Part shown: positions 1 through 64,000 of the stretch, in pieces
Layout: each line of letters opens with the position of its first letter
How positions within the stretch are numbered: position 1 is the stretch's first letter
Source of the DNA: Mesotoga sp. BH458_6_3_2_1
Lineage (GTDB): Bacteria > Thermotogota > Thermotogae > Petrotogales > Kosmotogaceae
Assembly (NCBI RefSeq): GCF_003664995.1
Contig: NZ_JFHL01000002.1
Span: 248,001 to 312,000 of the forward strand
Direction: 5' to 3'
Length of the DNA stretch: 64,000 nt
Notes under the pieces: generated by a model
Seen by the model: only the letters and a program-made list of their open reading frames with translations
What the model was told of the DNA's origin: nothing
Database searches by the model: none
Translations under genes and position numbers: made by a program

Positions 1-1
1 T

Positions 2-457
2 CCGGATGAGGCGAAACGGTTTGTCGAAGAGACTGAAATTGATTTTCTTGCGCCGGCTATTGGTACGAGTCACGGTGCCTTCAAGTTCAAAGGAGAAGCA
101 AAGCTTGACTTTGAAAGGCTCAAGAAAGTGAAGGAACTTACTGATCTTCCGCTTGTTCTTCATGGGGCTTCCAGTGTTCCTGAAGAGGTAAAGAACCTCG
201 CTGAAGAATATGGGGCCGATTTCAAAGGGGCCAAGGGTGTTCCGGGGGAGATTCTGGCTGAATCCGTTAGGTTTGGAATAAACAAAGTAAATACTGATAC
301 AGATTTGAGAATGGCCTTCATTGCTTCATTAAGAGAGTTTCTTGCAAAGAATCCCGGTGAATTCGATCCGAGAAAATACTTCAAGACACCGAAGGAATTA
401 GTAAAGAATGTGATAAAAGCCAGGTTGAGACTTCTAGGTTGTTCTAATAAAGCATAG
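2..457 (+). CDS. fba: Fructose-bisphosphate aldolase class II, C-terminal part (partial)
   Basis: The open frame enters from the window edge and runs to TAG at 455-457, giving about 151 C-terminal residues. The enzyme cleaves fructose-1,6-bisphosphate to glyceraldehyde-3-phosphate and dihydroxyacetone phosphate in the cytoplasm. The segment GTSHGAFKFKG and the motif LVLHGASS are typical of the zinc-dependent class II family (phosphate-binding and active-site region), followed by a GINKVNTDTD-type helix near the C terminus. The internal ATG-like codon at 128 is not the true start, because family residues are readable upstream of it. The acetate kinase gene follows after 13 nt, so the two are probably co-transcribed. 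Confidence 0.93.
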   Translation, partial: PDEAKRFVEETEIDFLAPAIGTSHGAFKFKGEAKLDFERLKKVKELTDLPLVLHGASSVPEEVKNLAEEYGADFKGAKGVPGEILAESVRFGINKVNTDTDLRMAFIASLREFLAKNPGEFDPRKYFKTPKELVKNVIKARLRLLGCSNKA

Positions 458-470
458 ACGGGGGTGTCAA

Positions 471-1700
471 ATGAAGATTCTTGTAATCAATTGCGGCTCT
501 TCCTCAATCAAGTACCAGCTTCTGGATGCCGCAAGTGAAAATGTAATGGCCAAAGGCTTGCTCGAAAGAATTGGCATATCTGGATCAAAACTATCTCACA
601 AAAAGGGCGACAAGAAATTTGAGTTTGAGAAGGATATTGCCGATCACACTGAGGGGCTAGAACTAATAATCAATGTATTGCAGGCTGAAGAGACAGGTGT
701 TGTGAAGAACATAGATGAAATTGAGGCAGTTGGCCATCGTGTCGTTCATGGAGGAGAAAGATTCGCTTCTTCGGTTCTCATTGACGATGAAGTTGTAAGG
801 GAAATCGAGGCAAACAATTTCCTTGCCCCTCTTCATAATCCAGCGAATATTGAAGGAATAGTGGCGGCGAAGAAGATACTCCCGTCCGTACCCCATGTCG
901 GAGTTTTCGACACTGCGTTTCATCAATCCATGCCTGAATCATCATATTTATATGCATTACCCTATGAGCTCTACAGAAAATACAGGATAAGAAGATATGG
1001 TTTCCACGGCACAAGTCACAGATATGTTGCAGAAAGGGCCGCTTCCTTGCTAGGCAAACCGTTGAAATCCCTTAAAATAATTACTGCCCATATAGGCAAC
1101 GGCGCATCTGTCGCGGCGGTAAAGAACGGTAGATCTGTGGATACCTCAATGGGCTTCACACCTCTGGAAGGACTGGTTATGGGGACCCGGTCTGGCGACA
1201 TTGATCCCGCAATCGTTCCTTTCTTACAGGAGCAAGAAGGCCTATCTGCAGGAGAAGTCAACAGTCTGCTAAATAAGGAAAGCGGTATGTATGGACTTAC
1301 AGACCGACAGTTCAGTGATATGAGGGATATAGAGGATCTGGCGATGAAGGACGAGCCTGTATGTAAGAGGGCTCATGACGTCTATGAGTACAGATTGGCA
1401 AAGTATATTGGAGCATACGCGGCTGCGATGAATGGAGTCGATGCGATTGTCTTCACGGCAGGAGTGGGAGAAAACAGCCCATACCTGAGAGCCAATATTA
1501 TCAATAAGTATCTTGGTTATCTTGGTATAACAATAGATGAGGAAAAGAACAAAGTTAGAGGGAAGGAAATGGTTATTTCTACAGAAGATTCAAGAGTCGG
1601 AGTTTTCGTGATCCCTACAAATGAAGAACTGGTCATTTCAAGGGACACACGTAAAATTGTCAAAGAAGGATTGAAGGAACTGAAACTCTGGGAAGAGTGA
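471..1700 (+). CDS. ackA: Acetate kinase
   Basis: 409 residues, the usual length of the family. The enzyme converts acetyl phosphate plus ADP to acetate plus ATP, the substrate-level phosphorylation step of acetogenic sugar fermentation. Signatures in order: N-terminal VINCGSSSIKYQ (ATP/phosphate motif), VGHRVVHGG, HNPANIEG, FDTAFHQ, RRYGFHGTSHRYV (second family signature), HIGNGASV and FTPLEGL. The start ATG is preceded by GGGGGTG. It lies directly behind fba; a cyclic-nucleotide-binding-type gene follows within 7 nt, so this is probably one transcription unit. Confidence 0.97.
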   Translation: MKILVINCGSSSIKYQLLDAASENVMAKGLLERIGISGSKLSHKKGDKKFEFEKDIADHTEGLELIINVLQAEETGVVKNIDEIEAVGHRVVHGGERFASSVLIDDEVVREIEANNFLAPLHNPANIEGIVAAKKILPSVPHVGVFDTAFHQSMPESSYLYALPYELYRKYRIRRYGFHGTSHRYVAERAASLLGKPLKSLKIITAHIGNGASVAAVKNGRSVDTSMGFTPLEGLVMGTRSGDIDPAIVPFLQEQEGLSAGEVNSLLNKESGMYGLTDRQFSDMRDIEDLAMKDEPVCKRAHDVYEYRLAKYIGAYAAAMNGVDAIVFTAGVGENSPYLRANIINKYLGYLGITIDEEKNKVRGKEMVISTEDSRVGVFVIPTNEELVISRDTRKIVKEGLKELKLWEE

Positions 1701-1706
1701 AAGGTG

Positions 1707-2793
1707 ATGAAGGGTCATAAAGGAGATAGTATTAGAGGGTGATACCAAGCTCGCCGTCTGTGGTGAAAAGGCTGATGCTTACTACATAGTATCGTCTGGC
1801 GGTCTCATCCTCAAGGGATCAGATTCTGAAGACAGGGTTTACATGGAGGGAGATCTCGCTGACCCGCTTTCTATAGTTGGTGGAGAGCACAGTGGAGATC
1901 TTCTTTCCGTGGGTGATTCTTCAATTCTTGTTGGCGACAAAGATGAGTTGAAGGAGTATCTAATCTCAAGGCCTTCAAGACTAGAAAGGTTTTTCTTCGA
2001 TATTGAAGAAGAGCTGAAACTTTATCCTCGAAAGAAGGCGTGTGATCTGGAGGATCTGATTTACACAATCATCTCCAGGAAGCAGCAGTGGCTTAGAGAA
2101 TTTCCCCCACTGCTTTTTGGTGAGAAATCCCTTTACAGGAAGGGCATTAAGCTAATTGAGAGGAAGGACTATCCGGCCGCTCAAGAGGTTTTGAAGAGTT
2201 ATCTCGATCAGTACAAGAACTCTCCTTTATCGAGACCCGTGAAGATGTTCTATTCGGTTAGCTGCTTCTTGAACAGCATTTTAGAAGAGGCTTTGTCAAC
2301 AATAATGGAGATTCTGGAGAGCGAAGAAGATGAGATCTCTAAGATAGCGAGATTCTTCGTCTGCAACATGGGCCTTTATGAATCTGGCTTCAAGCTTTTA
2401 TATAACGGTCCAGACTACAGCGCAGATCTCTTCAGGATATTGAGAGCAGATTCGCGAAGAGTTCGGAAAGTATCTTCAGATCAAATCGTGGTTGAAGAGG
2501 GCAGAAAGTGTGGAAGTGCCATCTTCCTTCTGAGGGGAGAGATGATTCTTCTGAAAAGGCGCGGTGACGAGGATTCGGTGCTTTTTTCTCTTAGGTCTCC
2601 AAATTCCATTGGCGAGGTTCAGCTTCTTTCGAAGAGCAAATGGGATGCAACTGTAATTGCCAAAGGAAAATCGGAGTACATACTGGTGGACAGAAATAGA
2701 CTCGTTCAGAACTTGATAAACAAGTCACCTCAAGATGGATTCAAGATGGTCGAATACATTCTAGGATACATGAGACAGACCGGCGCTTACTGA
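1707..2793 (+). CDS. Cyclic-nucleotide-binding-domain protein with an apparent +1 frameshift at its start
   Basis: The long frame has its first ATG at 1843 (316 residues), but the same frame is open and clearly coding from 1711. The extra part (VIKEIVLEGDTKLAV, then AYYIVSSGGLILKG) reads like the N-terminal strands of a cNMP-binding beta-barrel. No usable start exists in that frame. ATG 1707 sits with a good ribosome site (AAAGGTG) but is one base out of frame across the GGG run at 1712-1714. Removing one G would give a start reading MKVIKEIV. A second cNMP-like domain lies at the C terminus (VEEGRKCGSAIFLLRGEM, then IGEVQLLSKSKWDATVIA). The canonical phosphate-binding arginine motif is not obvious, so ligand binding is uncertain. 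There is no helix-turn-helix of CRP type. Role unknown. Confidence 0.7.
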
Positions 2794-2799
2794 GTTCTT

Positions 2800-3648
2800 T
2801 CAGTGAATTTTGAAAGTCATCTCGCTTTGCTTGAGGAGGATCTCAGGTTCAAAAGACTGGGCTTCCAGAAACAGGGGATCTTCTTCTGGCACCGTAGGAA
2901 ACAAAGGGGTGAGTCCTCTATCTTTTGCAATTCCACACAGACCGCCTATTGTCTCCTTGAAGGAAAAGTCTTTAGTCGGTCCCGCGTCCCTCACATAGAA
3001 TACTGAATCCCTTTCCTGCCAGATGCAGTAGGCGATTTCTTTCCCGGCTTCATTAATGACAGAGTTGAAGGTATATTGCTCGAGATGATTGAATCCCGTG
3101 GGCTCTCTTTCCCATTCAGGATTTCGCTTGAATCTGTCCATCACAAAGAGAGCACATTCTATTATTCTTCCTGAATCCGAGTCTCTCAGTGAGAAACCCT
3201 TTGTTCCAGGGTTTCTGATGAAGAAGGTTGTAAGGCTGCGCTTTTGTCTGAATCCAAACTTCTCGTAGAAACTGATCGCTCTGTTGTCCTTTTCAGGGAC
3301 TTCAAGGACTATTTGTTCGCAACCCTTCCACTTGGCAATCCTTACTGCTTCATCAACCAACCTGAAGCCAACTCCCCCTCTTCTAAAGGATGGAGTAACT
3401 CCCATCAGGTCAATTCTTGCTCTCTTCTCTCTGAAGCTCAGCAATACTGCTCCGGCATTTCTCCCCTCTATAGTTGAGACGAATGAATCCGATAGAGAGA
3501 TGTTGTTCTCTCTGACATCCTTTTCGAAGCTCTCTAGAGTCCAGTGCATTCTAAGAACATAGTCTGAAAAGATCAGATTCAAAAGGTTCACAATTTCCAC
3601 TTTTGAAAATTCATGAAGTTTTTGGAAAGAATTATTCTTCAAGCTCAA
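2800..3648 (-). CDS. GNAT-family N-acetyltransferase
   Basis: 282 residues. The first half holds a GNAT fold: ARIDLMGVTPSFRRGGVGFR contains the beta4 strand and the acetyl-CoA pyrophosphate-binding loop (R-R-G-G-V-G), and NRAISFYEKFGF is the classic C-terminal motif B. The last 130 residues look like a second, degenerate GNAT-like half, so this may be a double-GNAT protein. Substrate unknown. It is convergent with the cNMP gene (6 nt between stop codons) and overlaps the 3' end of the DUF3783-like gene by 17 nt, implying an operon. Confidence 0.8.
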   Translation of the reverse strand: MSLKNNSFQKLHEFSKVEIVNLLNLIFSDYVLRMHWTLESFEKDVRENNISLSDSFVSTIEGRNAGAVLLSFREKRARIDLMGVTPSFRRGGVGFRLVDEAVRIAKWKGCEQIVLEVPEKDNRAISFYEKFGFRQKRSLTTFFIRNPGTKGFSLRDSDSGRIIECALFVMDRFKRNPEWEREPTGFNHLEQYTFNSVINEAGKEIAYCIWQERDSVFYVRDAGPTKDFSFKETIGGLCGIAKDRGLTPLFPTVPEEDPLFLEAQSFEPEILLKQSEMTFKIH

Positions 3649-4021
3649 CTCGCCTCACCTTCTTGAAGTAGTCATGTTCTTCGGTCAGTTCTGCCAGCAA
3701 GTCTTCCAGTTTCCAGTTCAGATTTGATTCAGTCGTGGTAGCGAATACACATTCTTTCTGCAAAAGCCGACGAATCTCTTTGATTGTGCTTCCAATAGTA
3801 CTATTTTCAAATCCGTTGAAGATCGCATAACATAAGTGTTCTCGATTTTTTGCTCTGCCATTCTGACTGACAGCTTCCTTTTCCAGGATCTCTCTCAAGG
3901 TGCTATTCTCCATTCCAATACAATCAATAACAGTGACATTATTCAAGGAACTCCGAACCAAAGACGTTAACTCTTCATCACAGTAAAGAAGGACCGAGCG
4001 TCCAGATTCTGGCTTTCTCAT
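3632..4021 (-). CDS. Small DUF3783-like protein
   Basis: 129 residues with no membrane segment or signal. The layout resembles DUF3783 proteins: an N-terminal strand with a cysteine (SVLLYCDEEL), a middle charged region, and a C-terminal block of the type ATTTESNLNWKLEDLL followed by a glutamate/histidine helix (TEEHDYFKK). The family has no assigned function; its members are often encoded near redox or nucleotide genes. First gene of a two-gene operon with the acetyltransferase. The family assignment is from memory of the pattern. Confidence 0.6.
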   Translation of the reverse strand: MRKPESGRSVLLYCDEELTSLVRSSLNNVTVIDCIGMENSTLREILEKEAVSQNGRAKNREHLCYAIFNGFENSTIGSTIKEIRRLLQKECVFATTTESNLNWKLEDLLAELTEEHDYFKKVRRVELEE

Positions 4022-4162
4022 TCAATCACCTCGAAGCAATTTTAGCACAGTCGGAATTTGCTTTCGCTCAAGAAGAATGATCTAGGTCTGACTGAGAGTT
4101 GGAATCCAGAGTTTAGAATTTTCTGTAATAGAAGATGAAAGACATTTGAATGGGACAACAGG

Positions 4163-4168
4163 TATAAT
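4163..4168 (+). promoter_or_regulatory. Probable -10 element of the FAH-hydrolase/degV unit
   Basis: A perfect TATAAT lies in the 166-nt divergent gap. No good -35 box is seen at the right distance. The predicted transcript would start a few bases before the GAGGAGG ribosome site at about 4174-4180, giving a very short leader. Confidence 0.5.
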
Positions 4169-4187
4169 AAATTGAGGAGGGTGGCTT

Positions 4188-5180
4188 TTGATAGTACATG
4201 TTGGAAGATTCAGGCATCACAGACAGAAGGATTTCTGGGGAATAGTCGAGAAGGGTTTTGTGAGACCAATTGATGTAGATTTTAATTCGACGGGAGCCTT
4301 CTTGAAAAGAGTAATGGGGAGCTCATACAAGATTAAAGATTTTTTGTCTGATGAAAGCTTTGATCTTTCGGATCTTGAATTCCTTTCACCGATCACCAAG
4401 CCCTGCAGGGTTATATGCCAGGGGAAGAACTATTTGGATCATCTTCTGGACACAGGAATAAGAGAAGAAGATAAACAGTTCAATATGTTTTTCAACAAGT
4501 CATCGGCATCGATTGTAAGCCCCGGTTCACCTATTTTTAGGCCGGTAGGAGTTCGACTTCTTGATTATGAAATCGAGCTAGGCCTTGTCATTAAAGCTCC
4601 GGTAAACCGAAAGATAGAAATCGATTCCTCGAAATTGCAGGAGTATGTTGGCGGGTTAATTATTGGAAACGACATATCGGCAAGGGACATTCAGTTACCT
4701 CAAAGCCAGTTTTTCAAGGGGAAGAGTTATCGTTCATTTTGCCCACTAGGGCCATTCATGGCGATTGTCGATGGTGAAGACATGAAGTACATAGAAAACC
4801 TCACTATTGAACTGAAGGTAAATGGGTTAGTTAAGCAGAGTGCTTCGACTTCAAATATGATTTACAAACCTCATGAGACACTGTCGGAATTGAGCCACTT
4901 CTCCGACCTTGATCCGGGAGATGTTATTCTAACCGGCACTCCCAAGGGGACTGCGCTAAGTCAGAAAAAGGGATTTCGTGCTTGGTTCAGGAGGCTTCTT
5001 TCAGAATCGAAGAGATGGGAGCTGTTTATTAAAGATCAAGAGGAAAGCGGAAGGTACTTGAAACCCGGAGACATCATTGAGTCTAGAATATTCTCTTCAG
5101 ATGGCAAAGTTAATCTTGGTTTGCAAAGAAACACAGTTGTTGATGAGGGGGAAGCAAATTATGCTGGGAATTATCTGTGA
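4188..5180 (+). CDS. Fumarylacetoacetate hydrolase (FAH) family protein
   Basis: 330 residues from a TTG start, chosen because GAGGAGGGTGG sits just upstream. Family signatures: VICQGKNYLDH (entry to the FAH fold), FFNKSSASIV, DYEIELGLVI (metal-ligand glutamates), GNDISARDIQ, FFKGKSYRSFCPLGP and LTGTPKGTA. FAH-fold enzymes are metal-dependent hydrolases, isomerases or decarboxylases of 2-oxo or 1,3-dicarbonyl acids; the exact substrate cannot be read here. An insertion of about 45 residues after TGTPKGTA (a basic RAWFRRLL stretch) is unusual. The 3' end overlaps degV by 20 nt. Confidence 0.85.
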   Translation: MIVHVGRFRHHRQKDFWGIVEKGFVRPIDVDFNSTGAFLKRVMGSSYKIKDFLSDESFDLSDLEFLSPITKPCRVICQGKNYLDHLLDTGIREEDKQFNMFFNKSSASIVSPGSPIFRPVGVRLLDYEIELGLVIKAPVNRKIEIDSSKLQEYVGGLIIGNDISARDIQLPQSQFFKGKSYRSFCPLGPFMAIVDGEDMKYIENLTIELKVNGLVKQSASTSNMIYKPHETLSELSHFSDLDPGDVILTGTPKGTALSQKKGFRAWFRRLLSESKRWELFIKDQEESGRYLKPGDIIESRIFSSDGKVNLGLQRNTVVDEGEANYAGNYL

Positions 5181-6021
5181 TTCAGTAGTTGATCTTCCTG
5201 TGGAGCTGGCTGAAAGAGATGACGTATACGTTGTTCCAGTAATGGTAGTCCTTGGGGAAAAATCCTTTCGCGAAGGTGTCGAGATCAGCAGAGCCGAAAT
5301 TGCCGATTATCTGGAGAACAACTTCGCCAGAACATCACTGCCCAGCCCGGGCGATGTTTTGGAAGCCTTTGAAACAATGTATTCAAGAGGGTATGATGAA
5401 CTTCTTGTCGTGAATCTTTCAAGCGGACTTAGCGGTACTCACAATCTATTCAAAACGACAGGAGAGCAGTTCGCCAGCACTCATGAATCGGTGGCTATTG
5501 AGTATGTTGATTCCCTCTCCCTTTCTGGCGGTATCGCAATGCTTATTTACAAGGCTATTAGTATGAAAGAAATGGGAGACTCTCTTTGGATTATTTCCTC
5601 TGATCTCAAAAGCAGAGCCGGAACGAAGAATATCGTCTTCTTCGTTTTGCCGACGCTTAAGTACCTAAAGCAGAGTGGAAGAATTGGTAGGCTTGAAGGT
5701 TCAGTGGGCGAGATTCTAAATGTGAAACCTATTGGCACAATCAGTAGCAATGGAGTCTTTACGCTTTCTGGAAAGGCTAGAGGTATGAAGAAAGCAGTTG
5801 AGAAGATGGTGGATCGGCTAATGGATGCCGTAAAGGGCAAGAAAGTCCTTTGTCTAGCGCTATATCATTCCGGTGACGAGAGGGAAACCATATCCCTTGT
5901 CGACTGGGCGAGAAAAAGGATTTCTTCTCTATCGGAGACTCTACTCACTGGAGAGCTATCGTCTGGAATTCTTGTTCACGGTGGAAAGGGAATAATTGGA
6001 ATAGGTGCACTAATTGCTTAG
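5161..6021 (+). CDS. DegV family fatty-acid-binding protein
   Basis: 286 residues when started at ATG 5161, which has GAGGGGGAAG just upstream; the longer frame from 5077 would only add residues not typical of the family. MLGIICDSVVDLP is the DegV N-terminal strand with the DS motif. VNLSSGLSGTHN is the lipid head-group-binding loop, and LKYLKQSGRIG is the conserved C-domain entry. DegV/FakB proteins bind fatty acids for activation by FakA-type kinases. The start lies inside the end of the FAH gene, so translation is probably coupled. Confidence 0.88.
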   Translation: MLGIICDSVVDLPVELAERDDVYVVPVMVVLGEKSFREGVEISRAEIADYLENNFARTSLPSPGDVLEAFETMYSRGYDELLVVNLSSGLSGTHNLFKTTGEQFASTHESVAIEYVDSLSLSGGIAMLIYKAISMKEMGDSLWIISSDLKSRAGTKNIVFFVLPTLKYLKQSGRIGRLEGSVGEILNVKPIGTISSNGVFTLSGKARGMKKAVEKMVDRLMDAVKGKKVLCLALYHSGDERETISLVDWARKRISSLSETLLTGELSSGILVHGGKGIIGIGALIA

Positions 6022-6033
6022 AAAGGAAATAGG

Positions 6034-6050
6034 CGCTTGGTCTCCAGGCG
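6034..6050 (+). terminator. Weak hairpin after degV
   Basis: CGCTTGG / CCAGGCG can pair (one G-T wobble) around a TCT loop, but only TTCTGG follows, not a T-run. Possible transcript end for the FAH-degV unit; weak. Confidence 0.3.
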
Positions 6051-6231
6051 TTCTGGCACTAGTGAAAAAGCAAAGTCGAATAAATCACTTGGAAAGTGAA
6101 ACGATCGATCCATGTGTGAGCATGAAAGAGTAATCCAATAATAACAGAAGTATTTTAGAGAAAACCGCCCCTTATCGTCTCTTGCGTTCATTATTTACTC
6201 AAAATGACTTCAGATCGATTCTAGGTTTGCT

Positions 6232-6280
6232 TTGATTTCATTAATCATATTGTTATAATGGAAGCGATTCCATTATAACA
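6232..6280 (+). promoter_or_regulatory. Autoregulated promoter and LacI-type operator of the trehalose operon
   Basis: A -35-like TTGATT (6232-6237) and a perfect -10 TATAAT (6254-6259) are separated by 16 nt. A perfect inverted repeat with 13-nt arms (TGTTATAATGGAA and its complement, 6251-6280) contains TGGAAGCGATTCCA, an exact fit to the LacI-family pattern TGnAAnCGnTTnCA. The operator overlaps the -10 box, so repressor binding should block RNA polymerase directly. The ~280-nt gap before the regulator gene holds nothing else recognisable. Confidence 0.88.
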
Positions 6281-6301
6281 TAATATTGAGGAGCGATTGG
6301 C

Positions 6302-7291
6302 TTGAAAAAGCCCACCATAAAAGATGTTGCATCTCTTTCCGGAGTTGGAACCGGTACCGTTTCTAGAGTTTTGAATGGCGGTTCCGTTAAGGCGACAACG
6401 AGAATCAAGGTAATTCAAGCCATTGAAAAACTTGGATATCAGCCGAACCAGATGGCAAGAACACTCGCGGGCGGAAAGACGAGAAGAATTCTCTTCTTGA
6501 TGCCCGAAGTGCGGACGGAGTTTCACTGGAGAGTAATGAAATCGTTTGATGATTTTTTAGATATGATGAATTACGAGATGGTTATATACCCTGTGTTTTC
6601 CGACAGAAGGTTAAACAGACTCAAGATGGATTCTTCTTTGCTTGAGGGCTCAGATGGAGCAGTAATTTGCACAATGAACACAGAATTTTTGTCAAGGAAC
6701 TACATAGATTTCGGATCCAACATTGTGTTCTTTGAAGCACATTCAGAGGATTCTGATTGTGTTTACCTGGATAACAACATGGGAGGTAAGATGGCTGCGG
6801 AGTTACTTATAGAATGTGGCTCGAGTGATTTCTTCGTTATCTCTTTTGAGGAAGAGAACACGATTCTCGCAACAGAGAATTTTGAGAAGAGGATAGAGGG
6901 TTTTACTGCTGTCCTAGAGAAAAAGGGGTATGAATTCATTCAGGAGAATCTCGTGTACTCATCTTTCTTCTTCGAAACTGCGCATGAAAAGATTGCCGAG
7001 ATACTTACTGAACACGACAAGCCTGGAATATTCGCTTTGGCAGACAATTTCGCCCTTGAGGTGCTTCAAACAGCTTCGGCTTTGAAGAAGATACCCGGTA
7101 AGGATTTCTTCCTCATCGGTTACGACAATCAAAGCTGGACCGAAAGAGCGGGTCTAACTACCATCGAGCAGCCGATGGAAGATATGGGAAGAAAGACGGC
7201 GGAATTGATAATTCAGAAGATAGAAGCTCCGGGGCAATACATTCAGCCTGTAAAATTCCTGCCCAAAATGAAGCGCAGGAGGACGGCCTGA
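6302..7291 (+). CDS. LacI-family transcriptional regulator (probable trehalose/disaccharide repressor)
   Basis: 329 residues from a TTG start with GAGGAG upstream. The N-terminal HTH (TIKDVASLSGVGTGTVSRVL) and hinge (ARTLAGGKTRRILFL) are standard LacI/GalR features; the rest is a periplasmic-binding-protein-like sensor ending near DFFLIGYDNQSWTERAGLTT. It is followed by two sugar ABC permeases, a binding protein and a TreT-type glycosyltransferase, all in the same direction, so it very likely regulates that operon and itself through the operator at 6251-6280. The effector is probably trehalose or a related sugar (inferred from TreT). Confidence 0.9.
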   Translation: MKKPTIKDVASLSGVGTGTVSRVLNGGSVKATTRIKVIQAIEKLGYQPNQMARTLAGGKTRRILFLMPEVRTEFHWRVMKSFDDFLDMMNYEMVIYPVFSDRRLNRLKMDSSLLEGSDGAVICTMNTEFLSRNYIDFGSNIVFFEAHSEDSDCVYLDNNMGGKMAAELLIECGSSDFFVISFEEENTILATENFEKRIEGFTAVLEKKGYEFIQENLVYSSFFFETAHEKIAEILTEHDKPGIFALADNFALEVLQTASALKKIPGKDFFLIGYDNQSWTERAGLTTIEQPMEDMGRKTAELIIQKIEAPGQYIQPVKFLPKMKRRRTA

Positions 7292-7318
7292 CTTTATCCC
7301 CAGTCATGAGGAGGATTT

Positions 7319-8395
7319 ATGGCCAGGAAAGATAAGCTGACTTTGGCTCAGAAAGAACAAAGGACTGCCTACAAACTGCTTGTTCCAGCTCTGTTGATCT
7401 TAGCGGCTGTTGCATTTTATCCATTGTTTCAGGTCTTCTATACCAGTCTTACTGACAAGGTGTTTGCTTCCGGAACTGACGAGGCACCGAAGTTCATAGG
7501 TATTGAGAACTATAAGAGTCTTCTCGGACTTACTATTCAGGAGTTGCCGCCTATTATGGATGAAACGACAGGAGATCCCTTGGTTGACGAAGCAACCGGA
7601 GTGACTATGTATGAAAGAGCAATAAGAGTTCTGCCAAGAAGTCCGGTCAGATATAGAGAGTGGTTTCAGTTTTCATTCCTCGGACGGCGGTATGTAGTGG
7701 GTGCGAGAGACCCCGAGTTCATGAAGGCTATCTGGAATACACTTGTATTCACCGTTATCTCGGTCTTTCTCGAGACTATTCTAGGACTTGGGGTAGCACT
7801 AGTAGTGAACAGCAATTTCAAAGGGAAAGGTTTAATGAGGGCAACCATGCTTGTCCCATGGGCCGTAATAACAGTTGTCTCCGCGAGGATATGGGAGTGG
7901 ATGCTTCAGCCGACGAGGGCAGGTCTCTTCAATATGGTCCTGAGCAGGCTGGGTTGGGGTGATGGAGGGCTCTCATTTCTGAGCATGCCGACTTTACAAA
8001 TGCCTACTCTAATTGCCGTTGACGTCTGGAAAACAACCCCTTTCATGGCACTGCTGATTCTTGCGGGCCTACAACTCATTCCAAAAGAGCTATACGAAGC
8101 AGGGAGAGTTGATGGAGCAAATAGATTGAGACAGTTCTTCTCCATTACTATGCCTCTTCTGAAACCTACGCTTGCCGTTGCACTTATCTTCAGAACACTT
8201 GATGCATTGAGAGTGTTCGATGTTTTCCAGGTACTTATGGGAAACCGAATGTATTCAATGGCTTCCTATAACTACTATCAATTGATTGGCAACAGGAATA
8301 TGGGTCTTGCCTCTGCAATAGGTGTGATCATCTTCTTTGTAATTGGAATCTTTGCAGTTCTGTACATGAGGCTTATGGGAGTTGATAAAGAATGA
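7319..8395 (+). CDS. Sugar ABC transporter permease, MalF type
   Basis: 358 residues with a good AGGAGG site before ATG. The N-terminal membrane helix LVPALLILAAVAFYPLF is followed by a periplasmic loop of about 100 residues (about 40-140) that is larger than in most CUT1 permeases, then five membrane segments. The EAA loop is present (EAGRVDGANRLRQFFSITMP). It pairs with the following MalG-type permease to form the channel of a CUT1 importer. The ATPase is not in the window; CUT1 systems commonly share an MsmK/MalK-type ATPase encoded elsewhere. Confidence 0.93.
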   Translation: MARKDKLTLAQKEQRTAYKLLVPALLILAAVAFYPLFQVFYTSLTDKVFASGTDEAPKFIGIENYKSLLGLTIQELPPIMDETTGDPLVDEATGVTMYERAIRVLPRSPVRYREWFQFSFLGRRYVVGARDPEFMKAIWNTLVFTVISVFLETILGLGVALVVNSNFKGKGLMRATMLVPWAVITVVSARIWEWMLQPTRAGLFNMVLSRLGWGDGGLSFLSMPTLQMPTLIAVDVWKTTPFMALLILAGLQLIPKELYEAGRVDGANRLRQFFSITMPLLKPTLAVALIFRTLDALRVFDVFQVLMGNRMYSMASYNYYQLIGNRNMGLASAIGVIIFFVIGIFAVLYMRLMGVDKE

Positions 8396-9258
8396 AGAAG
8401 AATAGATCGCTTTGGTTGGTGGGTAAGATCGCGTTCTGGATACTTATTATATTTATCTTCTTCTACATGCTCTTCCCCTTCTACTGGGCAGTGAATTCAT
8501 CGCTGAAGTCCGAGGCTCAGCTCCAGATGACTCCGGCGACTCTTTTGCCCGTTGACAGGAATGGGAAGTTTGCTCCAACGCTTCAGAATTACGTCGCAAT
8601 TTTCAATGACGGAACCTTTGTCAGAGCATTGTGGAACAGCACTATTGTCGCGGGTCTTACTACAGTTCTAGCATTAGGGGTAGGATCGTTCGCAGCCTAT
8701 GCGATGGGCAAGCTAAGGTTCAAAGGAAAGAGACTAACTCTGTATCTCATACTGTCTCTCACAATGTTTCCCCAGATTACAGTACTTTCAGGATTGTATG
8801 CAGTTATTACAACACTCAACCTAGGGGCAAGAATGAGCTTAATCCTCTCATATATGATATTTACGTTGCCCTTCACAACTTGGGTCCTCACTGCCTTCTT
8901 CAAGGAGCTACCGACGGAGATTATGCAGTCAGCATGGGTTGACGGTGCTACACCTTTTCAGACTTTCTATATGATATTGTTGCCTCTGACTGCTCCTGCA
9001 CTTGTTACAGCTGGTTTACTTGCGTTCATTGCAGCATGGAACGAGTATATTTTCGCTCTCACTTTTACTACTATTGCGCCAGAAGCAAGGACGATACCAG
9101 TCGCCATTTCACTGTTCACAGGATCGGTTTCAAGGCAAGTGCCATTTGGGGAGATCATGGCCGGAGCTGTCATAGTAACAGTTCCTGTGGTCGCTCTTGT
9201 TTTCATCTTTCAAAGAAGAATAGTGCAGGGTTTGACTGCGGGCGCCGTGAAGGGCTAA
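8392..9258 (+). CDS. Sugar ABC transporter permease, MalG type
   Basis: 288 residues; the start overlaps the stop of the MalF-type gene (ATGA), implying coupled translation. First membrane helix IAFWILIIFIFFYMLFPFYW, then the typical 'NSSLKSEAQL' loop and an EAA motif (SAWVDGATPFQTFYMILLP). It forms the second half of the membrane channel of the probable trehalose importer. Confidence 0.93.
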   Translation: MKKNRSLWLVGKIAFWILIIFIFFYMLFPFYWAVNSSLKSEAQLQMTPATLLPVDRNGKFAPTLQNYVAIFNDGTFVRALWNSTIVAGLTTVLALGVGSFAAYAMGKLRFKGKRLTLYLILSLTMFPQITVLSGLYAVITTLNLGARMSLILSYMIFTLPFTTWVLTAFFKELPTEIMQSAWVDGATPFQTFYMILLPLTAPALVTAGLLAFIAAWNEYIFALTFTTIAPEARTIPVAISLFTGSVSRQVPFGEIMAGAVIVTVPVVALVFIFQRRIVQGLTAGAVKG

Positions 9259-9385
9259 AAAAATTTGTTAAGGAAGATACCGTAGGTGGTCTGATGATAA
9301 CAGGAGGTGATCTGAAGGGTTTTGGAAGTAGATTAGGTTTTCAGAGAAGATGGTTCTCAAGAAGTTTGTTTAAAGGAGGGGTATT

Positions 9386-10654
9386 ATGAAGAAAGTTCTA
9401 TTGGCTTTTATGGTAGCGTTATTCGCCCTGGTTGCAGTTTCAGAGACAATTATCACTGTTGCGGCAGGGGCCGTTGGTCAGGAGCTTGAACTGACAAAGA
9501 AAGCAGCGGAAAGATACATGGAGATTCATCCCGATGTGACTGTGAGAGTTCTGGACACACCAGACATGGTCCAGGATAGACTCGGACTCTATCTTCAATT
9601 TCTGGAAGCAAGAAGTTCCGAGATCGATGTCTATCAAGTAGATGTTATATGGCCGGGTGATCTTGCCCAGCATTTTGTCGATCTTTACGAGTATAACGCC
9701 GACAAGGTTGTATCTATGCATTTCCCTGCAATAGTTGAAAACAACACTGTTGATGGAAAGCTCGTTGCCATACCATGGTTCACAGATGCGGGTCTTCTTT
9801 ACTATCGAACTGATCTTCTTGAGAAGTATGGGCTTAACCCACCGACTACGTGGGACGAACTCGAAGAAGCATCGAAAATTATCCAGGAAGGCGAAAGGAA
9901 GACAAATCCAGATTTTTGGGGATTTGTGTGGCAGGGTAATGCTTACGAAGGTTTGACATGCGATGCGCTTGAATGGCTCGCATCAAATGATGCAGGATCA
10001 ATTATCAGCCCTGATAAGAAGATCACAATAGCAAACGCCAATGCAGTCGAGATTCTTGAAAAGGTAGCTGGTTGGGTTGGAACCATCTCCCCCAGCGGAG
10101 TCTTGACTTTCGCTGAGGAGGATGCCAGAGCGGTTTGGCAAACTGGAAACGCTGCCTTCATGAGAAATTGGCCTTATGCATACAGTCTAAGTAAGGGCGA
10201 GGACAGCGCCGTCGCGGGCAAGTTCGATGTCTCTCCTCTTCCGGCAGGGAAGAGTGGGAACGGAGCCGCTACGCTCGGTGGTTGGCAGCTTTCAGTAAGC
10301 AAGTACAGTAACAATCCCGAAATTGCGGCGGATTTCGCATTGTTCATGGCCGGTTACGAAATGCAGAAGATGAGAGCTGTTGAAGGTTCCTTTAATCCTA
10401 CGATTGAAGCTCTTTACGCAGACTACGAAGTGCTTGAAGCGAATCCATTCTTTGGCTCGCTTTATTACGTATTTACAAACGCTGTCGCTAGACCATCAAC
10501 AGCAACTGCTCCGCGATATAATGAAGTATCTACTCTGTTTTTCAAGGCCGTTCACAGTGTCCTTTCCGGAACAGCGGATGCACAGAACGCACTTGAAGAG
10601 CTTGCCCTCGATCTCGAAGATTTGACTGGATTCGAGGTCGTCTGGGGATTCTAG
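9386..10654 (+). CDS. Extracellular sugar-binding protein (solute-binding family 1), probable trehalose binding
   Basis: 422 residues with a cleavable signal peptide (KKVLLAFMVALFALVAVSET) and no lipobox cysteine, so it is periplasmic rather than lipid-anchored. Family 1 features: VDVIWPGDLAQ, IPWFTDAGLLYYRTDLL, PPTTWDEL, and a conserved tryptophan-rich end (GFEVVWGF). Ribosome site AAAGGAGGGG. It lies behind the two permeases with a 127-nt gap that has no obvious promoter. Its genomic partner TreT suggests trehalose or maltose-like disaccharides as the ligand. Confidence 0.92.
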   Translation: MKKVLLAFMVALFALVAVSETIITVAAGAVGQELELTKKAAERYMEIHPDVTVRVLDTPDMVQDRLGLYLQFLEARSSEIDVYQVDVIWPGDLAQHFVDLYEYNADKVVSMHFPAIVENNTVDGKLVAIPWFTDAGLLYYRTDLLEKYGLNPPTTWDELEEASKIIQEGERKTNPDFWGFVWQGNAYEGLTCDALEWLASNDAGSIISPDKKITIANANAVEILEKVAGWVGTISPSGVLTFAEEDARAVWQTGNAAFMRNWPYAYSLSKGEDSAVAGKFDVSPLPAGKSGNGAATLGGWQLSVSKYSNNPEIAADFALFMAGYEMQKMRAVEGSFNPTIEALYADYEVLEANPFFGSLYYVFTNAVARPSTATAPRYNEVSTLFFKAVHSVLSGTADAQNALEELALDLEDLTGFEVVWGF

Positions 10655-10669
10655 ACAGATTTTTGCTCA

Positions 10670-10702
10670 GAGAGGCTGGTCCCTTCGTGGGGCCAGCGTC
10701 TC
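10670..10702 (+). other. Stable RNA hairpin between binding-protein gene and treT
   Basis: GCTGGTCCC (10675-10683) pairs with GGGGCCAGC (10689-10697) around a TTCGT loop, with a further GAG/CTC outer extension. No T-run follows, so it is not a standard terminator. It more likely stabilises the abundant binding-protein message or sets a processing boundary, as intercistronic hairpins do in other sugar-transport operons. Confidence 0.55.
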
Positions 10703-10730
10703 CCCCTAATTAAGTAAGAGAAGGTGTGAA

Positions 10731-11966
10731 ATGAAGAATGCGCAAGTAATGGAAAAAAAGCTGAAAGATTATGAACCTTTTGCTGAAAAGAGCTTGATTG
10801 AGAGCATTCATGAGCTTTCCGGAGATCTTCGTGGACTGAGGGTCCTGCATATCAACGCGACTTCTTTCGGTGGCGGAGTAGCTGAGATTCTTCACACTTT
10901 GATTCCCCTCATGAAAGACTGCGGACTAAAGGTTGACTGGAAGGTAATTGACGCCCCTTCGAATTTCTTCGACCTGAGTAAGAGGATGCACAACGCGCTT
11001 CAGGGAAAGGAAGATTCTCTCTCAGATGAAGACAAGAGACTCTTCGAAAGTGTGGAAGAGGAGAACGCTCGCTTAATCAAACCAGACGAATACGATATTG
11101 TGGTCATCCATGACCCGCAGCCCGTTGGTCTGCCTTCCTTTGCAGACTTCGGTCACTGTAAACTAGTCTGGAGGTGTCATATAGATACGTCTTCACCCAA
11201 CCAGACCTTCTGGGATTATCTAAACTCCTTCCTGTCTCAATATGATGCAGGAATCTTCACTCTCAAGAGCTACGCAAAAGACGGAATTTCTATCGATAGA
11301 ATCTATGAGATTCCACCTTCAATCGACCCGTTGAGTAACAAGAACAGAGATCTTTCCGATATTGAGATGAGGCAGGCGTTGAAGAAGCTGGGAATTTCGA
11401 ATAAGGAGTCGGTGATCACTCAAGTATCTAGATTCGACCCCTGGAAGGACCCGATTGGTGTTGTCGATGTTTATAGAAAGTTGAAGAGGAAGTTTGAGGA
11501 TATTAAGCTTCTTCTAATTGGATCTATGGCTTCAGATGATCCTGAGGGATGGAAAATCTATGAAGATTTGCTGAGGTATATTGGCATGGATTATGATGTC
11601 AAGGTCTTGTCGAACTTCCAGGGAATTGGTGATATAGAGGTGAATGCAGCGCAGAGAGTCAGCAAAGCAGTTATTCAAAAATCGCTTCGAGAGGGTTTTG
11701 CTCTAACTATGAGCGAAGCTATGTGGAAGAAGACACCTGTTGTAGGAGGTAATGTGGGTGGGATCCCTCTTCAGGTACATCATGGAGTAAACGGATATCT
11801 TGTGGAAAGTGTGGAAGAGACTGTCGAGTGTACACGAAGGATACTTGAGAACCCTAGTCGTGCAGCAGAAATGGGCGCAAAGGGTTTCGAGATTGTGAAA
11901 AAGGACTTTCTCAGTACGAGACACCTTTATCAGTATCTTCAGCTCTTCCGAGATCTGGTGAGTTGA
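10731..11966 (+). CDS. treT: Trehalose synthase, glycosyl-transferring (TreT), GT4 family
   Basis: 411 residues. TreT reversibly joins NDP-glucose and glucose to trehalose; in Thermococcus it sits next to a trehalose/maltose ABC importer, the same context as here. Sequence support: N-terminal LRVLHINATSFGGGVAEILH (the GGG-V/A-E motif of TreT), DWKVIDAPSNFF, MHNALQGKED, IHDPQPVGLP, and the GT-B C-terminal half with VSRFDPWKDP, the GT4 E-x7-E region in SLREGFALTMSEAMWK and VGGNVGGIPLQ. Cytoplasmic. Last gene of the LacI-type regulated operon. Confidence 0.88.
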   Translation: MKNAQVMEKKLKDYEPFAEKSLIESIHELSGDLRGLRVLHINATSFGGGVAEILHTLIPLMKDCGLKVDWKVIDAPSNFFDLSKRMHNALQGKEDSLSDEDKRLFESVEEENARLIKPDEYDIVVIHDPQPVGLPSFADFGHCKLVWRCHIDTSSPNQTFWDYLNSFLSQYDAGIFTLKSYAKDGISIDRIYEIPPSIDPLSNKNRDLSDIEMRQALKKLGISNKESVITQVSRFDPWKDPIGVVDVYRKLKRKFEDIKLLLIGSMASDDPEGWKIYEDLLRYIGMDYDVKVLSNFQGIGDIEVNAAQRVSKAVIQKSLREGFALTMSEAMWKKTPVVGGNVGGIPLQVHHGVNGYLVESVEETVECTRRILENPSRAAEMGAKGFEIVKKDFLSTRHLYQYLQLFRDLVS

Positions 11967-12009
11967 GAAAGCTCGCTAGCAGTCTATTTGTGCAAAGGAC
12001 AGCTTCGTA

Positions 12010-13233
12010 TCAGAGAAGCTTCTTTGCCTTTCTTCTTGCGAGATTCTCGTACATGGGCAAACCATGTAGATAGAGATTCGGAGCTTCGCCCTGTATTAGT
12101 GGTAGTGCATATGATTTGAACTCCTCAGTAACGTAGAATCCGTCCTCTGAGATGAATTCTCTGGGGAGGTTTTTTGTTCCGTTAGCAACCCTCTCCAAAT
12201 CAACTGTGGAGTATCTCTTTAGATAAGGCCTATCGCTTAATCGGAGAATTGAGACCATTACTCCACTTCTGCCTCTTAGCGCCTCCCTGACTGCCAGTGC
12301 TCCTACCTCGACTGCTTCTTGCCAATCAATCAAGCTTGCGATGTGTCTTGAAGATCTCTGAAGATAGTCCGGAAGAGCGAGATGCACTTTGCAATTCAAG
12401 GAATCTCGAATTGTTTTTTCGAGGTACTGTCCTATCTTCCCGAGCTGTACATTTCCGAAGGCATCGTAGTATCCGGCAGTAGAAATGTATGATCCATCGG
12501 ATCTCTTCAGGGCCTCTGATGCGACGATCGAACAATAGCCCTCCTTCTTGATTACATCTTCTACTTTCTCAATAAAAGAATCTTCTTTGAAAGGCACTTC
12601 CGGAAGAAGTATAATCTGCGGACCATGGAGTCTGTCGCTACTTGCAAGCGAACCAGAAGCGGCAAGCCAGCCAGAATGTCGTCCCATCGATTCCATAATA
12701 AAGACCTTTGTGGAATCACTGTACATTGATCTCAGGTCTCTCGTCGCCTCCATTATTGAGATCGCAGTAAATCTTGCAGCGGAGCCATATCCAGGACAAT
12801 GATCGGTTTCCAAAAGATCATTATCGACAGTCTTGGGTATTCCTATCACCTGTAGTGGAAAGCCTCTCTCTCTCGCTCTAAGATGAATCTTGTGAGCCGT
12901 GTCCATTGAATCATTTCCACCGTTATAGAAGAAGTAACGAATGGAATGAGCGTCGAAGACTCTGAACAATCTGTCAAAATCCTCATCGCTTTCGATTCTC
13001 GTTCTGCAGGAGCCGAATATGGCACCCGGAGTGTAGGGAATCTTGTCTATCTCACTTCGTGTTTCTCCTGTCAAGTCAATGAGGTTCTCGTTGAGGATAC
13101 CTTTGATACCGTTTATCCCTGCAAATACGCTGTCGATTTCTTCACTCTCAAGCGCTGCGACAAGAGTTCCATAGGCGGATGCATTAATTACAGAAGTTAC
13201 GCCACCTGACTGCGCATAAACCGCATTATTCAA
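12010..13233 (-). CDS. Pyrophosphate-dependent 6-phosphofructokinase
   Basis: 407 residues from a TTG start at 13233, preferred because GGGGGTGGG lies just upstream and a predicted transcript start near 13245 excludes the ATG at 13281; GTG 13242 is an alternative. It phosphorylates fructose-6-phosphate in upper glycolysis. The phosphoryl-donor loop reads NGGNDSMDTA (aspartate where ATP enzymes have glycine), and the catalytic loop reads PKTVDNDL (lysine rather than glycine). Both point to PPi instead of ATP. ESMGRHSGWLAA is the fructose-6-phosphate motif. Downstream of the pnt operon terminator, hence separately transcribed. Confidence 0.9.
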   Translation of the reverse strand: MNNAVYAQSGGVTSVINASAYGTLVAALESEEIDSVFAGINGIKGILNENLIDLTGETRSEIDKIPYTPGAIFGSCRTRIESDEDFDRLFRVFDAHSIRYFFYNGGNDSMDTAHKIHLRARERGFPLQVIGIPKTVDNDLLETDHCPGYGSAARFTAISIMEATRDLRSMYSDSTKVFIMESMGRHSGWLAASGSLASSDRLHGPQIILLPEVPFKEDSFIEKVEDVIKKEGYCSIVASEALKRSDGSYISTAGYYDAFGNVQLGKIGQYLEKTIRDSLNCKVHLALPDYLQRSSRHIASLIDWQEAVEVGALAVREALRGRSGVMVSILRLSDRPYLKRYSTVDLERVANGTKNLPREFISEDGFYVTEEFKSYALPLIQGEAPNLYLHGLPMYENLARRKAKKLL

Positions 13234-13251
13234 TAGTCCCACCCCCAAATG

Positions 13252-13260
13252 AATATACCA
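13252..13260 (-). promoter_or_regulatory. Extended -10 of the PPi-PFK gene
   Basis: On the minus strand TGG-TATATT forms an extended -10, with a predicted start near 13245. It lies between the pnt terminator and the PFK start, leaving only a few bases of leader. No clear -35. Confidence 0.45.
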
Positions 13261-13281
13261 TAATGCGAGATCAACAGCCAC

Positions 13282-13309
13282 AAAAAAACAGACGCCCTAA
13301 GGCGTCTGT
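13282..13309 (-). terminator. Rho-independent terminator of the pnt operon
   Basis: Nine base pairs (ACAGACGCC/GGCGTCTGT, written on the plus strand) around a CTAA loop, followed on the minus strand by seven Ts (plus-strand As 13282-13288). It sits 20 nt after the pntB stop codon. Confidence 0.92.
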
Positions 13310-13328
13310 GAAAATCAACGACTTCTTA

Positions 13329-15254
13329 TCAGCAGGCTTCAGTAATAGTTGGCACCGTCTCCGAAGCATTACCCCAAATTGTTATGACGTTTTCCATTGA
13401 GTACAGAGTATTCTCTACACCAGAGTAACCTGGTTTTTCATCGAGGTTGCATACAATTACGTTCTTGGATTTCTCAACTTCGAGAATCGGCATTCCGTAT
13501 ATGGGAGTGCCTTCGGCCGTATTAGCAGAAGGGTTAACAACATCGCACGCACCAATCACGATCGTTAAGTCGGTGTTTTCAAACTCGGGGTTTATCGTAT
13601 CCATATCGTACAACTTGTCATAATCAATACCCACTTCCGCAAGCAAGACATTCATATGTCCAGGCATTCTTCCGGCCACTGGATGTATTCCAATCTTGAC
13701 TTGCTTTCCAGCCTTCTCCATACAGTCAATAAGATCCTTGACTTTGCCCTGCGCCTGTGCTACTGCCATTCCATATCCAGGCACTATTATCACTTTCTTT
13801 GCTTTGGAAATTATGGAAGGCAAGTCTTCGTCGACCTTCTCATCTCTTCTGCCAGTCGGTGAAGAAGATTTACCGATCAGCGCGCTTATTCCAGGCACCG
13901 TCTCCGAAGCATTACCCCAAATTGTTATGACGTTTTCCATTGAGTACAGAGTATTCTCTACACCAGAGTAACCTGGTTTTTCATCGAGGTTGCATACAAT
14001 TACGTTCTTGGATTTCTCAACTTCGAGAATCGGCATTCCGTATATGGGAGTGCCTTCGGCCGTATTAGCAGAAGGGTTAACAACATCGCACGCACCAATC
14101 ACGATCGTTAAGTCGGTGTTTTCAAACTCCGGGTTTATCGTATCCATATCGTACAACTTGTCATAATCAATACCCACTTCCGCAAGCAAGACATTCATAT
14201 GTCCAGGCATTCTTCCGGCCACTGGATGTATTCCAATCTTGACTTGCTTTCCAGCCTTCTCCATACAGTCAATAAGATCCTTGACTTTGCCCTGCGCCTG
14301 TGCTACTGCCATTCCATATCCAGGCACTATTATCACTTTCTTGGACAAGTTTATGATTTTTCCCATATCCGTGCCCCGCGTTTTCTTTTCATGGACTTCT
14401 TCAAGGCTATTTGAGACGTGCGTAAGATTCTCCGCCTTCTTTGAGTTAGAAACCGTGGTCATTCCAGTCAGTACGGCACTTAGGCTCCTGTTCATTGCCC
14501 TGCACATTATCCTTGTCAGAATCAGACCTGAGACTCCAACAACTGCCCCTACTCCTACGAGAAGAGGGTCCTCAACAGCGAACCCGGTTATCGAGGCAGC
14601 CACGCCGGAAAAAGAGTTAAGCAGAGAGATTACTACGGGCATGTCTGCCCCCCCAACTCTAAGAGCCATTATTACTCCATAGACTGCCGCGATTACAATA
14701 AGGAGAATAACCCAAACCGTATAAATTCCTGTTATGAAGGTGCTTAGCAAGACTAATACAGCAGCTATTAAGAGAAGTATTTGCTGTAACTTACCGCTCT
14801 CGTCAAGGTTGACAGGTTTTCCCGAAATGATACCCTGCAACTTCATCGCTGCAACCATACTTCCTGTGAAAGTCAATACACCAACGGACAATGCTAAAGA
14901 AGCCGTTAACCACAAGTACCAGCTTGCACCGCTAACAAACAGACTGCTTCCAGCAATTGCAACTAGCGCCGAGGCAACGCCACCGAATCCATTCAGCATT
15001 CCAACCATTTGTGGCATCTGAATCATTTTGACTACATGACCGAGTGACACACCGGCAAAGCCTCCGATAACTAACCAAAGCCATAGGGATGCATTCCCCA
15101 TGCCGCCGTAGGCAATTATTGTGTATATTATCGCGGCGCCCATAAAGGCAGCTCCAATCCGATTGCCAAGAAGAGCTGTCTTTGGAGACTGCATCAATCG
15201 GATCTGAAGGATGAACCCAACTATGAATATTGCTGCAATGATAATAACACTCAT
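13329..15254 (-). CDS. pntB: NAD(P) transhydrogenase beta subunit with duplicated NADP(H)-binding domain III
   Basis: 641 residues; ordinary PntB is about 460. Residues 1-270 are the membrane domain (many helices, beginning IIIAAIFIVGFILQIRL). Domain III follows twice: core copies at about residues 305-454 and 486-635, each with VPGYGMAVAQAQGKV (NADP-binding loop), GIHPVAGRMPGHMNVLLAEV, GACDVVNPSANT and NLDEKPGYSGVEN. The copies are identical in protein sequence over this range. A 31-residue basic/acidic linker separates them. Transhydrogenase couples proton re-entry to hydride transfer from NADH to NADP+. The ATG overlaps the pntA2 stop (ATGA). The second copy may be redundant, may occupy two sites, or may be an assembly artefact. 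Confidence 0.93.
   Translation of the reverse strand: MSVIIIAAIFIVGFILQIRLMQSPKTALLGNRIGAAFMGAAIIYTIIAYGGMGNASLWLWLVIGGFAGVSLGHVVKMIQMPQMVGMLNGFGGVASALVAIAGSSLFVSGASWYLWLTASLALSVGVLTFTGSMVAAMKLQGIISGKPVNLDESGKLQQILLLIAAVLVLLSTFITGIYTVWVILLIVIAAVYGVIMALRVGGADMPVVISLLNSFSGVAASITGFAVEDPLLVGVGAVVGVSGLILTRIMCRAMNRSLSAVLTGMTTVSNSKKAENLTHVSNSLEEVHEKKTRGTDMGKIINLSKKVIIVPGYGMAVAQAQGKVKDLIDCMEKAGKQVKIGIHPVAGRMPGHMNVLLAEVGIDYDKLYDMDTINPEFENTDLTIVIGACDVVNPSANTAEGTPIYGMPILEVEKSKNVIVCNLDEKPGYSGVENTLYSMENVITIWGNASETVPGISALIGKSSSPTGRRDEKVDEDLPSIISKAKKVIIVPGYGMAVAQAQGKVKDLIDCMEKAGKQVKIGIHPVAGRMPGHMNVLLAEVGIDYDKLYDMDTINPEFENTDLTIVIGACDVVNPSANTAEGTPIYGMPILEVEKSKNVIVCNLDEKPGYSGVENTLYSMENVITIWGNASETVPTITEAC
13351..13799 (-). 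repeat. Direct repeat copy 2 (C-terminal domain III of PntB)
   Basis: 449 nt that match 13894-14342 at a constant offset of 543 nt. I see one difference (plus-strand G at 13587 versus C at 14130), which is synonymous for a proline codon. Confidence 0.95.
13894..14342 (-). repeat. Direct repeat copy 1 (first domain III of PntB)
   Basis: Partner of 13351-13799. The flanks (13800-13893 and upstream of 14342) do not match, so the identity is confined to the domain core. Confidence 0.95.
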
Positions 15255-15541
15255 TTGTTCTTTCTCCTAACACTAGAATCGAACATCTTCAGCATACGAT
15301 CGGTTACCCAGAATCCTCCAACAACATTGATCATTGCTAAGACAAGAGCAGCTCCACTAAGAAATTGGACGATTCCCGAATCAACAGTTGCAAAGACAGC
15401 GATTGCACCCAGAATGGTAATACCCGACAATGCATTCATACCCGACATAAGAGGAGTATGAAGAAGCGAGGGTACTGAAGATATTATCCTGTAACCTAGT
15501 ATGGCACAGGCGACCAGGAAAATTATCAAAGCAAAGAGCAT
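15251..15541 (-). CDS. NAD(P) transhydrogenase alpha subunit part 2 (membrane domain)
   Basis: 96 residues from ATG 15541, which has AGAGGAGG just upstream; an in-frame ATG at 15562 would place that ribosome site inside the gene. Three membrane helices are readable (MLFALIIFLVACAILGYRII, then ALSGITILGAIAVFAT, then LSGAALVLAMINVVGGFWV). The core VPSLLHTPLMSGMNALSGI is the hallmark of PntA2. As in Rhodospirillum rubrum, the alpha chain is split in two genes. It completes the proton channel with PntB. Confidence 0.95.
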   Translation of the reverse strand: MLFALIIFLVACAILGYRIISSVPSLLHTPLMSGMNALSGITILGAIAVFATVDSGIVQFLSGAALVLAMINVVGGFWVTDRMLKMFDSSVRRKNK

Positions 15542-15571
15542 AGAAATCCTCCTCTTATTCAACAGTAGAAA

Positions 15572-16753
15572 TTATTCTTTTATCTCTCCCATTGCCAACA
15601 AAGCACCGTGATGAACAATTGATCCCGCACGAGTGACAAGTGTCTCTTTCACAATCTGATCATCAGAGTCGGCATCGATCTTTCCATCTTTCACCAGGTT
15701 GTCAACGAAGTGCCAGATATTGCTTGAAAACATCCTTGTCGAGTCTATTGATAGTGTGGCCGGAATGTTGAGCATTCCAATCAACCAAACTGAATTGTAA
15801 TCATATTCCTTACCTTCTTCTGTAAGCTCGCAATTGCCTCCCTGATCGATAGCGATGTCAACAATCACAGAGCCCTTTTTCATGGAAGTGACCATTGGTT
15901 CAGTTACTAGAATGGGCGCAACCTCTCCTGGAATTAGTGCAGAAAGGACCAGGATGTCGCAAGACTGCAAATGCTTTGATAGGATCTCTCTTTCCTTCTC
16001 GTACCACTCTTTTGGGAGCCTTTTAGCATATCCACCTTTTCCCATGGCTAGTTCCTGCGGGACGTCGAATGGAATTACTTCGACGCCAAGTGACTTTGCC
16101 TGAGCAGCTGCTTCCGGTCTAATATCAAGTGCCTTAACCTTTGCCCCCAATCTCTTGGCAGTTGCAATTGCCTGAAGACCGGCCACTCCTACGCCAACAA
16201 CAACCACTTCAGAAGGAGGTATCATTCCTGCTGAAGTAGGCATCATGGGAATGAATTTCTTGATTCTGTTTGCACCAAAGATAACTGATTTGTAGCCCGC
16301 CACTGTACTCATCGAAGTCAGTGCGTCCATGGACTGAGCCTTTGATATTCTCGGAATACTGTCCAGGGTGAAACTTGTGATCTCTCTTTCAGCCAGAATT
16401 CTTATGGCCTTGTGATTTACATCATGTGCAGGGTGCAAGAATGCAACAATTGTTGCTCCGCGATTGATTAACTCGGCCTCGTGTTTTCCGATTGAATTGT
16501 TGAACTGCGGTTCTTTGACTTTTAGAATCAAGTTCGCTCTTGAATAGACTTCTTGCGCAGTACTGACTACTTCAGCACCGACGGCTGAATAATCGCTATC
16601 AAAGAAAAAAGCCCCCTCTCCGGCTCCACTTTCAATGACAAACCTGGCACCGTTTTCAACAAACTTCTTTGCAACATCAGGAGTCACTGCAACACGGAGC
16701 TCGCCTGCAAGAATCTCCTTTGGAACACCAATCGTTAGTCCTGAAAACTTCAT
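15572..16753 (-). CDS. NAD(P) transhydrogenase alpha subunit part 1 (NAD(H)-binding domain I)
   Basis: 393 residues with AGGAGGAATTCTG before ATG. Starts with LTIGVPKEILAGELRVAVTP, the alanine dehydrogenase/PNT N-terminal signature; VVVGVGVAGLQAIATAKRLG is the Rossmann NAD-binding loop, and LSALIPGEVAPILVT the following conserved segment. This peripheral cytoplasmic subunit binds NAD(H) and exchanges hydride with domain III. First gene of pntA1-pntA2-pntB. Confidence 0.96.
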   Translation of the reverse strand: MKFSGLTIGVPKEILAGELRVAVTPDVAKKFVENGARFVIESGAGEGAFFFDSDYSAVGAEVVSTAQEVYSRANLILKVKEPQFNNSIGKHEAELINRGATIVAFLHPAHDVNHKAIRILAEREITSFTLDSIPRISKAQSMDALTSMSTVAGYKSVIFGANRIKKFIPMMPTSAGMIPPSEVVVVGVGVAGLQAIATAKRLGAKVKALDIRPEAAAQAKSLGVEVIPFDVPQELAMGKGGYAKRLPKEWYEKEREILSKHLQSCDILVLSALIPGEVAPILVTEPMVTSMKKGSVIVDIAIDQGGNCELTEEGKEYDYNSVWLIGMLNIPATLSIDSTRMFSSNIWHFVDNLVKDGKIDADSDDQIVKETLVTRAGSIVHHGALLAMGEIKE

Positions 16754-16795
16754 TCAGAATTCCTCCTTAACAGTGTTTGATTAAAGCACAGCCTC

Positions 16796-16801
16796 ATTAT
16801 A
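16796..16801 (-). promoter_or_regulatory. Probable -10 box of the pnt operon
   Basis: Minus-strand TATAAT, 43 nt before the pntA1 start; a weak TTCGAT lies 16 nt upstream. The remaining gap up to 16975 shows no gene and no good terminator for the cadherin-like gene. Confidence 0.5.
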
Positions 16802-16975
16802 CAATGGAGCTCGAAGAATCGAAACGACCGAATTCCGCCACGGGAACTCGATAAGGGCCAGATATTTGCATGTAGGTGCTTTTCCTTCGTGCTTACAAAA
16901 CAATATTTGACGATGGAGTGCTTTCTTGATTGTTGCTATCGAAATTCTTGACTCAAAATTCCCACAAGAGTTGGT

Positions 16976-19006
16976 CTATCTTACTGTTATCGTGAAGGTA
17001 GTTGTGGCTTCACCGCCTTTGAGATCATTTGCACTCAACATCACTGTGCTTGATCCAAGAGCTTCAGGAATGAAGGAATATATGCTTCCGGTCAACACTC
17101 CGGGTCCGTAGATCAGTTCATACCTGAGATAGTCTCCGTCTGGGTCGTTGCTGAACTGTCTCAGGTCAAGCCTTAGAGTCCTTGAGACTATTGTGGTTTG
17201 ATCGGGTACGCTGAATTCCGGTGGCCTGTTTGTATCCGTAACAAGCAGGTCGAAAGAAGCGTTTGCCGTGCCTCCTCTGCCGTCCGAAGTACTTACGACA
17301 ATTGTGTAGAAACCGTAATCCTCGTAACCCGGTTCAATTATCAGTCTGCTCCCTTCAATTGAACCCATTCCTTGAACTATTTCAAATGAAAGATTGTCGT
17401 TGTCAGGATCGGACGAGTATTCGTCTAGATCGACAACAAGTCTAGAACCTTCTGCTATCGTAAACCCTGGTATGCTTAAGACCGGGAGCCTGTTGCTCTC
17501 CCTGACATCGATTCTCAACGTCGTTCTTGTCGATCCTCCCTTCCCATCGCTCACTGAAATAACCGCTTCGTAATCTCCTGCGCTCCCATAGTCTGTGTCG
17601 AAAGTATAGGTTCTTCCCTGAATTGTCCCCGGACCTGAAACCAGGGAGTAGCTAAGTGGATCATTATCAGGATCAGAAGCGTGATCTGAAAGGTTAATCG
17701 TTAACCTTTCTCCCTCAGAAATCCGTCTCGGAAGAATCGAGATCGTTGGTGGGTTGTTTGTTTGACTCACATTGAGGATTGCCGTTTTGTCGATCGATCC
17801 GCCATTCCCATCTGAGGCTCTTATGGTCGCTGAGTATCTTCCCGGATCGGATGATTGGAAAGTATACTGACCACCGGCAATTCTTCCGGAGCCGCTGACA
17901 AGCTGGTACGAAAGCAAATCTCCGTCAGGATCAGAGAAGTAATTGGCGAGATCGAGCGTCAGTTGTACATCAACTTCAACCGTTGTCTCGGGAATGTTCG
18001 AAGCTACTGGCGGTCTGTTCCTCGTAGAAATGCTTATTTGAAAGCTTTCTTCGAGAGTATTCTTACCGTCTGAAATCTCCAGAACGACGGTCTTGGAGCC
18101 TGAATCATTTTCAGGGCTTGCATATGAGTAAAGTGATCTCTCTACCTCACCAGGACCCGAGGTAATTGCTATCGTGAGCGGATCATTTTCCGGGTCTTTT
18201 ATGAAGCTTCGCAGATCAAGCACAAACAGACTGCCTTGCTCCAAGGTTTGATCGGGGATATTTGCGGTCGGCGAAAGATTCATGGTATCGATTGTAGTAA
18301 GAGATGTGGAAGAATCTGTGGCGTCTGTTGCAGTTGTATCTGCATCGGTTAGCTCGGTTTGTGCAGATTCGGAAGAAAGTTCCGTAGTAGTCATGGCGAA
18401 AGCTTCATTCAATATTGCAAATGTCGAATCAATACTCCCGCCGCGTCCATCCGAAACAGTTATGGTAATCTTCTCCTCGGTTCTTGTACTGAGGTCAGGT
18501 CTGTAGGTATAGTAACTTCCGATTATCTGTCCGTTTCCCATTGTTAGCGAATAGGTCAAGCTATCGAGATCTGGATCATTTGCATACTCATCGAGGTCCA
18601 GGGAGACCGTTTCGTCTTCCGCAATTATCTGGTCAGGTATGGACAATTCAGGAGTCCGATTGACTTCTCTGACAGTTACAACGAACGAAGAATCTGCCAT
18701 CTGTTCCTTCTGATCGGCTACAGATACTGTAACTGCGTGTTTCCCAGACTGCTGAAAACTAGGAGAAAACGTATAGAAATTGTCCTTGACTTCTCCCGGT
18801 CCTTCTAACTTTCTATATACGAGAGAACCAACCTTCTCATCGCTAGAGTATTCATGCAAATCTATTGAAAGAGTGTCACCCTCGTTAACTATCATATCGG
18901 GGATACTTATTACAGGGGGTTTGTTAAGCATATCAGGGAGCAGTCGAATTGCAAAAACGACAACTACCACGACCATCAACAATGCCCAGAAGAACCATTT
19001 TCTCAT
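16976..19006 (-). CDS. Membrane-anchored cadherin-like repeat protein (seven modules)
   Basis: 676 residues. One N-terminal membrane helix (WFFWALLMVVVVVVFAIRLL) without a clear cleavage site, then seven modules of about 85-90 residues. Each begins with N-x-P-P-x-x-x-I-P, carries an xLDLxxYxxDPDxDxLxY segment (cadherin-like calcium-binding DPDGD) and ends with xVSDGxGGS. A Thr/Ser/Asp-rich linker of about 40 residues separates modules 2 and 3. The protein should hang from the inner membrane into the periplasm/toga space; an adhesive or structural role is inferred. Divergent from hydA. Confidence 0.85.
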   Translation of the reverse strand: MRKWFFWALLMVVVVVVFAIRLLPDMLNKPPVISIPDMIVNEGDTLSIDLHEYSSDEKVGSLVYRKLEGPGEVKDNFYTFSPSFQQSGKHAVTVSVADQKEQMADSSFVVTVREVNRTPELSIPDQIIAEDETVSLDLDEYANDPDLDSLTYSLTMGNGQIIGSYYTYRPDLSTRTEEKITITVSDGRGGSIDSTFAILNEAFAMTTTELSSESAQTELTDADTTATDATDSSTSLTTIDTMNLSPTANIPDQTLEQGSLFVLDLRSFIKDPENDPLTIAITSGPGEVERSLYSYASPENDSGSKTVVLEISDGKNTLEESFQISISTRNRPPVASNIPETTVEVDVQLTLDLANYFSDPDGDLLSYQLVSGSGRIAGGQYTFQSSDPGRYSATIRASDGNGGSIDKTAILNVSQTNNPPTISILPRRISEGERLTINLSDHASDPDNDPLSYSLVSGPGTIQGRTYTFDTDYGSAGDYEAVISVSDGKGGSTRTTLRIDVRESNRLPVLSIPGFTIAEGSRLVVDLDEYSSDPDNDNLSFEIVQGMGSIEGSRLIIEPGYEDYGFYTIVVSTSDGRGGTANASFDLLVTDTNRPPEFSVPDQTTIVSRTLRLDLRQFSNDPDGDYLRYELIYGPGVLTGSIYSFIPEALGSSTVMLSANDLKGGEATTTFTITVR

Positions 19007-19044
19007 ACCGCATAACCTCCATAAGGACCATAATAATCAATTCT

Positions 19045-19073
19045 ATTATAGTCTTATTCATGTATCATGCCAA
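19045..19073 (-). promoter_or_regulatory. Promoter of the cadherin-like gene
   Basis: Minus strand TTGGCA (19068-19073), 17-nt spacer, TATAAT (19045-19050): close to the sigma-70 consensus, 39 nt before the start codon. Confidence 0.8.
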
Positions 19074-19224
19074 AATGGTTTGCTCTTTTGTCATGTGTCC
19101 CAAGATCTTCTAAAAAAAGAAATTCGGGGTTTCATTTGTTTTTGAGCTTTGGACTGTGTAGCTATTCCTTCGCTTCTCTGTGGGTAAATTTTAACCTAAT
19201 ATCTGGCATAAGAGATAATCAATA

Positions 19225-19233
19225 TGCTAGAAT
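19225..19233 (+). promoter_or_regulatory. Extended -10 of hydA
   Basis: TGC-TAGAAT in the ~300-nt divergent gap; no strong -35 (TGGCAT at 18 nt spacing is weak). The rest of the gap is A/T-rich with no gene. Confidence 0.5.
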
Positions 19234-19307
19234 CTATTTGATAGAAAAATCACAATCTAATTTCTTCTGGCTAAATGACCGAAGATTTTGAATGGAGGTG
19301 CTGTTAG

Positions 19308-21068
19308 GTGCCCGTGACAATTACAATTAACGGCAAAGACTATTCAGTAAAGGAAAATCAGAGTATTTTAGATGCTTGCCGCGAAGCTGGAATAAGTATT
19401 CCAACTCTCTGTTATCATCCTGCCCTCTCGGTTGTTGGATCTTGCAGAGTCTGCGTCGTTGAGGTTGAGGGAGCTCGTAATCTCTCACCGGCTTGTGCAA
19501 CCCAGGTCGCTGACGGAATGAGAATCAAGACTAATTCCGAAAGAGTGAACAAAGCCGTAAGATTCAACCTGGGTCTTCTGCTTTCAAATCACCCCAATGA
19601 ATGTATGACCTGTGATGCAAATGGTAGATGTGAGTTTCAAGATCTGATATATCAGTATGATGTAAAAGACATGTTCCCAAAAACGCTCAGAAATGTGCCT
19701 TACGATGTTTCGAGCCCTTCTCTTTTTAGAGACATGAATAAGTGCATTGACTGTGGAAGATGCGTAAGAGCTTGTGACGAACTTCAGGGTCTATCGATCT
19801 TATCGCCTGTAAACAGAGGATACCATGTTCTCCCATTGCCTGCTCTAGGAGCCCCAATAGCTGCGACGGATTGTATCAATTGTGGACAGTGCTCGGCCGT
19901 ATGCCCAGTGGGAGCTATTACCGAGAGGATGGAATTCAGGGATGTAGTTTCTGAGCTTAAGAGACACGATAAGGTTCTCATTGCGCAGACCGCCCCTTCT
20001 GTTAGGGTCGCTTTGGCTGAAGAGTTTGGAGAACTTCCCGGCACTGTGAGCACTGGCAAGATGGTTGCTGCTCTTAGAAAGCTAGGATTCGACTATGTGT
20101 TTGACACAAACTTTTCTGCAGATCTAACAATTATGGAAGAAGGATCGGAGCTTCTTGAAAGAGTGAAGGAAGGGGGCAAGTTCCCTATGTTCACTTCTTG
20201 CTGTCCTGGATGGGTCAACATGATGGAGAAACTGTATCCTGAATTCACCGAAAACCTCTCAACTGCAAAGTCTCCTCAGGAGATGTTGAGTGCGCTTGTC
20301 AAGACATTCTTTGCGGAGAAGATCGGAAAGAAACCTGAAGACATTTATCTGGTTTCGATAATGCCTTGCACCGCTAAGAAGGACGAGAAAGGAAGAGAAA
20401 CCCTAGAGGTTAGAGGTGCCCAGTCTACCGATGCTGTTCTGGTCACTAGAGAACTTGGAAAGCTGATCAAGATGAACAAGATACCATTCGAGTCACTTGA
20501 AGAGGAAGAGTATGACAATCCACTCGGAATCTCTACCGGTGCTGCGGTAATCTTTGGTGCCACAGGCGGTGTTATGGAAGCCGCTTTGAGGACTGCATAC
20601 GAGCTTCATACGGGAGAAGAGCTCCCAAAACTTGATTTCGATTTCGCTCGCGGATTTGACGGTGTGAAGGAAGCCGAAATCGACATGAAGGGCACCAAAG
20701 TCAAAGTGGCCGTAGTTCACGGGGGAAGCAACGTAGTTAAGTTGATGGACAAAATACGTTCAGGAGAGGCATTCTACCATTTTGTCGAAGTAATGGCCTG
20801 CCCTGGAGGTTGTATCGGTGGTGGGGGTCAGCCAAAATCAAGCGAGCCCGGCTACCTACAAAAGAGAATGGAAGCAATCTATAGCATTGATAAATCTTCC
20901 AAGATCAGAAAGTCTCATGAAAATCCAGCTATTCTCAAGCTTTATGAAGAATACCTGGGAAAGCCTCTTGGACATCTATCTCATGAGCTTCTCCACACTC
21001 ACTATAGAGACAACAGCAAGAGTGTGATTCAAAGAAAGAAGGAGCTTGAAGAGATAGCAAAAGGTTGA
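19308..21068 (+). CDS. hydA: [FeFe] hydrogenase catalytic subunit, HydA/HndD type
   Basis: 586 residues from GTG 19308 (GGAGGTG 8 nt upstream). Modules in order: N-terminal [2Fe-2S] plant-ferredoxin domain (CYHPALSVVGSCRVC); His/Cys-ligated [4Fe-4S] site (HPNECMTCDANGRC); two [4Fe-4S] clusters (CIDCGRCVRAC, CINCGQCSAVCPVGAI); H-cluster motifs TSCCPGW (about residue 295), MPCTAKK (about 350) and MACPGGCIGGGGQ (about 495); short C-terminal small-subunit region. It reduces protons or oxidises H2, taking electrons from ferredoxin and/or NADH partner subunits. It is shorter than the 645-residue Thermotoga HydA, and its usual partners lie 23 kb away (44-49 kb). Own terminator follows. Confidence 0.95.
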   Translation: MPVTITINGKDYSVKENQSILDACREAGISIPTLCYHPALSVVGSCRVCVVEVEGARNLSPACATQVADGMRIKTNSERVNKAVRFNLGLLLSNHPNECMTCDANGRCEFQDLIYQYDVKDMFPKTLRNVPYDVSSPSLFRDMNKCIDCGRCVRACDELQGLSILSPVNRGYHVLPLPALGAPIAATDCINCGQCSAVCPVGAITERMEFRDVVSELKRHDKVLIAQTAPSVRVALAEEFGELPGTVSTGKMVAALRKLGFDYVFDTNFSADLTIMEEGSELLERVKEGGKFPMFTSCCPGWVNMMEKLYPEFTENLSTAKSPQEMLSALVKTFFAEKIGKKPEDIYLVSIMPCTAKKDEKGRETLEVRGAQSTDAVLVTRELGKLIKMNKIPFESLEEEEYDNPLGISTGAAVIFGATGGVMEAALRTAYELHTGEELPKLDFDFARGFDGVKEAEIDMKGTKVKVAVVHGGSNVVKLMDKIRSGEAFYHFVEVMACPGGCIGGGGQPKSSEPGYLQKRMEAIYSIDKSSKIRKSHENPAILKLYEEYLGKPLGHLSHELLHTHYRDNSKSVIQRKKELEEIAKG

Positions 21069-21095
21069 TTCTGCGATTGAAATTAATAGAATACT

Positions 21096-21122
21096 GAGGG
21101 GCTTGCAGCCCCTCTTCTTCTT
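21096..21122 (+). terminator. Terminator of hydA
   Basis: GAGGGGCT (21096-21103) pairs perfectly with AGCCCCTC (21107-21114) around TGC, followed by TTCTTCTT. The opposing sugar-transferase gene ends at 21121, so the tail touches its stop codon. Confidence 0.85.
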
Positions 21123-22032
21123 AACCTTCCCTTTTGAGCAACGTAATGAAGACGGCAAATGGTGTTTTGAAAAGGCACTTCAGATCCAAAATTAATGATC
21201 TGTGTTTTACGTAATATAGATCAAAAGCGGTTTTTATTCTGTACTCTTCTAGAGTAGTAGTGTACTTGTAATTGATTTGGGCCCAGCCTGTGAGCCCCGG
21301 TTTTACGAGAAGCCTCAGCGAGTAATTCTCAATATTCTCCATTCCAAGCTTGTGAAAGGAAGGTAACTCCGGCCTTGGACCGACCAGACTCATGTCTCCC
21401 CTAATAATGTTTATTATCTGTGGAAGCTCATCGAGCCTCAGGGGTCTCAGAAATCTACCCAACTTGGTGATTTGCTCCTTACCATCTTCTGTCTTGAAGG
21501 TTCTGAATTTGTACATTCCAAATTTGTCACAGTTCTTTCCGATTCTCGTTTGACAGATGAAGATAGGTCTACCCCCAGTAAAAAGTGAGATGAACGCAAC
21601 TATTCCAATAACTGGACCTAAGATAAGAAGCATAAGAGTGGCAAAAACCACATCCAGAATTCTCTTTAGCCTGTCATATGCTTTGGTGGTTTGTATTGGT
21701 TCTTTCGTGACAAGCATGAACATGTCTATCACAAAGGTCGTTCTCACCAATCTGTAAAGGAAGAAATACCTGAAAAGCGTTACCACGATCGCCGGCAGGG
21801 CAACAAACGGACAAATGAAGATTGTGATGAGAGCCACCAAACAAGCAATAAAGGCGGATCCAAGGGCCGACGCCTTCTGTTTCTCTGGATCGGATAAAGT
21901 AATTCCCTCGTAACCGCGCATAGAAAAGCTAATTAGAACACTCACGCCCAAAGCTGCGAAAAACGCATAAAAACCGTTCAATAAGAGCGGCAAAGCTAAG
22001 GCAAAATCCAGCAAATACCAAAGGCTGCTCAT
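21121..22032 (-). CDS. Undecaprenyl-phosphate sugar-1-phosphate transferase (bacterial sugar transferase)
   Basis: 303 residues. N-terminal half: four hydrophobic segments (LLDFALALPLLLNGFYAFF and following). C-terminal half: the PF02397-type catalytic domain with KRILDVVFATLMLLILGPVI, RPIFICQTRIGKN, KFGMYKFRTFK, LGRFLRPLRLDELPQIINI, MSLVGPRPE and KPGLTGWAQ. Such enzymes start O-antigen or exopolysaccharide synthesis by loading a sugar phosphate onto the lipid carrier. It lacks the Rossmann-like middle domain of the ~460-residue WbaP class. No other polysaccharide genes are adjacent. Confidence 0.9.
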   Translation of the reverse strand: MSSLWYLLDFALALPLLLNGFYAFFAALGVSVLISFSMRGYEGITLSDPEKQKASALGSAFIACLVALITIFICPFVALPAIVVTLFRYFFLYRLVRTTFVIDMFMLVTKEPIQTTKAYDRLKRILDVVFATLMLLILGPVIGIVAFISLFTGGRPIFICQTRIGKNCDKFGMYKFRTFKTEDGKEQITKLGRFLRPLRLDELPQIINIIRGDMSLVGPRPELPSFHKLGMENIENYSLRLLVKPGLTGWAQINYKYTTTLEEYRIKTAFDLYYVKHRSLILDLKCLFKTPFAVFITLLKREG

Positions 22033-22136
22033 CGTTATATTCTCTCATCTTTGCCATGATATTTGAACATACAATTTCACAGAATATTGAATTTTGATTG
22101 CGGATTTGAGGTATTATGGAACTTAGGAGGACCACA

Positions 22137-23426
22137 GTGAAAAAACTATACCTTAGTGATCTTCATATTGGTGATGGGACCTTGAAAGATGATTTCAAGT
22201 TTGATTCCGATCTTGTGGAACTGATATCGAGTTCGAAGGAGAAGGAATTCAGCGAAATCGTAATTGTTGGGGATGGTCTTGAGCTTCTGACTTCAGAATT
22301 TGTCAAAAGCAGAGGGCTGTTGCCTTTTGAAGAGCTTCTTAAAGAGGTTGACGAGTCTATTCTTGAAGTAATTGAAAGGAAGCATGAGGAAGTCTTTAAA
22401 GCGTTTAGAGACTTCAGTGAGAGGGGTCGATTAGTTTACGTAGTGGGAAACCACGATTCACTTTTACTTTTCAGCAGTAAGCTCAGAATTAGGCTCAAGG
22501 AAATGCTTGGAGATACTGGAAAAGTTGAAATTGTGCCCTACTATCTTGACAGAGAGTTTAAGACCATAGCTTTACATGGCAATCAATATGATATTGTGAA
22601 TAGATTCTTCAGGGACAGGAGAACTGGGGAACTCTTGCAGCCGTTCGGGGATTTTATGGCCCGTTTCATGATGAAGAACTTCGATAGTTATCTTCTGAGA
22701 ACAGAGCTTCCAGAGCAAGCCGTAAGAGATTATCAGAATATTCACCCGACTCTTGATGTTTTCGAATGGTTCGATTACATAAGGAGGGTCTACGATGTCG
22801 ATTCAGATCTTCAGGAAGAATGGTCGAGACAGTTCCTTCTTCTCTTGAAGAGTAATGAGGCTGAGCGATGGATAGACGCAAATTGGCCGGTGCTAAAGGT
22901 AATTGAAGGACTCTTCGTCAACAAACACGGAGGAATGAAACTTGGGGGTCTGATGGTACGGTTGGTTATGGCCTTCAGGAAGTTCAAGAAAACGGATAAT
23001 CTTTACAGGCAGGGAAGAAGATTGCTTGGAGCGGAAGGAAAGAAAGGCTTCCACAAAGCCATGAACAACGATTATTTTCTTATGTATGGTGATGGAGCTC
23101 CTCCTATCGTTCCAGGTGAACTGAAGGGAGTCATCATGGGTCATAATCACCGCCACGTATTAAGGATGATTTCTAGCAACGGAGAAGAGAAATTCTATGC
23201 CAACACCGGCACATGGAAACCCGTTGTAGAAATTATCGACGATGATCCCAGAAATGGTTTTGCACGGAGAATCGAACTGGGATACATTACCATAGAAATG
23301 ATTTCGAACGAATTTCTCGTTCAATCTAAGCATATAAAGAAGCTCAGTGGGCTACGGCTTTCCGAAGATACGATAGAGATGAATTCAGAGGGATCCGTAT
23401 CGCACGAAATTGGACTACGAGTCTGA
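22137..23426 (+). CDS. Calcineurin-like metallophosphoesterase
   Basis: 429 residues from GTG 22137 (AGGAGG 8 nt upstream); ATG 22116 would put that site inside the gene. Metal-binding motifs in order: YLSDLHIGDG, VIVGDGLELL, YVVGNHDS, IALHGNQYD and MGHNHRHV, i.e. the D-x-H, GD-x-x-(E), GNHD and GHNH set of the superfamily. The region of about 200 residues between GNHD and GHNH is large and helical. Substrate unknown (UDP-diacylglucosamine pyrophosphatase-like enzymes share the fold). The giant FnIII-like gene follows 13 nt downstream, so the two may act together. Confidence 0.82.
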   Translation: MKKLYLSDLHIGDGTLKDDFKFDSDLVELISSSKEKEFSEIVIVGDGLELLTSEFVKSRGLLPFEELLKEVDESILEVIERKHEEVFKAFRDFSERGRLVYVVGNHDSLLLFSSKLRIRLKEMLGDTGKVEIVPYYLDREFKTIALHGNQYDIVNRFFRDRRTGELLQPFGDFMARFMMKNFDSYLLRTELPEQAVRDYQNIHPTLDVFEWFDYIRRVYDVDSDLQEEWSRQFLLLLKSNEAERWIDANWPVLKVIEGLFVNKHGGMKLGGLMVRLVMAFRKFKKTDNLYRQGRRLLGAEGKKGFHKAMNNDYFLMYGDGAPPIVPGELKGVIMGHNHRHVLRMISSNGEEKFYANTGTWKPVVEIIDDDPRNGFARRIELGYITIEMISNEFLVQSKHIKKLSGLRLSEDTIEMNSEGSVSHEIGLRV

Positions 23427-23439
23427 GGAGGTATCCACT

Positions 23440-26400
23440 TTGCACTATTACAAAGGTTCTACAATAGTGCCGATAATCATAACCCTGCTGCTTGTGATAG
23501 TTGCGGCAGTTGTAGCAGCTTTTTTCCTCTGGCCCGTTCCGGAACCAAAGATACTGATTTCAAATGTATCACCCGTTCCCAAGAATGCGGAGAGAATTCA
23601 GTATACTGAGAAGGTTATACTCAGGTGGGAAGCGGTATATGAACGTCCCCGGCACGGTCTTCTGGCCGAGGTTTTCGCCGGAAAGGACAAAAGCACCCTC
23701 AAGAGACTGGCTCTCGATCTTCAGGGAGAGCTAACGTCTTCGACAGAGGGCATATTCTCTTTCTCTCACGAGTTTGAAGTGGATCCTCACTCTCAGTATT
23801 GGTGGAAGGTAAGGCTCTACACAGAGGGTGGAAAATCGGCAGAAAGTGAGATCTGGACTTTCGTCTTGATGAATACATATCCCCAACGACCTGAACTCCT
23901 TCCTCCGGGTAGTGATCTCGGGAACGTACCGCTAAAAGATCTGATTCTCAACTGGAATTCATCTGATCCCGATGGAGACAAGCTGGTTTATGACGTCTTT
24001 TTCGGGAGAGAACCCAGACTTGACGAGAAAGACATATTGATTATGGGAGCTGAGAAATCGACAGTAGACGTCTCTTCTCTCAAGAGACTGGATTACTCAA
24101 CGAAATACTACTGGAAGGTAGTTGCCAGAGATCCATTTGGAGGTGAATCCGTTTCTTATACGGAAAGCTTCACTACTCAAATGAGGGCAGACCTGCCGGC
24201 TGTTACTCCAGACAACCCGAGAAGCGGTGCCAGTGATTTCGATGTGAGCATAGGGAGTCTCTCCTGGAAGACTTCTCTTCCCTTGGAATACTATCTTGAT
24301 GAGCTGTACTTTGACGTCTATCTGGCGGAAGGTCAATCGAGACACTCAATGATAGGGACTACCAACTCTACTGAAATCCCAGTTCCTTCTCTCAAAGGTC
24401 ATACCACATACAGCTGGTTCATCGTGGTAAGGGATTCAGCTGGCAAGGAAAAGAAGAGTGAAGAGTGGATCTTCAGGACTTCGAACAGAGCACCCATAAT
24501 TGAGATGGAATATCCCTCTGTTCCTCCCGGCCAGGCCTCGGTCCCAGTTACCTGGAGTGTAAACGATCCTGACGGAGACATCGTTACAAGTGAGGTCTTT
24601 TTCGGACAGGAAGGGGAAGAGCCAATGAGAATCGCTTCGGGAAGAATGACATCGGTTTTCCTTTCGGCTCTCGATGAAGGAACACGTTACAGGCTTCTCA
24701 TTAGTGCCAGTGATACCAATGAGGGTAGAACGGAGAGAGAGATCATAATTTCACCTGGGAATGAACCACCTTCTGTCTCTGCTGAACACCCGGTTTCTCT
24801 GGAACAAGTTGAACCGTCGCTTGTTGCTTTCAAATGGTCTGGAGAGGACCCGGATGGTGATTCCATCCAATATGAGCTTCACCTGCAATCAAGAGACGAT
24901 TCAAGAATCATCGAATCTATAGATTCTCAAGAATATTTTGCAAGAGAACTGAAGGCGAATGAAGATTATCGCTGGTTTGTTCTTGCGATTGATTCGAAAG
25001 GTGGTTTCTCCAGAAGTGAAGATGCAACTTTTAGCACAGGAGATAAGTCTCTTGCGTTGACACTTCCAATAGCACCCAAACCTGGAGTGGAGGAAGTCGC
25101 TATTTCAAATGCTGTCTTCAGTTGGGAAATCGATGGAAATAGCGAAGGACTATCATACAGATTTACGCTTGCGACTGACGATCAGATGAACAACATAGTG
25201 TTTGAACAGGTACTAACTCAAACAAATCTGGAGTTGACTCAGGATCTGCTCGGTAACAAGGAGTATTTCTGGAGAGTAGATGTTATAAGAGAAGATTCGG
25301 AGATGCAGGGAGAAATCTGGTCCTTCAGAAGCGAAAATCTTCCACCGAAAGTACCTGAGCTACAATTCCCGGTTGATGGAGCTTCAGAAGTATCAACAAG
25401 AAATCTGACACTTAGATGGGAATCCAGTGATTCTGACGGGGATATAGTTTCAGCAAAGGTTTATTTGAGAGAGCCGGACGGTATCGAGAGAGAATACATT
25501 GCCTCGGGTAACTCATACACAGTAGAGAATCTGGAACCCGGGCGCCGTTATGAGTGGGCGATAGAGGTTACAGACGACGGAGGAAAGAGTACCTTGAGCT
25601 CATATTATTCGTTTATTACAGGAAATCAGAAACCGGTCATTAAGCTGAGTCAGCCTTCTAGGATGTTCCTTGAAGGCGTGATAACACCGCTGGTGATCGA
25701 ATGGAAGTTGGACGATCCCGAAGGCGAGGATCTCGATGTGGAAGTCTTTATGAATACTTCCGAAGAATCGCTAGGCTCGCCTGTGGCACGAGGTAGAAAC
25801 CTGCAGAGATATGTAATAGAGGATCTCGTTTCTGGCAAGGATTATCTCCTGACAGTTGCTGCAGAAGACCCTGGAGGAGAAAGAAATACGCTTGAAATCC
25901 CCATAAAGACAAGAGTCTCGGGGCTCATTTACGAATATCCGATCGAAGGATTCTACGAAGAAGATAGGGATTTCTCTTGGTCATACTTACAGGAAAACTC
26001 CGGATACGTTTTCAGACTTTACGATTCAGACTTCAGTCCACTGGTTAGGAAAGCCATTCAGAACAACACTTACAAACCCGAGTTGACTCTCGAGGATGGC
26101 AAGCAGTATTATTGGGCTGTCTCAGTCCTGAGGGACAATGATGAATATGCGGGCGAGGTTGTTGCTTTCATATCTGGACGCCCTTACATCGTGGAACTTG
26201 ACAGTCCGGAGAATGATGCAATAGTGCCTGCTTCAGGCACAGTACTTAGATGGAGTTTGGAAGGTGATATTGGTACTATTAGACAGAAAGAACTGTACTT
26301 TGGAGAGCCCGGCAGTCTTTCGCGGCATACTCCTGTGGGCGACAGCTTCGAGACAGGAAGACTACTTTCAGGAAGAAAATACGAATGGTATGTTCAGTTA

Positions 26401-27897
26401 ACCGATGATAACGGTGTTACCACAAGGAGCGATACTTATGGATTTGTTGTCGATAACAGTCCCCCTGAAATATCCCTGATTAGTCCAGTCGATGGAGGAA
26501 CGGTTATCCAGTCTTACGTTGACCTTGTCTGGTCTTCCTATGACCCAGATGGTGATCAGTTGACGTACTCGGTTTACTTTGGCACGGGCCCTGAACTGGA
26601 ACTATACAGAGAATCTATGCAGACAAATCAGATTAGAATATCCGGTCTGTTAATCGATGAGACTTATCGCTGGTATATTGTAGCGTCAGACGAAAAGAAC
26701 TCAGTTACTTCCCAAATGAGAACCTTCTATGCCATAAGCAGACAGGTTAATCTTGAGACCGTATCTCCGGTTTCTGGGTCAACTTCCGATATTTCGCCCG
26801 TTTTCACCTGGCGAGCTGATGGTATGAACGGCGGAGAGTACAGAGTATTTCTTGGCGAGTCCCAGTCGCAGATGTCTCTTTTGGGAACGACGACTGACAA
26901 CTCGCTACGATATCAAGGTCAGCTTGAGAACGACAAAGCTTATTACTGGAGAGTCGAGTTATGGCGTGATGGAAGACTCCTATCGTCAACGACTGCTAGC
27001 CAGTTCATTACGAGATCTTCTGAGGTAACCACCTCAGTAGAAGATAGGGACGTAGCTGTTCTCTATTTCGGTGGGGCTTTCAATATCGTCTCTCTTAGCA
27101 GCGCGGGCCTCGAGATCGTTGAAATTCCTTACCAGTACGATGGAGGAGTTCCCCCGATAATGAACGGCAATGTCCTTTATGTTATTGATGAAACGGGAAG
27201 GTTGTCCGCTATTGATACCAGTTTTGGTAGAGCGGAAGTAGTCGGCACTCTCTTGACTGACACTACTCCAGAAAAGATGGTTTTCGAGGGAGGCTATTTG
27301 TGGATTCTAGATACCAAGAGTGCTGGAGCTGTTATAAGAGTCTCCCTTAACAGGAGCGGAATTCCCGAAAGTATTGACAGTGTCTATAGGGACTGGACTA
27401 CACCGGTTGATTTGTTCGTGACAAAGGATCTTTCAAGAATTTATCTGGCCGACGCGCTTTCAGGAATAAAGATTCTTGAGAAAGATGGAGCAAGATATGT
27501 TGATCGTACTTCAAGCTTCTCTGTGTCTCTCGAAGGATATTCGAGAGCAGTTGCCGAAAAAGATGGTGTTGTCTTTTCTGGAGAGGCGGGAATGGACGGT
27601 GGACTAAAGCTTATAGACGCCGAAGAGTCTTTTAAGAGCAATGTCGGTAGATACTACATTGTATTGAGAATAGAGGTTTCAGGGAGCCTGCTTTATGCGT
27701 CGACAGATAAGGGAGTTGCGATTGTCGACATTAGAGATCCATCATCGCCTGTTGTTCTGAGGGATCTGGAACTTACTCAGGTCGATGAGATTTCGGTTTC
27801 GGGAAAGCTACTGGTCGTGAAGTCAGGAAGCAGCATGTTGATCTACGACTTAGAAAGACCCAACGATCCAGTTTTACTGGAGAGCAGGAATGAATAG
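23440..27897 (+). CDS. Giant membrane-anchored FnIII-like repeat protein with C-terminal beta-propeller
   Basis: 1485 residues from TTG 23440, chosen because GAGGAGG lies 8 nt upstream and this start falls after the preceding stop; the frame itself opens at 23410. One N-terminal membrane helix (IVPIIITLLLVIVAAVVAAF), then about twelve fibronectin-III-like modules of 85-100 residues with recurring YYWKV/YRWFV, SSDPDGD and P-V-x-G motifs, then about 270 residues resembling LVIVD-type propeller blades (LYASTDKGVAIVDIRDPSS, LLVVKSGSSMLIYDLERP). Expected to lie in the periplasm tethered to the inner membrane. Function unknown; possibly an envelope or sheath-spanning protein. Confidence 0.82.
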   Translation: MHYYKGSTIVPIIITLLLVIVAAVVAAFFLWPVPEPKILISNVSPVPKNAERIQYTEKVILRWEAVYERPRHGLLAEVFAGKDKSTLKRLALDLQGELTSSTEGIFSFSHEFEVDPHSQYWWKVRLYTEGGKSAESEIWTFVLMNTYPQRPELLPPGSDLGNVPLKDLILNWNSSDPDGDKLVYDVFFGREPRLDEKDILIMGAEKSTVDVSSLKRLDYSTKYYWKVVARDPFGGESVSYTESFTTQMRADLPAVTPDNPRSGASDFDVSIGSLSWKTSLPLEYYLDELYFDVYLAEGQSRHSMIGTTNSTEIPVPSLKGHTTYSWFIVVRDSAGKEKKSEEWIFRTSNRAPIIEMEYPSVPPGQASVPVTWSVNDPDGDIVTSEVFFGQEGEEPMRIASGRMTSVFLSALDEGTRYRLLISASDTNEGRTEREIIISPGNEPPSVSAEHPVSLEQVEPSLVAFKWSGEDPDGDSIQYELHLQSRDDSRIIESIDSQEYFARELKANEDYRWFVLAIDSKGGFSRSEDATFSTGDKSLALTLPIAPKPGVEEVAISNAVFSWEIDGNSEGLSYRFTLATDDQMNNIVFEQVLTQTNLELTQDLLGNKEYFWRVDVIREDSEMQGEIWSFRSENLPPKVPELQFPVDGASEVSTRNLTLRWESSDSDGDIVSAKVYLREPDGIEREYIASGNSYTVENLEPGRRYEWAIEVTDDGGKSTLSSYYSFITGNQKPVIKLSQPSRMFLEGVITPLVIEWKLDDPEGEDLDVEVFMNTSEESLGSPVARGRNLQRYVIEDLVSGKDYLLTVAAEDPGGERNTLEIPIKTRVSGLIYEYPIEGFYEEDRDFSWSYLQENSGYVFRLYDSDFSPLVRKAIQNNTYKPELTLEDGKQYYWAVSVLRDNDEYAGEVVAFISGRPYIVELDSPENDAIVPASGTVLRWSLEGDIGTIRQKELYFGEPGSLSRHTPVGDSFETGRLLSGRKYEWYVQLTDDNGVTTRSDTYGFVVDNSPPEISLISPVDGGTVIQSYVDLVWSSYDPDGDQLTYSVYFGTGPELELYRESMQTNQIRISGLLIDETYRWYIVASDEKNSVTSQMRTFYAISRQVNLETVSPVSGSTSDISPVFTWRADGMNGGEYRVFLGESQSQMSLLGTTTDNSLRYQGQLENDKAYYWRVELWRDGRLLSSTTASQFITRSSEVTTSVEDRDVAVLYFGGAFNIVSLSSAGLEIVEIPYQYDGGVPPIMNGNVLYVIDETGRLSAIDTSFGRAEVVGTLLTDTTPEKMVFEGGYLWILDTKSAGAVIRVSLNRSGIPESIDSVYRDWTTPVDLFVTKDLSRIYLADALSGIKILEKDGARYVDRTSSFSVSLEGYSRAVAEKDGVVFSGEAGMDGGLKLIDAEESFKSNVGRYYIVLRIEVSGSLLYASTDKGVAIVDIRDPSSPVVLRDLELTQVDEISVSGKLLVVKSGSSMLIYDLERPNDPVLLESRNE

Positions 27898-27918
27898 TCT
27901 CACAATAGGAGGTGGATT

Positions 27919-29415
27919 ATGAGAAAGTATTTTGCAGTGCTTCTAGTCGCGGCCTTGTCAGTACTGATCTTTGCTGCCAGCGACAAAGTTTTGGTAATGG
28001 CAATTGAAACCGAACCAGTTGGGTTCGATCCTACACTTGTAACTGCTTTTGCATCTCACAGGGTGCTGGAGAATGTTTACGACGGTCTTCTCAAGTATGA
28101 TGAGAACATGAACCTTGTTCCGAATCTTGCAAAGGATTTCGAAGTTGTCGATCCTTATACCATAGTCTTCGAAATAAGAGAAGGAGTGAAATTTCATAAT
28201 GGAGAGACTCTGACTGTCGAAGACGTTTTGTTCACATTTGAAAGGATAAGAGATCCTGAAGTGAAGGCTCCCGCAGCAAGTTATTACGGTGAAGTAGAAT
28301 CAATAAGATCTTTCGAAGGAAATAGGGTTGAGTTCAAGTTGAAAATTCCCATGGCATCTTCTCTTCTTCCAAATTTTGCAGGAGTCAACAGCTCAATCCT
28401 TTCCAAGAGTTTCGTCCAGTCTGGAGCAAATCTCCAGCTTGTAACTAATGGAACTGGACCATTTTATGTGGAAGAGTTTGTAGCCGGCAATTACATCTCA
28501 CTGAAGAAGAATTCCGACTATTTTGTTGAAGGACTCCCGCATCTTGATGGGATAAAGATGATGATAATGCCAGAAGAGGTTACAAGAGTATCTGCTCTAA
28601 GAAATGGAGATGTTGATCTCGCTAAGATAGGCGAACCACTAAGTTTGAACCAGTTGTCGACGGATAGATTCAAGATATTTAGAACACCAGTTCTAAGTTA
28701 TTATCTACTGGGCTTCAATACAACAAGAGGCGCCCTAAGCAAGCCGGAAGTGAGAAATGCCCTAAATTACGCTATAAACAGGCAGATGATTGTCAAGGCA
28801 GTCGCTTTTGACGAGGCAACTGTGACTGGCCCGCTGAATCCGGAACTGGATTTCTGGGCAATCCAGCCCGACCAGTTTGATGAGTACACTTACAATCCCG
28901 AAAAGGCCAGGCGGTTGCTTACAGATGCAGGTTATCCAAATGGTTTTGAATTTGAGATCGTAGCTGCTCAGAGGTATAATTTTGATAAAGTTGCACAGGT
29001 AATTCAGGCTCAGCTGGCCGAGGTCGGTGTTACTGCCAAGATCAATATAGTAGAATGGGGGATCTTTATCAGCAAATGGAGAGAAAGCGACTTTGATTCA
29101 TTCATTTCTATGAACAGTGGCTCTATAGACCCGGACATTCAGTTCAACAGGACTTTCAGAACTGGAGGATCCACAAATGTATTTCTTTACAGTAATACTG
29201 AGGTAGACGAACTGCTCGACAGCGGAAGAAGTGAGTCCGACCTTAACAGCCGACGTCTAATTTATGAAGAACTTCAGAAAAAGCTTGTTGAAGACTCTCC
29301 AATGATTTTCTTATACTCAGCAAATACTATATTCGCTTCCAATGATTCAGTCGAGGGATTCAGATCTTTGGCGAATGAAAGCCTTATCTTCTTAAGAGAG
29401 ACATCTAAGAAGTAG
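27919..29415 (+). CDS. ABC transporter substrate-binding protein, peptide/nickel type (family 5)
   Basis: 498 residues with a signal peptide (FAVLLVAALSVLIFAASDK), no lipobox. Family 5 landmarks: EPVGFDPTLVTAF, VLENVYDGLLKYDENMNLVPNLA, IREGVKFHNGETLTVEDV, NGTGPFYVEEF, VRNALNYAINRQ and NPEKARRLLTDAGYP. Ribosome site AGGAGGTGG. It begins a binding protein-DppB-DppC set; the ligand (oligopeptide or oligosaccharide, both known for family 5 in Thermotogota) cannot be deduced. Confidence 0.92.
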   Translation: MRKYFAVLLVAALSVLIFAASDKVLVMAIETEPVGFDPTLVTAFASHRVLENVYDGLLKYDENMNLVPNLAKDFEVVDPYTIVFEIREGVKFHNGETLTVEDVLFTFERIRDPEVKAPAASYYGEVESIRSFEGNRVEFKLKIPMASSLLPNFAGVNSSILSKSFVQSGANLQLVTNGTGPFYVEEFVAGNYISLKKNSDYFVEGLPHLDGIKMMIMPEEVTRVSALRNGDVDLAKIGEPLSLNQLSTDRFKIFRTPVLSYYLLGFNTTRGALSKPEVRNALNYAINRQMIVKAVAFDEATVTGPLNPELDFWAIQPDQFDEYTYNPEKARRLLTDAGYPNGFEFEIVAAQRYNFDKVAQVIQAQLAEVGVTAKINIVEWGIFISKWRESDFDSFISMNSGSIDPDIQFNRTFRTGGSTNVFLYSNTEVDELLDSGRSESDLNSRRLIYEELQKKLVEDSPMIFLYSANTIFASNDSVEGFRSLANESLIFLRETSKK

Positions 29416-29429
29416 CAAGAGGAAGAAGA

Positions 29430-30383
29430 GTGGAGTTCGGATACGTTTTCAGGAGGCTGCTTTCAGCCGTCCCAACAGTGCTTTTAGTAACATTCATGGT
29501 TTTTATAGCAATTCACATAGTCCCGGGTGATGTGGTGGATATCATGTTGGGAACTCAGAATTATCTTACTGAAAGCCAAATTGAAGAGCTCTATTCGGAA
29601 TACGGGCTTGACAAGCCGCTTATTGTTCAGTATGGAATCTGGGTCAAGAATCTTTTCACTTTTAATTTGGGGACCTCTCTGAGAACTGGAAGACCTGTAA
29701 CCGAACTTATAAGAGAAAGATTCCCAATAACTCTCGAGTTGGCCATTTTGTCCTTAAGTTTCGCACTTCTGTTTGGGATTCCAATGGGAATAGTATCTGC
29801 AACAAAGCGGAACGGCTTTCTCGACAACTTCGTTAGGGTAATTGGTCTGATAGGCCTGTCGTCCCCATCCTTCTGGGTGGGGGCGATTTTGATCGTGCTT
29901 TTTTCCGGCGCCTTTCAAGATTTCAATCTCTTTGGCTACGTCAGGCCGGGAGTCGATCTCCTTTCGAATCTCCAAGTTATGTTTCTTCCCTCACTCACAA
30001 TGGGGTTGATGGTCGCAGCGCAGATTCTAAGGATTACCCGAACTTCGATGTTGGACGTACTTAATCAGGATTACGTAAGGACTGCAAAAGCCAAGGGAGT
30101 GAGTACAAGAAATGTGATCCTTAAGCATTCTTTGAGAAATGCGCTTATTCCGGTTGTGACGCTTTCCGGCATTCAGCTAGGTTATCTTCTTGGGGGTACA
30201 ATAGTTATCGAAAATATGTTTGCCCTTCCCGGGATGGGAAGGTTGCTCTTGCAGGTGGTTAATGAAAGAGACTATCCCGTTGTTCAGGGAATTGTCCTTT
30301 TTATCGGAATCTTGATCGTTTTGTTGAACATAGTGGTGGACATAATATACACACTAATCGACCCTCGCGTCGAACTGCGGTAG
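29430..30383 (+). CDS. ABC transporter permease, DppB type
   Basis: 317 residues from GTG 29430. The DppB signature is clear: N-terminal FRRLLSAVPTVLLVTFMVF, VPGDVVDIMLG, LYSEYGLDKPLIVQYG, FNLGTSLRTGRPV, and the EAA-like loop TRTSMLDVLNQDYVRTAKAK followed by GVSTRNVILKHSLRNALIPV. Six membrane helices. Pairs with the next permease. Confidence 0.94.
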   Translation: MEFGYVFRRLLSAVPTVLLVTFMVFIAIHIVPGDVVDIMLGTQNYLTESQIEELYSEYGLDKPLIVQYGIWVKNLFTFNLGTSLRTGRPVTELIRERFPITLELAILSLSFALLFGIPMGIVSATKRNGFLDNFVRVIGLIGLSSPSFWVGAILIVLFSGAFQDFNLFGYVRPGVDLLSNLQVMFLPSLTMGLMVAAQILRITRTSMLDVLNQDYVRTAKAKGVSTRNVILKHSLRNALIPVVTLSGIQLGYLLGGTIVIENMFALPGMGRLLLQVVNERDYPVVQGIVLFIGILIVLLNIVVDIIYTLIDPRVELR

Positions 30384-30394
30384 GGTGAACGACT

Positions 30395-31225
30395 TTGCTT
30401 AGAGTTTTGAGAAGACTTATCAAAAATCCAATCTACACGGTCAGTATAATTGTGATATTCGTGGTAATCCTGGTGACATTGTTCCCCGGAGTCTTTGCCC
30501 AATACGATCCATACAAGATGAACATGGATGCCTTTATGAACAGACCAACAGGCAGTTATTGGTTTGGAGGGGATCAGTTTGGTAGAGATGTTTTCTCCCG
30601 ATCAATGTATGGGATTCAGAAGAGTGTAATCATTGCCTCCAGCGCGATTGCCATTTCAGCGCTAATCGGAACCATGCTGGGACTCTTATCGGGCTACTTA
30701 AGCGGACTAACCGACTTGATAATCATGAGGATTATGGATAGTTTCTTCGCTTTTCCCTCTCTGATACTAGCGCTTTTCATCATTGCGCTTTTTGGTTCAA
30801 GCATGACTAATCTCATCTTTGCTATAGGGCTCGTATACGTGCCAATATTTGCGAGGACTGTTCGGGGAGCCACCCTATCTCTTAGGGACAGTCTCTACGT
30901 GAAAGCGTCTAAGGCTCTAGGAAAAAAGGAAATTTCGATAATGTTAAGAGATATTCTCCCGAACATCTCCTCTGTGCTCATAGTGACTTTTACCACTAAC
31001 GTTTCAACAGCACTACTTACTGAGGCCTCCCTCGGTTTTCTAGGTCTTGGGGTGCCACCACCAGAACCCACGTTGGGAGGGATGGTTGGACAGGGAACAT
31101 CTTACCTGTTAAGCGCACCGTGGATCGTACTTTTTCCCGGATTGATGATAGCAATCATTGTTCTGAGCTTGAACATCCTTGGAGACGGTCTTAGAGATGT
31201 CCTGGATCCGAGAATTAACAGGTAA
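30395..31225 (+). CDS. ABC transporter permease, DppC type
   Basis: 276 residues from TTG 30395. Landmarks: FPGVFAQYDPY, WFGGDQFGRDVFSRSMYG, ALIGTMLGLLSGYLSG, RGATLSLRDSLYVKASKALG and the C-terminal LNILGDGLRDVLDPR. No DppD/DppF ATPase follows: the stop codon is immediately followed by the stop of the opposing glpP gene, so the ATPases must come from elsewhere. Confidence 0.94.
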   Translation: MLRVLRRLIKNPIYTVSIIVIFVVILVTLFPGVFAQYDPYKMNMDAFMNRPTGSYWFGGDQFGRDVFSRSMYGIQKSVIIASSAIAISALIGTMLGLLSGYLSGLTDLIIMRIMDSFFAFPSLILALFIIALFGSSMTNLIFAIGLVYVPIFARTVRGATLSLRDSLYVKASKALGKKEISIMLRDILPNISSVLIVTFTTNVSTALLTEASLGFLGLGVPPPEPTLGGMVGQGTSYLLSAPWIVLFPGLMIAIIVLSLNILGDGLRDVLDPRINR

Positions 31226-31768
31226 TCACCATCTGTAAGTCCAAAGAGATGTGGAACTCGTTGATACACCATCCACATGCTTCTTCAGTACTTCTAGTTC
31301 ATCGACACTGTCAATCAATCCTGCTGCGACAATTGTTATGTCCGGAGCATAAGCTCTTATCTTGGGAGCGATCTTGGTTGATACAATCCCCGGTAATATT
31401 TCGATGTTTCTTACACCATTAGAAACGATTTGCTGAATGCCCTTTTCCACTGCTCTTGAATCCAACACAAAGAATCTCAAAAGACTTTCATACATTCCCG
31501 CGTTCACGGCCTGCTTGAAGATCCTTAACTTTGCGGTGATGATGCCGTCGACCCCGCTCTTCTTAAGATAGAGAACGCTATCTTCATCTCCTGATAAACC
31601 TGAAACGAAATCGATATCAACGAAAACTCTCTTCCCTGCACTCTTGAATTGATCAATTCTCTCCTGAATTTCGAAGAGACCACCGTTCAGGAAAAATACT
31701 GTATCCGGAATGACTGACTCAGGTCTTTCCTTTCTGTCCCATAAAGCTGCGATTATTCCCTTTAGCAT
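31226..31768 (-). CDS. glpP: Glycerol-3-phosphate-responsive antiterminator
   Basis: 180 residues, the normal GlpP size. GlpP is an RNA-binding protein that, with glycerol-3-phosphate, prevents termination in glp leader transcripts. Family residues: TVFFLNGGLFEI, FVDIDFVSGLSGDEDSVLYL, GVDGIITAKLRI, RFFVLDSRAVEKGI, EILPGIV and the C-terminal VSTSSTSLWTY. It is divergent from the G3P-dehydrogenase operon, whose leader carries a matching terminator (31918-31954). Its stop codon abuts that of dppC. Confidence 0.93.
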   Translation of the reverse strand: MLKGIIAALWDRKERPESVIPDTVFFLNGGLFEIQERIDQFKSAGKRVFVDIDFVSGLSGDEDSVLYLKKSGVDGIITAKLRIFKQAVNAGMYESLLRFFVLDSRAVEKGIQQIVSNGVRNIEILPGIVSTKIAPKIRAYAPDITIVAAGLIDSVDELEVLKKHVDGVSTSSTSLWTYRW

Positions 31769-31862
31769 AAACTACCTCCCATATAGTGATGATACACTAT
31801 GAGAAGAGAATTGATGAAAGTGATGCGAGAAAAGAAGATCTTCAGCTAGCCGTTTTCAGCTA

Positions 31863-31890
31863 TTTGCCTGGATCTAGATTATGATATAAT
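31863..31890 (+). promoter_or_regulatory. Promoter of the glycerol-3-phosphate oxidation operon
   Basis: Extended -10 TGA-TATAAT (31882-31890) with TTTGCC about 16 nt upstream. Predicted start near 31897 gives a ~70-nt leader containing the terminator hairpin. Confidence 0.75.
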
Positions 31891-31917
31891 TTATCCGAAC
31901 GTGGTAGAGTATATGAG

Positions 31918-31954
31918 AAAACCATGCCATACATTTGTGGCGTGGTTTTTTTTT
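31918..31954 (+). terminator. Leader terminator, likely GlpP-controlled
   Basis: AAAACCATGCCATA (31918-31931) pairs with 31936-31949 (14 bp with two G-T wobbles) around a CATT loop; nine Ts follow (31946-31954). The Shine-Dalgarno GGAGGTG begins at the very next base (31955), and ATG is at 31967. Transcription must pass this terminator to reach the operon, the layout used by GlpP antitermination. Confidence 0.87.
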
Positions 31955-31966
31955 GGAGGTGCCGGG

Positions 31967-33409
31967 ATGCAGGCGGTGGTTGTTGGAGGAGGAGTTGTCG
32001 GTTCGCTATTAGCCCGTGAGCTTAGCAGATACAGAATGAAGGTCATTCTGGTTGAGAAATCGGAAGACATAGGGCAAGGGATTACTAAGGCGAATTCTGC
32101 GATCCTTCACGGAGGATATGATGATCCGCCGGGCACCCTTAGGGCTAGGTTTTGTGCAGCTGGAAATTCAATGTTCAAAAAGCTCTCAGAGGAACTTAAG
32201 TTTTCTGTCAAGCGAATTGGATCTATCGTTGTTGCTAAGAACGAAGGTGATTTGCCGAAGCTTAAGGAACTTCTAGAAAACGGTGTGAAAAACGGTGTTC
32301 AAGATCTTAAGATAGTTGGAAAGAGCGAGCTGAAGAAGCTGGAACCGCACATATCGGACGACTTCAAGTTTGCTCTCTTTTGCGGTAGTGCTGCTGTTAC
32401 CGAACCTTGGATGGTAGCTATTGCCTCGGCAATGAACTTTGCGTCAAATGGCGGGGAAGTCATTATAAATGATGAGGTTGTCGGAGGAAGAATTGTAGAG
32501 CGAAAGGTTGTAGAGGTCTGCCTTCATTCAGGAAGAAGAATCAAGTCCGATCTAGTAATAAATGCAGCCGGCCTTTTCTTTGAAGAAGTAGCATCAAGAT
32601 TCGGGATAGATGTACCGAAAGTTAAGTTGAGAAAAGGTGAATACATACTTCTGGACAGGAAGGCAAGTTCGCTTGTTCGTAGGATAGTTTTTCCTCTCCC
32701 CACTGCCGAAGGGAAAGGAAGACTAGTTGTTCCAACGGTTGACGGAGGCGTTCTGCTTGGACCCACTTCGGTCGAGTTGCCGGGATTTACACCTGAAGAT
32801 TTAAGTACTACAGCTGAGGGGCTGGTCTCTGTTAGAGATTCCGGGGAGTATCTGATTCCCGGAATAGACAATCCAGGCTGGTATATCAAGTCCTTTGCTG
32901 GACTAAGACCGGAGACTGATCAGAAGGATTTCTACATAAAGAGAGCCGAGGAAATTAAGAATTTCATTACAGTGGGAGCCATAAGGTCTCCGGGCTTGAC
33001 TGCGGCACCCGCAATTGCCGAATACGTAGTCAGAAATATCGTTCCCGAAGCTGATGTGAATCTTGTTGAGAGGGATGATTTTGTCCCAATCATGGAGGAA
33101 AGAGAGAGAATTAAGGATATCACGTTCGAAAGAGTCTCGCAATTGATAAAAAGGCATCCCGAGTATGGAAGGATAGTCTGTCAGTGCAATGAAGTTTCGG
33201 AAGCGGAGATAATTCAGGCAGTCAGGGACGGGGCAAGGACAATTGACGGAGTCAAATTTAGAACAAGAGCTGGTTTTGGTAGATGTCAAGGAGGCTTCTG
33301 TAGCTGGAACATCGCAAAGATTATTGCCAGAGAGTTGAATAAGGATTTGCGCGACGTTAGGCAGAACAGCGAAGGAAGCTGGGTGGTTGACGGGAAGGTG
33401 AGGCAATGA
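31967..33409 (+). CDS. Glycerol-3-phosphate dehydrogenase-type FAD oxidoreductase (GlpA-like) with BFD [2Fe-2S] domain
   Basis: 480 residues from ATG 31967 (GGAGGTG upstream); the frame is open from 31901, but that region is the leader hairpin. N-terminal FAD Rossmann motif AVVVGGGVVGSLLARELSRY and DAO-family body (ITKANSAILHGGYD, FAGLRPETD). C-terminal BFD-type iron-sulfur domain: CQCNEVSEAEIIQAVRDGA and GRCQGGFC. It oxidises G3P to DHAP, feeding glycolysis. The stop overlaps the next start (ATGA). The same three-gene order with glpP nearby is known in Thermotoga. Confidence 0.9.
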   Translation: MQAVVVGGGVVGSLLARELSRYRMKVILVEKSEDIGQGITKANSAILHGGYDDPPGTLRARFCAAGNSMFKKLSEELKFSVKRIGSIVVAKNEGDLPKLKELLENGVKNGVQDLKIVGKSELKKLEPHISDDFKFALFCGSAAVTEPWMVAIASAMNFASNGGEVIINDEVVGGRIVERKVVEVCLHSGRRIKSDLVINAAGLFFEEVASRFGIDVPKVKLRKGEYILLDRKASSLVRRIVFPLPTAEGKGRLVVPTVDGGVLLGPTSVELPGFTPEDLSTTAEGLVSVRDSGEYLIPGIDNPGWYIKSFAGLRPETDQKDFYIKRAEEIKNFITVGAIRSPGLTAAPAIAEYVVRNIVPEADVNLVERDDFVPIMEERERIKDITFERVSQLIKRHPEYGRIVCQCNEVSEAEIIQAVRDGARTIDGVKFRTRAGFGRCQGGFCSWNIAKIIARELNKDLRDVRQNSEGSWVVDGKVRQ

Positions 33410-34641
33410 AAAGACTCATTACTGATGTGCTCGTAATCGGCGGAGGGGCTGCCGGCATGGCTTGTGCCCTAAGCGCGGCCAAGACTGGAGTTGAAGTTAC
33501 CCTTCTTGAAAGAGAGCCTGTGGTGGGAGGCGTACTGAATCAATGCATCCATAATGGCTTTGGTCTTCAGTTCTACCAAGAGGAGCTTACAGGGCCGGAA
33601 TTTGCTGTTCGACTCCAGAACGAGATGAATCAAGAAAAAGTGACAGTCATAGGTGAATCATATGTTCGAGAGATAGATGTAATAAAAAAGAGGGCGATGG
33701 TTTTGTCACCACTTGGTGCTTTCGAGATCTCATCAAAGGCTGTTGTGATTTCTACAGGAGCCAGAGAAAGACCATTTGGATCACTTCTTATACAAGGTGA
33801 TAGGCCATCTGGAATCATGCCAGCCGGACTTGCACAACGATATGTGAATCTTGAGAATTATCTTCCTTCAAGGAAGGCGGTAGTACTGGGTTCTGGAGAC
33901 ATCGGATTAATAATGGCAAGGAGGCTAACGCTTGAGGGTGTTGAAGTTGTTGGAGTGGTCGAAAGAATGCCCTACCCAGGTGGACTAACGAGGAACATAG
34001 TTCAGTGTCTTGAAGACTACGAAATTCCTCTTCTTCTTTCAACAACCGTAACGAAGGTTATGGGCAACGGAAGACTTGAGGAGATAGAGATTTCAGACGT
34101 AGATGAATCATTCATGCCAATCCCCGGAACCTCCAGACGTCTCAAAGCCGATACACTGATTCTCTCAGCGGGATTATTGCCACAGGTGGAAGATTTCGAT
34201 AATGATTTGATAGTTGATCCGATAAACAAAGGATTCTTAGTGTCTAATACAGGTGAGAGCAGCATCGAGGGAGTTTTTGCGGCGGGGAACGATGTGGCTA
34301 TATTCGATCTTGTGGATTATGTGGCGGCTGAAGGTTGGATAGCAGGGCGCCACGCGGCTTTGTTCGCCCTCGGAGAAAGCACTTCAGGGGACAGGGTACC
34401 CGTCCTCAGGGGTGAGAATGTGGGAGTTCTTGTTCCGGGAATAGTCGACATGGAGGAGCACTTGAGATTGTATATTAGGTTAAGGAAGCCAATGAATGAG
34501 GGCACGGTTGTCCTCAAAGAGCTCGACTTCGAAAAAGCTTTCTCTTATGGTGTACCCAGCGAGATGATTCAAATAGTAATAAACAAAGAAAAGCTGGCGC
34601 CTCTCTTTAGTGCAGGTCGGCTTACAGTGGAGGTGCGCTGA
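33406..34641 (+). CDS. FAD-dependent pyridine-nucleotide-disulfide-type oxidoreductase of the G3P operon
   Basis: 411 residues. FAD-binding DVLVIGGGAAGMACALSAAK, GGVLNQCIHNGFG, VVISTGARERPFG (NAD/FAD linker), a second Rossmann motif AVVLGSGDIGLIMARRL and C-terminal GVFAAGNDVAIFDLVDYVAA. It probably accepts electrons from the GlpA-like subunit and passes them to NAD+ or another carrier. Sandwiched by overlaps on both sides. Confidence 0.9.
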   Translation: MKRLITDVLVIGGGAAGMACALSAAKTGVEVTLLEREPVVGGVLNQCIHNGFGLQFYQEELTGPEFAVRLQNEMNQEKVTVIGESYVREIDVIKKRAMVLSPLGAFEISSKAVVISTGARERPFGSLLIQGDRPSGIMPAGLAQRYVNLENYLPSRKAVVLGSGDIGLIMARRLTLEGVEVVGVVERMPYPGGLTRNIVQCLEDYEIPLLLSTTVTKVMGNGRLEEIEISDVDESFMPIPGTSRRLKADTLILSAGLLPQVEDFDNDLIVDPINKGFLVSNTGESSIEGVFAAGNDVAIFDLVDYVAAEGWIAGRHAALFALGESTSGDRVPVLRGENVGVLVPGIVDMEEHLRLYIRLRKPMNEGTVVLKELDFEKAFSYGVPSEMIQIVINKEKLAPLFSAGRLTVEVR

Positions 34642-35015
34642 TGGAAGGACACATCACATGTGTAATCTGTCCAGTTGGCTGTAGGATTTCGGTGAAAAAG
34701 ATTGGTCAAGAATACTCTATTACGGGCAATAAATGTTCTAGGGGAAAGGAATATGCACTCAATGAACTCGTAATGCCGAAAAGAATACTTGCAACTAGCG
34801 TGAAGGTTTTGAACGGAACACTCCCTCTAGCTTCAGCGAAGACCACAGGCCCAATTGACAGAGCCCTAATACTTGAAAAGATGAGTTTAATAAGCAAAAT
34901 TGCCGTTGAGGCGCCTGTGGAGATCGGGGACGTCTTGATAGATGACATCGACGGTGAGGGAACTTCACTTGTCGCTACTCGACCAGTTGGAAGAAACGAA
35001 ACTTCCAATCAGTAG
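34641..35015 (+). CDS. DUF1667 protein
   Basis: 124 residues; start codon overlaps the previous stop by one base (TGATG). Starts with ITCVICPVGCRISVKK and later NKCSRGKEYA, giving the C-x2-C-x3-C ... C cysteine set of DUF1667, likely an iron-sulfur or zinc site. It is the usual third gene of the GlpA-like/oxidoreductase cluster, so it is probably a small electron-transfer subunit of that complex (inferred). Confidence 0.9.
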   Translation: MEGHITCVICPVGCRISVKKIGQEYSITGNKCSRGKEYALNELVMPKRILATSVKVLNGTLPLASAKTTGPIDRALILEKMSLISKIAVEAPVEIGDVLIDDIDGEGTSLVATRPVGRNETSNQ

Positions 35016-35025
35016 CATTGGCTAC

Positions 35026-35054
35026 TTGAAATAAACTTTGATTCGAGTTACAAT
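35026..35054 (+). promoter_or_regulatory. Promoter of tRNA-Asn
   Basis: TTGAAA (35026-35031), 17-nt spacer, TACAAT (35049-35054); start expected about 5 nt before the tRNA. The -35 lies 11 nt after the DUF1667 stop codon. Confidence 0.75.
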
Positions 35055-35065
35055 AATCAATGTGT

Positions 35066-35140
<75 letters not shown>

Positions 35141-35141
35141 G

Positions 35142-35169
35142 AACTCCCCAGTTAAGGGGAGTTTTTTTC
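35142..35169 (+). terminator. Terminator of tRNA-Asn
   Basis: AACTCCCC pairs with GGGGAGTT around AGTTAA, followed by a run of seven Ts ending next to the asparagine synthetase stop codon. Confidence 0.92.
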
Positions 35170-36107
35170 TATATCCAGCTCTGACCAGGGACCTTGGGAA
35201 AGAGTCTGGTTCTAGCAACACTGTCAAGAGAGCAGACATACCTTGTTAGTCTTTCCACGCCAATTCCGCAACCCGCTGTAGGCACAAGCTCACCGGCTTC
35301 CGCTATCTCCATGTACCACGCAAGCTCTTCCGGATCATTATCCTTGAACTCCATTCTGTTAATGATCCTCTGATGTTCCCACTCTCGTTCTCCCCCCGAG
35401 AGAGTCTCCCCGAAACCGTCTGGAAGAATCAGATCCATGTCCTTAAGCGTTCTCTCGTCTTGAGACAACAGGTCGTAGAATTCCCTTTCCCATACGGGAA
35501 AATCTATCAGCCAGAACGGTTCTTTGAAGCTCGAAGATAGGACGGTCTCGAAGTCCTTTCCATACTGCTCGTAAGCGTCCATGAATTTTACTTTTGCGAA
35601 GGGCGTTGTTGGTACGGAAGGGTTCGAAGAAAGCAATTCCAGTTCCTCCCTGCAACTACTTTTTACTTCTGCAATAAGCTTAGTAATGAGGCCTTCCACC
35701 AGTGACATTACCTCATCTCTCTTTGCGTTTCGGATTTCCAGGTCAATCTGGCTGAATTCAAAAAGGTGTCTTCCAGTAAGTGACTTCTCCGACGTTTCAA
35801 GTCTAACATTGGGGGAGACTATAAAGATTCTCTCGAATGTTTTGCATGCCAATTGCTTGTGAAATATCATCGACTGGGTTAGACGATACTCTTGATCGTA
35901 ATAACGGAACTTAGCGTTGTGGACCTCATGATTCAGGGGGTCGGTAATCGGTGAGATTATTGTTGGAAGTAGTTCGACAAATCCCTTTCCCCGAAGAAAA
36001 TTGCCTGCTTCTCCCATTATTGCGGACTTTACCCTGACTGCCGATTTCACTAAAGGATCTCTAAGATGTTCAATTACTTTAGTACTCATTCTTCCTATGC
36101 TTTCCAT
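35169..36107 (-). CDS. Archaeal-type asparagine synthetase (asparaginyl-tRNA-synthetase paralogue)
   Basis: 312 residues from ATG 36107 (GGGGTGAG 5-6 nt upstream); ATG 36149 would start inside the leader terminator. Class II aminoacyl-tRNA-synthetase core: motif 1 around FVELLPTIISPITDPLN, motif 2 FIVSPNVRLETSEK ... HLFEFSQIDLEI, motif 3 AGCGIGVERLTRYV. The N-terminal anticodon-binding OB-fold of AsnRS is absent, and the length matches the archaeal asparagine synthetase A-related enzyme. It makes asparagine from aspartate, ammonia and ATP. Preceded by an Asn-rich leader peptide and attenuator, and next to tRNA-Asn. A true AsnRS is unlikely. Probably acquired from archaea (inference). Confidence 0.82.
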   Translation of the reverse strand: MESIGRMSTKVIEHLRDPLVKSAVRVKSAIMGEAGNFLRGKGFVELLPTIISPITDPLNHEVHNAKFRYYDQEYRLTQSMIFHKQLACKTFERIFIVSPNVRLETSEKSLTGRHLFEFSQIDLEIRNAKRDEVMSLVEGLITKLIAEVKSSCREELELLSSNPSVPTTPFAKVKFMDAYEQYGKDFETVLSSSFKEPFWLIDFPVWEREFYDLLSQDERTLKDMDLILPDGFGETLSGGEREWEHQRIINRMEFKDNDPEELAWYMEIAEAGELVPTAGCGIGVERLTRYVCSLDSVARTRLFPKVPGQSWI

Positions 36108-36122
36108 TTTCTCACCCCTTCC

Positions 36123-36156
36123 AAAAAAATAGGGCCGATGGTTTTCCATCGGCCCT
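36123..36156 (-). terminator. Attenuator terminator of the asparagine synthetase leader
   Basis: Perfect 11-bp hairpin (minus strand AGGGCCGATGG / CCATCGGCCCT, plus 36131-36141 and 36146-36156) with an AAAA loop, followed by A and seven Ts (36123-36129). The asparagine synthetase ribosome site begins immediately after it, so this controls entry into the gene. Confidence 0.92.
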
Positions 36157-36207
36157 GTAATCTTCTACTTTCTTAAACGCAAAGATTAACTGACCGATCC
36201 CGGCCAG
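36148..36207 (-). promoter_or_regulatory. Alternative leader structures: pause hairpin and antiterminator
   Basis: Pause hairpin: CTGGCCG (36201-36207) pairs with CGGTCAG (36190-36196) around GGAT, one wobble. Antiterminator: ATCGGTC (36192-36198) pairs with GGCCGAT of the terminator arm (36148-36154), and TAATCTT (36182-36188) pairs with AAGATTA (36158-36164), separated by a symmetric 3x3 internal loop. The three structures are mutually exclusive in the order 1:2, 2:3, 3:4. Sequences are given on the minus strand. Confidence 0.8.
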
Positions 36208-36257
36208 CTATTATTATCGACTTTCATAATTCTAGAAACAGAGACTGCTTTAACCAT
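36186..36257 (-). CDS. Asn leader peptide (23 codons)
   Basis: ATG 36257 with a perfect AGGAGG seven bases upstream (36265-36270), ending TAA at 36186-36188. The peptide starts MVKAVSVSRIMKVD, then has two adjacent asparagine codons (AAT AAT, 36210-36215), then SWPGSVS. The Asn codons lie just upstream of the pause-hairpin arm, exactly where a stalled ribosome would free the antiterminator. It should sense charged tRNA-Asn and control the asparagine synthetase gene. Confidence 0.8.
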   Translation of the reverse strand: MVKAVSVSRIMKVDNNSWPGSVS

Positions 36258-36279
36258 AATTCTTCCTCCTGAATGATAG

Positions 36280-36288
36280 ATTGTACCA
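36280..36288 (-). promoter_or_regulatory. Extended -10 of the asparagine leader
   Basis: Minus strand TGG-TACAAT; predicted start near 36273, a few bases before the leader-peptide ribosome site. No strong -35. Confidence 0.6.
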
Positions 36289-36338
36289 CCTGGAAAGTAA
36301 CACAGAAAGCAAACTGTTTAAGATTTGTTGAATGCTCT

Positions 36339-36368
36339 TTGATAAATACCGCTCGTTCGGTTTATAAT
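36339..36368 (+). promoter_or_regulatory. Promoter of the radical SAM-smc unit (leaderless transcript)
   Basis: TTGATA (36339-36344), 18-nt spacer, perfect TATAAT (36363-36368). The expected start is about 36375, the A of the ATG, and there is no Shine-Dalgarno in between. Confidence 0.75.
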
Positions 36369-36374
36369 ATAGAC

Positions 36375-37388
36375 ATGAATATCGTTCCTATTTTCGTTCC
36401 ACATGAGGGTTGCAGAACGCGATGCACATTCTGCAATGAATACTCCGCAACTGGAGTCAGGAAGCTTCCTGATAAGGAAGGGGTTTTGTCGACCGTCAAA
36501 AGATACAGAGGATATTTCAGGAATCCAGAGGAGACAGAACTGGCCTTTTATGGCGGTACATTCACCGGAACCGGTCGCCAGCAAGTGTATCTAGATGTTG
36601 CAGAAGAGCTTGTTCAAAAAGGCCTTATTAAGGGGATCAGATTCTCCACTTCACCGGAACAAATATCAGAAGAGATGATCGCTATTCTGAAATCAACTTC
36701 CATCAGTTTCATAGAACTTGGTGTTCAGTCGTTTGACGATGATCTGCTGAAAGATTGCCGTAGAAATCACGGGTCCAGAGAAGTGTATGAAGCGGCCAAC
36801 CGGTTAAGGAGTAGTGGAATTGATTTCGGAATTCATCTGATGACAGGGTTGCCGGGAGATTCCGAGGAGAAGGATATATATTCGACAAAGGAAGCGATTC
36901 GTGTGGGTGCATCATCCGTAAGAATTCATCCTCTTGTTGTTTTGAAAGGATCGCTTCTTGAGTACGAGTATTTACATGGAAGATTTGCACCCCAAGGACT
37001 TCAGGAATCTATAGAGATCATTTGGAAGATGTATTTACTGATTTTGCTGGCAGATGTGAAGGTTAGTAGGATGGGAATCTGTATCTACGGAGAGCAGATT
37101 GAAAACGTGGTTGCAGGCCCATTCCACCCGGCATTTGGTGAGTTAGTCAGAGACAGGTTGATGCTTGAAGTAATCAGGAGATGCTCTAAAGATATAGATC
37201 GGCATGCGCTTAAGTTAGATAGGAAATACAAAAAATGGTTTACGGGTCACAAAAGAGCTGTCCTCGAAAGAGCTTCTGGAGAAGGGATTATGATAGACTT
37301 CTGTGACGATGGAGTAGATATTGATATACCTTTTTATATGAAACTTATCGGGGAAGAGATCCTGGGGGAAGCCTATGCTAAGACTTAA
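36375..37388 (+). CDS. Radical SAM protein
   Basis: 337 residues from ATG 36375, where similarity to radical SAM enzymes begins; the frame is open from 36273 but lies over the promoter. IVPIFVPHEGCRTRCTFCNE holds the C-x3-C-x2-C motif for the SAM-binding [4Fe-4S] cluster; FYGGTFTG is the GGE-like motif and SFIELGVQSFDD the beta4-5 segment, as in Elp3/oxygen-independent coproporphyrinogen oxidase-like proteins. It resembles the YtqA/TIGR01212-type or Elp3-like group, but the substrate is not clear. The end overlaps smc by 14 nt. Confidence 0.82.
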   Translation: MNIVPIFVPHEGCRTRCTFCNEYSATGVRKLPDKEGVLSTVKRYRGYFRNPEETELAFYGGTFTGTGRQQVYLDVAEELVQKGLIKGIRFSTSPEQISEEMIAILKSTSISFIELGVQSFDDDLLKDCRRNHGSREVYEAANRLRSSGIDFGIHLMTGLPGDSEEKDIYSTKEAIRVGASSVRIHPLVVLKGSLLEYEYLHGRFAPQGLQESIEIIWKMYLLILLADVKVSRMGICIYGEQIENVVAGPFHPAFGELVRDRLMLEVIRRCSKDIDRHALKLDRKYKKWFTGHKRAVLERASGEGIMIDFCDDGVDIDIPFYMKLIGEEILGEAYAKT

Positions 37389-40300
37389 CTCAGTTTATAT
37401 AAAAGGTTTTAAGAGCTTCGCGATGCCTACCAAATTCGAAGTCTCATCTGGAATTACTGCTGTTGTCGGACCGAATGGCAGTGGAAAGTCGAACGTCGTA
37501 GATGCAATAAGGTGGATATTTGGTGAGCAGTCGATGAAGAACATTAGAGCCGATAACAGAGAGGACGTGATTTTCAACGGTTCGGAAAGGTTTCCACCTT
37601 CGAATTCTGCCGAAGTGAAACTAGTGTTTGAATCGGAACAAGGGACCTTTTCTATAGCTCGGGAGATTTCTAGAGATGGGCAATCGATGTACAAAGTGAA
37701 CGACAGACAGTCGAGACTCAAAGATATAAGGGAGTTATTCCAGGGCACCGGAGTGGGAATGGATATCTACTCGATTGTGGGCCAGGGTCAAGTTGACAAA
37801 GTCGTAACCGCTTCTCCTTTTGAATTGAGAGCACTTATTGAAGAAGCAGCCGGTACCGCAGTATATAAGGAGAGGAAGAAGGAGGCTCTTGGAAAACTCG
37901 CATCGACGGAAGAAAACCTGAGCAGACTGGAAGACATAATCTTTGAACTTGGCAAGCAACGCAAATCACTCTACCTTAAGGCAAAGAGGGCAGAGAAGTT
38001 TGTTGAGTATTCTGCAAAGCAGAAGGAGCTCAAGAATCTCTTTTACGGAAATATTGCCAGGCTTGAGAAAGAGAAGCTTGAAGAGATGCGTACGGGTTTT
38101 GACAAATTGCGCGACGAATTGAAGGACTTGCAGAAGAAATTGATTGAAGGTGAATCAAAGTGGTCTTCTTTGAGAGCTGAATTTTCAGAAGTAGACAAGG
38201 AAATTGAGGGGTTCACCAAGCTTCTTGAGGAGTACAAAAAGCGTCAAAACGATCTGCTGGAGCTCAAGGAGATGTATACCAGAAGACTGAGCGAGAGAGA
38301 GAACAGGTTAATCGAAGTATCAACAAGGATAGACAACTTCAGATCGGGAATCGAGGATCTCGACAAAAGAAAAGATGAAATCAAGCTGATCATCGAAACT
38401 TTAGAAAAGCAGATCTCAGATGAAGAGACCGGACTGTCTTCATCTGAGGAAGAGCGAGACTCTCTCGTAAAGAACTACAGCGCTAGAGAGCGCGAATGGT
38501 TGAAACATCAGGAGACCTTTGATTCAATTTCCAAGAGGCTTTCCAAAATTGAAAACGAGCTTGAGAGACTTGAAAACAGCCGTGAAGACACCAACAAGAG
38601 ACTCAGGCTTATAGAGAATCAGCTTGGGTCAAAGAGAGAGCGATTTGAGACCCTCAAGGAGGAAACAGAGTCTCTTGCAAAACAAGGCAAAGAGAGCTCG
38701 GAGAAACAACGAAAAGTTGAAGCCGATGTGAGCGAATCGAAGGGAAGGCTTTCTGAGCTCGACATTGACTTAGAGAAGGCGAGAGAGAATCTCTCTAAAG
38801 ACGAGAGCGAGTTGAGGAGCTCTCAAATGGAAAGAGGTTTGCTGGAAAGACAACAAGAGGAGTATCAGGGTTTTTCAAAAGCTGTCAGAGAGATTTTCTC
38901 AAGAAAGGACAGCTTTTTAGGACTGCGAGATGTCGTCGCAAATCTCGTTGGTGTTCCTGAGTCATACGAGACTGCAATAACAATTCTTCTAGGATACAGA
39001 ATGCAGGATATCGTCGTCGACGACTCAATCACGGCAAAGAGAATCATAGAATTTTTAAAATCATATAAGATAGGCCGAGTAACATTGCTTCCGATGGACA
39101 TGATAGAAGGCAATTTCAGAAGCTTTTCCAAAGTAGAGTCGCATCCGGGTTTCATAAACTATGCAGCGAGACTTGTAGATATTCCAAGTGGTTTTGAAAA
39201 GCTGCCTATATACCTTTTCGGAAACTCTATAGTTGTGGCAACTCTAGATGATGCGATCGATATTAGAAAGGCCGTCGGTTTTTCGGGGAGAATAGTGTCT
39301 ATTGATGGCCAGTTGCTGAGTGCCGGTGGATCCATTACGGGCGGATTCATTGGTGAAGAGACACGAACCGATCTGCTTTCAAGGAAGAGAAGGATTCAAC
39401 AGCTAATGGAAAGAGAGGCAGAACTTGAAAAGCAGATTCAATTAGGCCATAGACAGATCGAAAGGCTCAAGGACGAAATAAGGGAAGTAAGGGGGTATCT
39501 CAAAGCTCTACAGGAAGAGTTGAATGAGTTGGCTTCTAAAGGAGCTGCAATCAACAGAATGATAAGCGAGCTTCTGAAATCTGCTCAGGAGATTGAGGAA
39601 GAGATATCTGAGCTGACAAAACTTGAAAACGAGTATACAAGAAGAATGGAAGAGAATTCGAGAAAAAAGGAGATCCTCGTCGGAGAGCAGTCCTCATTGA
39701 AGGAAGAGCGCCTGAATCTCGAGAGAACGGTTGAAGCAGAGTCAGAAGAGCTCAAGAAACAGAAGAAGGCTCTGGAACATCTTCAAGAGAGAATAGTAGA
39801 TACAAGATTAAGGCTTTCAACGCTGTATGAGAAGCATGAGCAGTATACAAAAGAACATTCTTCTTTGATTCAGAAGAAGAAGGTTGATAAGGAGAATATA
39901 GACCTGCTTTCAAGAGAAGTGGTTGAGGTTGAGTCTGAAACTGAGAGGCTTAGAAGGCAAGTGGGTGATCAAGAACGCGAATTGACTTCAGTAAAGAAAG
40001 AAACAGAGAATCTCTTTTCAAGTATAAGAAATCAGAGAGAGGGAAAGGAGCAGAGACTGTCGTCGCTTCAGGAAGCGGAAGAAGAGATAAACAAAATGAA
40101 AGGAGATAGAGAGAAGCTTAGAGATAAGGCTCATCAGTTTGAGATGCATATTCAAGAGAGTGAGATGAGGCTTTCGAGAGTGAAAGAGGAACTGGACGAG
40201 GATGCTGGAGATGTCCAGATCCTTTCTGAAGAGAAATTGCATGAAATCAAGGTTGAGCTTGACGACTACGAAAACAAGCTAAAGTTTCTTGGCAGCGTTG

Positions 40301-40899
40301 ATCTGGAAGCCATAGATGAATACGGTGTAGTCGATAAGGAGTATCAAGAGCTTGATGAACAGAAACAAGATCTCGAAGATGCAAAGGTCAAGCTAATTGA
40401 ACTGATCGAGAAAACCGATGCAAAGGCTAAGAGTATCTTCATGGAGACTTTCAACAACGTGAACAGTAATTTCGGTCAATATATCGAGGAGATCTTTGAT
40501 GGTGGTGAGGGAGAGATCAAAATAATTCCCGGCGAGGATCTCCTTGAGACAGGTCTGGAGATCACTGTCAGGAGACCCGGCAGAAAGGTTCAGAAACTGC
40601 AACTCCTTTCTGGCGGAGAGAAAGCGCTTGTGGGTATAGCACTCGTATTCTCTTTGTTGAGCATTAAGCCGAGTCCGTTTTATGTCCTGGACGAAGTTGA
40701 TGCACCTCTTGACGATTTCAATGCGGAGAGATTCAGAGTATTGCTGAAGAAACATGCGACCGACACTCAGTTTCTTGTGGTCACTCACAATAAGCTTGTC
40801 ATGGAAGTTGCCAATGTTCTTCACGGTGTTACGATGACTGATGGTCTGTCTAGAGTGATTCCCGTCGAACTTCAATCGGTTGAAACGGTAATCGGCTAA
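37375..40899 (+). CDS. smc: Chromosome segregation protein SMC
   Basis: 1174 residues, full family length. Walker A VVGPNGSGKSNVVDAI (about residues 31-46), long coiled coil (about 165-490), hinge (about 500-660, with DSITAKRIIEFL and GGSITGGFIG), second coiled coil, C-terminal signature LQLLSGGEKALVGIAL and Walker B FYVLDEVDAPLDD. SMC dimers with ScpA/ScpB compact and segregate the chromosome; ScpAB are not in the window. Start lies inside the end of the radical SAM gene; translational coupling likely. Confidence 0.97.
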   Translation: MLRLNSVYIKGFKSFAMPTKFEVSSGITAVVGPNGSGKSNVVDAIRWIFGEQSMKNIRADNREDVIFNGSERFPPSNSAEVKLVFESEQGTFSIAREISRDGQSMYKVNDRQSRLKDIRELFQGTGVGMDIYSIVGQGQVDKVVTASPFELRALIEEAAGTAVYKERKKEALGKLASTEENLSRLEDIIFELGKQRKSLYLKAKRAEKFVEYSAKQKELKNLFYGNIARLEKEKLEEMRTGFDKLRDELKDLQKKLIEGESKWSSLRAEFSEVDKEIEGFTKLLEEYKKRQNDLLELKEMYTRRLSERENRLIEVSTRIDNFRSGIEDLDKRKDEIKLIIETLEKQISDEETGLSSSEEERDSLVKNYSAREREWLKHQETFDSISKRLSKIENELERLENSREDTNKRLRLIENQLGSKRERFETLKEETESLAKQGKESSEKQRKVEADVSESKGRLSELDIDLEKARENLSKDESELRSSQMERGLLERQQEEYQGFSKAVREIFSRKDSFLGLRDVVANLVGVPESYETAITILLGYRMQDIVVDDSITAKRIIEFLKSYKIGRVTLLPMDMIEGNFRSFSKVESHPGFINYAARLVDIPSGFEKLPIYLFGNSIVVATLDDAIDIRKAVGFSGRIVSIDGQLLSAGGSITGGFIGEETRTDLLSRKRRIQQLMEREAELEKQIQLGHRQIERLKDEIREVRGYLKALQEELNELASKGAAINRMISELLKSAQEIEEEISELTKLENEYTRRMEENSRKKEILVGEQSSLKEERLNLERTVEAESEELKKQKKALEHLQERIVDTRLRLSTLYEKHEQYTKEHSSLIQKKKVDKENIDLLSREVVEVESETERLRRQVGDQERELTSVKKETENLFSSIRNQREGKEQRLSSLQEAEEEINKMKGDREKLRDKAHQFEMHIQESEMRLSRVKEELDEDAGDVQILSEEKLHEIKVELDDYENKLKFLGSVDLEAIDEYGVVDKEYQELDEQKQDLEDAKVKLIELIEKTDAKAKSIFMETFNNVNSNFGQYIEEIFDGGEGEIKIIPGEDLLETGLEITVRRPGRKVQKLQLLSGGEKALVGIALVFSLLSIKPSPFYVLDEVDAPLDDFNAERFRVLLKKHATDTQFLVVTHNKLVMEVANVLHGVTMTDGLSRVIPVELQSVETVIG

Positions 40900-40900
40900 C

Positions 40901-41797
40901 TCAATCCCTAAGTGGTCCTGACTGTCGGAACTCTCTTATGATAACCACAACCATTCCCAGACCAACGAGAATAGATCCAATGAAAAAAAGCAGGGAAGGA
41001 GAATTCTTAAGCAAAGCAATATCGGCCACAATTGTGAAAAGCGGGATTGTGTAAACCCAGAGAGTTGCCGCCTTTCCACCCCAGAGAGCGATTCCCTTGT
41101 TCCAAAGAATGTAGCCGAGAGCCGAAGCTAGAATACTGAGAAACAACACTCCGAAAATTGCGCTGCGTGAGAACTCCACTGACCTCTTAAAGACAAAGAC
41201 TTCCGTGATTGCAAAAGGTACTGAGAATAGCAGCCCCCAAAGCATTACTTCTAGAGTCGTCCATATAGAACTGTTATGAATCTTCTCATAAAAAAATGTA
41301 TAGGCCGCCCACGAGACTGCGGCACCGAACGATAGAAGGTTCCCGAAAACGCTCGAGCCTTCGGAAAAACTTCCAGAGTAGATAATCACAAAGAGCCCGG
41401 AAAAAGCAATAAAACCGCCTATGTACTCGAAAAGATCGAATCTTCTCCTAACGAAATCATAGAGAATTATTGTTAGTATTGGAGCGGTGGACACTATCAG
41501 AGAGGCATCGGAAGCGTTTGTCATTGTCAAACCATAGTTCTCGAAGAGGAAATAAAACGTTATGCCGAATAGACCTGCCAATGCGGCATTTCTGTGGCTA
41601 ACTGTACCGAAAGACCCCCTCTTTCTTGCTGAGAGAGGAAAGAGAATGACGATAGCTACGCCGAATCGGATAGATGCCAACAGCATCGGTGGGAGTGATT
41701 CAACGGCCACTTTCGTGAAGATATATGATCCTCCCCAAATCATTGCAGTTGCTGCCAGGATGACAAGACCGAAAGATCTCCTCTCAATTCTCTTCAT
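40901..41797 (-). CDS. DMT-superfamily transporter (EamA type)
   Basis: 298 residues with ten predicted membrane helices in two EamA repeats. First helix FGLVILAATAMIWGGSYIFT, second repeat beginning GNLLSFGAAVSWAAYTFFYE; LGYILWNKGIALWGGKAA is the typical C-terminal segment. Probably exports or imports a small metabolite; substrate unknown. Start overlaps the GH13 stop by 4 nt (ATGA). Convergent with smc with a 1-nt gap. Confidence 0.88.
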   Translation of the reverse strand: MKRIERRSFGLVILAATAMIWGGSYIFTKVAVESLPPMLLASIRFGVAIVILFPLSARKRGSFGTVSHRNAALAGLFGITFYFLFENYGLTMTNASDASLIVSTAPILTIILYDFVRRRFDLFEYIGGFIAFSGLFVIIYSGSFSEGSSVFGNLLSFGAAVSWAAYTFFYEKIHNSSIWTTLEVMLWGLLFSVPFAITEVFVFKRSVEFSRSAIFGVLFLSILASALGYILWNKGIALWGGKAATLWVYTIPLFTIVADIALLKNSPSLLFFIGSILVGLGMVVVIIREFRQSGPLRD

Positions 41798-43281
41798 ATT
41801 CTCTTGTAGGGCGTGTAGTGAGTCTTTGACCTGGAAATGACTGGCTCCAGTATCAGTCCTTCGTACGGCTGCAGCTCTGCAGATATTGTTCCGAAGGATG
41901 CTTTTAAGACCTTGCCCGTAACCATGTCCTTCATCTCAGTACCGTTCATTAGGAAGCCCTCTTGCAAGAAAATTCTTGATCTGACAATGTTTCCAGTAGG
42001 GTTAACAACACAGACTACCAAATCGTCGATCGCCCCGGTAATTCTTTTGAAAGAAACGAGGGATCCATCAGAAGAGATCAGAGGTTTGAAATCACCGGAC
42101 CGCAAGGATGGTTTTCTCTGCCGGATCGAATTTAGTTTCCTGTATAGCTCCAGGGTATTCTTTTCGATGTGAATATTTTCCCATTCCATTGGAGCTCTGT
42201 TCTCAGGATCATTTCCACCCTCCATTCCAATCTCCTCTCCGTAGTAGATCAAAGGTATGCCAGGGAGACAGTACTGAAGGGTAAGCGCAGAGCTTATTCT
42301 CTCGAATGATTTGAGTTCATTTCTTAGTCTTGGCACATCGTGTGATGAGAGAACGGTCCATGACTTGGATACGAATTCGAGTCCGGCGTCTCTTATGGCA
42401 TCATTGATAATTTGAAGGGCATCTCTTCCTGAAAGGTAACCAATAAATACCTCCCAGATTATTAATCGAAAGTAGTAGTTCATCAATCCGTCAAGTCCCG
42501 ATCTTTCAGGCCAGTCTCCTGGATAATTCCAGATCTCTCCTATTACACATGAATCTGATCTGGTGGTTTTGGCTGAGTGAACCAGGGCTTTGAGAATCCT
42601 GGGACCCAAGTCATATGCAACATCAAGCCTCCAGCCATCTATTCCTAGCTTCAACCAATGACTTACTACTGAATTCTCTCCGTCGTATATGATTTTAGCG
42701 AGTTCCGGGTCTTCAAGATTCAATTCGATAAGGTTGTCAGAGTCCATCCAGCCCCTAAAATCTTTCTCTCCTTTGAAGAAGTAACTCTCGAACTTCTCAT
42801 TTCCCTGTTCTGCACCGGGCTGGTCGAATATTCCAAGGCCGTTGAACCATCTTCCGGAAGTCCCGACATGGTTAAACACTCCGTCAAGTATTACCCTGAT
42901 CCCCTTCCTATGAGCTTCATCCAGAAGGACGATGAATTCTTCTTCAGATCCTAAATCGCGGTCAATCGTGAAATAGTCGATTGTATCGTACTTATGATTT
43001 GTGTGTGCCCAGAAAATCGGGTTAAGATAGATTGTATTTGCACCAAGCTCCTTTACATAATCAAGTTTTTCAATTACTCCAATCAAATCGCCACCCCAAA
43101 AATCGTACTGGTGGCTGCTATCAGTCGATGGAAAGGGTTTCTCATCCCACCTCCTAACCTTCTGTCCTGGGAGTGAGTAATGGCCATCCTGCTTCTTCTG
43201 AAAGACAGTTTTCCCTTTTCCAATATTGAATCTATCTGGAAATATCTGATAGACGATCGCATCTCTTTGCCAGTCTCTCAT
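41794..43281 (-). CDS. Glycoside hydrolase family 13 enzyme (alpha-amylase/neopullulanase type)
   Basis: 495 residues without a signal peptide, so probably cytoplasmic. GH13 regions: I DGVFNHVG (about 133-140), II GWRLDVAYD (nucleophile Asp about 220), III VIGEIWNYPGDW (acid/base Glu about 249), IV TVLSSHDVPR (third Asp about 315). Early DAIVYQIFPDRF is typical of cyclomaltodextrinase/neopullulanase-like enzymes, though the N-terminal CBM34 domain of that group is missing. Likely degrades maltodextrins. Second gene of an overlap-linked minus-strand operon. Confidence 0.88.
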   Translation of the reverse strand: MRDWQRDAIVYQIFPDRFNIGKGKTVFQKKQDGHYSLPGQKVRRWDEKPFPSTDSSHQYDFWGGDLIGVIEKLDYVKELGANTIYLNPIFWAHTNHKYDTIDYFTIDRDLGSEEEFIVLLDEAHRKGIRVILDGVFNHVGTSGRWFNGLGIFDQPGAEQGNEKFESYFFKGEKDFRGWMDSDNLIELNLEDPELAKIIYDGENSVVSHWLKLGIDGWRLDVAYDLGPRILKALVHSAKTTRSDSCVIGEIWNYPGDWPERSGLDGLMNYYFRLIIWEVFIGYLSGRDALQIINDAIRDAGLEFVSKSWTVLSSHDVPRLRNELKSFERISSALTLQYCLPGIPLIYYGEEIGMEGGNDPENRAPMEWENIHIEKNTLELYRKLNSIRQRKPSLRSGDFKPLISSDGSLVSFKRITGAIDDLVVCVVNPTGNIVRSRIFLQEGFLMNGTEMKDMVTGKVLKASFGTISAELQPYEGLILEPVISRSKTHYTPYKRI

Positions 43282-44090
43282 CTCTTCTCCTCGAGCAGTT
43301 CATTGGCATAGGCAAGATATACCATGCCTAAAAAGATGTTATCTCTAACCGACCAGAGCTCTTCAGGTTTAACGTTAATCTGAGATTGTCTGAGCCAAGA
43401 GTTCAGTGTCCAGAGAGTTATCTCATAGATCTGCATGAGGCCCCTGGAATAGACGAAGGCCGCGAAAGACTCATCGATGCTCCTTTCCTCCATCAGAGCG
43501 AAGGGATTAAGTGAAGATTCAACCGCCATGATGGATAGCACAACTGCAGGATCCAGCCGGGATAAATCGAGAGTACGGATCTCACCACCGACGATGATAT
43601 CTACCTTTACTTCTCTGAATTCAATTAACGCATTGTAAATCTCCTCTGAGAGACGAGTTCTAAATGTGTCGGGTCTATCCGAAAGCAGATTACTAGACTC
43701 TATCAGTGAATATATCTTTGTTTTCAGAGCGGGGTATTCCTTTGTTGATTTTCCCAATGAGAGGTTTGATATTGTTTGGTTGTAATCGAAAAGTGAACTC
43801 TCAGGAACATTGTGCATCTTTATTGAGTTGCTTAACTCGATTTCTGACGAGTCATCAATGTCGGCAAAGTAAGTATAGGCATCTAGTACTCGATCATCAT
43901 AAAAGTATGAAGGACTTGTAAGAAGAGATTTGTAATCAGCTCCAAGTCCGGCATTATAAAGAACGGAAAGAGCCGCGACTCTTTCAAGTCTGTTCTTCGC
44001 GCGTAGGGAAGCTAGTATCATTACGATAGCAATAATGGAGGCAAGCAGAATCACAAGAACAACCAAATCTATCTTCTTACCCTTGTCCAT
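43278..44090 (-). CDS. Membrane-anchored lytic transglycosylase-like protein
   Basis: 270 residues. N-terminal membrane helix (IDLVVLVILLASIIAIVMIL), a middle region of low similarity, and a C-terminal SLT-like domain: LSIMAVESSLNPFAL (catalytic Glu), then SRGLMQIYEITL and NIFLGMVYLAYA. Such enzymes cleave peptidoglycan glycan strands. The insert between the ESS and GLMQI motifs is longer than usual. First gene of the operon; its stop overlaps the GH13 start (ATGA). Confidence 0.78.
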   Translation of the reverse strand: MDKGKKIDLVVLVILLASIIAIVMILASLRAKNRLERVAALSVLYNAGLGADYKSLLTSPSYFYDDRVLDAYTYFADIDDSSEIELSNSIKMHNVPESSLFDYNQTISNLSLGKSTKEYPALKTKIYSLIESSNLLSDRPDTFRTRLSEEIYNALIEFREVKVDIIVGGEIRTLDLSRLDPAVVLSIMAVESSLNPFALMEERSIDESFAAFVYSRGLMQIYEITLWTLNSWLRQSQINVKPEELWSVRDNIFLGMVYLAYANELLEEKR

Positions 44091-44156
44091 AATTCACCTC
44101 TCGGAAATTATAGCAGAGAAAAAGCCGGGTTGCCCCGGCCGTTCATTACAGTCTGT

Positions 44157-45779
44157 CTATCTCTTTTTCTTTGTGGGTTTTTCGAATTTGCAAACACCTA
44201 CTGGACACTGTGGAGAATTCACGTGCGCGAGGAATTCATCTCTGAATCTATCGAGAATCGATCTCAAAGGTACTGGGACTGATTGGCCAAGTCCACAGAA
44301 GGATGATTCTTCCATGGTTTCAGATATATCGTACAATTGGTTTAGCATCTCGGATGTTCCTCTCCCCTTTGAAAATTCATCCAGAATGTGTACAATTACA
44401 TGGGTCCCCTCTCTGCATGGAGCACACTTTCCGCAGGATTCATGGGCAAAGAACTCCATTAGGTTTTTAGCTATATCTACAGCGCAGTGAGTGTCGTCAA
44501 TAGCGAGAATAACCCCAGATCCCAAAGAGGCACCATACTTTTTGAAGGAGTCGAAATCCAGCTCAGCATCCATTTCTTCGGGTTTGATAAAGCTTCCTGC
44601 TGCTCCACCAGTCTGTATCATTTTTAGAGTTCTACCATTGGGAATTCCTCCACCAAATTTCTGCACAAGATCCCTAACAGAAGTGCCCATAGGCACTTCA
44701 ACTATTCCTCTCTTTACAAGATCACCACATAAAGAGTAAACCTTTGTTCCAGGAGACGATGCTGTACCAATAGACTTGAACCAGCTTGCTCCCTTATCAA
44801 TTATTGGCGGAATACAGGCAAAAGTCTCCACATTATTTACTACGGTTGGCTTGCCGTATAGACCGCTAACTGGAGGATAAGGTGGCTTCAGTCTTGGTCT
44901 TCCCGATCTACCTTCAATTGATTCAATCAAGGCTGTTTCTTCTCCACAAACATATGCTCCCGCGCCCAGCCTTACAGATAGATCAAATGAAAAATTCGTC
45001 CCAAGAATCGACTGCCCCAGAAGGCCATACTCATAAGCCTTGCTGATTGCACCTCTAAGGCTTGCGACAGATTCAAAGTATTCTCCCCTAATATATATAT
45101 ATCCTTTGTCGGCCCCAACTGCATATCCGGCAATTATCATCCCTTCTATCACTGAATGAGGATCGCCTTCCATTATCAATCGATCCTTGAAGGTTCCCGG
45201 TTCACCTTCGTCAGCGTTACAAATGACATATTTTTCATCTGACTCGACTCTTTGTGTGAATTCCCATTTCAGTCCGGTTGGGAAACCGGCCCCACCTCTT
45301 CCTCTCAGATTGCTCTTCTTAAGTTCTTCAATAACTTCTTCTGGATTCAGTCTCAACGCTTTTGCAAGGCCTTGATATCCGTCAAGGGCTATGTATTCCT
45401 CAAGATTTCGGGGATCGATTGAACCGGCATTTCTTAACACGATTCTCTCTTCTCTTGTTGCTTCTGTCGCTTCAACATGTCCTGCCGATTCGAAGTCTGT
45501 GACAATCAGATCCTCAACTCTTCTTCCCTTAAGAAGGTGCTCCAATACCATCTTTTCAATGTCTGCTTCATTCTTAACAGAATACATTACATTGTCTGGG
45601 AGAATGAGAAAAAGAACTCCTCTTCCATAATCTCCAAAAGATCCAGTCTCCAGGATTTCAACCATGGAATTCAAATTGTATCTTTCCGCTAGGGTGCTCA
45701 AATAATTTTTGAAGTGTCTGGCACCGAGAACCAAGCTGTTCGAGTCTATTGATACGAGGACGGTTATTGGTTTACTCAC
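44157..45779 (-). CDS. NuoF/HndC-like flavoprotein lacking the N-terminal iron-sulfur cysteines and C-terminal ferredoxin
   Basis: 540 residues from GTG 45779. NADH site GRGGAGFPTGLKWEFT, FMN site CNADEGEPGTFKDR, GAGAYVCGEETALIESIEG, and the [4Fe-4S] ligands ESCGKCAPCREGT plus SSFCGLGQ are intact. The N-terminal thioredoxin-like domain aligns with its neighbour at 46350-48149, but the cysteines are replaced (VSIDSNSLVLGA versus ICAGGACISAG; ETGSFGDYG versus ETGCMGACD), so no [2Fe-2S] cluster can bind there. The two-cluster ferredoxin tail is also absent; the chain ends soon after CPVGVCKF. Oxidises or reduces NAD(H); probable partner is the NuoE-like subunit 2 nt upstream. Confidence 0.9.
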   Translation of the reverse strand: MSKPITVLVSIDSNSLVLGARHFKNYLSTLAERYNLNSMVEILETGSFGDYGRGVLFLILPDNVMYSVKNEADIEKMVLEHLLKGRRVEDLIVTDFESAGHVEATEATREERIVLRNAGSIDPRNLEEYIALDGYQGLAKALRLNPEEVIEELKKSNLRGRGGAGFPTGLKWEFTQRVESDEKYVICNADEGEPGTFKDRLIMEGDPHSVIEGMIIAGYAVGADKGYIYIRGEYFESVASLRGAISKAYEYGLLGQSILGTNFSFDLSVRLGAGAYVCGEETALIESIEGRSGRPRLKPPYPPVSGLYGKPTVVNNVETFACIPPIIDKGASWFKSIGTASSPGTKVYSLCGDLVKRGIVEVPMGTSVRDLVQKFGGGIPNGRTLKMIQTGGAAGSFIKPEEMDAELDFDSFKKYGASLGSGVILAIDDTHCAVDIAKNLMEFFAHESCGKCAPCREGTHVIVHILDEFSKGRGTSEMLNQLYDISETMEESSFCGLGQSVPVPLRSILDRFRDEFLAHVNSPQCPVGVCKFEKPTKKKR

Positions 45780-45781
45780 AA

Positions 45782-46279
45782 TTACTCACTCCTCTCTTTC
45801 GAGACGATGCCGTCTATAATTTCAGAGACTCTTTTTGGAGTAAGGTTTCCGTAAGCCTCATCATTTATCATCATTACCGGGGATACTCCGCAGAGTCCAA
45901 GACAACTAGTCTCCTCAAGAGTAAACAAGCCATCTGTGGTAGTCTCGCCAAAATCAATTTCCAGAATGTTCTTTAAGGAGTCGACTACTGCCTGTCCTCC
46001 GGTCACATGGCATGGAAGACTTTTGCAGACTCGAATTACATATTTTCCCCTCTTGTGAGTCGAGAACATAGTATAGAAAGTAAGAACTTCATAAATTCTT
46101 GAGAGAGGCAATCCCGTCAGATCCTTCATAACTTCAGCTGCTTCGATTGGTATGAAGTTGCCAAAGTGATCTTGAATTGCGTGAAGAGTATTTATAAGCA
46201 CATCGCCTTTTTCAAGGCTCTGGCTGCTAATGTTATCATAGATATCAATTACGATTTCACGGACATTTTCTGCAGACAT
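45782..46279 (-). CDS. NuoE/HndA-like [2Fe-2S] subunit (second set)
   Basis: 165 residues from ATG 46279 (GGGAGGAA upstream). The frame is open to 46405, but that part overlaps a terminator. The [2Fe-2S] thioredoxin-like domain has CKSLPCHVTG and the second pair TSCLGLCGVSP (C-x4-C ... C-x3-C). Helical N-terminal domain with LPLSRIYEVLTFYTMF. It passes electrons between the NuoF-like flavoprotein and other clusters. Pairs with the reduced NuoF-like gene downstream. Confidence 0.92.
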   Translation of the reverse strand: MSAENVREIVIDIYDNISSQSLEKGDVLINTLHAIQDHFGNFIPIEAAEVMKDLTGLPLSRIYEVLTFYTMFSTHKRGKYVIRVCKSLPCHVTGGQAVVDSLKNILEIDFGETTTDGLFTLEETSCLGLCGVSPVMMINDEAYGNLTPKRVSEIIDGIVSKERSE

Positions 46280-46319
46280 ACAAATTCCTCCCTTCAACCC
46301 TCTTGTAAGTAGCAAAAGA

Positions 46320-46338
46320 ACCCCCACTAAGGGGGTTC
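46320..46338 (-). terminator. Terminator between the two Nuo-like sets
   Basis: AACCCCC (46320-46326) pairs with GGGGGTT (46332-46338); on the minus strand it is followed by TTCTTTTG. No clear new promoter is seen in the 40 nt before the second NuoE-like gene, so partial read-through probably sets the ratio of the two sets. Confidence 0.7.
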
Positions 46339-46349
46339 CGGAAAGCCAT

Positions 46350-48149
46350 TTATGGTGAAACTTTGCTAATCGCCCCAAATTTGCATACGGCCAAACAACT
46401 CCCACATCTTGTGCAGATTTCTGAGTCTATTTCGTGAGGTTTTCTTACTGAACCGCTTATCGCTTCAACGGGACAGACTCTGGCGCATGCGGTACAACCA
46501 ACGCATTTGTCTTTATCAATTACTACCCGCATCAAAGATTTGCACTTCTTTGCCGGACATCTTCCCTCTTTCACGTGAGCTTCATACTCATCCCAGAAAT
46601 ATCGCATTGTTGATATCACTGGTTGTGGCGCAGTCTGTCCAAGCCCGCAAAGTGAAGTCGACATTATATTATCGCCAAGATCTTTCAGAAGTTGAAGGTC
46701 TTCCATAGTACCTTCTCCTTCAGTTATTCTTTCAAGAATCTCTAGCATTCTACGTGTTCCATCACGACAAGGTGTGCACTGACCGCAAGATTCCTCCACA
46801 GTGAACTCCAGGAAGTACTTGGCAACATCAACCATGCAGCTATCTTCATCCATAACGATCATTCCACCCGAACCGATTATCGTGCCCAGTTTTTTCATGT
46901 TATCGTATGTTATTGGTGTATCAATCAATTCTAGGGGTATGCATCCTCCACTAGGACCTCCGGTCTGAATAGCTTTCAGCTTCTTCCCTCCAGGGACGCC
47001 TCCCCCAATATCGAAGATCAGCTTTCTAAGTGTGATCCCCATGGGAACTTCGACGAGACCTGTGTTCTTTACGTTTCCAGCCAAAGCAAAGACTTTAGTC
47101 CCCCTGGAACCATCCACTCCGTACTGACTGAACCATTCGCCGCCATTTGTGATAATCGGAGGAATGTTAGCGTAGGTCTCCACATTGCTAAGCAGAGTTG
47201 GTTTTCCCCATAACCCCTTACTTGCAGGAAAGGGAGGTTTCACTCTGGGTATTCCTCTCTTGCCTTCAATTGAGTTTATGAGAGCCGTCTCTTCACCACA
47301 GACAAACGCGCCTGCTCCAATTCTTATCTCAAGATCAAACGAGAACCCAGTTCCGAGAATGTTTTCGCCAAGAAATCCGTACTCTCTGGCCATTTTCATC
47401 GCGTGAGTCAACCGTTCTATTGCAAGAGGGTACTCAGCCCTAACATATACGAATCCCTTCTGAGCTCCGACTACTCTTGCAGCTATTGTCATAGCTTCTA
47501 CAATTGTGTGAGGATCACCTTCAAGAACCGCCCTATCCATAAAGGCTCCAGGGTCGCCCTCATCAGCGTTGCAGATTACATACTTCGTGTCGCCTTGTGC
47601 TTTCTTCGTCAGATCCCACTTCATCCAAGTCGGAAATCCCGCTCCACCGCGTCCCTTGAGCTCACTTTTCTTCAGTATCTCTACAACATCTTCTCTACTT
47701 AGTTCAGAAAGGACCTTATGTAGTGCGAAATAGCCATCTCTGGCAATATATTCATCTATTGAAAGAGGATCAATCACTCCTAAGTTCCTCGTTGCGATTC
47801 TCACTTGCTCAGTGAAAAAAGGAAGCTCTTCCTGAGGTTTTTCAGTAAGATTTCCTGAGTCGCCTTTATACAAAAGATCTTCTACTACTCGTCCTTTAAG
47901 AATATGTTCTTCTACAATACGAGCTGCATTTTCTGCCGTGATCTTCTGATAGAATACTCCTTCAGGATAGATCACCAAAATGGGTCCGAGGTCACAAGCA
48001 CCCATACATCCCGTTTCTACCACCCTGACTACGCTTTCCAATGAGTACTTTTTCAGGGTTTCCTCAAATACGTTTTTTACGCTCTTCTCGCCTGCAGAAA
48101 TGCAAGCTCCTCCGGCACAAATAAGCACCGTGTTTTCAACAGCGGGCAC
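46350..48149 (-). CDS. NuoF/HydB-like flavoprotein with N-terminal [2Fe-2S] and C-terminal 2[4Fe-4S] domains
   Basis: 599 residues from GTG 48149. N-terminal thioredoxin-like [2Fe-2S] domain (ICAGGACISAG, ETGCMGACDLG); NADH/FMN core GRGGAGFPTWMKWDLT, CNADEGDPGAFMDR, GAGAFVCGEETALINSIEG; [4Fe-4S] ESCGQCTPCRDGT with STSLCGLGQ; C-terminal ferredoxin CVGCTACARVCPVEAI and CTRCGSCLAVCKFGAI. This is the architecture of the HydB/HndC subunit of NAD(H)-linked, often electron-bifurcating, [FeFe] hydrogenases. The matching catalytic subunit is not adjacent; HydA at 19.3 kb is the obvious candidate. Confidence 0.94.
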   Translation of the reverse strand: MPAVENTVLICAGGACISAGEKSVKNVFEETLKKYSLESVVRVVETGCMGACDLGPILVIYPEGVFYQKITAENAARIVEEHILKGRVVEDLLYKGDSGNLTEKPQEELPFFTEQVRIATRNLGVIDPLSIDEYIARDGYFALHKVLSELSREDVVEILKKSELKGRGGAGFPTWMKWDLTKKAQGDTKYVICNADEGDPGAFMDRAVLEGDPHTIVEAMTIAARVVGAQKGFVYVRAEYPLAIERLTHAMKMAREYGFLGENILGTGFSFDLEIRIGAGAFVCGEETALINSIEGKRGIPRVKPPFPASKGLWGKPTLLSNVETYANIPPIITNGGEWFSQYGVDGSRGTKVFALAGNVKNTGLVEVPMGITLRKLIFDIGGGVPGGKKLKAIQTGGPSGGCIPLELIDTPITYDNMKKLGTIIGSGGMIVMDEDSCMVDVAKYFLEFTVEESCGQCTPCRDGTRRMLEILERITEGEGTMEDLQLLKDLGDNIMSTSLCGLGQTAPQPVISTMRYFWDEYEAHVKEGRCPAKKCKSLMRVVIDKDKCVGCTACARVCPVEAISGSVRKPHEIDSEICTRCGSCLAVCKFGAISKVSP

Positions 48150-48166
48150 CCTTAATCACCTCTTCG

Positions 48167-48544
48167 TTATAGTTCTCCTCTTTTCACAATAAGATCTCCG
48201 ACTACTTTACCGCCGACAATGTGCTGTTCAACCACTCTCTTTGCTTGAGCGGGGGTCACGTGGCCATAAATTATCGGCTCTGATCCCTCGAGATGAACCT
48301 CAATTGTGGGCTCAACATCGCAGAGACCAAAACAGCCGGACTGAACGACAGCGACATCCTCAATTCCCTTCTCTTCAAGTGAGTCTACTATCGCCCTTAA
48401 CGTATCCTTTGCACCTGCGGCAATCCCGCAAGTTCCCATTGCCACGATTACTTTTCCTCTCTTGCCTGAGTCACGCATCTTAAGACCCTTCATTGCGTTC
48501 TCTTTGATTTTCATAAGTTCTTCAAGGCTCTTAATCTTTGCCAT
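48167..48544 (-). CDS. HndB-like [2Fe-2S] thioredoxin-fold protein
   Basis: 125 residues; ATG at 48544 overlaps the preceding stop (TGATG). The [2Fe-2S] motifs are VAMGTCGIAAG and VVQSGCFGLCDVEP, followed by IYGHVTPAQAKRVVEQHI. Equivalent to the small HndB subunit of NADP-reducing hydrogenase operons. Between the NuoE-like and NuoF-like genes of the first set. Confidence 0.92.
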   Translation of the reverse strand: MAKIKSLEELMKIKENAMKGLKMRDSGKRGKVIVAMGTCGIAAGAKDTLRAIVDSLEEKGIEDVAVVQSGCFGLCDVEPTIEVHLEGSEPIIYGHVTPAQAKRVVEQHIVGGKVVGDLIVKRGEL

Positions 48545-49038
48545 CACTCGGCCCTCCTATATTTGCCTAATATCTTTGAAACCTCATCAGGGGTTACTCT
48601 CCCGAAATAGTCATCCTCGCCTACCAAAACCACTGGAGCCATGCTGCAGGCACCGAGGCATCTAACGGCGTGAATAGAAAAGAGTCCGTCGGAGGTCGGT
48701 TCATTCATCTCAACGCCCAGTTCGTCCCGGAGCCTTTCCAGTATCTTATCGGCACCCTTGACATAGCAGGCGGTTCCTAGACAGACTTTTATCTGGTTCT
48801 TTCCCTTTGGCTTCATACTGAAGAAATTGTAAAAAGTCACAACTCCATATACCTGACTTAAAGGAATATCGAGTTTCTCAGATACGTGTTGTTGCAGTTC
48901 TTCCGAAAGATATCCAAAGATTTCTTGCGCCTTATGGAGTACATTAATTAAAACACCCGTGTTGCCTTTGACAGAATCAATATACTCATCAAGTTCTTCA
49001 AAAAGCTTCTGACAATCCGGGCAATTTACTTGAGACAA
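48544..49038 (-). CDS. NuoE/HydC-like [2Fe-2S] subunit (first set)
   Basis: 164 residues from TTG 49038, chosen because AGGAGGTG lies 6 nt upstream; an ATG at 49083 is in frame but precedes that site. It begins MSQVNCPDCQKL; the extra N-terminal C-x2-C is unusual for NuoE. [2Fe-2S] ligands in CLGTACYVKG and RCLGACSMAP, helical part with IPLSQVYGVVTFYNFF. Size equals that of Thermotoga HydC. First gene of the NuoE-HndB-NuoF set. Confidence 0.93.
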   Translation of the reverse strand: MSQVNCPDCQKLFEELDEYIDSVKGNTGVLINVLHKAQEIFGYLSEELQQHVSEKLDIPLSQVYGVVTFYNFFSMKPKGKNQIKVCLGTACYVKGADKILERLRDELGVEMNEPTSDGLFSIHAVRCLGACSMAPVVLVGEDDYFGRVTPDEVSKILGKYRRAE

Positions 49039-49085
49039 ACCTTGCACCTCCTTTGAGGAAAGAATGTTATTTATTTCACACATGC

Positions 49086-49094
49086 ATTATAACA
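49086..49094 (-). promoter_or_regulatory. Extended -10 of the first Nuo-like operon
   Basis: Minus strand TGT-TATAAT, 48 nt before the TTG start. It lies in the divergent gap with apt; no clear -35. Confidence 0.55.
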
Positions 49095-49168
49095 TGCACC
49101 TAGAGAAATGGGCTGATTCCTGTGTTAAAATAACCCATGTCCAAGGAGCTGTATAAGGAGGAGATTAG

Positions 49169-49681
49169 ATGGATCTAGAAGCCTTTGTGCGTGACGTTCC
49201 GGACTTCCCAAAGGAAGGTGTGGTTTTCAAAGATGTCACTCCATTGTTAAAGGATCCTTTGGCTTTCAGAGAGTGCATACTGCAAATGTCGGAACGGGCA
49301 AGGAAGATTGATTTCAATATCATGGTAGCTCCTGAAGCCAGGGGGTTCATTTTTGCGGCTCCTCTAGCTTATGAAATGGGAAAAGCACTGGTACCTGTTA
49401 GAAAGCCAGGAAAGCTTCCTTACAAGACTAAAGAGATAGAGTACGAACTTGAGTATGGAAAGGCGACTCTTCAAATGCATGTGGATGCGATATGTAATGG
49501 TGATAAGGTACTGATAGTAGACGACATTCTCGCAACCGGAGGGACTATGGAGGCAATTGCTCGTATCATTGAAGATAGTGGTGGAGAAGTAGTTGGAATT
49601 CTATGCCTGGCTGAATTGGGATTTCTTAATCCAAGAAAGAGGCTTTCAGGCCACAAAGTGGAGACCTTAATTACTTATTGA
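49169..49681 (+). CDS. apt: Adenine phosphoribosyltransferase
   Basis: 170 residues, typical length. Salvages adenine with PRPP to AMP. The PRPP-binding motif VLIVDDILATGGTMEA and the flanking YELEYGKATLQMH and MVAPEARGFIFAAPLA segments are characteristic. Ribosome site AAGGAGGAG. Heads the apt-pgi-unknown-coaE operon. Confidence 0.96.
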   Translation: MDLEAFVRDVPDFPKEGVVFKDVTPLLKDPLAFRECILQMSERARKIDFNIMVAPEARGFIFAAPLAYEMGKALVPVRKPGKLPYKTKEIEYELEYGKATLQMHVDAICNGDKVLIVDDILATGGTMEAIARIIEDSGGEVVGILCLAELGFLNPRKRLSGHKVETLITY

Positions 49682-49695
49682 CGGAGGTTGCAGGA

Positions 49696-51060
49696 ATGCT
49701 TAAATATGATTTCTCTTTTGCGTTCAAAGAGACCCTTGAAAGCGGGCTTTCTTTTGATGAAATGATAGATATTTCGAAGACGCTCTCTACGAATTTTGAA
49801 AGAGTATTTCAACCACTGCCCGGTTTTCTGCGAATTCTTGAAAGCGATGAAATTCTTGAAGAAGTCAAGGCGTACAGATCTTGGCTGGAACATTTCGACA
49901 ATTTCGTAGTAATTGGAATTGGAGGCTCGGCACTTGGTAATCAGGCTTTGCACTCCGCACTGAAACCGGTTAGCTGGAACTCTTACGTTAAGGAGAAGCG
50001 AGACGGGAACTCCAGAGTGTTCTTGCTCGACAATGTAGATCCTGATATGATTGCATCTGTGTTAGGAGAATTGGATCTAGAAAACACTATATTCAACGTT
50101 ATCTCGAAGTCCGGGACTACTGCTGAAAGCATGGCGAATTATCTCATCGTTAGAGGATTACTTGAAAAACTCGATCTTCCTATTAAAGACCATTTCATAT
50201 TTACTACCGATAAACATAAGGGTGTACTCAGACAAATCGCAGACGCAGAGGGTATAAGAACCCTCACTATTCCGGAAGATGTAGGGGGTCGTTTTAGCGT
50301 TTTAACACCCGTAGGTTTGCTTTCGGCGATTGCGGAAGGAATTGACATAAGTCTTTTATACGAGGGGGCTAGGTTTGGAAAGGAAAGATATCTCAGAGAT
50401 GACGTCAAATCAAACCCTGCAGCTGTAAGTGCGCTAATACACTATGCTTATCTAAAAAAAGGGCACAATATCTCAGTAATGATGCCGTATTCAAACAGAC
50501 TATACACTATTGCCGACTGGTATAGACAGTTATGGGCAGAGTCTTTGGGAAAGAAATTCGATGTCTCCGGAAGAATCGTTCATACAGGGCAAACTCCAGC
50601 GAAATCTCTGGGTGCAATCGACCAGCACTCTCAAGTTCAACTATACAATGAGGGGCCTAAAGACAAGATAGTGACGCTCTTGAAGGTAGAGGATTTTGGA
50701 AACCAGCTTACAATACCGTTCATACATTCGGACATCGAAGCTTTGTCTTATCTCAATGGAGTTGAGGTTGGAGAATTACTTAATGCGGAGCTAAGGGGAA
50801 CATCGATTGCACTTGCTGCGAACGGAGTACCCAACATCACTATTTCTTTTCCACAGATAGACGAAGCTCATGTCGGTGAGTTCATCGTCTCCTATGAAAT
50901 ACAGACTGCATTAATGGGTTTCTTGCTGAAAGTAAATCCTTATGACCAGCCTGGAGTAGAGTTAGGAAAGAAATTGACATATGCTTTTATGGGAAGAAAA
51001 GGATTCGAGGAAGTAAGGGATAGATATGAGGAGAAAACCTCCTGGAGGTTTGAGTTATGA
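49696..51060 (+). CDS. pgi: Glucose-6-phosphate isomerase
   Basis: 454 residues from ATG 49696 (GGAGG 8 nt upstream); the frame is open from 49678 but that would leave the site inside. Motifs: VVIGIGGSALGNQAL, ISKSGTTAESMANYL (phosphate loop), DVGGRFSVLTPVGLL (PGI signature 1), ESLGKKFD, DQHSQVQL, and the C-terminal DQPGVELGKKLTYAF (signature 2). Interconverts glucose-6- and fructose-6-phosphate, feeding the PPi-PFK. Confidence 0.97.
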   Translation: MLKYDFSFAFKETLESGLSFDEMIDISKTLSTNFERVFQPLPGFLRILESDEILEEVKAYRSWLEHFDNFVVIGIGGSALGNQALHSALKPVSWNSYVKEKRDGNSRVFLLDNVDPDMIASVLGELDLENTIFNVISKSGTTAESMANYLIVRGLLEKLDLPIKDHFIFTTDKHKGVLRQIADAEGIRTLTIPEDVGGRFSVLTPVGLLSAIAEGIDISLLYEGARFGKERYLRDDVKSNPAAVSALIHYAYLKKGHNISVMMPYSNRLYTIADWYRQLWAESLGKKFDVSGRIVHTGQTPAKSLGAIDQHSQVQLYNEGPKDKIVTLLKVEDFGNQLTIPFIHSDIEALSYLNGVEVGELLNAELRGTSIALAANGVPNITISFPQIDEAHVGEFIVSYEIQTALMGFLLKVNPYDQPGVELGKKLTYAFMGRKGFEEVRDRYEEKTSWRFEL

Positions 51061-51314
51061 AGTCTGAGCTTATGAAAATTATCGAGGGTTTTTCGGTCGA
51101 GGAAGTGTATTTCACTACTGGAGAACCTATACCAACCTTTGTAATAGTCTCAGTCGAATCCGAGGACCTTCTTCAGAAGATCGGAGAAATGGAAGAGATC
51201 GAGGCGGACATCATCGTGATCAGCCCGGATGAGAGAAAGAAACTGGAAAGCGCGAATAGCGATATTTCCAAAGCAGTATTGAATGTCATCGAGTCGGGAG
51301 AGAAACTGCTGTAA
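51057..51314 (+). CDS. Small protein of unknown function
   Basis: 85 residues; the start overlaps the pgi stop by 4 nt (ATGA) and its stop overlaps the coaE start by one base, so it is translated as part of the operon. Acidic, no cysteines, no membrane segment, alpha/beta pattern (VEEVYFTTGEPIPTFVIVSV, then ADIIVISPDE). I do not recognise the family. Confidence 0.75.
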   Translation: MKSELMKIIEGFSVEEVYFTTGEPIPTFVIVSVESEDLLQKIGEMEEIEADIIVISPDERKKLESANSDISKAVLNVIESGEKLL

Positions 51315-51886
51315 TGGTGGTTGGCTTTGTGGGAAAGGCGGGCAGTGGTAAGTCTACTGCCGCCGAGCGTTTTGAAAGGTTCGGTGCGGAAATAATCTCC
51401 CTGGATAAGCTTGGCCACGATGCACTGGAAGAAGAGAAAAAGCAGATAGCTGACTCTTTCGGGAAGAGCATTCTTACTTGCGACAAAGTTGACAGAAAAA
51501 AGCTTTCAAAGAAGGTCTTCGAAGACAGCAAACTCCTGCAAAAATTGGATGAAATACTTCACCCGGTTATTAGACGAAAGGCATTGAAAGCTCTTGAGAG
51601 ATGCCATTCGAAGCTCTGTATAATCGATGGGGCTTTGATCCACGAAATAGGGCTTGCTGACTATTGCGACAAAGTCATTTGGTTTGAATGTACGAATAAA
51701 TCTTCTGTTGAGAGACTCATGAAGAGAGGAATGAGCAGGGTCCGAGCGGAGTCTATACTCCATTCACAGTCTCACCTTGATTCAATGAAGGAGCGAGTCA
51801 ATGCTGAGGTCTCGACATCAGGCAGTATTGATGAGACTTTCGAGAAGGTAAGAGAGGTTCTTTTTGAGTGGGGCGTAGTGGTATAA
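51314..51886 (+). CDS. coaE: Dephospho-CoA kinase
   Basis: 190 residues. P-loop VGFVGKAGSGKSTAAERF at the N terminus, then IISLDKLGHDALEE (the D-x-(I/L)-x-H motif), LDEILHPVIRRKAL and IWFECTNKSSVERLMKRGM (lid). Catalyses the last step of coenzyme A synthesis. It is a compact version of the usual ~200 residues. Last gene of the operon; its stop codon lies inside the promoter of the next gene. Confidence 0.93.
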   Translation: MVVGFVGKAGSGKSTAAERFERFGAEIISLDKLGHDALEEEKKQIADSFGKSILTCDKVDRKKLSKKVFEDSKLLQKLDEILHPVIRRKALKALERCHSKLCIIDGALIHEIGLADYCDKVIWFECTNKSSVERLMKRGMSRVRAESILHSQSHLDSMKERVNAEVSTSGSIDETFEKVREVLFEWGVVV

Positions 51887-51887
51887 T
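51879..51887 (+). promoter_or_regulatory. Extended -10 of the orphan binding-protein gene
   Basis: TGG-TATAAT; the coaE TAA stop (51884-51886) is part of the -10 box. Start expected near 51894, ribosome site AAGGAGG follows. Confidence 0.6.
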
Positions 51888-51924
51888 TAGGTCAATTAAA
51901 CATTTCTTATAAGGAGGTAGGGAA

Positions 51925-53187
51925 ATGCGCAAAAGATTAATTCTTGCACTTCTTATCGTTTCTTTTGCAGTATTCACCTTTGCTGTGACGGAGATTGAGT
52001 TTTGGCACGCGATGGGTGGTGCCCAGGGAACCACAGTCAATGAAATCGTGGCATCTTTCAATGAGGCAAACCCTGATATTGTGGTAGAAGCCATTTATGT
52101 GGGAAATTACAGTGCTTTGCAGCAGAAACTCCTGGTCAGTGCGGAGAGTAATACTCTACCAGCTCTGTCTCAGGCTTATGGAAATTGGACTGCAAGACTC
52201 ATTCCTCGAAATGCTGTACAAGAACTTGATTCGTTGATTGCTGATCCTGAAACGGGATTGACCGATGAAGAGTGGGCGGCCATCTGGAGTCCATTCAAGA
52301 GAATGGTTACCTGGGGCGACACAGTATACGCTCTTCCCTTCAACAAGAGCACATATGTCCTTTACTACAATACAGACCTCTTTGAGGAATATGGTCTGGA
52401 AGTTCCTAAGACAATGGATGATCTCCTTTTTGCAGCAATGATGCTCACTGAGGATAAAAATAACGACGGACAGATTGATCAGTACGGCTTTGGCTTCAGA
52501 ACTACAATTGATCATTTCATGATATTCCTGAGAGCCAATGGTGGCGAAGCAATTGAGATAAAGCCAGATGGTTCGGTAGAGGTCATTATAAATTCTCCTG
52601 AAGCTAAGGAAGCCCTTCAATTAATGTATGACATGGCTCACACTTATAAGGTCGCTCTCTTCCAGGGAGGATATCTTGATGCGCCATTTGGTGATGGCCA
52701 GATTGCCATGTTTGTTGAAACAATCGCTTCCGCTTCTTATGTCGATTCCGGTTCAAGAGGAAAGCATGGTTGGGCATGGGCACCAGTTCCGATGTGGGAA
52801 GTTCAGGCACCGCCCTTTGCTGGTACGGATGTCGTTATGTTTAAAGGTATCACACCGGAGCAAAAGTCTGCTGCCTGGAAGTTCATGAAGTACCTTATAA
52901 GCCCTGAGATCCAGGCTTACTGGTCAGTTAAAACTGGATACATGCCGGTAACGGAAATTGCATTGACGACCCCTCAGTGGAAAGCATATGAAGAACAGAA
53001 CCCGACTGTCCTAGTTCCTATCAGCCAGATTCCATTTGGCTCGGTAGATCCGAATGTTGCTCTTTGGGACGATGTCAGGACTGTTCTCGGAACGATGGTT
53101 GGAGATGTAATTAACCAGAAGAGAACCGTCGAAGAAGGACTCGCCTGGGCCGAACAGGAAATCCTTCTGAAGGTTGCTGAGCAGTAG
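51925..53187 (+). CDS. Extracellular solute-binding protein, family 1 (orphan)
   Basis: 420 residues with a signal peptide (RLILALLIVSFAVFTFAVTE), no lipobox. EIEFWHAMGGAQGTTVNEIV is the UgpB-like N-terminal motif; YALPFNKSTYVLYYNTDLFE and KSAAWKFMKYLISPEIQAYW are family landmarks. Resembles glycerol-3-phosphate/sugar-binding UgpB types. Own promoter and terminator on both sides; no permease or ATPase next to it, so it must share a channel encoded elsewhere. Confidence 0.92.
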   Translation: MRKRLILALLIVSFAVFTFAVTEIEFWHAMGGAQGTTVNEIVASFNEANPDIVVEAIYVGNYSALQQKLLVSAESNTLPALSQAYGNWTARLIPRNAVQELDSLIADPETGLTDEEWAAIWSPFKRMVTWGDTVYALPFNKSTYVLYYNTDLFEEYGLEVPKTMDDLLFAAMMLTEDKNNDGQIDQYGFGFRTTIDHFMIFLRANGGEAIEIKPDGSVEVIINSPEAKEALQLMYDMAHTYKVALFQGGYLDAPFGDGQIAMFVETIASASYVDSGSRGKHGWAWAPVPMWEVQAPPFAGTDVVMFKGITPEQKSAAWKFMKYLISPEIQAYWSVKTGYMPVTEIALTTPQWKAYEEQNPTVLVPISQIPFGSVDPNVALWDDVRTVLGTMVGDVINQKRTVEEGLAWAEQEILLKVAEQ

Positions 53188-53208
53188 AAGCATAAGTCAA
53201 GAGTAGTT

Positions 53209-53233
53209 GGAGGCCTTAGGCCTCCTTTTTTTT
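53209..53233 (+). terminator. Terminator of the orphan binding-protein gene
   Basis: GGAGGCC pairs perfectly with GGCCTCC around TTA, followed by eight Ts. Confidence 0.95.
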
Positions 53234-53460
53234 GTCACAACGGTTGTCCATTTTGAGAAGCTCAAGAATGGTAGTCAAATTTTTTTAGGAGAGATACTGA
53301 TCTGGTTTTTCTGGTGACACCCAAGAGGCAAAAGCCAGAAATCTTGAATGCTATTATTGAAGAATGACAGTTGCCACGTCTTCCTGTGATTGGGGTAGAA
53401 TGTATGTGATTTGTGAAGCTGCGGTTCTTCGTGTCAGGATCATTGAAAGGCGGTTCAAAA

Positions 53461-54633
53461 ATGAAGAGATACTTTCACGCGTTCAACTTCTATGCGTTTT
53501 CGTTCTCCATACTTCTTTACCTTCTGACTTCGGCCATCAACACTAAGGCTGCAGATTGGGGGCTGTCTTATATAGAAATAGGTCTAATTAACTTTCTAGG
53601 CTGTGCTTTCTATGTAGTCTCTGCTCTGATATTTGGCAGGATGGGGGACAAAGTCGGCTTTAAGAGAAGCCTGTCGAATGGCATGTTTTTGATGGCGATA
53701 TCACTTGCCTTCGGATTCTTCTGGGCTCTTCCCATCCATCTGGTTATATCGGTAATCGGAATGAACGTCTTTTTCGGCTTCTTTTTCCCGTCAATTGAAG
53801 GCTTGCTTTCTAAGTCGGAGAAAGCTGCTGGGGTTGATCCTGCGGCGACTGTCATCCGGTTCGTTCTCTCTTGGAGCGCAGGAAACGTTGTTGGGATGGC
53901 ATTTGGCCCTTTTCTAATTCAAAAACACCCGGTAGCGGTGTTTTCTTATGGGATAACGCTCTGTTTGATTGGAACTCTCCATATAAGATCACACATCAAG
54001 AGATACGGTGAAATTCTTCCCGGTCCATTCCACGACAGATTGAAGAATTCTCTTGGCGAAATAGATTTCCCAAAGATTAAGGAGTACAGAAGAGTATATA
54101 GATTCACTTTTCTACTGGCAGGAATTATCTATACTAGTGGAATGGCGCTTTTTCCAAAACTAATCTCATCAACTGGGATACCTTTGGAGAATGTCGGGTT
54201 CTTGACCGTAGGTGCCAACATCGGAGTCTTTCTGTCCTTTGTTTTCATGAGTTTCTTCCGGTTTTGGGTTGGCAGTCCTAGAATTTCCTTTCTAACAATG
54301 ATTGCCGTATTTGGAGCTGCACTACTGACCTTTTTTCTGCCCGAAACCGCTCTGACGTTCTTCCTGGCGACTCTCTTTTCAGGCGCGACTTATGCGGTGC
54401 CTTACATATTTGCGATATTCTATGGGCTGAATTCTCGAGATGACGATCATGGAAAGCAGGGAGGGATACATGAGTCGATGGTAGGCATTATCTTCGGTGT
54501 CGGTCCGCTTATAGGGGGGTATTTTCTTCAAATTTGGGCCAGTCTGAGGAGCATTGGCCTTATGTCAATTGGATTGATTATCATCGTTATCGTAAGTCAA
54601 ATGACTTTCATCAGAAAGATCAGTTCTGAGTAG
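53461..54633 (+). CDS. Major facilitator superfamily transporter
   Basis: 390 residues from ATG 53461 (AAAGGCGG upstream), which begins just before the first helix; the frame opens at 53413. About twelve hydrophobic segments; the cytoplasmic loop 2-3 motif reads GRMGDKVGFKRSL, a good MFS motif A. C-terminal half has a TFFLATLFSGATYAVPYIF segment. Substrate not deducible; no neighbouring pathway genes. Confidence 0.85.
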   Translation: MKRYFHAFNFYAFSFSILLYLLTSAINTKAADWGLSYIEIGLINFLGCAFYVVSALIFGRMGDKVGFKRSLSNGMFLMAISLAFGFFWALPIHLVISVIGMNVFFGFFFPSIEGLLSKSEKAAGVDPAATVIRFVLSWSAGNVVGMAFGPFLIQKHPVAVFSYGITLCLIGTLHIRSHIKRYGEILPGPFHDRLKNSLGEIDFPKIKEYRRVYRFTFLLAGIIYTSGMALFPKLISSTGIPLENVGFLTVGANIGVFLSFVFMSFFRFWVGSPRISFLTMIAVFGAALLTFFLPETALTFFLATLFSGATYAVPYIFAIFYGLNSRDDDHGKQGGIHESMVGIIFGVGPLIGGYFLQIWASLRSIGLMSIGLIIIVIVSQMTFIRKISSE

Positions 54634-54931
54634 TAACAAACCCTATACGACTTGCCGCATAGTTGTACTTCTCGTGAACAGCACTTCCAAGCTAATATGT
54701 AATTCCCAATGAGAGTCTGTCTAACTAAGAATTCAATCGTGTTCTGTGTTATAATAGACGCGTTGTTGTGAGTCTAGTGACTTAATATTCCTGATTAAGA
54801 TCTTGTCCTGTCTATATTGTGTGCTCAGTAACGAATAATTCTTAAGCTGAAAGTTAATACTGAATTATTGGGGAAGGTCTTAATCATTCCGTTCACCTAC
54901 TTTTTGTCGGAAGATTTGGAAGGAGAAGTGT
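54634..54931 (+). promoter_or_regulatory. Leader/promoter region before the opuB-type operon (~300 nt without a gene)
   Basis: Extended -10 TGT-TATAAT at 54747-54755 would start transcription near 54762, giving an unusually long leader of ~170 nt. The leader contains CTTAAT/ATTAAG (54781-54799) and an inverted repeat AATAATTC (54834-54841) / GAATTATT (54862-54869). No T-run terminator and no small ORF with a ribosome site is seen. Could carry osmotic or choline control. Confidence 0.45.
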
Positions 54932-55594
54932 ATGGGTTTCTTTGAGTATCTGGCAAGAAACTACGACCTGGTGCTGATAGAGCTGCTTAATCACATAAAG
55001 ATTATTGCGATAGCGGTACCGATTGCAATTGGGATTGGCGTACCAATTGGAATAATCGTTTCAAGAAACAAGAAGGTTTCATCGATAGCTCTCTACGGAG
55101 CGGGAATTCTCATGACGATTCCCAGTCTCGCCCTCTTCGGTTACATGGTGGTCTTGCTGGCGCCGCTGAAAGCGGGAATTGGTGTAACACCGGCAGTCAT
55201 TGCTCTAGTGATCTATTCCTTCCTGCCTGTCATAAGGAATACAGTGGTGGCAGTGAATTCGGTCGATCCCAGAATGATAGAGGCGGCCAAAGGCATGGGA
55301 ATGACTAATAGCCAAATACTTTTCAGAGTCAGACTTCCACTTACTATACCGATTATCATGGCAGGTGTTAGAAATGCGGCGGTTATGGGTGTGAGTGTCG
55401 CGACTATCGCCTATCTTATAGGTGCGAGAGGGCTCGGATACTTCATCTTCTCCGGACTCGGAAGATCGAATTTCAATATGGTTCTTCTTGGAGCGATTAT
55501 TGTCTCGGCATTGGGAATAGGAATGAACTACGGTTTGCTGGCTCTGGAAGAGGCCATTACTCCTAAAGGTCTGAAAATTGAACGGGATAAGTGA
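54932..55594 (+). CDS. Glycine betaine/choline ABC transporter permease (OpuBB type)
   Basis: 220 residues, AGGAGAAG ribosome site. Hydrophobic core beginning HIKIIAIAVPIAIGIGVPIG; TIPSLALFGYMVVLLAPL and the EAA loop RMIEAAKGMGMTNSQILFRV followed by LPLTIPIIMAGVRNAAVMGV are typical of the OpuC/OpuB/ProW group. First permease of a four-gene quaternary-amine uptake system. Confidence 0.93.
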   Translation: MGFFEYLARNYDLVLIELLNHIKIIAIAVPIAIGIGVPIGIIVSRNKKVSSIALYGAGILMTIPSLALFGYMVVLLAPLKAGIGVTPAVIALVIYSFLPVIRNTVVAVNSVDPRMIEAAKGMGMTNSQILFRVRLPLTIPIIMAGVRNAAVMGVSVATIAYLIGARGLGYFIFSGLGRSNFNMVLLGAIIVSALGIGMNYGLLALEEAITPKGLKIERDK

Positions 55595-55605
55595 GGAGGA
55601 GATTG

Positions 55606-56733
55606 ATGTCGATAGAATTCAAGAACGTAGTTAAAGAATATGAAGTCGGATTGAGAGCAGTGGACAATCTGAACATATCATTTGAAGATAAGAAACTTAC
55701 AATACTCATCGGTCCTTCTGGTTGCGGAAAGACAACCACTCTGAAGATGATCAACAGATTAATTGAAAAGACAAGCGGGGAAATCATTGTCGACGGGACT
55801 TCTCTTGACGAAATTGATCCCATCAAATTGAGGAGAAGCATTGGCTATGTGATTCAGGAGATTGGACTCTTTCCTCACATGACCGTTTTCGATAATATTG
55901 CCGTTACTCCCAGACTAATGAAGTGGGATGAGTCAAGAATCAAGAAACACGTTCTTGATTTGCTGGATCTGGTTAATCTTGAACCTTCCGACTATTCGGA
56001 GAAATATCCAGCCCAGCTTTCGGGTGGTCAACGCCAGAGAGTAGGAGTTGCGAGAGGTCTGGCTTCTGACCCCAAGATAGTTCTTATGGATGAACCTTTT
56101 GGGGCAATAGACCCTATTAATCGCGAAAAACTTCAGGACGGGTTTCTCGAGATTCAGTCGAAGATCGAGAAGACGATTATCTTTGTTACTCACGATATTC
56201 GAGAAGCGATCAAATTGGGTGATAGGATAGCTATTCTAGACAACGGAAAGCTAGTTCAGTATGCCGACACCATGACGGTGGTTCAGGAACCGGCTAACGA
56301 GTTTGTTGAAGATCTTCTTGGTGCAGACAGAGCGTTGAAGGGTCTTGAACTTGTGCGAGTAAGGGAGACCTACGTTCCCGGTGGAAAGTGGATCGAAGAT
56401 GCAGGTGACTGCGATGTGAAGAAGGCAAAGGATTTCCTAAACAATGAGGGAAGGAAATTTGCCTACGTTGTCGACGGTAACAAGAGGCTTAAGGGCTATG
56501 TGATGCTGAAACAGCTTAACAAAGCGTCTGATGTAGAACCATTGAAGAAGTACTTGAGATCGATCGAGACCATACAACCTCTTTCGAATTTGATGGAGGC
56601 GATGTCTTTGATCATGAATACCGGGCTTTCCTCATTACCGGTAGTAGATGATAAAGAGAGGCTACTTGGCATCTTGAGGTTCAGAGACCTTGTGAACCTA
56701 GTAGGCTCTTATGAATCATCTGATGAGGAGTGA
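55606..56733 (+). CDS. Glycine betaine/choline ABC transporter ATP-binding protein (OpuBA type) with CBS domains
   Basis: 375 residues from ATG 55606 (GAGGAGGAG upstream). Walker A IGPSGCGKTTTLKMI, Q-loop IGYVIQEIGLFPHMTV, signature LSGGQRQRVGVARGLA, Walker B IVLMDEPFGAIDP, H-loop FVTHDIREA. C-terminal ~110 residues form a CBS pair (IETIQPLSNLMEAMSLIMN, LSSLPVVDDKERLLGILRF), the part that senses ionic strength in OpuA-type transporters. This supports an osmoprotectant role. Confidence 0.95.
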   Translation: MSIEFKNVVKEYEVGLRAVDNLNISFEDKKLTILIGPSGCGKTTTLKMINRLIEKTSGEIIVDGTSLDEIDPIKLRRSIGYVIQEIGLFPHMTVFDNIAVTPRLMKWDESRIKKHVLDLLDLVNLEPSDYSEKYPAQLSGGQRQRVGVARGLASDPKIVLMDEPFGAIDPINREKLQDGFLEIQSKIEKTIIFVTHDIREAIKLGDRIAILDNGKLVQYADTMTVVQEPANEFVEDLLGADRALKGLELVRVRETYVPGGKWIEDAGDCDVKKAKDFLNNEGRKFAYVVDGNKRLKGYVMLKQLNKASDVEPLKKYLRSIETIQPLSNLMEAMSLIMNTGLSSLPVVDDKERLLGILRFRDLVNLVGSYESSDEE

Positions 56734-56737
56734 GGCT

Positions 56738-57379
56738 ATGGAAGTCATAGAATATATGGTCGAGAACTCTAGTTATATTATGGAAAGGTTTCTTGAACAC
56801 ATTTTCATATTCCTCGCTTCCTGGAGTATGGCGGTAGTGGCGGGAGTTGCAATTGCAATTTTCGTTACCAGGCCAGGTCATAGAAAAGCCGGTAACCTGG
56901 TTCTTTCGATCACAGGAGCAACTCAAGCCGTACCCAGTATCGCAGTGATCGCTCTTGTCTTTCTGTTCATGGGAATTGGAGCCGCACCTGCCGTTGTTGC
57001 CCTGTTCCTTTACAGTCTTGTGCCAGTAGTTTTCAATACTGCTTCAGGCTTAATGAATGTCTCGATGAAGATGAAAGAGGCTGCTAAAGGAATGGGAATG
57101 ACTAACAGGCAGATATTGTGGAAGGTGGAAATGCCTGTAACAGTTCCAACAATGCTTTCGGGAATTAGAAGTTCGGCAACAATAAATATCGGTACTGCCG
57201 CTATCGCCGCATCAATTGGTGCGGGGGGTCTCGGAGAAATTATCTTCACAGGACTTCGTATGACAAAGGGTCCGATGATAATTGCAGGAGCAATTCCTGT
57301 GACGCTCCTGGCGATAGCAGTAGATATAATCCTAGGTTTTTCGGAGAAGGCTCTTACTTCGAAAGGCCTCAGAACATAG
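56738..57379 (+). CDS. Glycine betaine/choline ABC transporter permease (OpuBD type)
   Basis: 213 residues from ATG 56738 (GAGGAGTGAGG upstream, overlapping the preceding stop). IFLASWSMAVVAGVAIAIFV, QAVPSIAVIALVFLFMGIGA and the EAA loop KMKEAAKGMGMTNRQILWKV match the second OpuB permease and closely resemble the first permease of this operon. Confidence 0.93.
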   Translation: MEVIEYMVENSSYIMERFLEHIFIFLASWSMAVVAGVAIAIFVTRPGHRKAGNLVLSITGATQAVPSIAVIALVFLFMGIGAAPAVVALFLYSLVPVVFNTASGLMNVSMKMKEAAKGMGMTNRQILWKVEMPVTVPTMLSGIRSSATINIGTAAIAASIGAGGLGEIIFTGLRMTKGPMIIAGAIPVTLLAIAVDIILGFSEKALTSKGLRT

Positions 57380-57400
57380 GAAACATGGAGGTGTTTAGTT

Positions 57401-58285
57401 TTGAAGAGACTATTTCTAATTGCGCTGGTAGTATTAATGGCAACAGCTATGTCGTTTGGCCAGACAAGGCTGAATGTTGGAGCAAAGAACTTCACGGAAC
57501 AGTATATCGTCAGTAGCATGATTTCGCAACTTCTGGAAGATGCAGGGTTTAGAGTGACCGAGAATTTTGGAATGAGTTCATTTGTTGCAAGAAGTGCACT
57601 CGAGACCGGGCAGATTGATCTTTATGCTGACTACACGGGTACTGCCTGGCCCACATATTTAGGTCATGAAAAGATGATTAGAGATCCCCTTGCTCTTTAT
57701 GATGCTGTGAAGGCCGAGGATCTTGAAAATGGAATCGTATGGCTTGACATGGCCAATTTCAATAATACATACGCTTTGGCTGTAAGAAGGGATTTCGCTG
57801 CTGAGCATGGACTACAAACTCTTGAAGATCTTGCAGAACTTACGCATGAAAACCCAGATCTGCTTTTTGGAATCGTATACGAATTCCTCGAAAGAGATGA
57901 TGGGTTCTGGCCGATGAGTGAGACATACGGTTTTGCTGTGGAAAAGAGGCAAGTTAAGACAATGGAGATAGGGCTAACCTATGAGGCACTTGACAAGAAT
58001 CAGATAGACGTTGCCATGGTCTTTTCAACTGATGGAAAGCTGGAGAAATACAATCTTCTAGTACTCGAAGATACAAAGAATTTCTTCCCGTCATACAATC
58101 TTGCCGTTACTGTACGTAAGGAAGTACTGGATAACAATCCCGAGATAGAAGAGATCTTGAGACCAATATCCGTGTATCTTACAGAACCAATAATGATCAG
58201 GTTGAATTATTTGGTAGACGCCGGTGGTTATGAGCCAGATGAAGTTGCCGAAGGATTCCTTAAGGGATTGGGTCTGATAGATTAA
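57401..58285 (+). CDS. Glycine betaine/choline-binding protein (OpuBC type)
   Basis: 294 residues from TTG 57401 (GGAGGTG upstream). Signal peptide RLFLIALVVLMATAMSFGQT without lipobox, then the hallmark VGAKNFTEQYIVSSMISQLL, GMSSFVARSALETGQIDLY and DYTGTAW (ligand-site aromatics), later YEALDKNQIDVAMVFSTDG. Periplasmic receptor of the OpuB-type importer. Confidence 0.94.
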   Translation: MKRLFLIALVVLMATAMSFGQTRLNVGAKNFTEQYIVSSMISQLLEDAGFRVTENFGMSSFVARSALETGQIDLYADYTGTAWPTYLGHEKMIRDPLALYDAVKAEDLENGIVWLDMANFNNTYALAVRRDFAAEHGLQTLEDLAELTHENPDLLFGIVYEFLERDDGFWPMSETYGFAVEKRQVKTMEIGLTYEALDKNQIDVAMVFSTDGKLEKYNLLVLEDTKNFFPSYNLAVTVRKEVLDNNPEIEEILRPISVYLTEPIMIRLNYLVDAGGYEPDEVAEGFLKGLGLID

Positions 58286-58308
58286 GTTAGTTCATATTGG
58301 ATTTAGAG

Positions 58309-58330
58309 AGCCGCCTCAGGGCGGCTTTGT
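58309..58330 (+). terminator. Terminator of the opuB-type operon
   Basis: AGCCGCC pairs with GGCGGCT around TCAG; followed by TTGTTATTG, a modest T-tract. Confidence 0.75.
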
Positions 58331-58450
58331 TATTGTACCGGCTGAATAATGATTAATTTCGCAATGTTGTGGCGGCTTCTATGTTCACTGAAGCCAACGA
58401 AACAGACCTTCTCAGTGGCGTTGTAGGTAGACACCCCGTCTGGCTTGCTA

Positions 58451-58459
58451 TGATATAAT
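58451..58459 (+). promoter_or_regulatory. Extended -10 of ppdK
   Basis: TGA-TATAAT, 35 nt before the GTG start, no clear -35. The rest of the 200-nt gap holds nothing recognisable. Confidence 0.6.
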
Positions 58460-58494
58460 CAGTCGAATATGCTTTCAGGAAGGGAGGAAACAAA

Positions 58495-61137
58495 GTGTCA
58501 GAGAAATTTGTGTACTATTTTGGAAAGAAGAAGGCCGAAGGCGACGCGAAGATGAAAAATCTTCTTGGCGGAAAGGGAGCAAACCTATCCGAGATGGTTA
58601 AGATAGGGATACCTGTTCCTCCGGGCTTCACTATTTCCACAGAGGTCTGCAAGTACTACTACGAGCATGGTAATACATATCCAGAAAGCCTGGAGAATGA
58701 AGTAGAAGAAGCTGTAAAGCTTTTGGAAGTAGAAACCGGAAAGGGATTTGGTTCTACTGAGAGACCATTGCTTGTTTCGGTGAGGTCAGGAGCGGCAATC
58801 TCAATGCCTGGCATGATGGACACGATTCTGAATCTTGGTCTCAATGATGACACTGTAAATGGTTTGATCAGAGAGTCAGGCAATCCCAGATTCTGCTACG
58901 ACGCCTATAGAAGATTTCTTCAGATGTTCGGAGACGTTGTTCTGAAAATCGAGCACTCCGAGTTCGAAGGAGCACTGAAGAGCATCAAGAAGGAAAAAGG
59001 CGTGAAACTTGATACGGAACTCGATGCAGAAGATATGAAAGAGGTTGTCAAGAGATATTTAGAGGTCTACAAGAAGGCTGGCAAAGAGTTCCCTCAGGAT
59101 CCTTGGAAACAATTGTGGATGGCTACCGACGCAGTATTTGGAAGTTGGATGAATGAAAGGGCGATAAAGTATCGTGCCCTCAATGGAATAAGAGAGGGAG
59201 AACTCCTGGGAACTGCGGTTAACGTTGTGGCAATGGTTTTTGGCAACACGGGAGAAGATAGTGGAACGGGAGTTGCATTCACGAGAGATCCTAATACCGG
59301 CGAGAAGCAATTTTATGGAGAGTATTTGCCTAACGCTCAGGGAGAGGACGTTGTTGCCGGAACGCGTACACCATTCCCTCTAACAAAACTCCAGGATATT
59401 AATCCGGCAGTTTACGATCAGTTGCTAGATATCTTCAGCAAACTGGAGAATCATTATCGAGACATGCAGGACATTGAATTTACTGTTGAACACGGGGTTC
59501 TGTATTTGCTTCAGACTCGTAATGGAAAGCGGACTCCTTACGCAAGCGTCAAGATCGCGGTTGATCTCGCTGATGAAAAGAGAATTTCCAAAGAAGAAGC
59601 AGTTATGAGAGTCACTCCCGAACATATTGAGACTCTTCTTCACCCCTATTTCACCAAAGAGACTATGGAGAGTGCAGAGCTCCTCGCAAAGGGAATAGCA
59701 GCATCTCCGGGAGCGGCGGCCGGAGTAATTGCCTTTGACCCAGAAACGGCAGAAAGAATGGTTAAAGAAGATAGCAAATCTGTCATTCTTGTTAGGCCGG
59801 AGACTTCTCCAGAGGATATTGCCGGAATGGCGGCTTCCCGGGGGATTCTGACCTCCACTGGAGGCAAGACTTCTCATGCCGCAGTCGTCGCCAGAGGAAT
59901 GGGCAAGACCTGTATTGTAGGCTGTGAAGCAGTTGAAGTTGATCAGAAGACAAGAGTCATGAAGGTGAATGGAAAGATTATAAAGGAAGGCGAATGGATA
60001 AGTATCGATGGTACATCTGGTGAAGTCTTTATGGGCAAGCTGGATTCCGTTAAGCCTCAGGGTCTTGAAGGGCCTCTAGCAAAGCTTCTCAGTTGGGCAG
60101 ACGAAATCAGGAAGCTCGGAATAAGGACCAACGCCGACACTCCGAATGATGCGAAGATAGCTCGGGAATTCGGTGCTGAAGGAATAGGTCTTACGAGAAC
60201 CGAGCACATGTTCTTCCAGGAAGACAGGATTTTTGCTGTCCGACAGATGATTACCTCTAATACCAAAGAGCAGAGAGAAAAATCTCTGGCAAAAATTCTT
60301 CCGATGCAGGAAGAGGATTTTTATGGAATATTCAAGGCTATGGAAGGCCTTCCTGTAACAATAAGACTTCTCGATCCCCCTCTTCACGAATTCCTTCCAA
60401 AAGATGACGAGGACGTGAAAGAGCTTTCCGAAGAGATGGGTATGACCTATGAGGAACTCAAGGCAACTATTGAAGATCTTCATGAATTCAACCCGATGAT
60501 GGGATTCAGAGGTTGCAGACTTGCTGTAGTTTATCCTGAAATAGCTGAAATGCAGACTAAGGCGATAATTGGAGCAGCTCTTCGGTTAGTGAAGGAAGGA
60601 AAATCAGTCATTCCCGAAATAATGATTCCATTAATTGTCGAAATAGAAGAATTGAAGTACGTCAAATCGATAATCATTAAGGCGGCCGAGGAGCTGATTG
60701 CTGAGTCGGGTACAAAGCTTGAATACAAGGTTGGAACAATGATTGAGGTTCCGAGAGCCGCACTGACTGCAGATGAAATAGCCAAAGAAGCAGAGTTCTT
60801 TAGCTTCGGGACAAATGACCTTACTCAAATGACCTATGGGTTTAGTAGAGACGACTATGGAAAATTCGTCGGCCATTACTTGGAGAAGGGCATTCTAGAG
60901 AGTGATCCATTCCAGAAGTTGGACAGAACTGGTGTTGGACAGCTCGTTAAAATGGGAACAGAGAAGGGACGCTCAACCAGGCCCGATCTTAAGGTTGGAA
61001 TCTGTGGTGAGCATGGTGGAGAGCCTTCGTCGGTTGAATTCTGTCATATTGTGGGTCTCAATTATGTCAGTTGTTCTCCTTACAGAGTTCCCGTGGCTAG
61101 GTTATCGGCAGCTCAAGCAGTAGTGAAGAATAGATAA
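58495..61137 (+). CDS. ppdK: Pyruvate, phosphate dikinase
   Basis: 880 residues from GTG 58495 (GGGAGGAAAC upstream). Interconverts pyruvate, ATP and phosphate with PEP, AMP and PPi. Domains: N-terminal nucleotide-binding half (KNLLGGKGANLSEMVKIGIP, SVRSGAAISMPGMMDTILNL), central phosphohistidine domain (GGKTSHAAVVARGMGKTCIV, catalytic His), C-terminal PEP/pyruvate TIM barrel (GIGLTRTEHMFF, FFSFGTNDLTQMTYGFSRDD, GICGEHGGEPSS with the catalytic Cys). With PPi-PFK in this window it links PPi to glycolysis. Confidence 0.97.
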   Translation: MSEKFVYYFGKKKAEGDAKMKNLLGGKGANLSEMVKIGIPVPPGFTISTEVCKYYYEHGNTYPESLENEVEEAVKLLEVETGKGFGSTERPLLVSVRSGAAISMPGMMDTILNLGLNDDTVNGLIRESGNPRFCYDAYRRFLQMFGDVVLKIEHSEFEGALKSIKKEKGVKLDTELDAEDMKEVVKRYLEVYKKAGKEFPQDPWKQLWMATDAVFGSWMNERAIKYRALNGIREGELLGTAVNVVAMVFGNTGEDSGTGVAFTRDPNTGEKQFYGEYLPNAQGEDVVAGTRTPFPLTKLQDINPAVYDQLLDIFSKLENHYRDMQDIEFTVEHGVLYLLQTRNGKRTPYASVKIAVDLADEKRISKEEAVMRVTPEHIETLLHPYFTKETMESAELLAKGIAASPGAAAGVIAFDPETAERMVKEDSKSVILVRPETSPEDIAGMAASRGILTSTGGKTSHAAVVARGMGKTCIVGCEAVEVDQKTRVMKVNGKIIKEGEWISIDGTSGEVFMGKLDSVKPQGLEGPLAKLLSWADEIRKLGIRTNADTPNDAKIAREFGAEGIGLTRTEHMFFQEDRIFAVRQMITSNTKEQREKSLAKILPMQEEDFYGIFKAMEGLPVTIRLLDPPLHEFLPKDDEDVKELSEEMGMTYEELKATIEDLHEFNPMMGFRGCRLAVVYPEIAEMQTKAIIGAALRLVKEGKSVIPEIMIPLIVEIEELKYVKSIIIKAAEELIAESGTKLEYKVGTMIEVPRAALTADEIAKEAEFFSFGTNDLTQMTYGFSRDDYGKFVGHYLEKGILESDPFQKLDRTGVGQLVKMGTEKGRSTRPDLKVGICGEHGGEPSSVEFCHIVGLNYVSCSPYRVPVARLSAAQAVVKNR

Positions 61138-61148
61138 TCATTACTTCA

Positions 61149-61175
61149 GGCCGCGCCCGAGGGTGCGCGGCCTTT
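61149..61175 (+). terminator. Hairpin after ppdK
   Basis: GGCCGCGC (61149-61156) pairs with GCGCGGCC (61165-61172), loop CCGAGGGT, then only TTTA. Strong stem but a weak T-tract; the oadB ribosome site follows 11 nt later, so partial read-through into oadB is likely. Confidence 0.6.
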
Positions 61176-61198
61176 ACTATTTTGGAGGTTTGCCTATC

Positions 61199-61903
61199 AT
61201 GGCAGCGTTGATCTCGGGATATCTAGCACAAACAGGATTCGCCACGGTAAGCTGGGAGAATTGGGTAATGTTTGCAATTGCGGGTCTTCTTGTCTATCTT
61301 GCGGTTGCGAAAGATGCTGAACCGCTTCTTCTTGTGCCAATTGCATTCGGAATGGTAATTGCAAATATTCCTCCAGAGGTCACTGGAGTTTTTACTCCTG
61401 GCACTGGCATTATGTGGATTCTGCAACAGGGATTGATGCTAGGAATATATCCCCCTTTGATATTTCTCGGTATTGGAGCGGTGACTGACTTCTCTTTCGT
61501 GTTAGCTAATCCCAAGACACTCTTTCTGGGGGCTGCTGCTCAGATAGGGATTTTCATTACCTTTCTTGCAGCGAACTGGATGGGATTTTCAATTGCAGAT
61601 GCCGCAGCGATAGCAATCATTGGTGGAGCCGACGGACCTACTTCCATTTACGTTGCAAGCATTTTGGAATCCCAGTTTCTTCCCATTATTGCAATAGCTT
61701 CTTATTCATATATTGCATTGATCCCTGTTCTTCAGCCACCAATAATGAGAGCTCTCACTACTCGGAAGGAACGCTCGATAACAATGGGAAAGAAGCTCAG
61801 GAAAGTATCTAAGCTCGAAAGAATTGTCTTCCCGATTGTCGCAACTATTGCGATTTCGCTGATCGTTCCTCAGGCACTTCCGTTAGTTGGGATGTTGATG
61901 TAA
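61199..61903 (+). CDS. Sodium-pumping decarboxylase beta subunit, N-terminal fragment
   Basis: 234 residues from ATG 61199 (GGAGG upstream). Membrane protein of the OadB/GcdB/MmdB family with [36 protein letters not shown] and the region IIIa motif [15 protein letters not shown] (Na+-site aspartate). The chain stops at LPLVGMLM, where intact relatives continue for another ~140 residues. The stop overlaps the next ATG (TAATG). The decarboxylase alpha and biotin subunits are not in the window. Either a pseudogene after an internal deletion or a genuinely split gene. Confidence 0.8.
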
Positions 61904-62175
61904 TGATTTTGGGATTGGGTTGCGCTGCCTTCATTGTAGCAACTGCTTCGGGAATTCTATTCGCAAAGCTGATGAATATGTTTTCAGTGAACAAAGTGAA
62001 TCCTTTGATAGGCGCCGCAGGTGTTTCTGCTGTTCCAACCGCCGCAAGGGTGGCACAGAAAGTAGCATCGGAGGAAGATCCGACAAACTTCGTTCTTATG
62101 CACGCTATGGGGCCGAACATCGCTGGTGTGATCGGATCGGCAGTTGCTGCGGGGGTATTCCTTTCAATAATATGA
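61903..62175 (+). CDS. Sodium-pumping decarboxylase beta subunit, C-terminal fragment
   Basis: 90 residues; reads [38 protein letters not shown] (region VIII of OadB, with Asn/Ser/Arg of the Na+ path) and [20 protein letters not shown]. Relative to family members, about 50-60 residues (the loop and helix that normally carry the 'GNL...GLSVG' segment) are missing between the two fragments, and the two lie in different frames. Confidence 0.78.
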
Positions 62176-62197
62176 TAATGTTGAGTAGGAGGACATA

Positions 62198-62422
62198 ATG
62201 GCCGAAAAGAAGCAGTTTCAAGTTAATATCAATCACACTCTGTGTAAGAAGTGCGGCATATGCTATTGGATATGTCCCACGAAAACGATCACTAAGGGTG
62301 AGCTGGGAAGGCCACAGATAGTTGATCATAAGACCTGCATTGGTTGCCTTATGTGTGAAAACGCTTGTCCTGATTTTGCGATCGATGTTCATGAGATAGA
62401 GGCGGTGAAAGAAAATGCGTGA
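62198..62422 (+). CDS. korD: Ferredoxin-like delta subunit of 2-oxoacid:ferredoxin oxidoreductase
   Basis: 74 residues with GGAGGAC upstream. Two [4Fe-4S] motifs: CKKCGICYWICP and CIGCLMCENACP. The order ferredoxin-then-alpha subunit and an 8-nt overlap with korA identify it as the KorD-type subunit that takes electrons from oxidative decarboxylation of a 2-oxoacid. Confidence 0.92.
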   Translation: MAEKKQFQVNINHTLCKKCGICYWICPTKTITKGELGRPQIVDHKTCIGCLMCENACPDFAIDVHEIEAVKENA

Positions 62423-63569
62423 GTTTATGCTGCTTCAGGGTGATGAAGCATGTGCACTTGGAGCGATAAAGGCTGGATGTAAGTTTTTCGCCGGCTATCC
62501 AATTACGCCGGCCACAGAAATTGCAGAGACTATGGCAAGAGAGCTTCCAAAGATTGGAGGAACTTTCATTCAAATGGAGGATGAAATTGCAAGTGCGGCA
62601 GCAATAATTGGCGCATCACTCGCAGGTGAGAAATCAATGACTGCAACTAGTGGTCCGGGTTTTTCTCTGATGCAGGAAGCCATAGGATACGCGGCTATGA
62701 CTGAAACTCCTACCGTAATAGTTAACGTACAGCGAGGCGGGCCCTCAACAGGTATGCCCACAAAGACGGCTCAAGGAGATATCATGCAAGCGAGATGGGG
62801 CACTCATGGGGATCACCAGATTATTGCCATTTACCCCTCAAATGTTGAAGAAGTTTACAAGTATATTATCACCGCCTTCAATTATGCGGAATTATATAGA
62901 ACGCCGGTAATCTTTCTGATGGATGAAATTCTGGGTCATATGAGGGAAAGTGTTTATCTCCCACATGATTCAGAAATTATGGAAGTTCAAAGAGTGGGTG
63001 AGACAGAAATGGCCGAAGATGATATCTTCCATCCTTTTGAAGGTGATGATCAGATGATGGCCACACCACTTGTTAAGATGGGGAAGTCGAGATTTCATGT
63101 TTCCGGCCTTGTTCATGACGAGTCGGGGTTTCCTGTTGGATCACCATCTGATTCTGCCAGGCTGCTGAGAAGGCTTGACAACAAGATCAGACTTCACAGT
63201 GATGAAATAGTCATATATGATGAGTATATGACAGAGGATGCTGAAATACTTGTTCTAGCATATGGATCGGTTGCTAGAAGCGCAATCAAGGCCGTAAAGA
63301 TGGCAAGAGAGGACAAGATCAATGTTGGACTCTTCAAACCTGTTACCATTTGGCCATTTCCAAGTACAAGACTCAGGCAGCTCCTGAAAAAAGTAAGTGC
63401 CGTAATTGTTGCCGAGATGAACCTTGGGCAAATTCTCTATGAAGTGTCCAGATTAAACAAGCGTGGCGCAAAAATTGAGCATCTGAGTAAAGTTAATGGT
63501 GAATTAATAACTCCACAGGAAGTTCTCGACGCTATATCGAGGGTTAAGTCCGAGATAATGGATCTATAG
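62415..63569 (+). CDS. korA: 2-oxoacid:ferredoxin oxidoreductase alpha subunit
   Basis: 384 residues. FMLLQGDEACALGAIKAGCK, FFAGYPITPATEIAETMARE (conserved YPITP motif that contacts TPP/substrate), TATSGPGFSLMQEAIGYA, QRGGPSTGMPTKTAQGDI and the C-terminal EILVLAYGSVARSAIKAV domain. Family alpha chain of the KorAB type (2-oxoglutarate or similar). The TPP-binding beta subunit is not found downstream: the gene ends 118 nt before spoVS, which has its own promoter. Confidence 0.93.
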   Translation: MREFMLLQGDEACALGAIKAGCKFFAGYPITPATEIAETMARELPKIGGTFIQMEDEIASAAAIIGASLAGEKSMTATSGPGFSLMQEAIGYAAMTETPTVIVNVQRGGPSTGMPTKTAQGDIMQARWGTHGDHQIIAIYPSNVEEVYKYIITAFNYAELYRTPVIFLMDEILGHMRESVYLPHDSEIMEVQRVGETEMAEDDIFHPFEGDDQMMATPLVKMGKSRFHVSGLVHDESGFPVGSPSDSARLLRRLDNKIRLHSDEIVIYDEYMTEDAEILVLAYGSVARSAIKAVKMAREDKINVGLFKPVTIWPFPSTRLRQLLKKVSAVIVAEMNLGQILYEVSRLNKRGAKIEHLSKVNGELITPQEVLDAISRVKSEIMDL

Positions 63570-63622
63570 AGATTCAAATACAATGATTCTTCCTTCTTTT
63601 TGCGAACAGTATGTTAAAACTT

Positions 63623-63652
63623 TTGCTAATTGAGCGGCCTCTGTGGTAGAAT
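63623..63652 (+). promoter_or_regulatory. Promoter of spoVS
   Basis: TTGCTA (63623-63628), 18-nt spacer, extended -10 TGG-TAGAAT (63644-63652); start near 63659, ribosome site AAAGGAGGAA follows. Confidence 0.75.
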
Positions 63653-63687
63653 TACAGCGAAATTACCTGCAAAAGGAGGAAATCTCA

Positions 63688-63963
63688 ATGGAAATCCTGA
63701 AGGTCAGTTCTAAATCTAATCCGAACAAGGTAGCAGGTGCCATAGCCGGGGTAATCTCAAAGAACGAGCAAGTAGAACTTCAGGCCATTGGCGCTGGTGC
63801 TGTGAATCAAGCAGTAAAGGCAGTTGCCATCGCTTCCAGATTCCTCAGAGAACAGGGTACTAGGGTATATATGGTCCCTGGATTTGTGGAGATTCAAATT
63901 GGCGAAGAGATGCGAACGGGGATCACCATTAAGATTGTTTCTGAGAAAGACGAAAGTAAGTAA
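63688..63963 (+). CDS. spoVS: SpoVS-family protein
   Basis: 91 residues from ATG 63688 (AAAGGAGG upstream); the frame opens at 63643 but that lies over the -10. Starts EILKVSSKSNPNKVAGAIAG and continues AIGAGAVNQAVKAVAIASRF and VYMVPGFVEI, the whole-length SpoVS (Alba-like fold) signature. In Bacillus it affects septation and sporulation; in non-sporulating Thermotogota it is a conserved regulator of unknown target. Own promoter. Confidence 0.95.
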   Translation: MEILKVSSKSNPNKVAGAIAGVISKNEQVELQAIGAGAVNQAVKAVAIASRFLREQGTRVYMVPGFVEIQIGEEMRTGITIKIVSEKDESK

Positions 63964-64000
63964 TGGGGGTTCGATAGTCTCTGATAGTCGGGGGGGGAGG

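Follow-up and report, generated by a model that had tools for sequence, protein, structure and literature searches.

The locus lies in a 64,000-nucleotide stretch of DNA from Mesotoga sp. BH458_6_3_2_1 (the window, whose numbering is used unless another locus is named), where an asparagine synthetase gene read from the minus strand is preceded by a short open reading frame and a set of stems that share arms. In order of coordinates the features are as follows.

35066..35140, plus strand: tRNA-Asn (GUU), convergent with asnA and 28 bp from its stop codon
35169..36107, minus strand: asnA, archaeal-type asparagine synthetase A, AsnRS-related (NF005054, PF00152, PDB 3p8t)
36111..36119, minus strand: ribosome binding site of asnA, AGGGGTGAG, as read from the sequence
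36123..36129, minus strand: T7 tract of the terminator, likewise as read
36131..36156, minus strand: intrinsic terminator (3:4), 11-bp stem with arms AGGGCCGATGG and CCATCGGCCCT; its counterparts in families f2 and f7 covary
36148..36198, minus strand: antiterminator (2:3), arms 36182-36198 and 36148-36164; its f2 counterpart covaries
36190..36207, minus strand: pause or protector hairpin (1:2), arms 36201-36207 and 36190-36196; its f7 counterpart covaries
36210..36215, minus strand: control codons AAT AAT (Asn-Asn); Asn codons kept in relatives, 2 to 9
36186..36257, minus strand: leader ORF of 23 codons, MVKAVSVSRIMKVDNNSWPGSVS followed by its stop; orthologous leaders at 47 of 48 loci
36265..36270, minus strand: Shine-Dalgarno AGGAGG of the leader ORF, 7 nt spacing, kept in Mesotoga relatives
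36280..36288, minus strand: putative extended -10 element TGGTACAAT, likely the promoter of the leader; relatives have a TGGTAnnAT-like motif in the same place

By family assignment the gene encodes an asparagine synthetase A of the archaeal type, as the first-pass annotation had called it. It scores 371.8 bits against NCBIfam NF005054 (cut-off 309), has the fold of the class II D/K/N synthetases (Pfam PF00152), and has archaeal asparagine synthetase A as its nearest solved structure (PDB 3p8t, E 1.9e-56). Its start codon reads out at 36107 with GGGGTGAG just upstream; a longer ORF call at 36149 was rejected as the asnA start, being the asnA frame running back through the terminator. A genuine AsnRS, scoring above its cut-off, is encoded in the same genome, and free asparagine thus feeds tRNA charging. 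An AsnB-like ORF is also present, with a score under the family cut-off, so AS-A may not be the sole source of asparagine. GatB was dropped as a marker of the indirect route to Asn-tRNA because it is nearly universal across Thermotogota and hence uninformative.

The tRNA-Asn gene holds the same position beside asnA at each Mesotoga locus with enough flanking sequence, and among the loci compared the convergent arrangement is not kept outside the genus. No second close copy of tRNA-Asn(GUU) was found in the genome. A terminator-like hairpin (35140-35165) lies between the two genes. We regard the tRNA gene as a neighbour and not as a component of the switch, one supplying the charged tRNA that the switch would sense.

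Reading out the minus strand of the leader region (36123-36285) placed each feature proposed for it in the first-pass annotation at the bases given there. The leader ORF runs from an ATG at 36257-36255 to a TAA at 36188-36186 behind its AGGAGG, and its two adjacent Asn codons are read at 36215-36210. The first hairpin pairs CTGGCCG (36207-36201) with CGGTCAG (36196-36190), a 7-bp stem that the minimum free energy fold lengthens to 10 bp through A-U and G-U pairs. The antiterminator consists of 7 bp, a 3x3 internal loop and a further 7 bp formed between 36198-36182 and 36164-36148, and the terminator has its 11-bp stem at 36156-36131 and seven Ts at 36129-36123, ahead of the synthetase ribosome site. 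The three stems thus follow one another in the 1:2, 2:3, 3:4 order with shared arms, as had been claimed, and the antiterminator excludes the terminator by using its 5' arm, as in an attenuator of the trp/his type. A leader frame with Asn codons followed by three competing folds implies that asnA should be turned on only under asparagine shortage.

Orthologues of AsnA were found in 49 of 103 Thermotogota genomes, and 48 of these loci have readable upstream DNA. The first-pass annotation had named loss of the Asn codons, or of the pairing, in relatives as the outcome that would count against an attenuator. What we found instead is a uORF with Asn codons at 47 of the 48 loci, spread over five families, together with stems that recur in the families; the one orthologue lacking a leader is that of genome G017 (locus L048). 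The leader ORFs of the relatives come with a ribosome site and are predicted to be translated. The number of Asn codons ranges from 2 to 4 in Mesotoga, where the two of the window leader stand at the bottom of the range among orthologous leaders, from 4 to 9 in other Kosmotogaceae, and, counting those within the run or close to it, from about 2 to 9 in Petrotogaceae (f2), f4, f7 and f11; the family names attached to f-numbers, such as Petrotogaceae for f2, are ones that we infer. Synonymous codons are mixed, with 197 AAT and 93 AAC among the tallied uORFs, a ratio that is approximate in that most Mesotoga loci contributed an ORF other than the real leader.

The order of elements is the same in every family: an Asn run, a hairpin, and an arm complementary to the 5' half of the terminator. 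All three stems recur with family-specific sequences, the antiterminator arms being ATCGGTC/GGCCGAT in Mesotoga, GGTCGGTGTTG/CAACACCGGCC in f4 and CAGCGTCGGTAATT-like in f2. Pairing between the antiterminator arm and the terminator 5' arm exceeds that of shuffled versions at nearly every locus with a correctly located terminator, about five f2 loci having had the wrong hairpin chosen as terminator in this comparison. The compensatory base changes that the first-pass annotation had proposed to look for in the stems of relatives are present in f2 and f7. There was no covariation signal inside Mesotoga/Kosmotoga (A1), where the paired arms are nearly invariant, so the covariation evidence rests on the other families. 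In f7, hairpin 1:2 is 97% paired with a covariation score above all 500 shuffles, and the terminator also covaries by formal pair counts; helix 2:3 is 92% paired with no two-sided changes. In f2, two-sided changes number 13 against 4.7 expected for the antiterminator and 14 against 3.8 expected for the terminator. The shuffles behind these f7 and f2 figures ignore the relatedness of the sequences. In f2 the 5' arm of the antiterminator begins within arm 1. The 1:2 hairpin can pre-empt the antiterminator in Mesotoga and f7; in f2, with arm 1 overlapped by 2:3, it is weaker in this respect.

The reading frame across the f2 arm ACAGCGTCGG is informative, as the arm is translated -QRR- in most species whereas L046 reads it as -NSVG-, and in either case the Asn run stays in frame. 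The arm is thus conserved as RNA and the Asn run as codons. This bears on the possibility that the nascent peptide itself arrests the ribosome in the manner of SecM or TnaC, the Asn run and PGSV forming the arrest motif. The leader peptide end PGSV[SG] is indeed well kept in Kosmotogaceae, as such a motif would be, but its codons are those of the conserved RNA arms, and the leaders of other families end in QRR, NSVG, SIDIGRLG or TA, leaving the Asn codons alone in common. We consider peptide arrest very improbable.

A slimmer chance still attaches to a T-box or another RNA that would sense uncharged tRNA-Asn or asparagine directly, with no need for translation. In Firmicutes, Asn-specific T-box leaders govern asnA, asnB and asnS by termination control. 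The signal (tRNA-Asn charging), the class of target gene and the control of termination are common to those leaders and the asnA leader, which likewise has a terminator/antiterminator pair. However, a T-box binds tRNA directly without translation, and none was found at the asnA locus: in the window and ten related loci no T-box or riboswitch matched at gathering level, relaxed settings returning sub-threshold noise. Moreover, the stretch from Asn run to terminator is short and family-specific in sequence, and the only feature common to all families is the in-frame run of Asn codons in a uORF.

For the control sets we applied a stricter rule that asks for three consecutive, or almost consecutive, Asn codons. 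Forty of the 48 Thermotogota AsnA loci satisfy it, the shortfall of 8 comprising six Mesotoga loci with Asn-Asn, L065 with Asn-Asp-Asn, and the one leaderless locus. Under the same rule no run precedes any of 17 archaeal asnA orthologues or of 18 asnB-like genes of the phylum (the AsnB-like ORF of the window genome included), and a convincing Asn leader precedes one of 30 glnA genes. Single Asn-rich ORFs before the glnA gene of L174 (SFNNNPN) and the asnB-like gene of L213 (KNNEN) have no leader-like context. The codons that interrupt Asn runs encode V, D, F, L, S or I and never Lys. The leader region of the window folds with a z-score of -4.27, none of 200 dinucleotide shuffles being as stable, and shuffling the arms gave an equally good 2:3 duplex in 3 of 200 cases. 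Within the window and a further 0.8 Mb or so of its genome, searched on both strands, just 20 arrangements pass a filter for the overall anatomy (a short ORF with its ribosome site, then a strong terminator, then a long ORF with a ribosome site of its own), and two of these have adjacent Asn codons, namely the asnA leader and the unrelated L152. Terminators are frequent and the window genome has only two Asn codons in its leader, yet a plain intergenic terminator that happens to follow a uORF, or a protein-bound AAY tract, has a negligible probability given leaders at 47 of 48 orthologues against their near absence before asnB, glnA and archaeal asnA, the conserved 2:3 pairing, and the lack of Lys codons among the breaks in the run. 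Moreover, a tract recognised by a protein could do without conservation of the Asn frame.

L152 itself is a uORF-terminator pair, MNNSCFYSIFVGMVMCRETPFR (G000:C3, reverse strand, about 1330-1472), lying ahead of a gene whose predicted product, judged from the sequence itself, looks like MetQ. A Met or Cys attenuator is possible there.

Each leader was folded as a transcript that ends with arm 3 and has yet to reach arm 4, with an assumed ribosome footprint of 13 nt held unpaired. L032, L065 and L070, whose terminators are visible, were omitted from this set; the terminators of L047, L051, L052, L054 and L076 were correctly located. The mean fraction of arm-3 bases that are paired is 0.81 when the ribosome occupies the first Asn codon and 0.30 when it sits at the stop codon. 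In the window leader the corresponding values are 0.63 and 0.04, with 0.39 in the absence of a ribosome, 0.63 being the maximum for a 7-bp stem (seven of the eleven arm bases). The predicted folds fit a scheme in which stalling would give antitermination and completion of the leader would give termination. In f2 and several other leaders, the antiterminator is predicted to form without any ribosome, 2:3 beating 1:2 in f2, and basal control there may therefore differ. It follows that in these leaders the ribosome at the stop codon, and not the 1:2 hairpin, probably provides the off switch.

We conclude that the locus is very probably (about 93%) a ribosome-mediated transcription attenuator specific for asparagine. 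We infer that transcription and translation are coupled on the leader, that the ribosome stalls at the Asn codons and that the gene responds to asparagine. RNA polymerase would begin just upstream of the leader, with a ribosome trailing it on the leader ORF. Were Asn-tRNA ample, the ribosome would clear the Asn codons and reach the stop codon inside arm 2, so that the antiterminator would be blocked, 3:4 would fold and transcription would stop ahead of asnA. Were Asn-tRNA scarce, the ribosome would stall at the Asn codons and mask arm 1, leaving arm 2 to pair with arm 3, so that the terminator would be blocked and the asparagine synthetase transcribed.

Leader-peptide attenuation was first described in the enteric Trp, His, Leu, Thr, Ile/Val and Phe operons (PMC1183508, PMC2965389), the attenuated operons listed being trp, his, leu, thr, ilv and pheA (PMC1183508). 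Demonstrated systems of this type had been confined to Proteobacteria and Actinobacteria until His leaders in Firmicutes were added (PMC2965389), and an analysis of four Rfam amino-acid leaders suggested a gamma-proteobacterial origin (PMC3766115). The trpL peptide has 14 residues, with two of three control codons for Trp and an attenuated product of 141 nt (PMC1183508). The Mesotoga leader is like that of E. coli trpL (RF00513) in its short ORF, two adjacent control codons, 1:2/2:3/3:4 order, stop codon near arm 2 and predicted attenuated RNA of comparable length. It differs in that the codons are for Asn and not Trp, the sequence is unrelated, the target is a single archaeal-type gene in another phylum, and no repressor is known for the asnA switch. 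The Asn leaders of f2 and several others differ from trpL in a further detail, shut-off there probably falling to the ribosome at the stop codon and not to 1:2. The long runs of one codon in relatives, up to nine Asn, and the terminator ahead of the structural gene have parallels in the his leader (RF00514) and in the Firmicutes hisS/hisZ leader peptides (PMC2965389), which differ in amino acid and gene and give no Rfam match here.

The first-pass annotation knew of no Asn attenuator described in Thermotogota. The available record agrees: none appears in the open-licence PMC literature that we searched, the main texts of PMC2965389, PMC1183508 and PMC3766115 make no mention of an asparagine leader, and the Rfam amino-acid leader families (Trp, His, Leu, Thr and others) gave no match in the window or ten related loci. 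The asnA leader is therefore a new amino-acid specificity, asparagine, in a new phylum, Thermotogota, for a classic known mechanism.

Other leaders occur in the phylum. Short ORFs with His runs (e.g. MRIQRRIIKMFASIHHHHRFGPAVSPPGVWR) lie upstream of hisG at 24 of 30 Thermotogota loci (L226-L253, for example L233 at position 521, L235 at position 504 and L252 at position 492), and a terminator was seen for the his leader of G042 (L115), the sole his locus inspected for one. These are probable His attenuators, and their presence before most his operons suggests that leader-peptide attenuation may be general in Thermotogota. Separately, an aromatic-codon-rich leader-like ORF with a terminator, MNMYWYIFGRDRPICRLV, is found at L109 615-695 (G004:C1:1634614-1634694) ahead of a periplasmic-binding-protein transporter operon. 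The remaining weak model matches were rejected as leaders, L110, L112-L114 and L116 resembling ordinary gene-end terminators and L111 having no gene behind it in a leader-like position.

The one convincing glnA leader, MRKIWKAYNCYSISANAANNNWPGSACSMP, lies directly before glutamine synthetase on the reverse strand of L108 at 540-632 (G100:C97:68869-68961). In G001, G028, G035 and G101, asnA and glnA adjoin on one strand; in G100 they are separated, each with its own Asn leader. This distribution is the kind of pattern expected of asparagine-specific control. In an unrooted maximum-likelihood tree a branch (99/95) separates all Thermotogota AsnA sequences from the archaeal ones, and AsnA of G002, a Kosmotogaceae genome, nests within Petrotogaceae, which indicates transfer. 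G002 also carries an orphan Kosmotogaceae-type leader, MSEEMKVRKVFVLVETSKDNNNNNRPGSVGYCFI (L107 592-684; G002:C1:791991-792083), with its attenuator stems intact and no detectable trace of asnA following it. About 200 nt downstream of the orphan the next ORF begins (589 aa, no Pfam match). One history would have an ancestor of these Thermotogota gain the archaeal-type synthetase once, with Asn attenuation arising at that point or shortly afterwards, later to be tuned (2-9 codons), duplicated to glnA, moved between families along with its gene and orphaned in G002, where the orphan would act in trans as a free-standing asparagine-sensing sRNA or peptide in the manner of Sinorhizobium rnTrpL/peTrpL. 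As a whole this history is unlikely.

Asparagine thus joins the signals for attenuation, in a partly thermophilic phylum, and a bacterial switch is placed on an archaeal-type enzyme, the closest kin of asnA outside the phylum being archaeal. Since the Firmicutes T-box serves the same purpose, one job is here again done by different RNA sensors. Ranging naturally from 2 to 9 control codons at one gene, the leaders could put to the test the theory that sensitivity depends on how the control-codon stretch is designed (PMC1183508). Finally, as the glnA case illustrates, the Asn leader is usable as a marker for asparagine-regulated genes.
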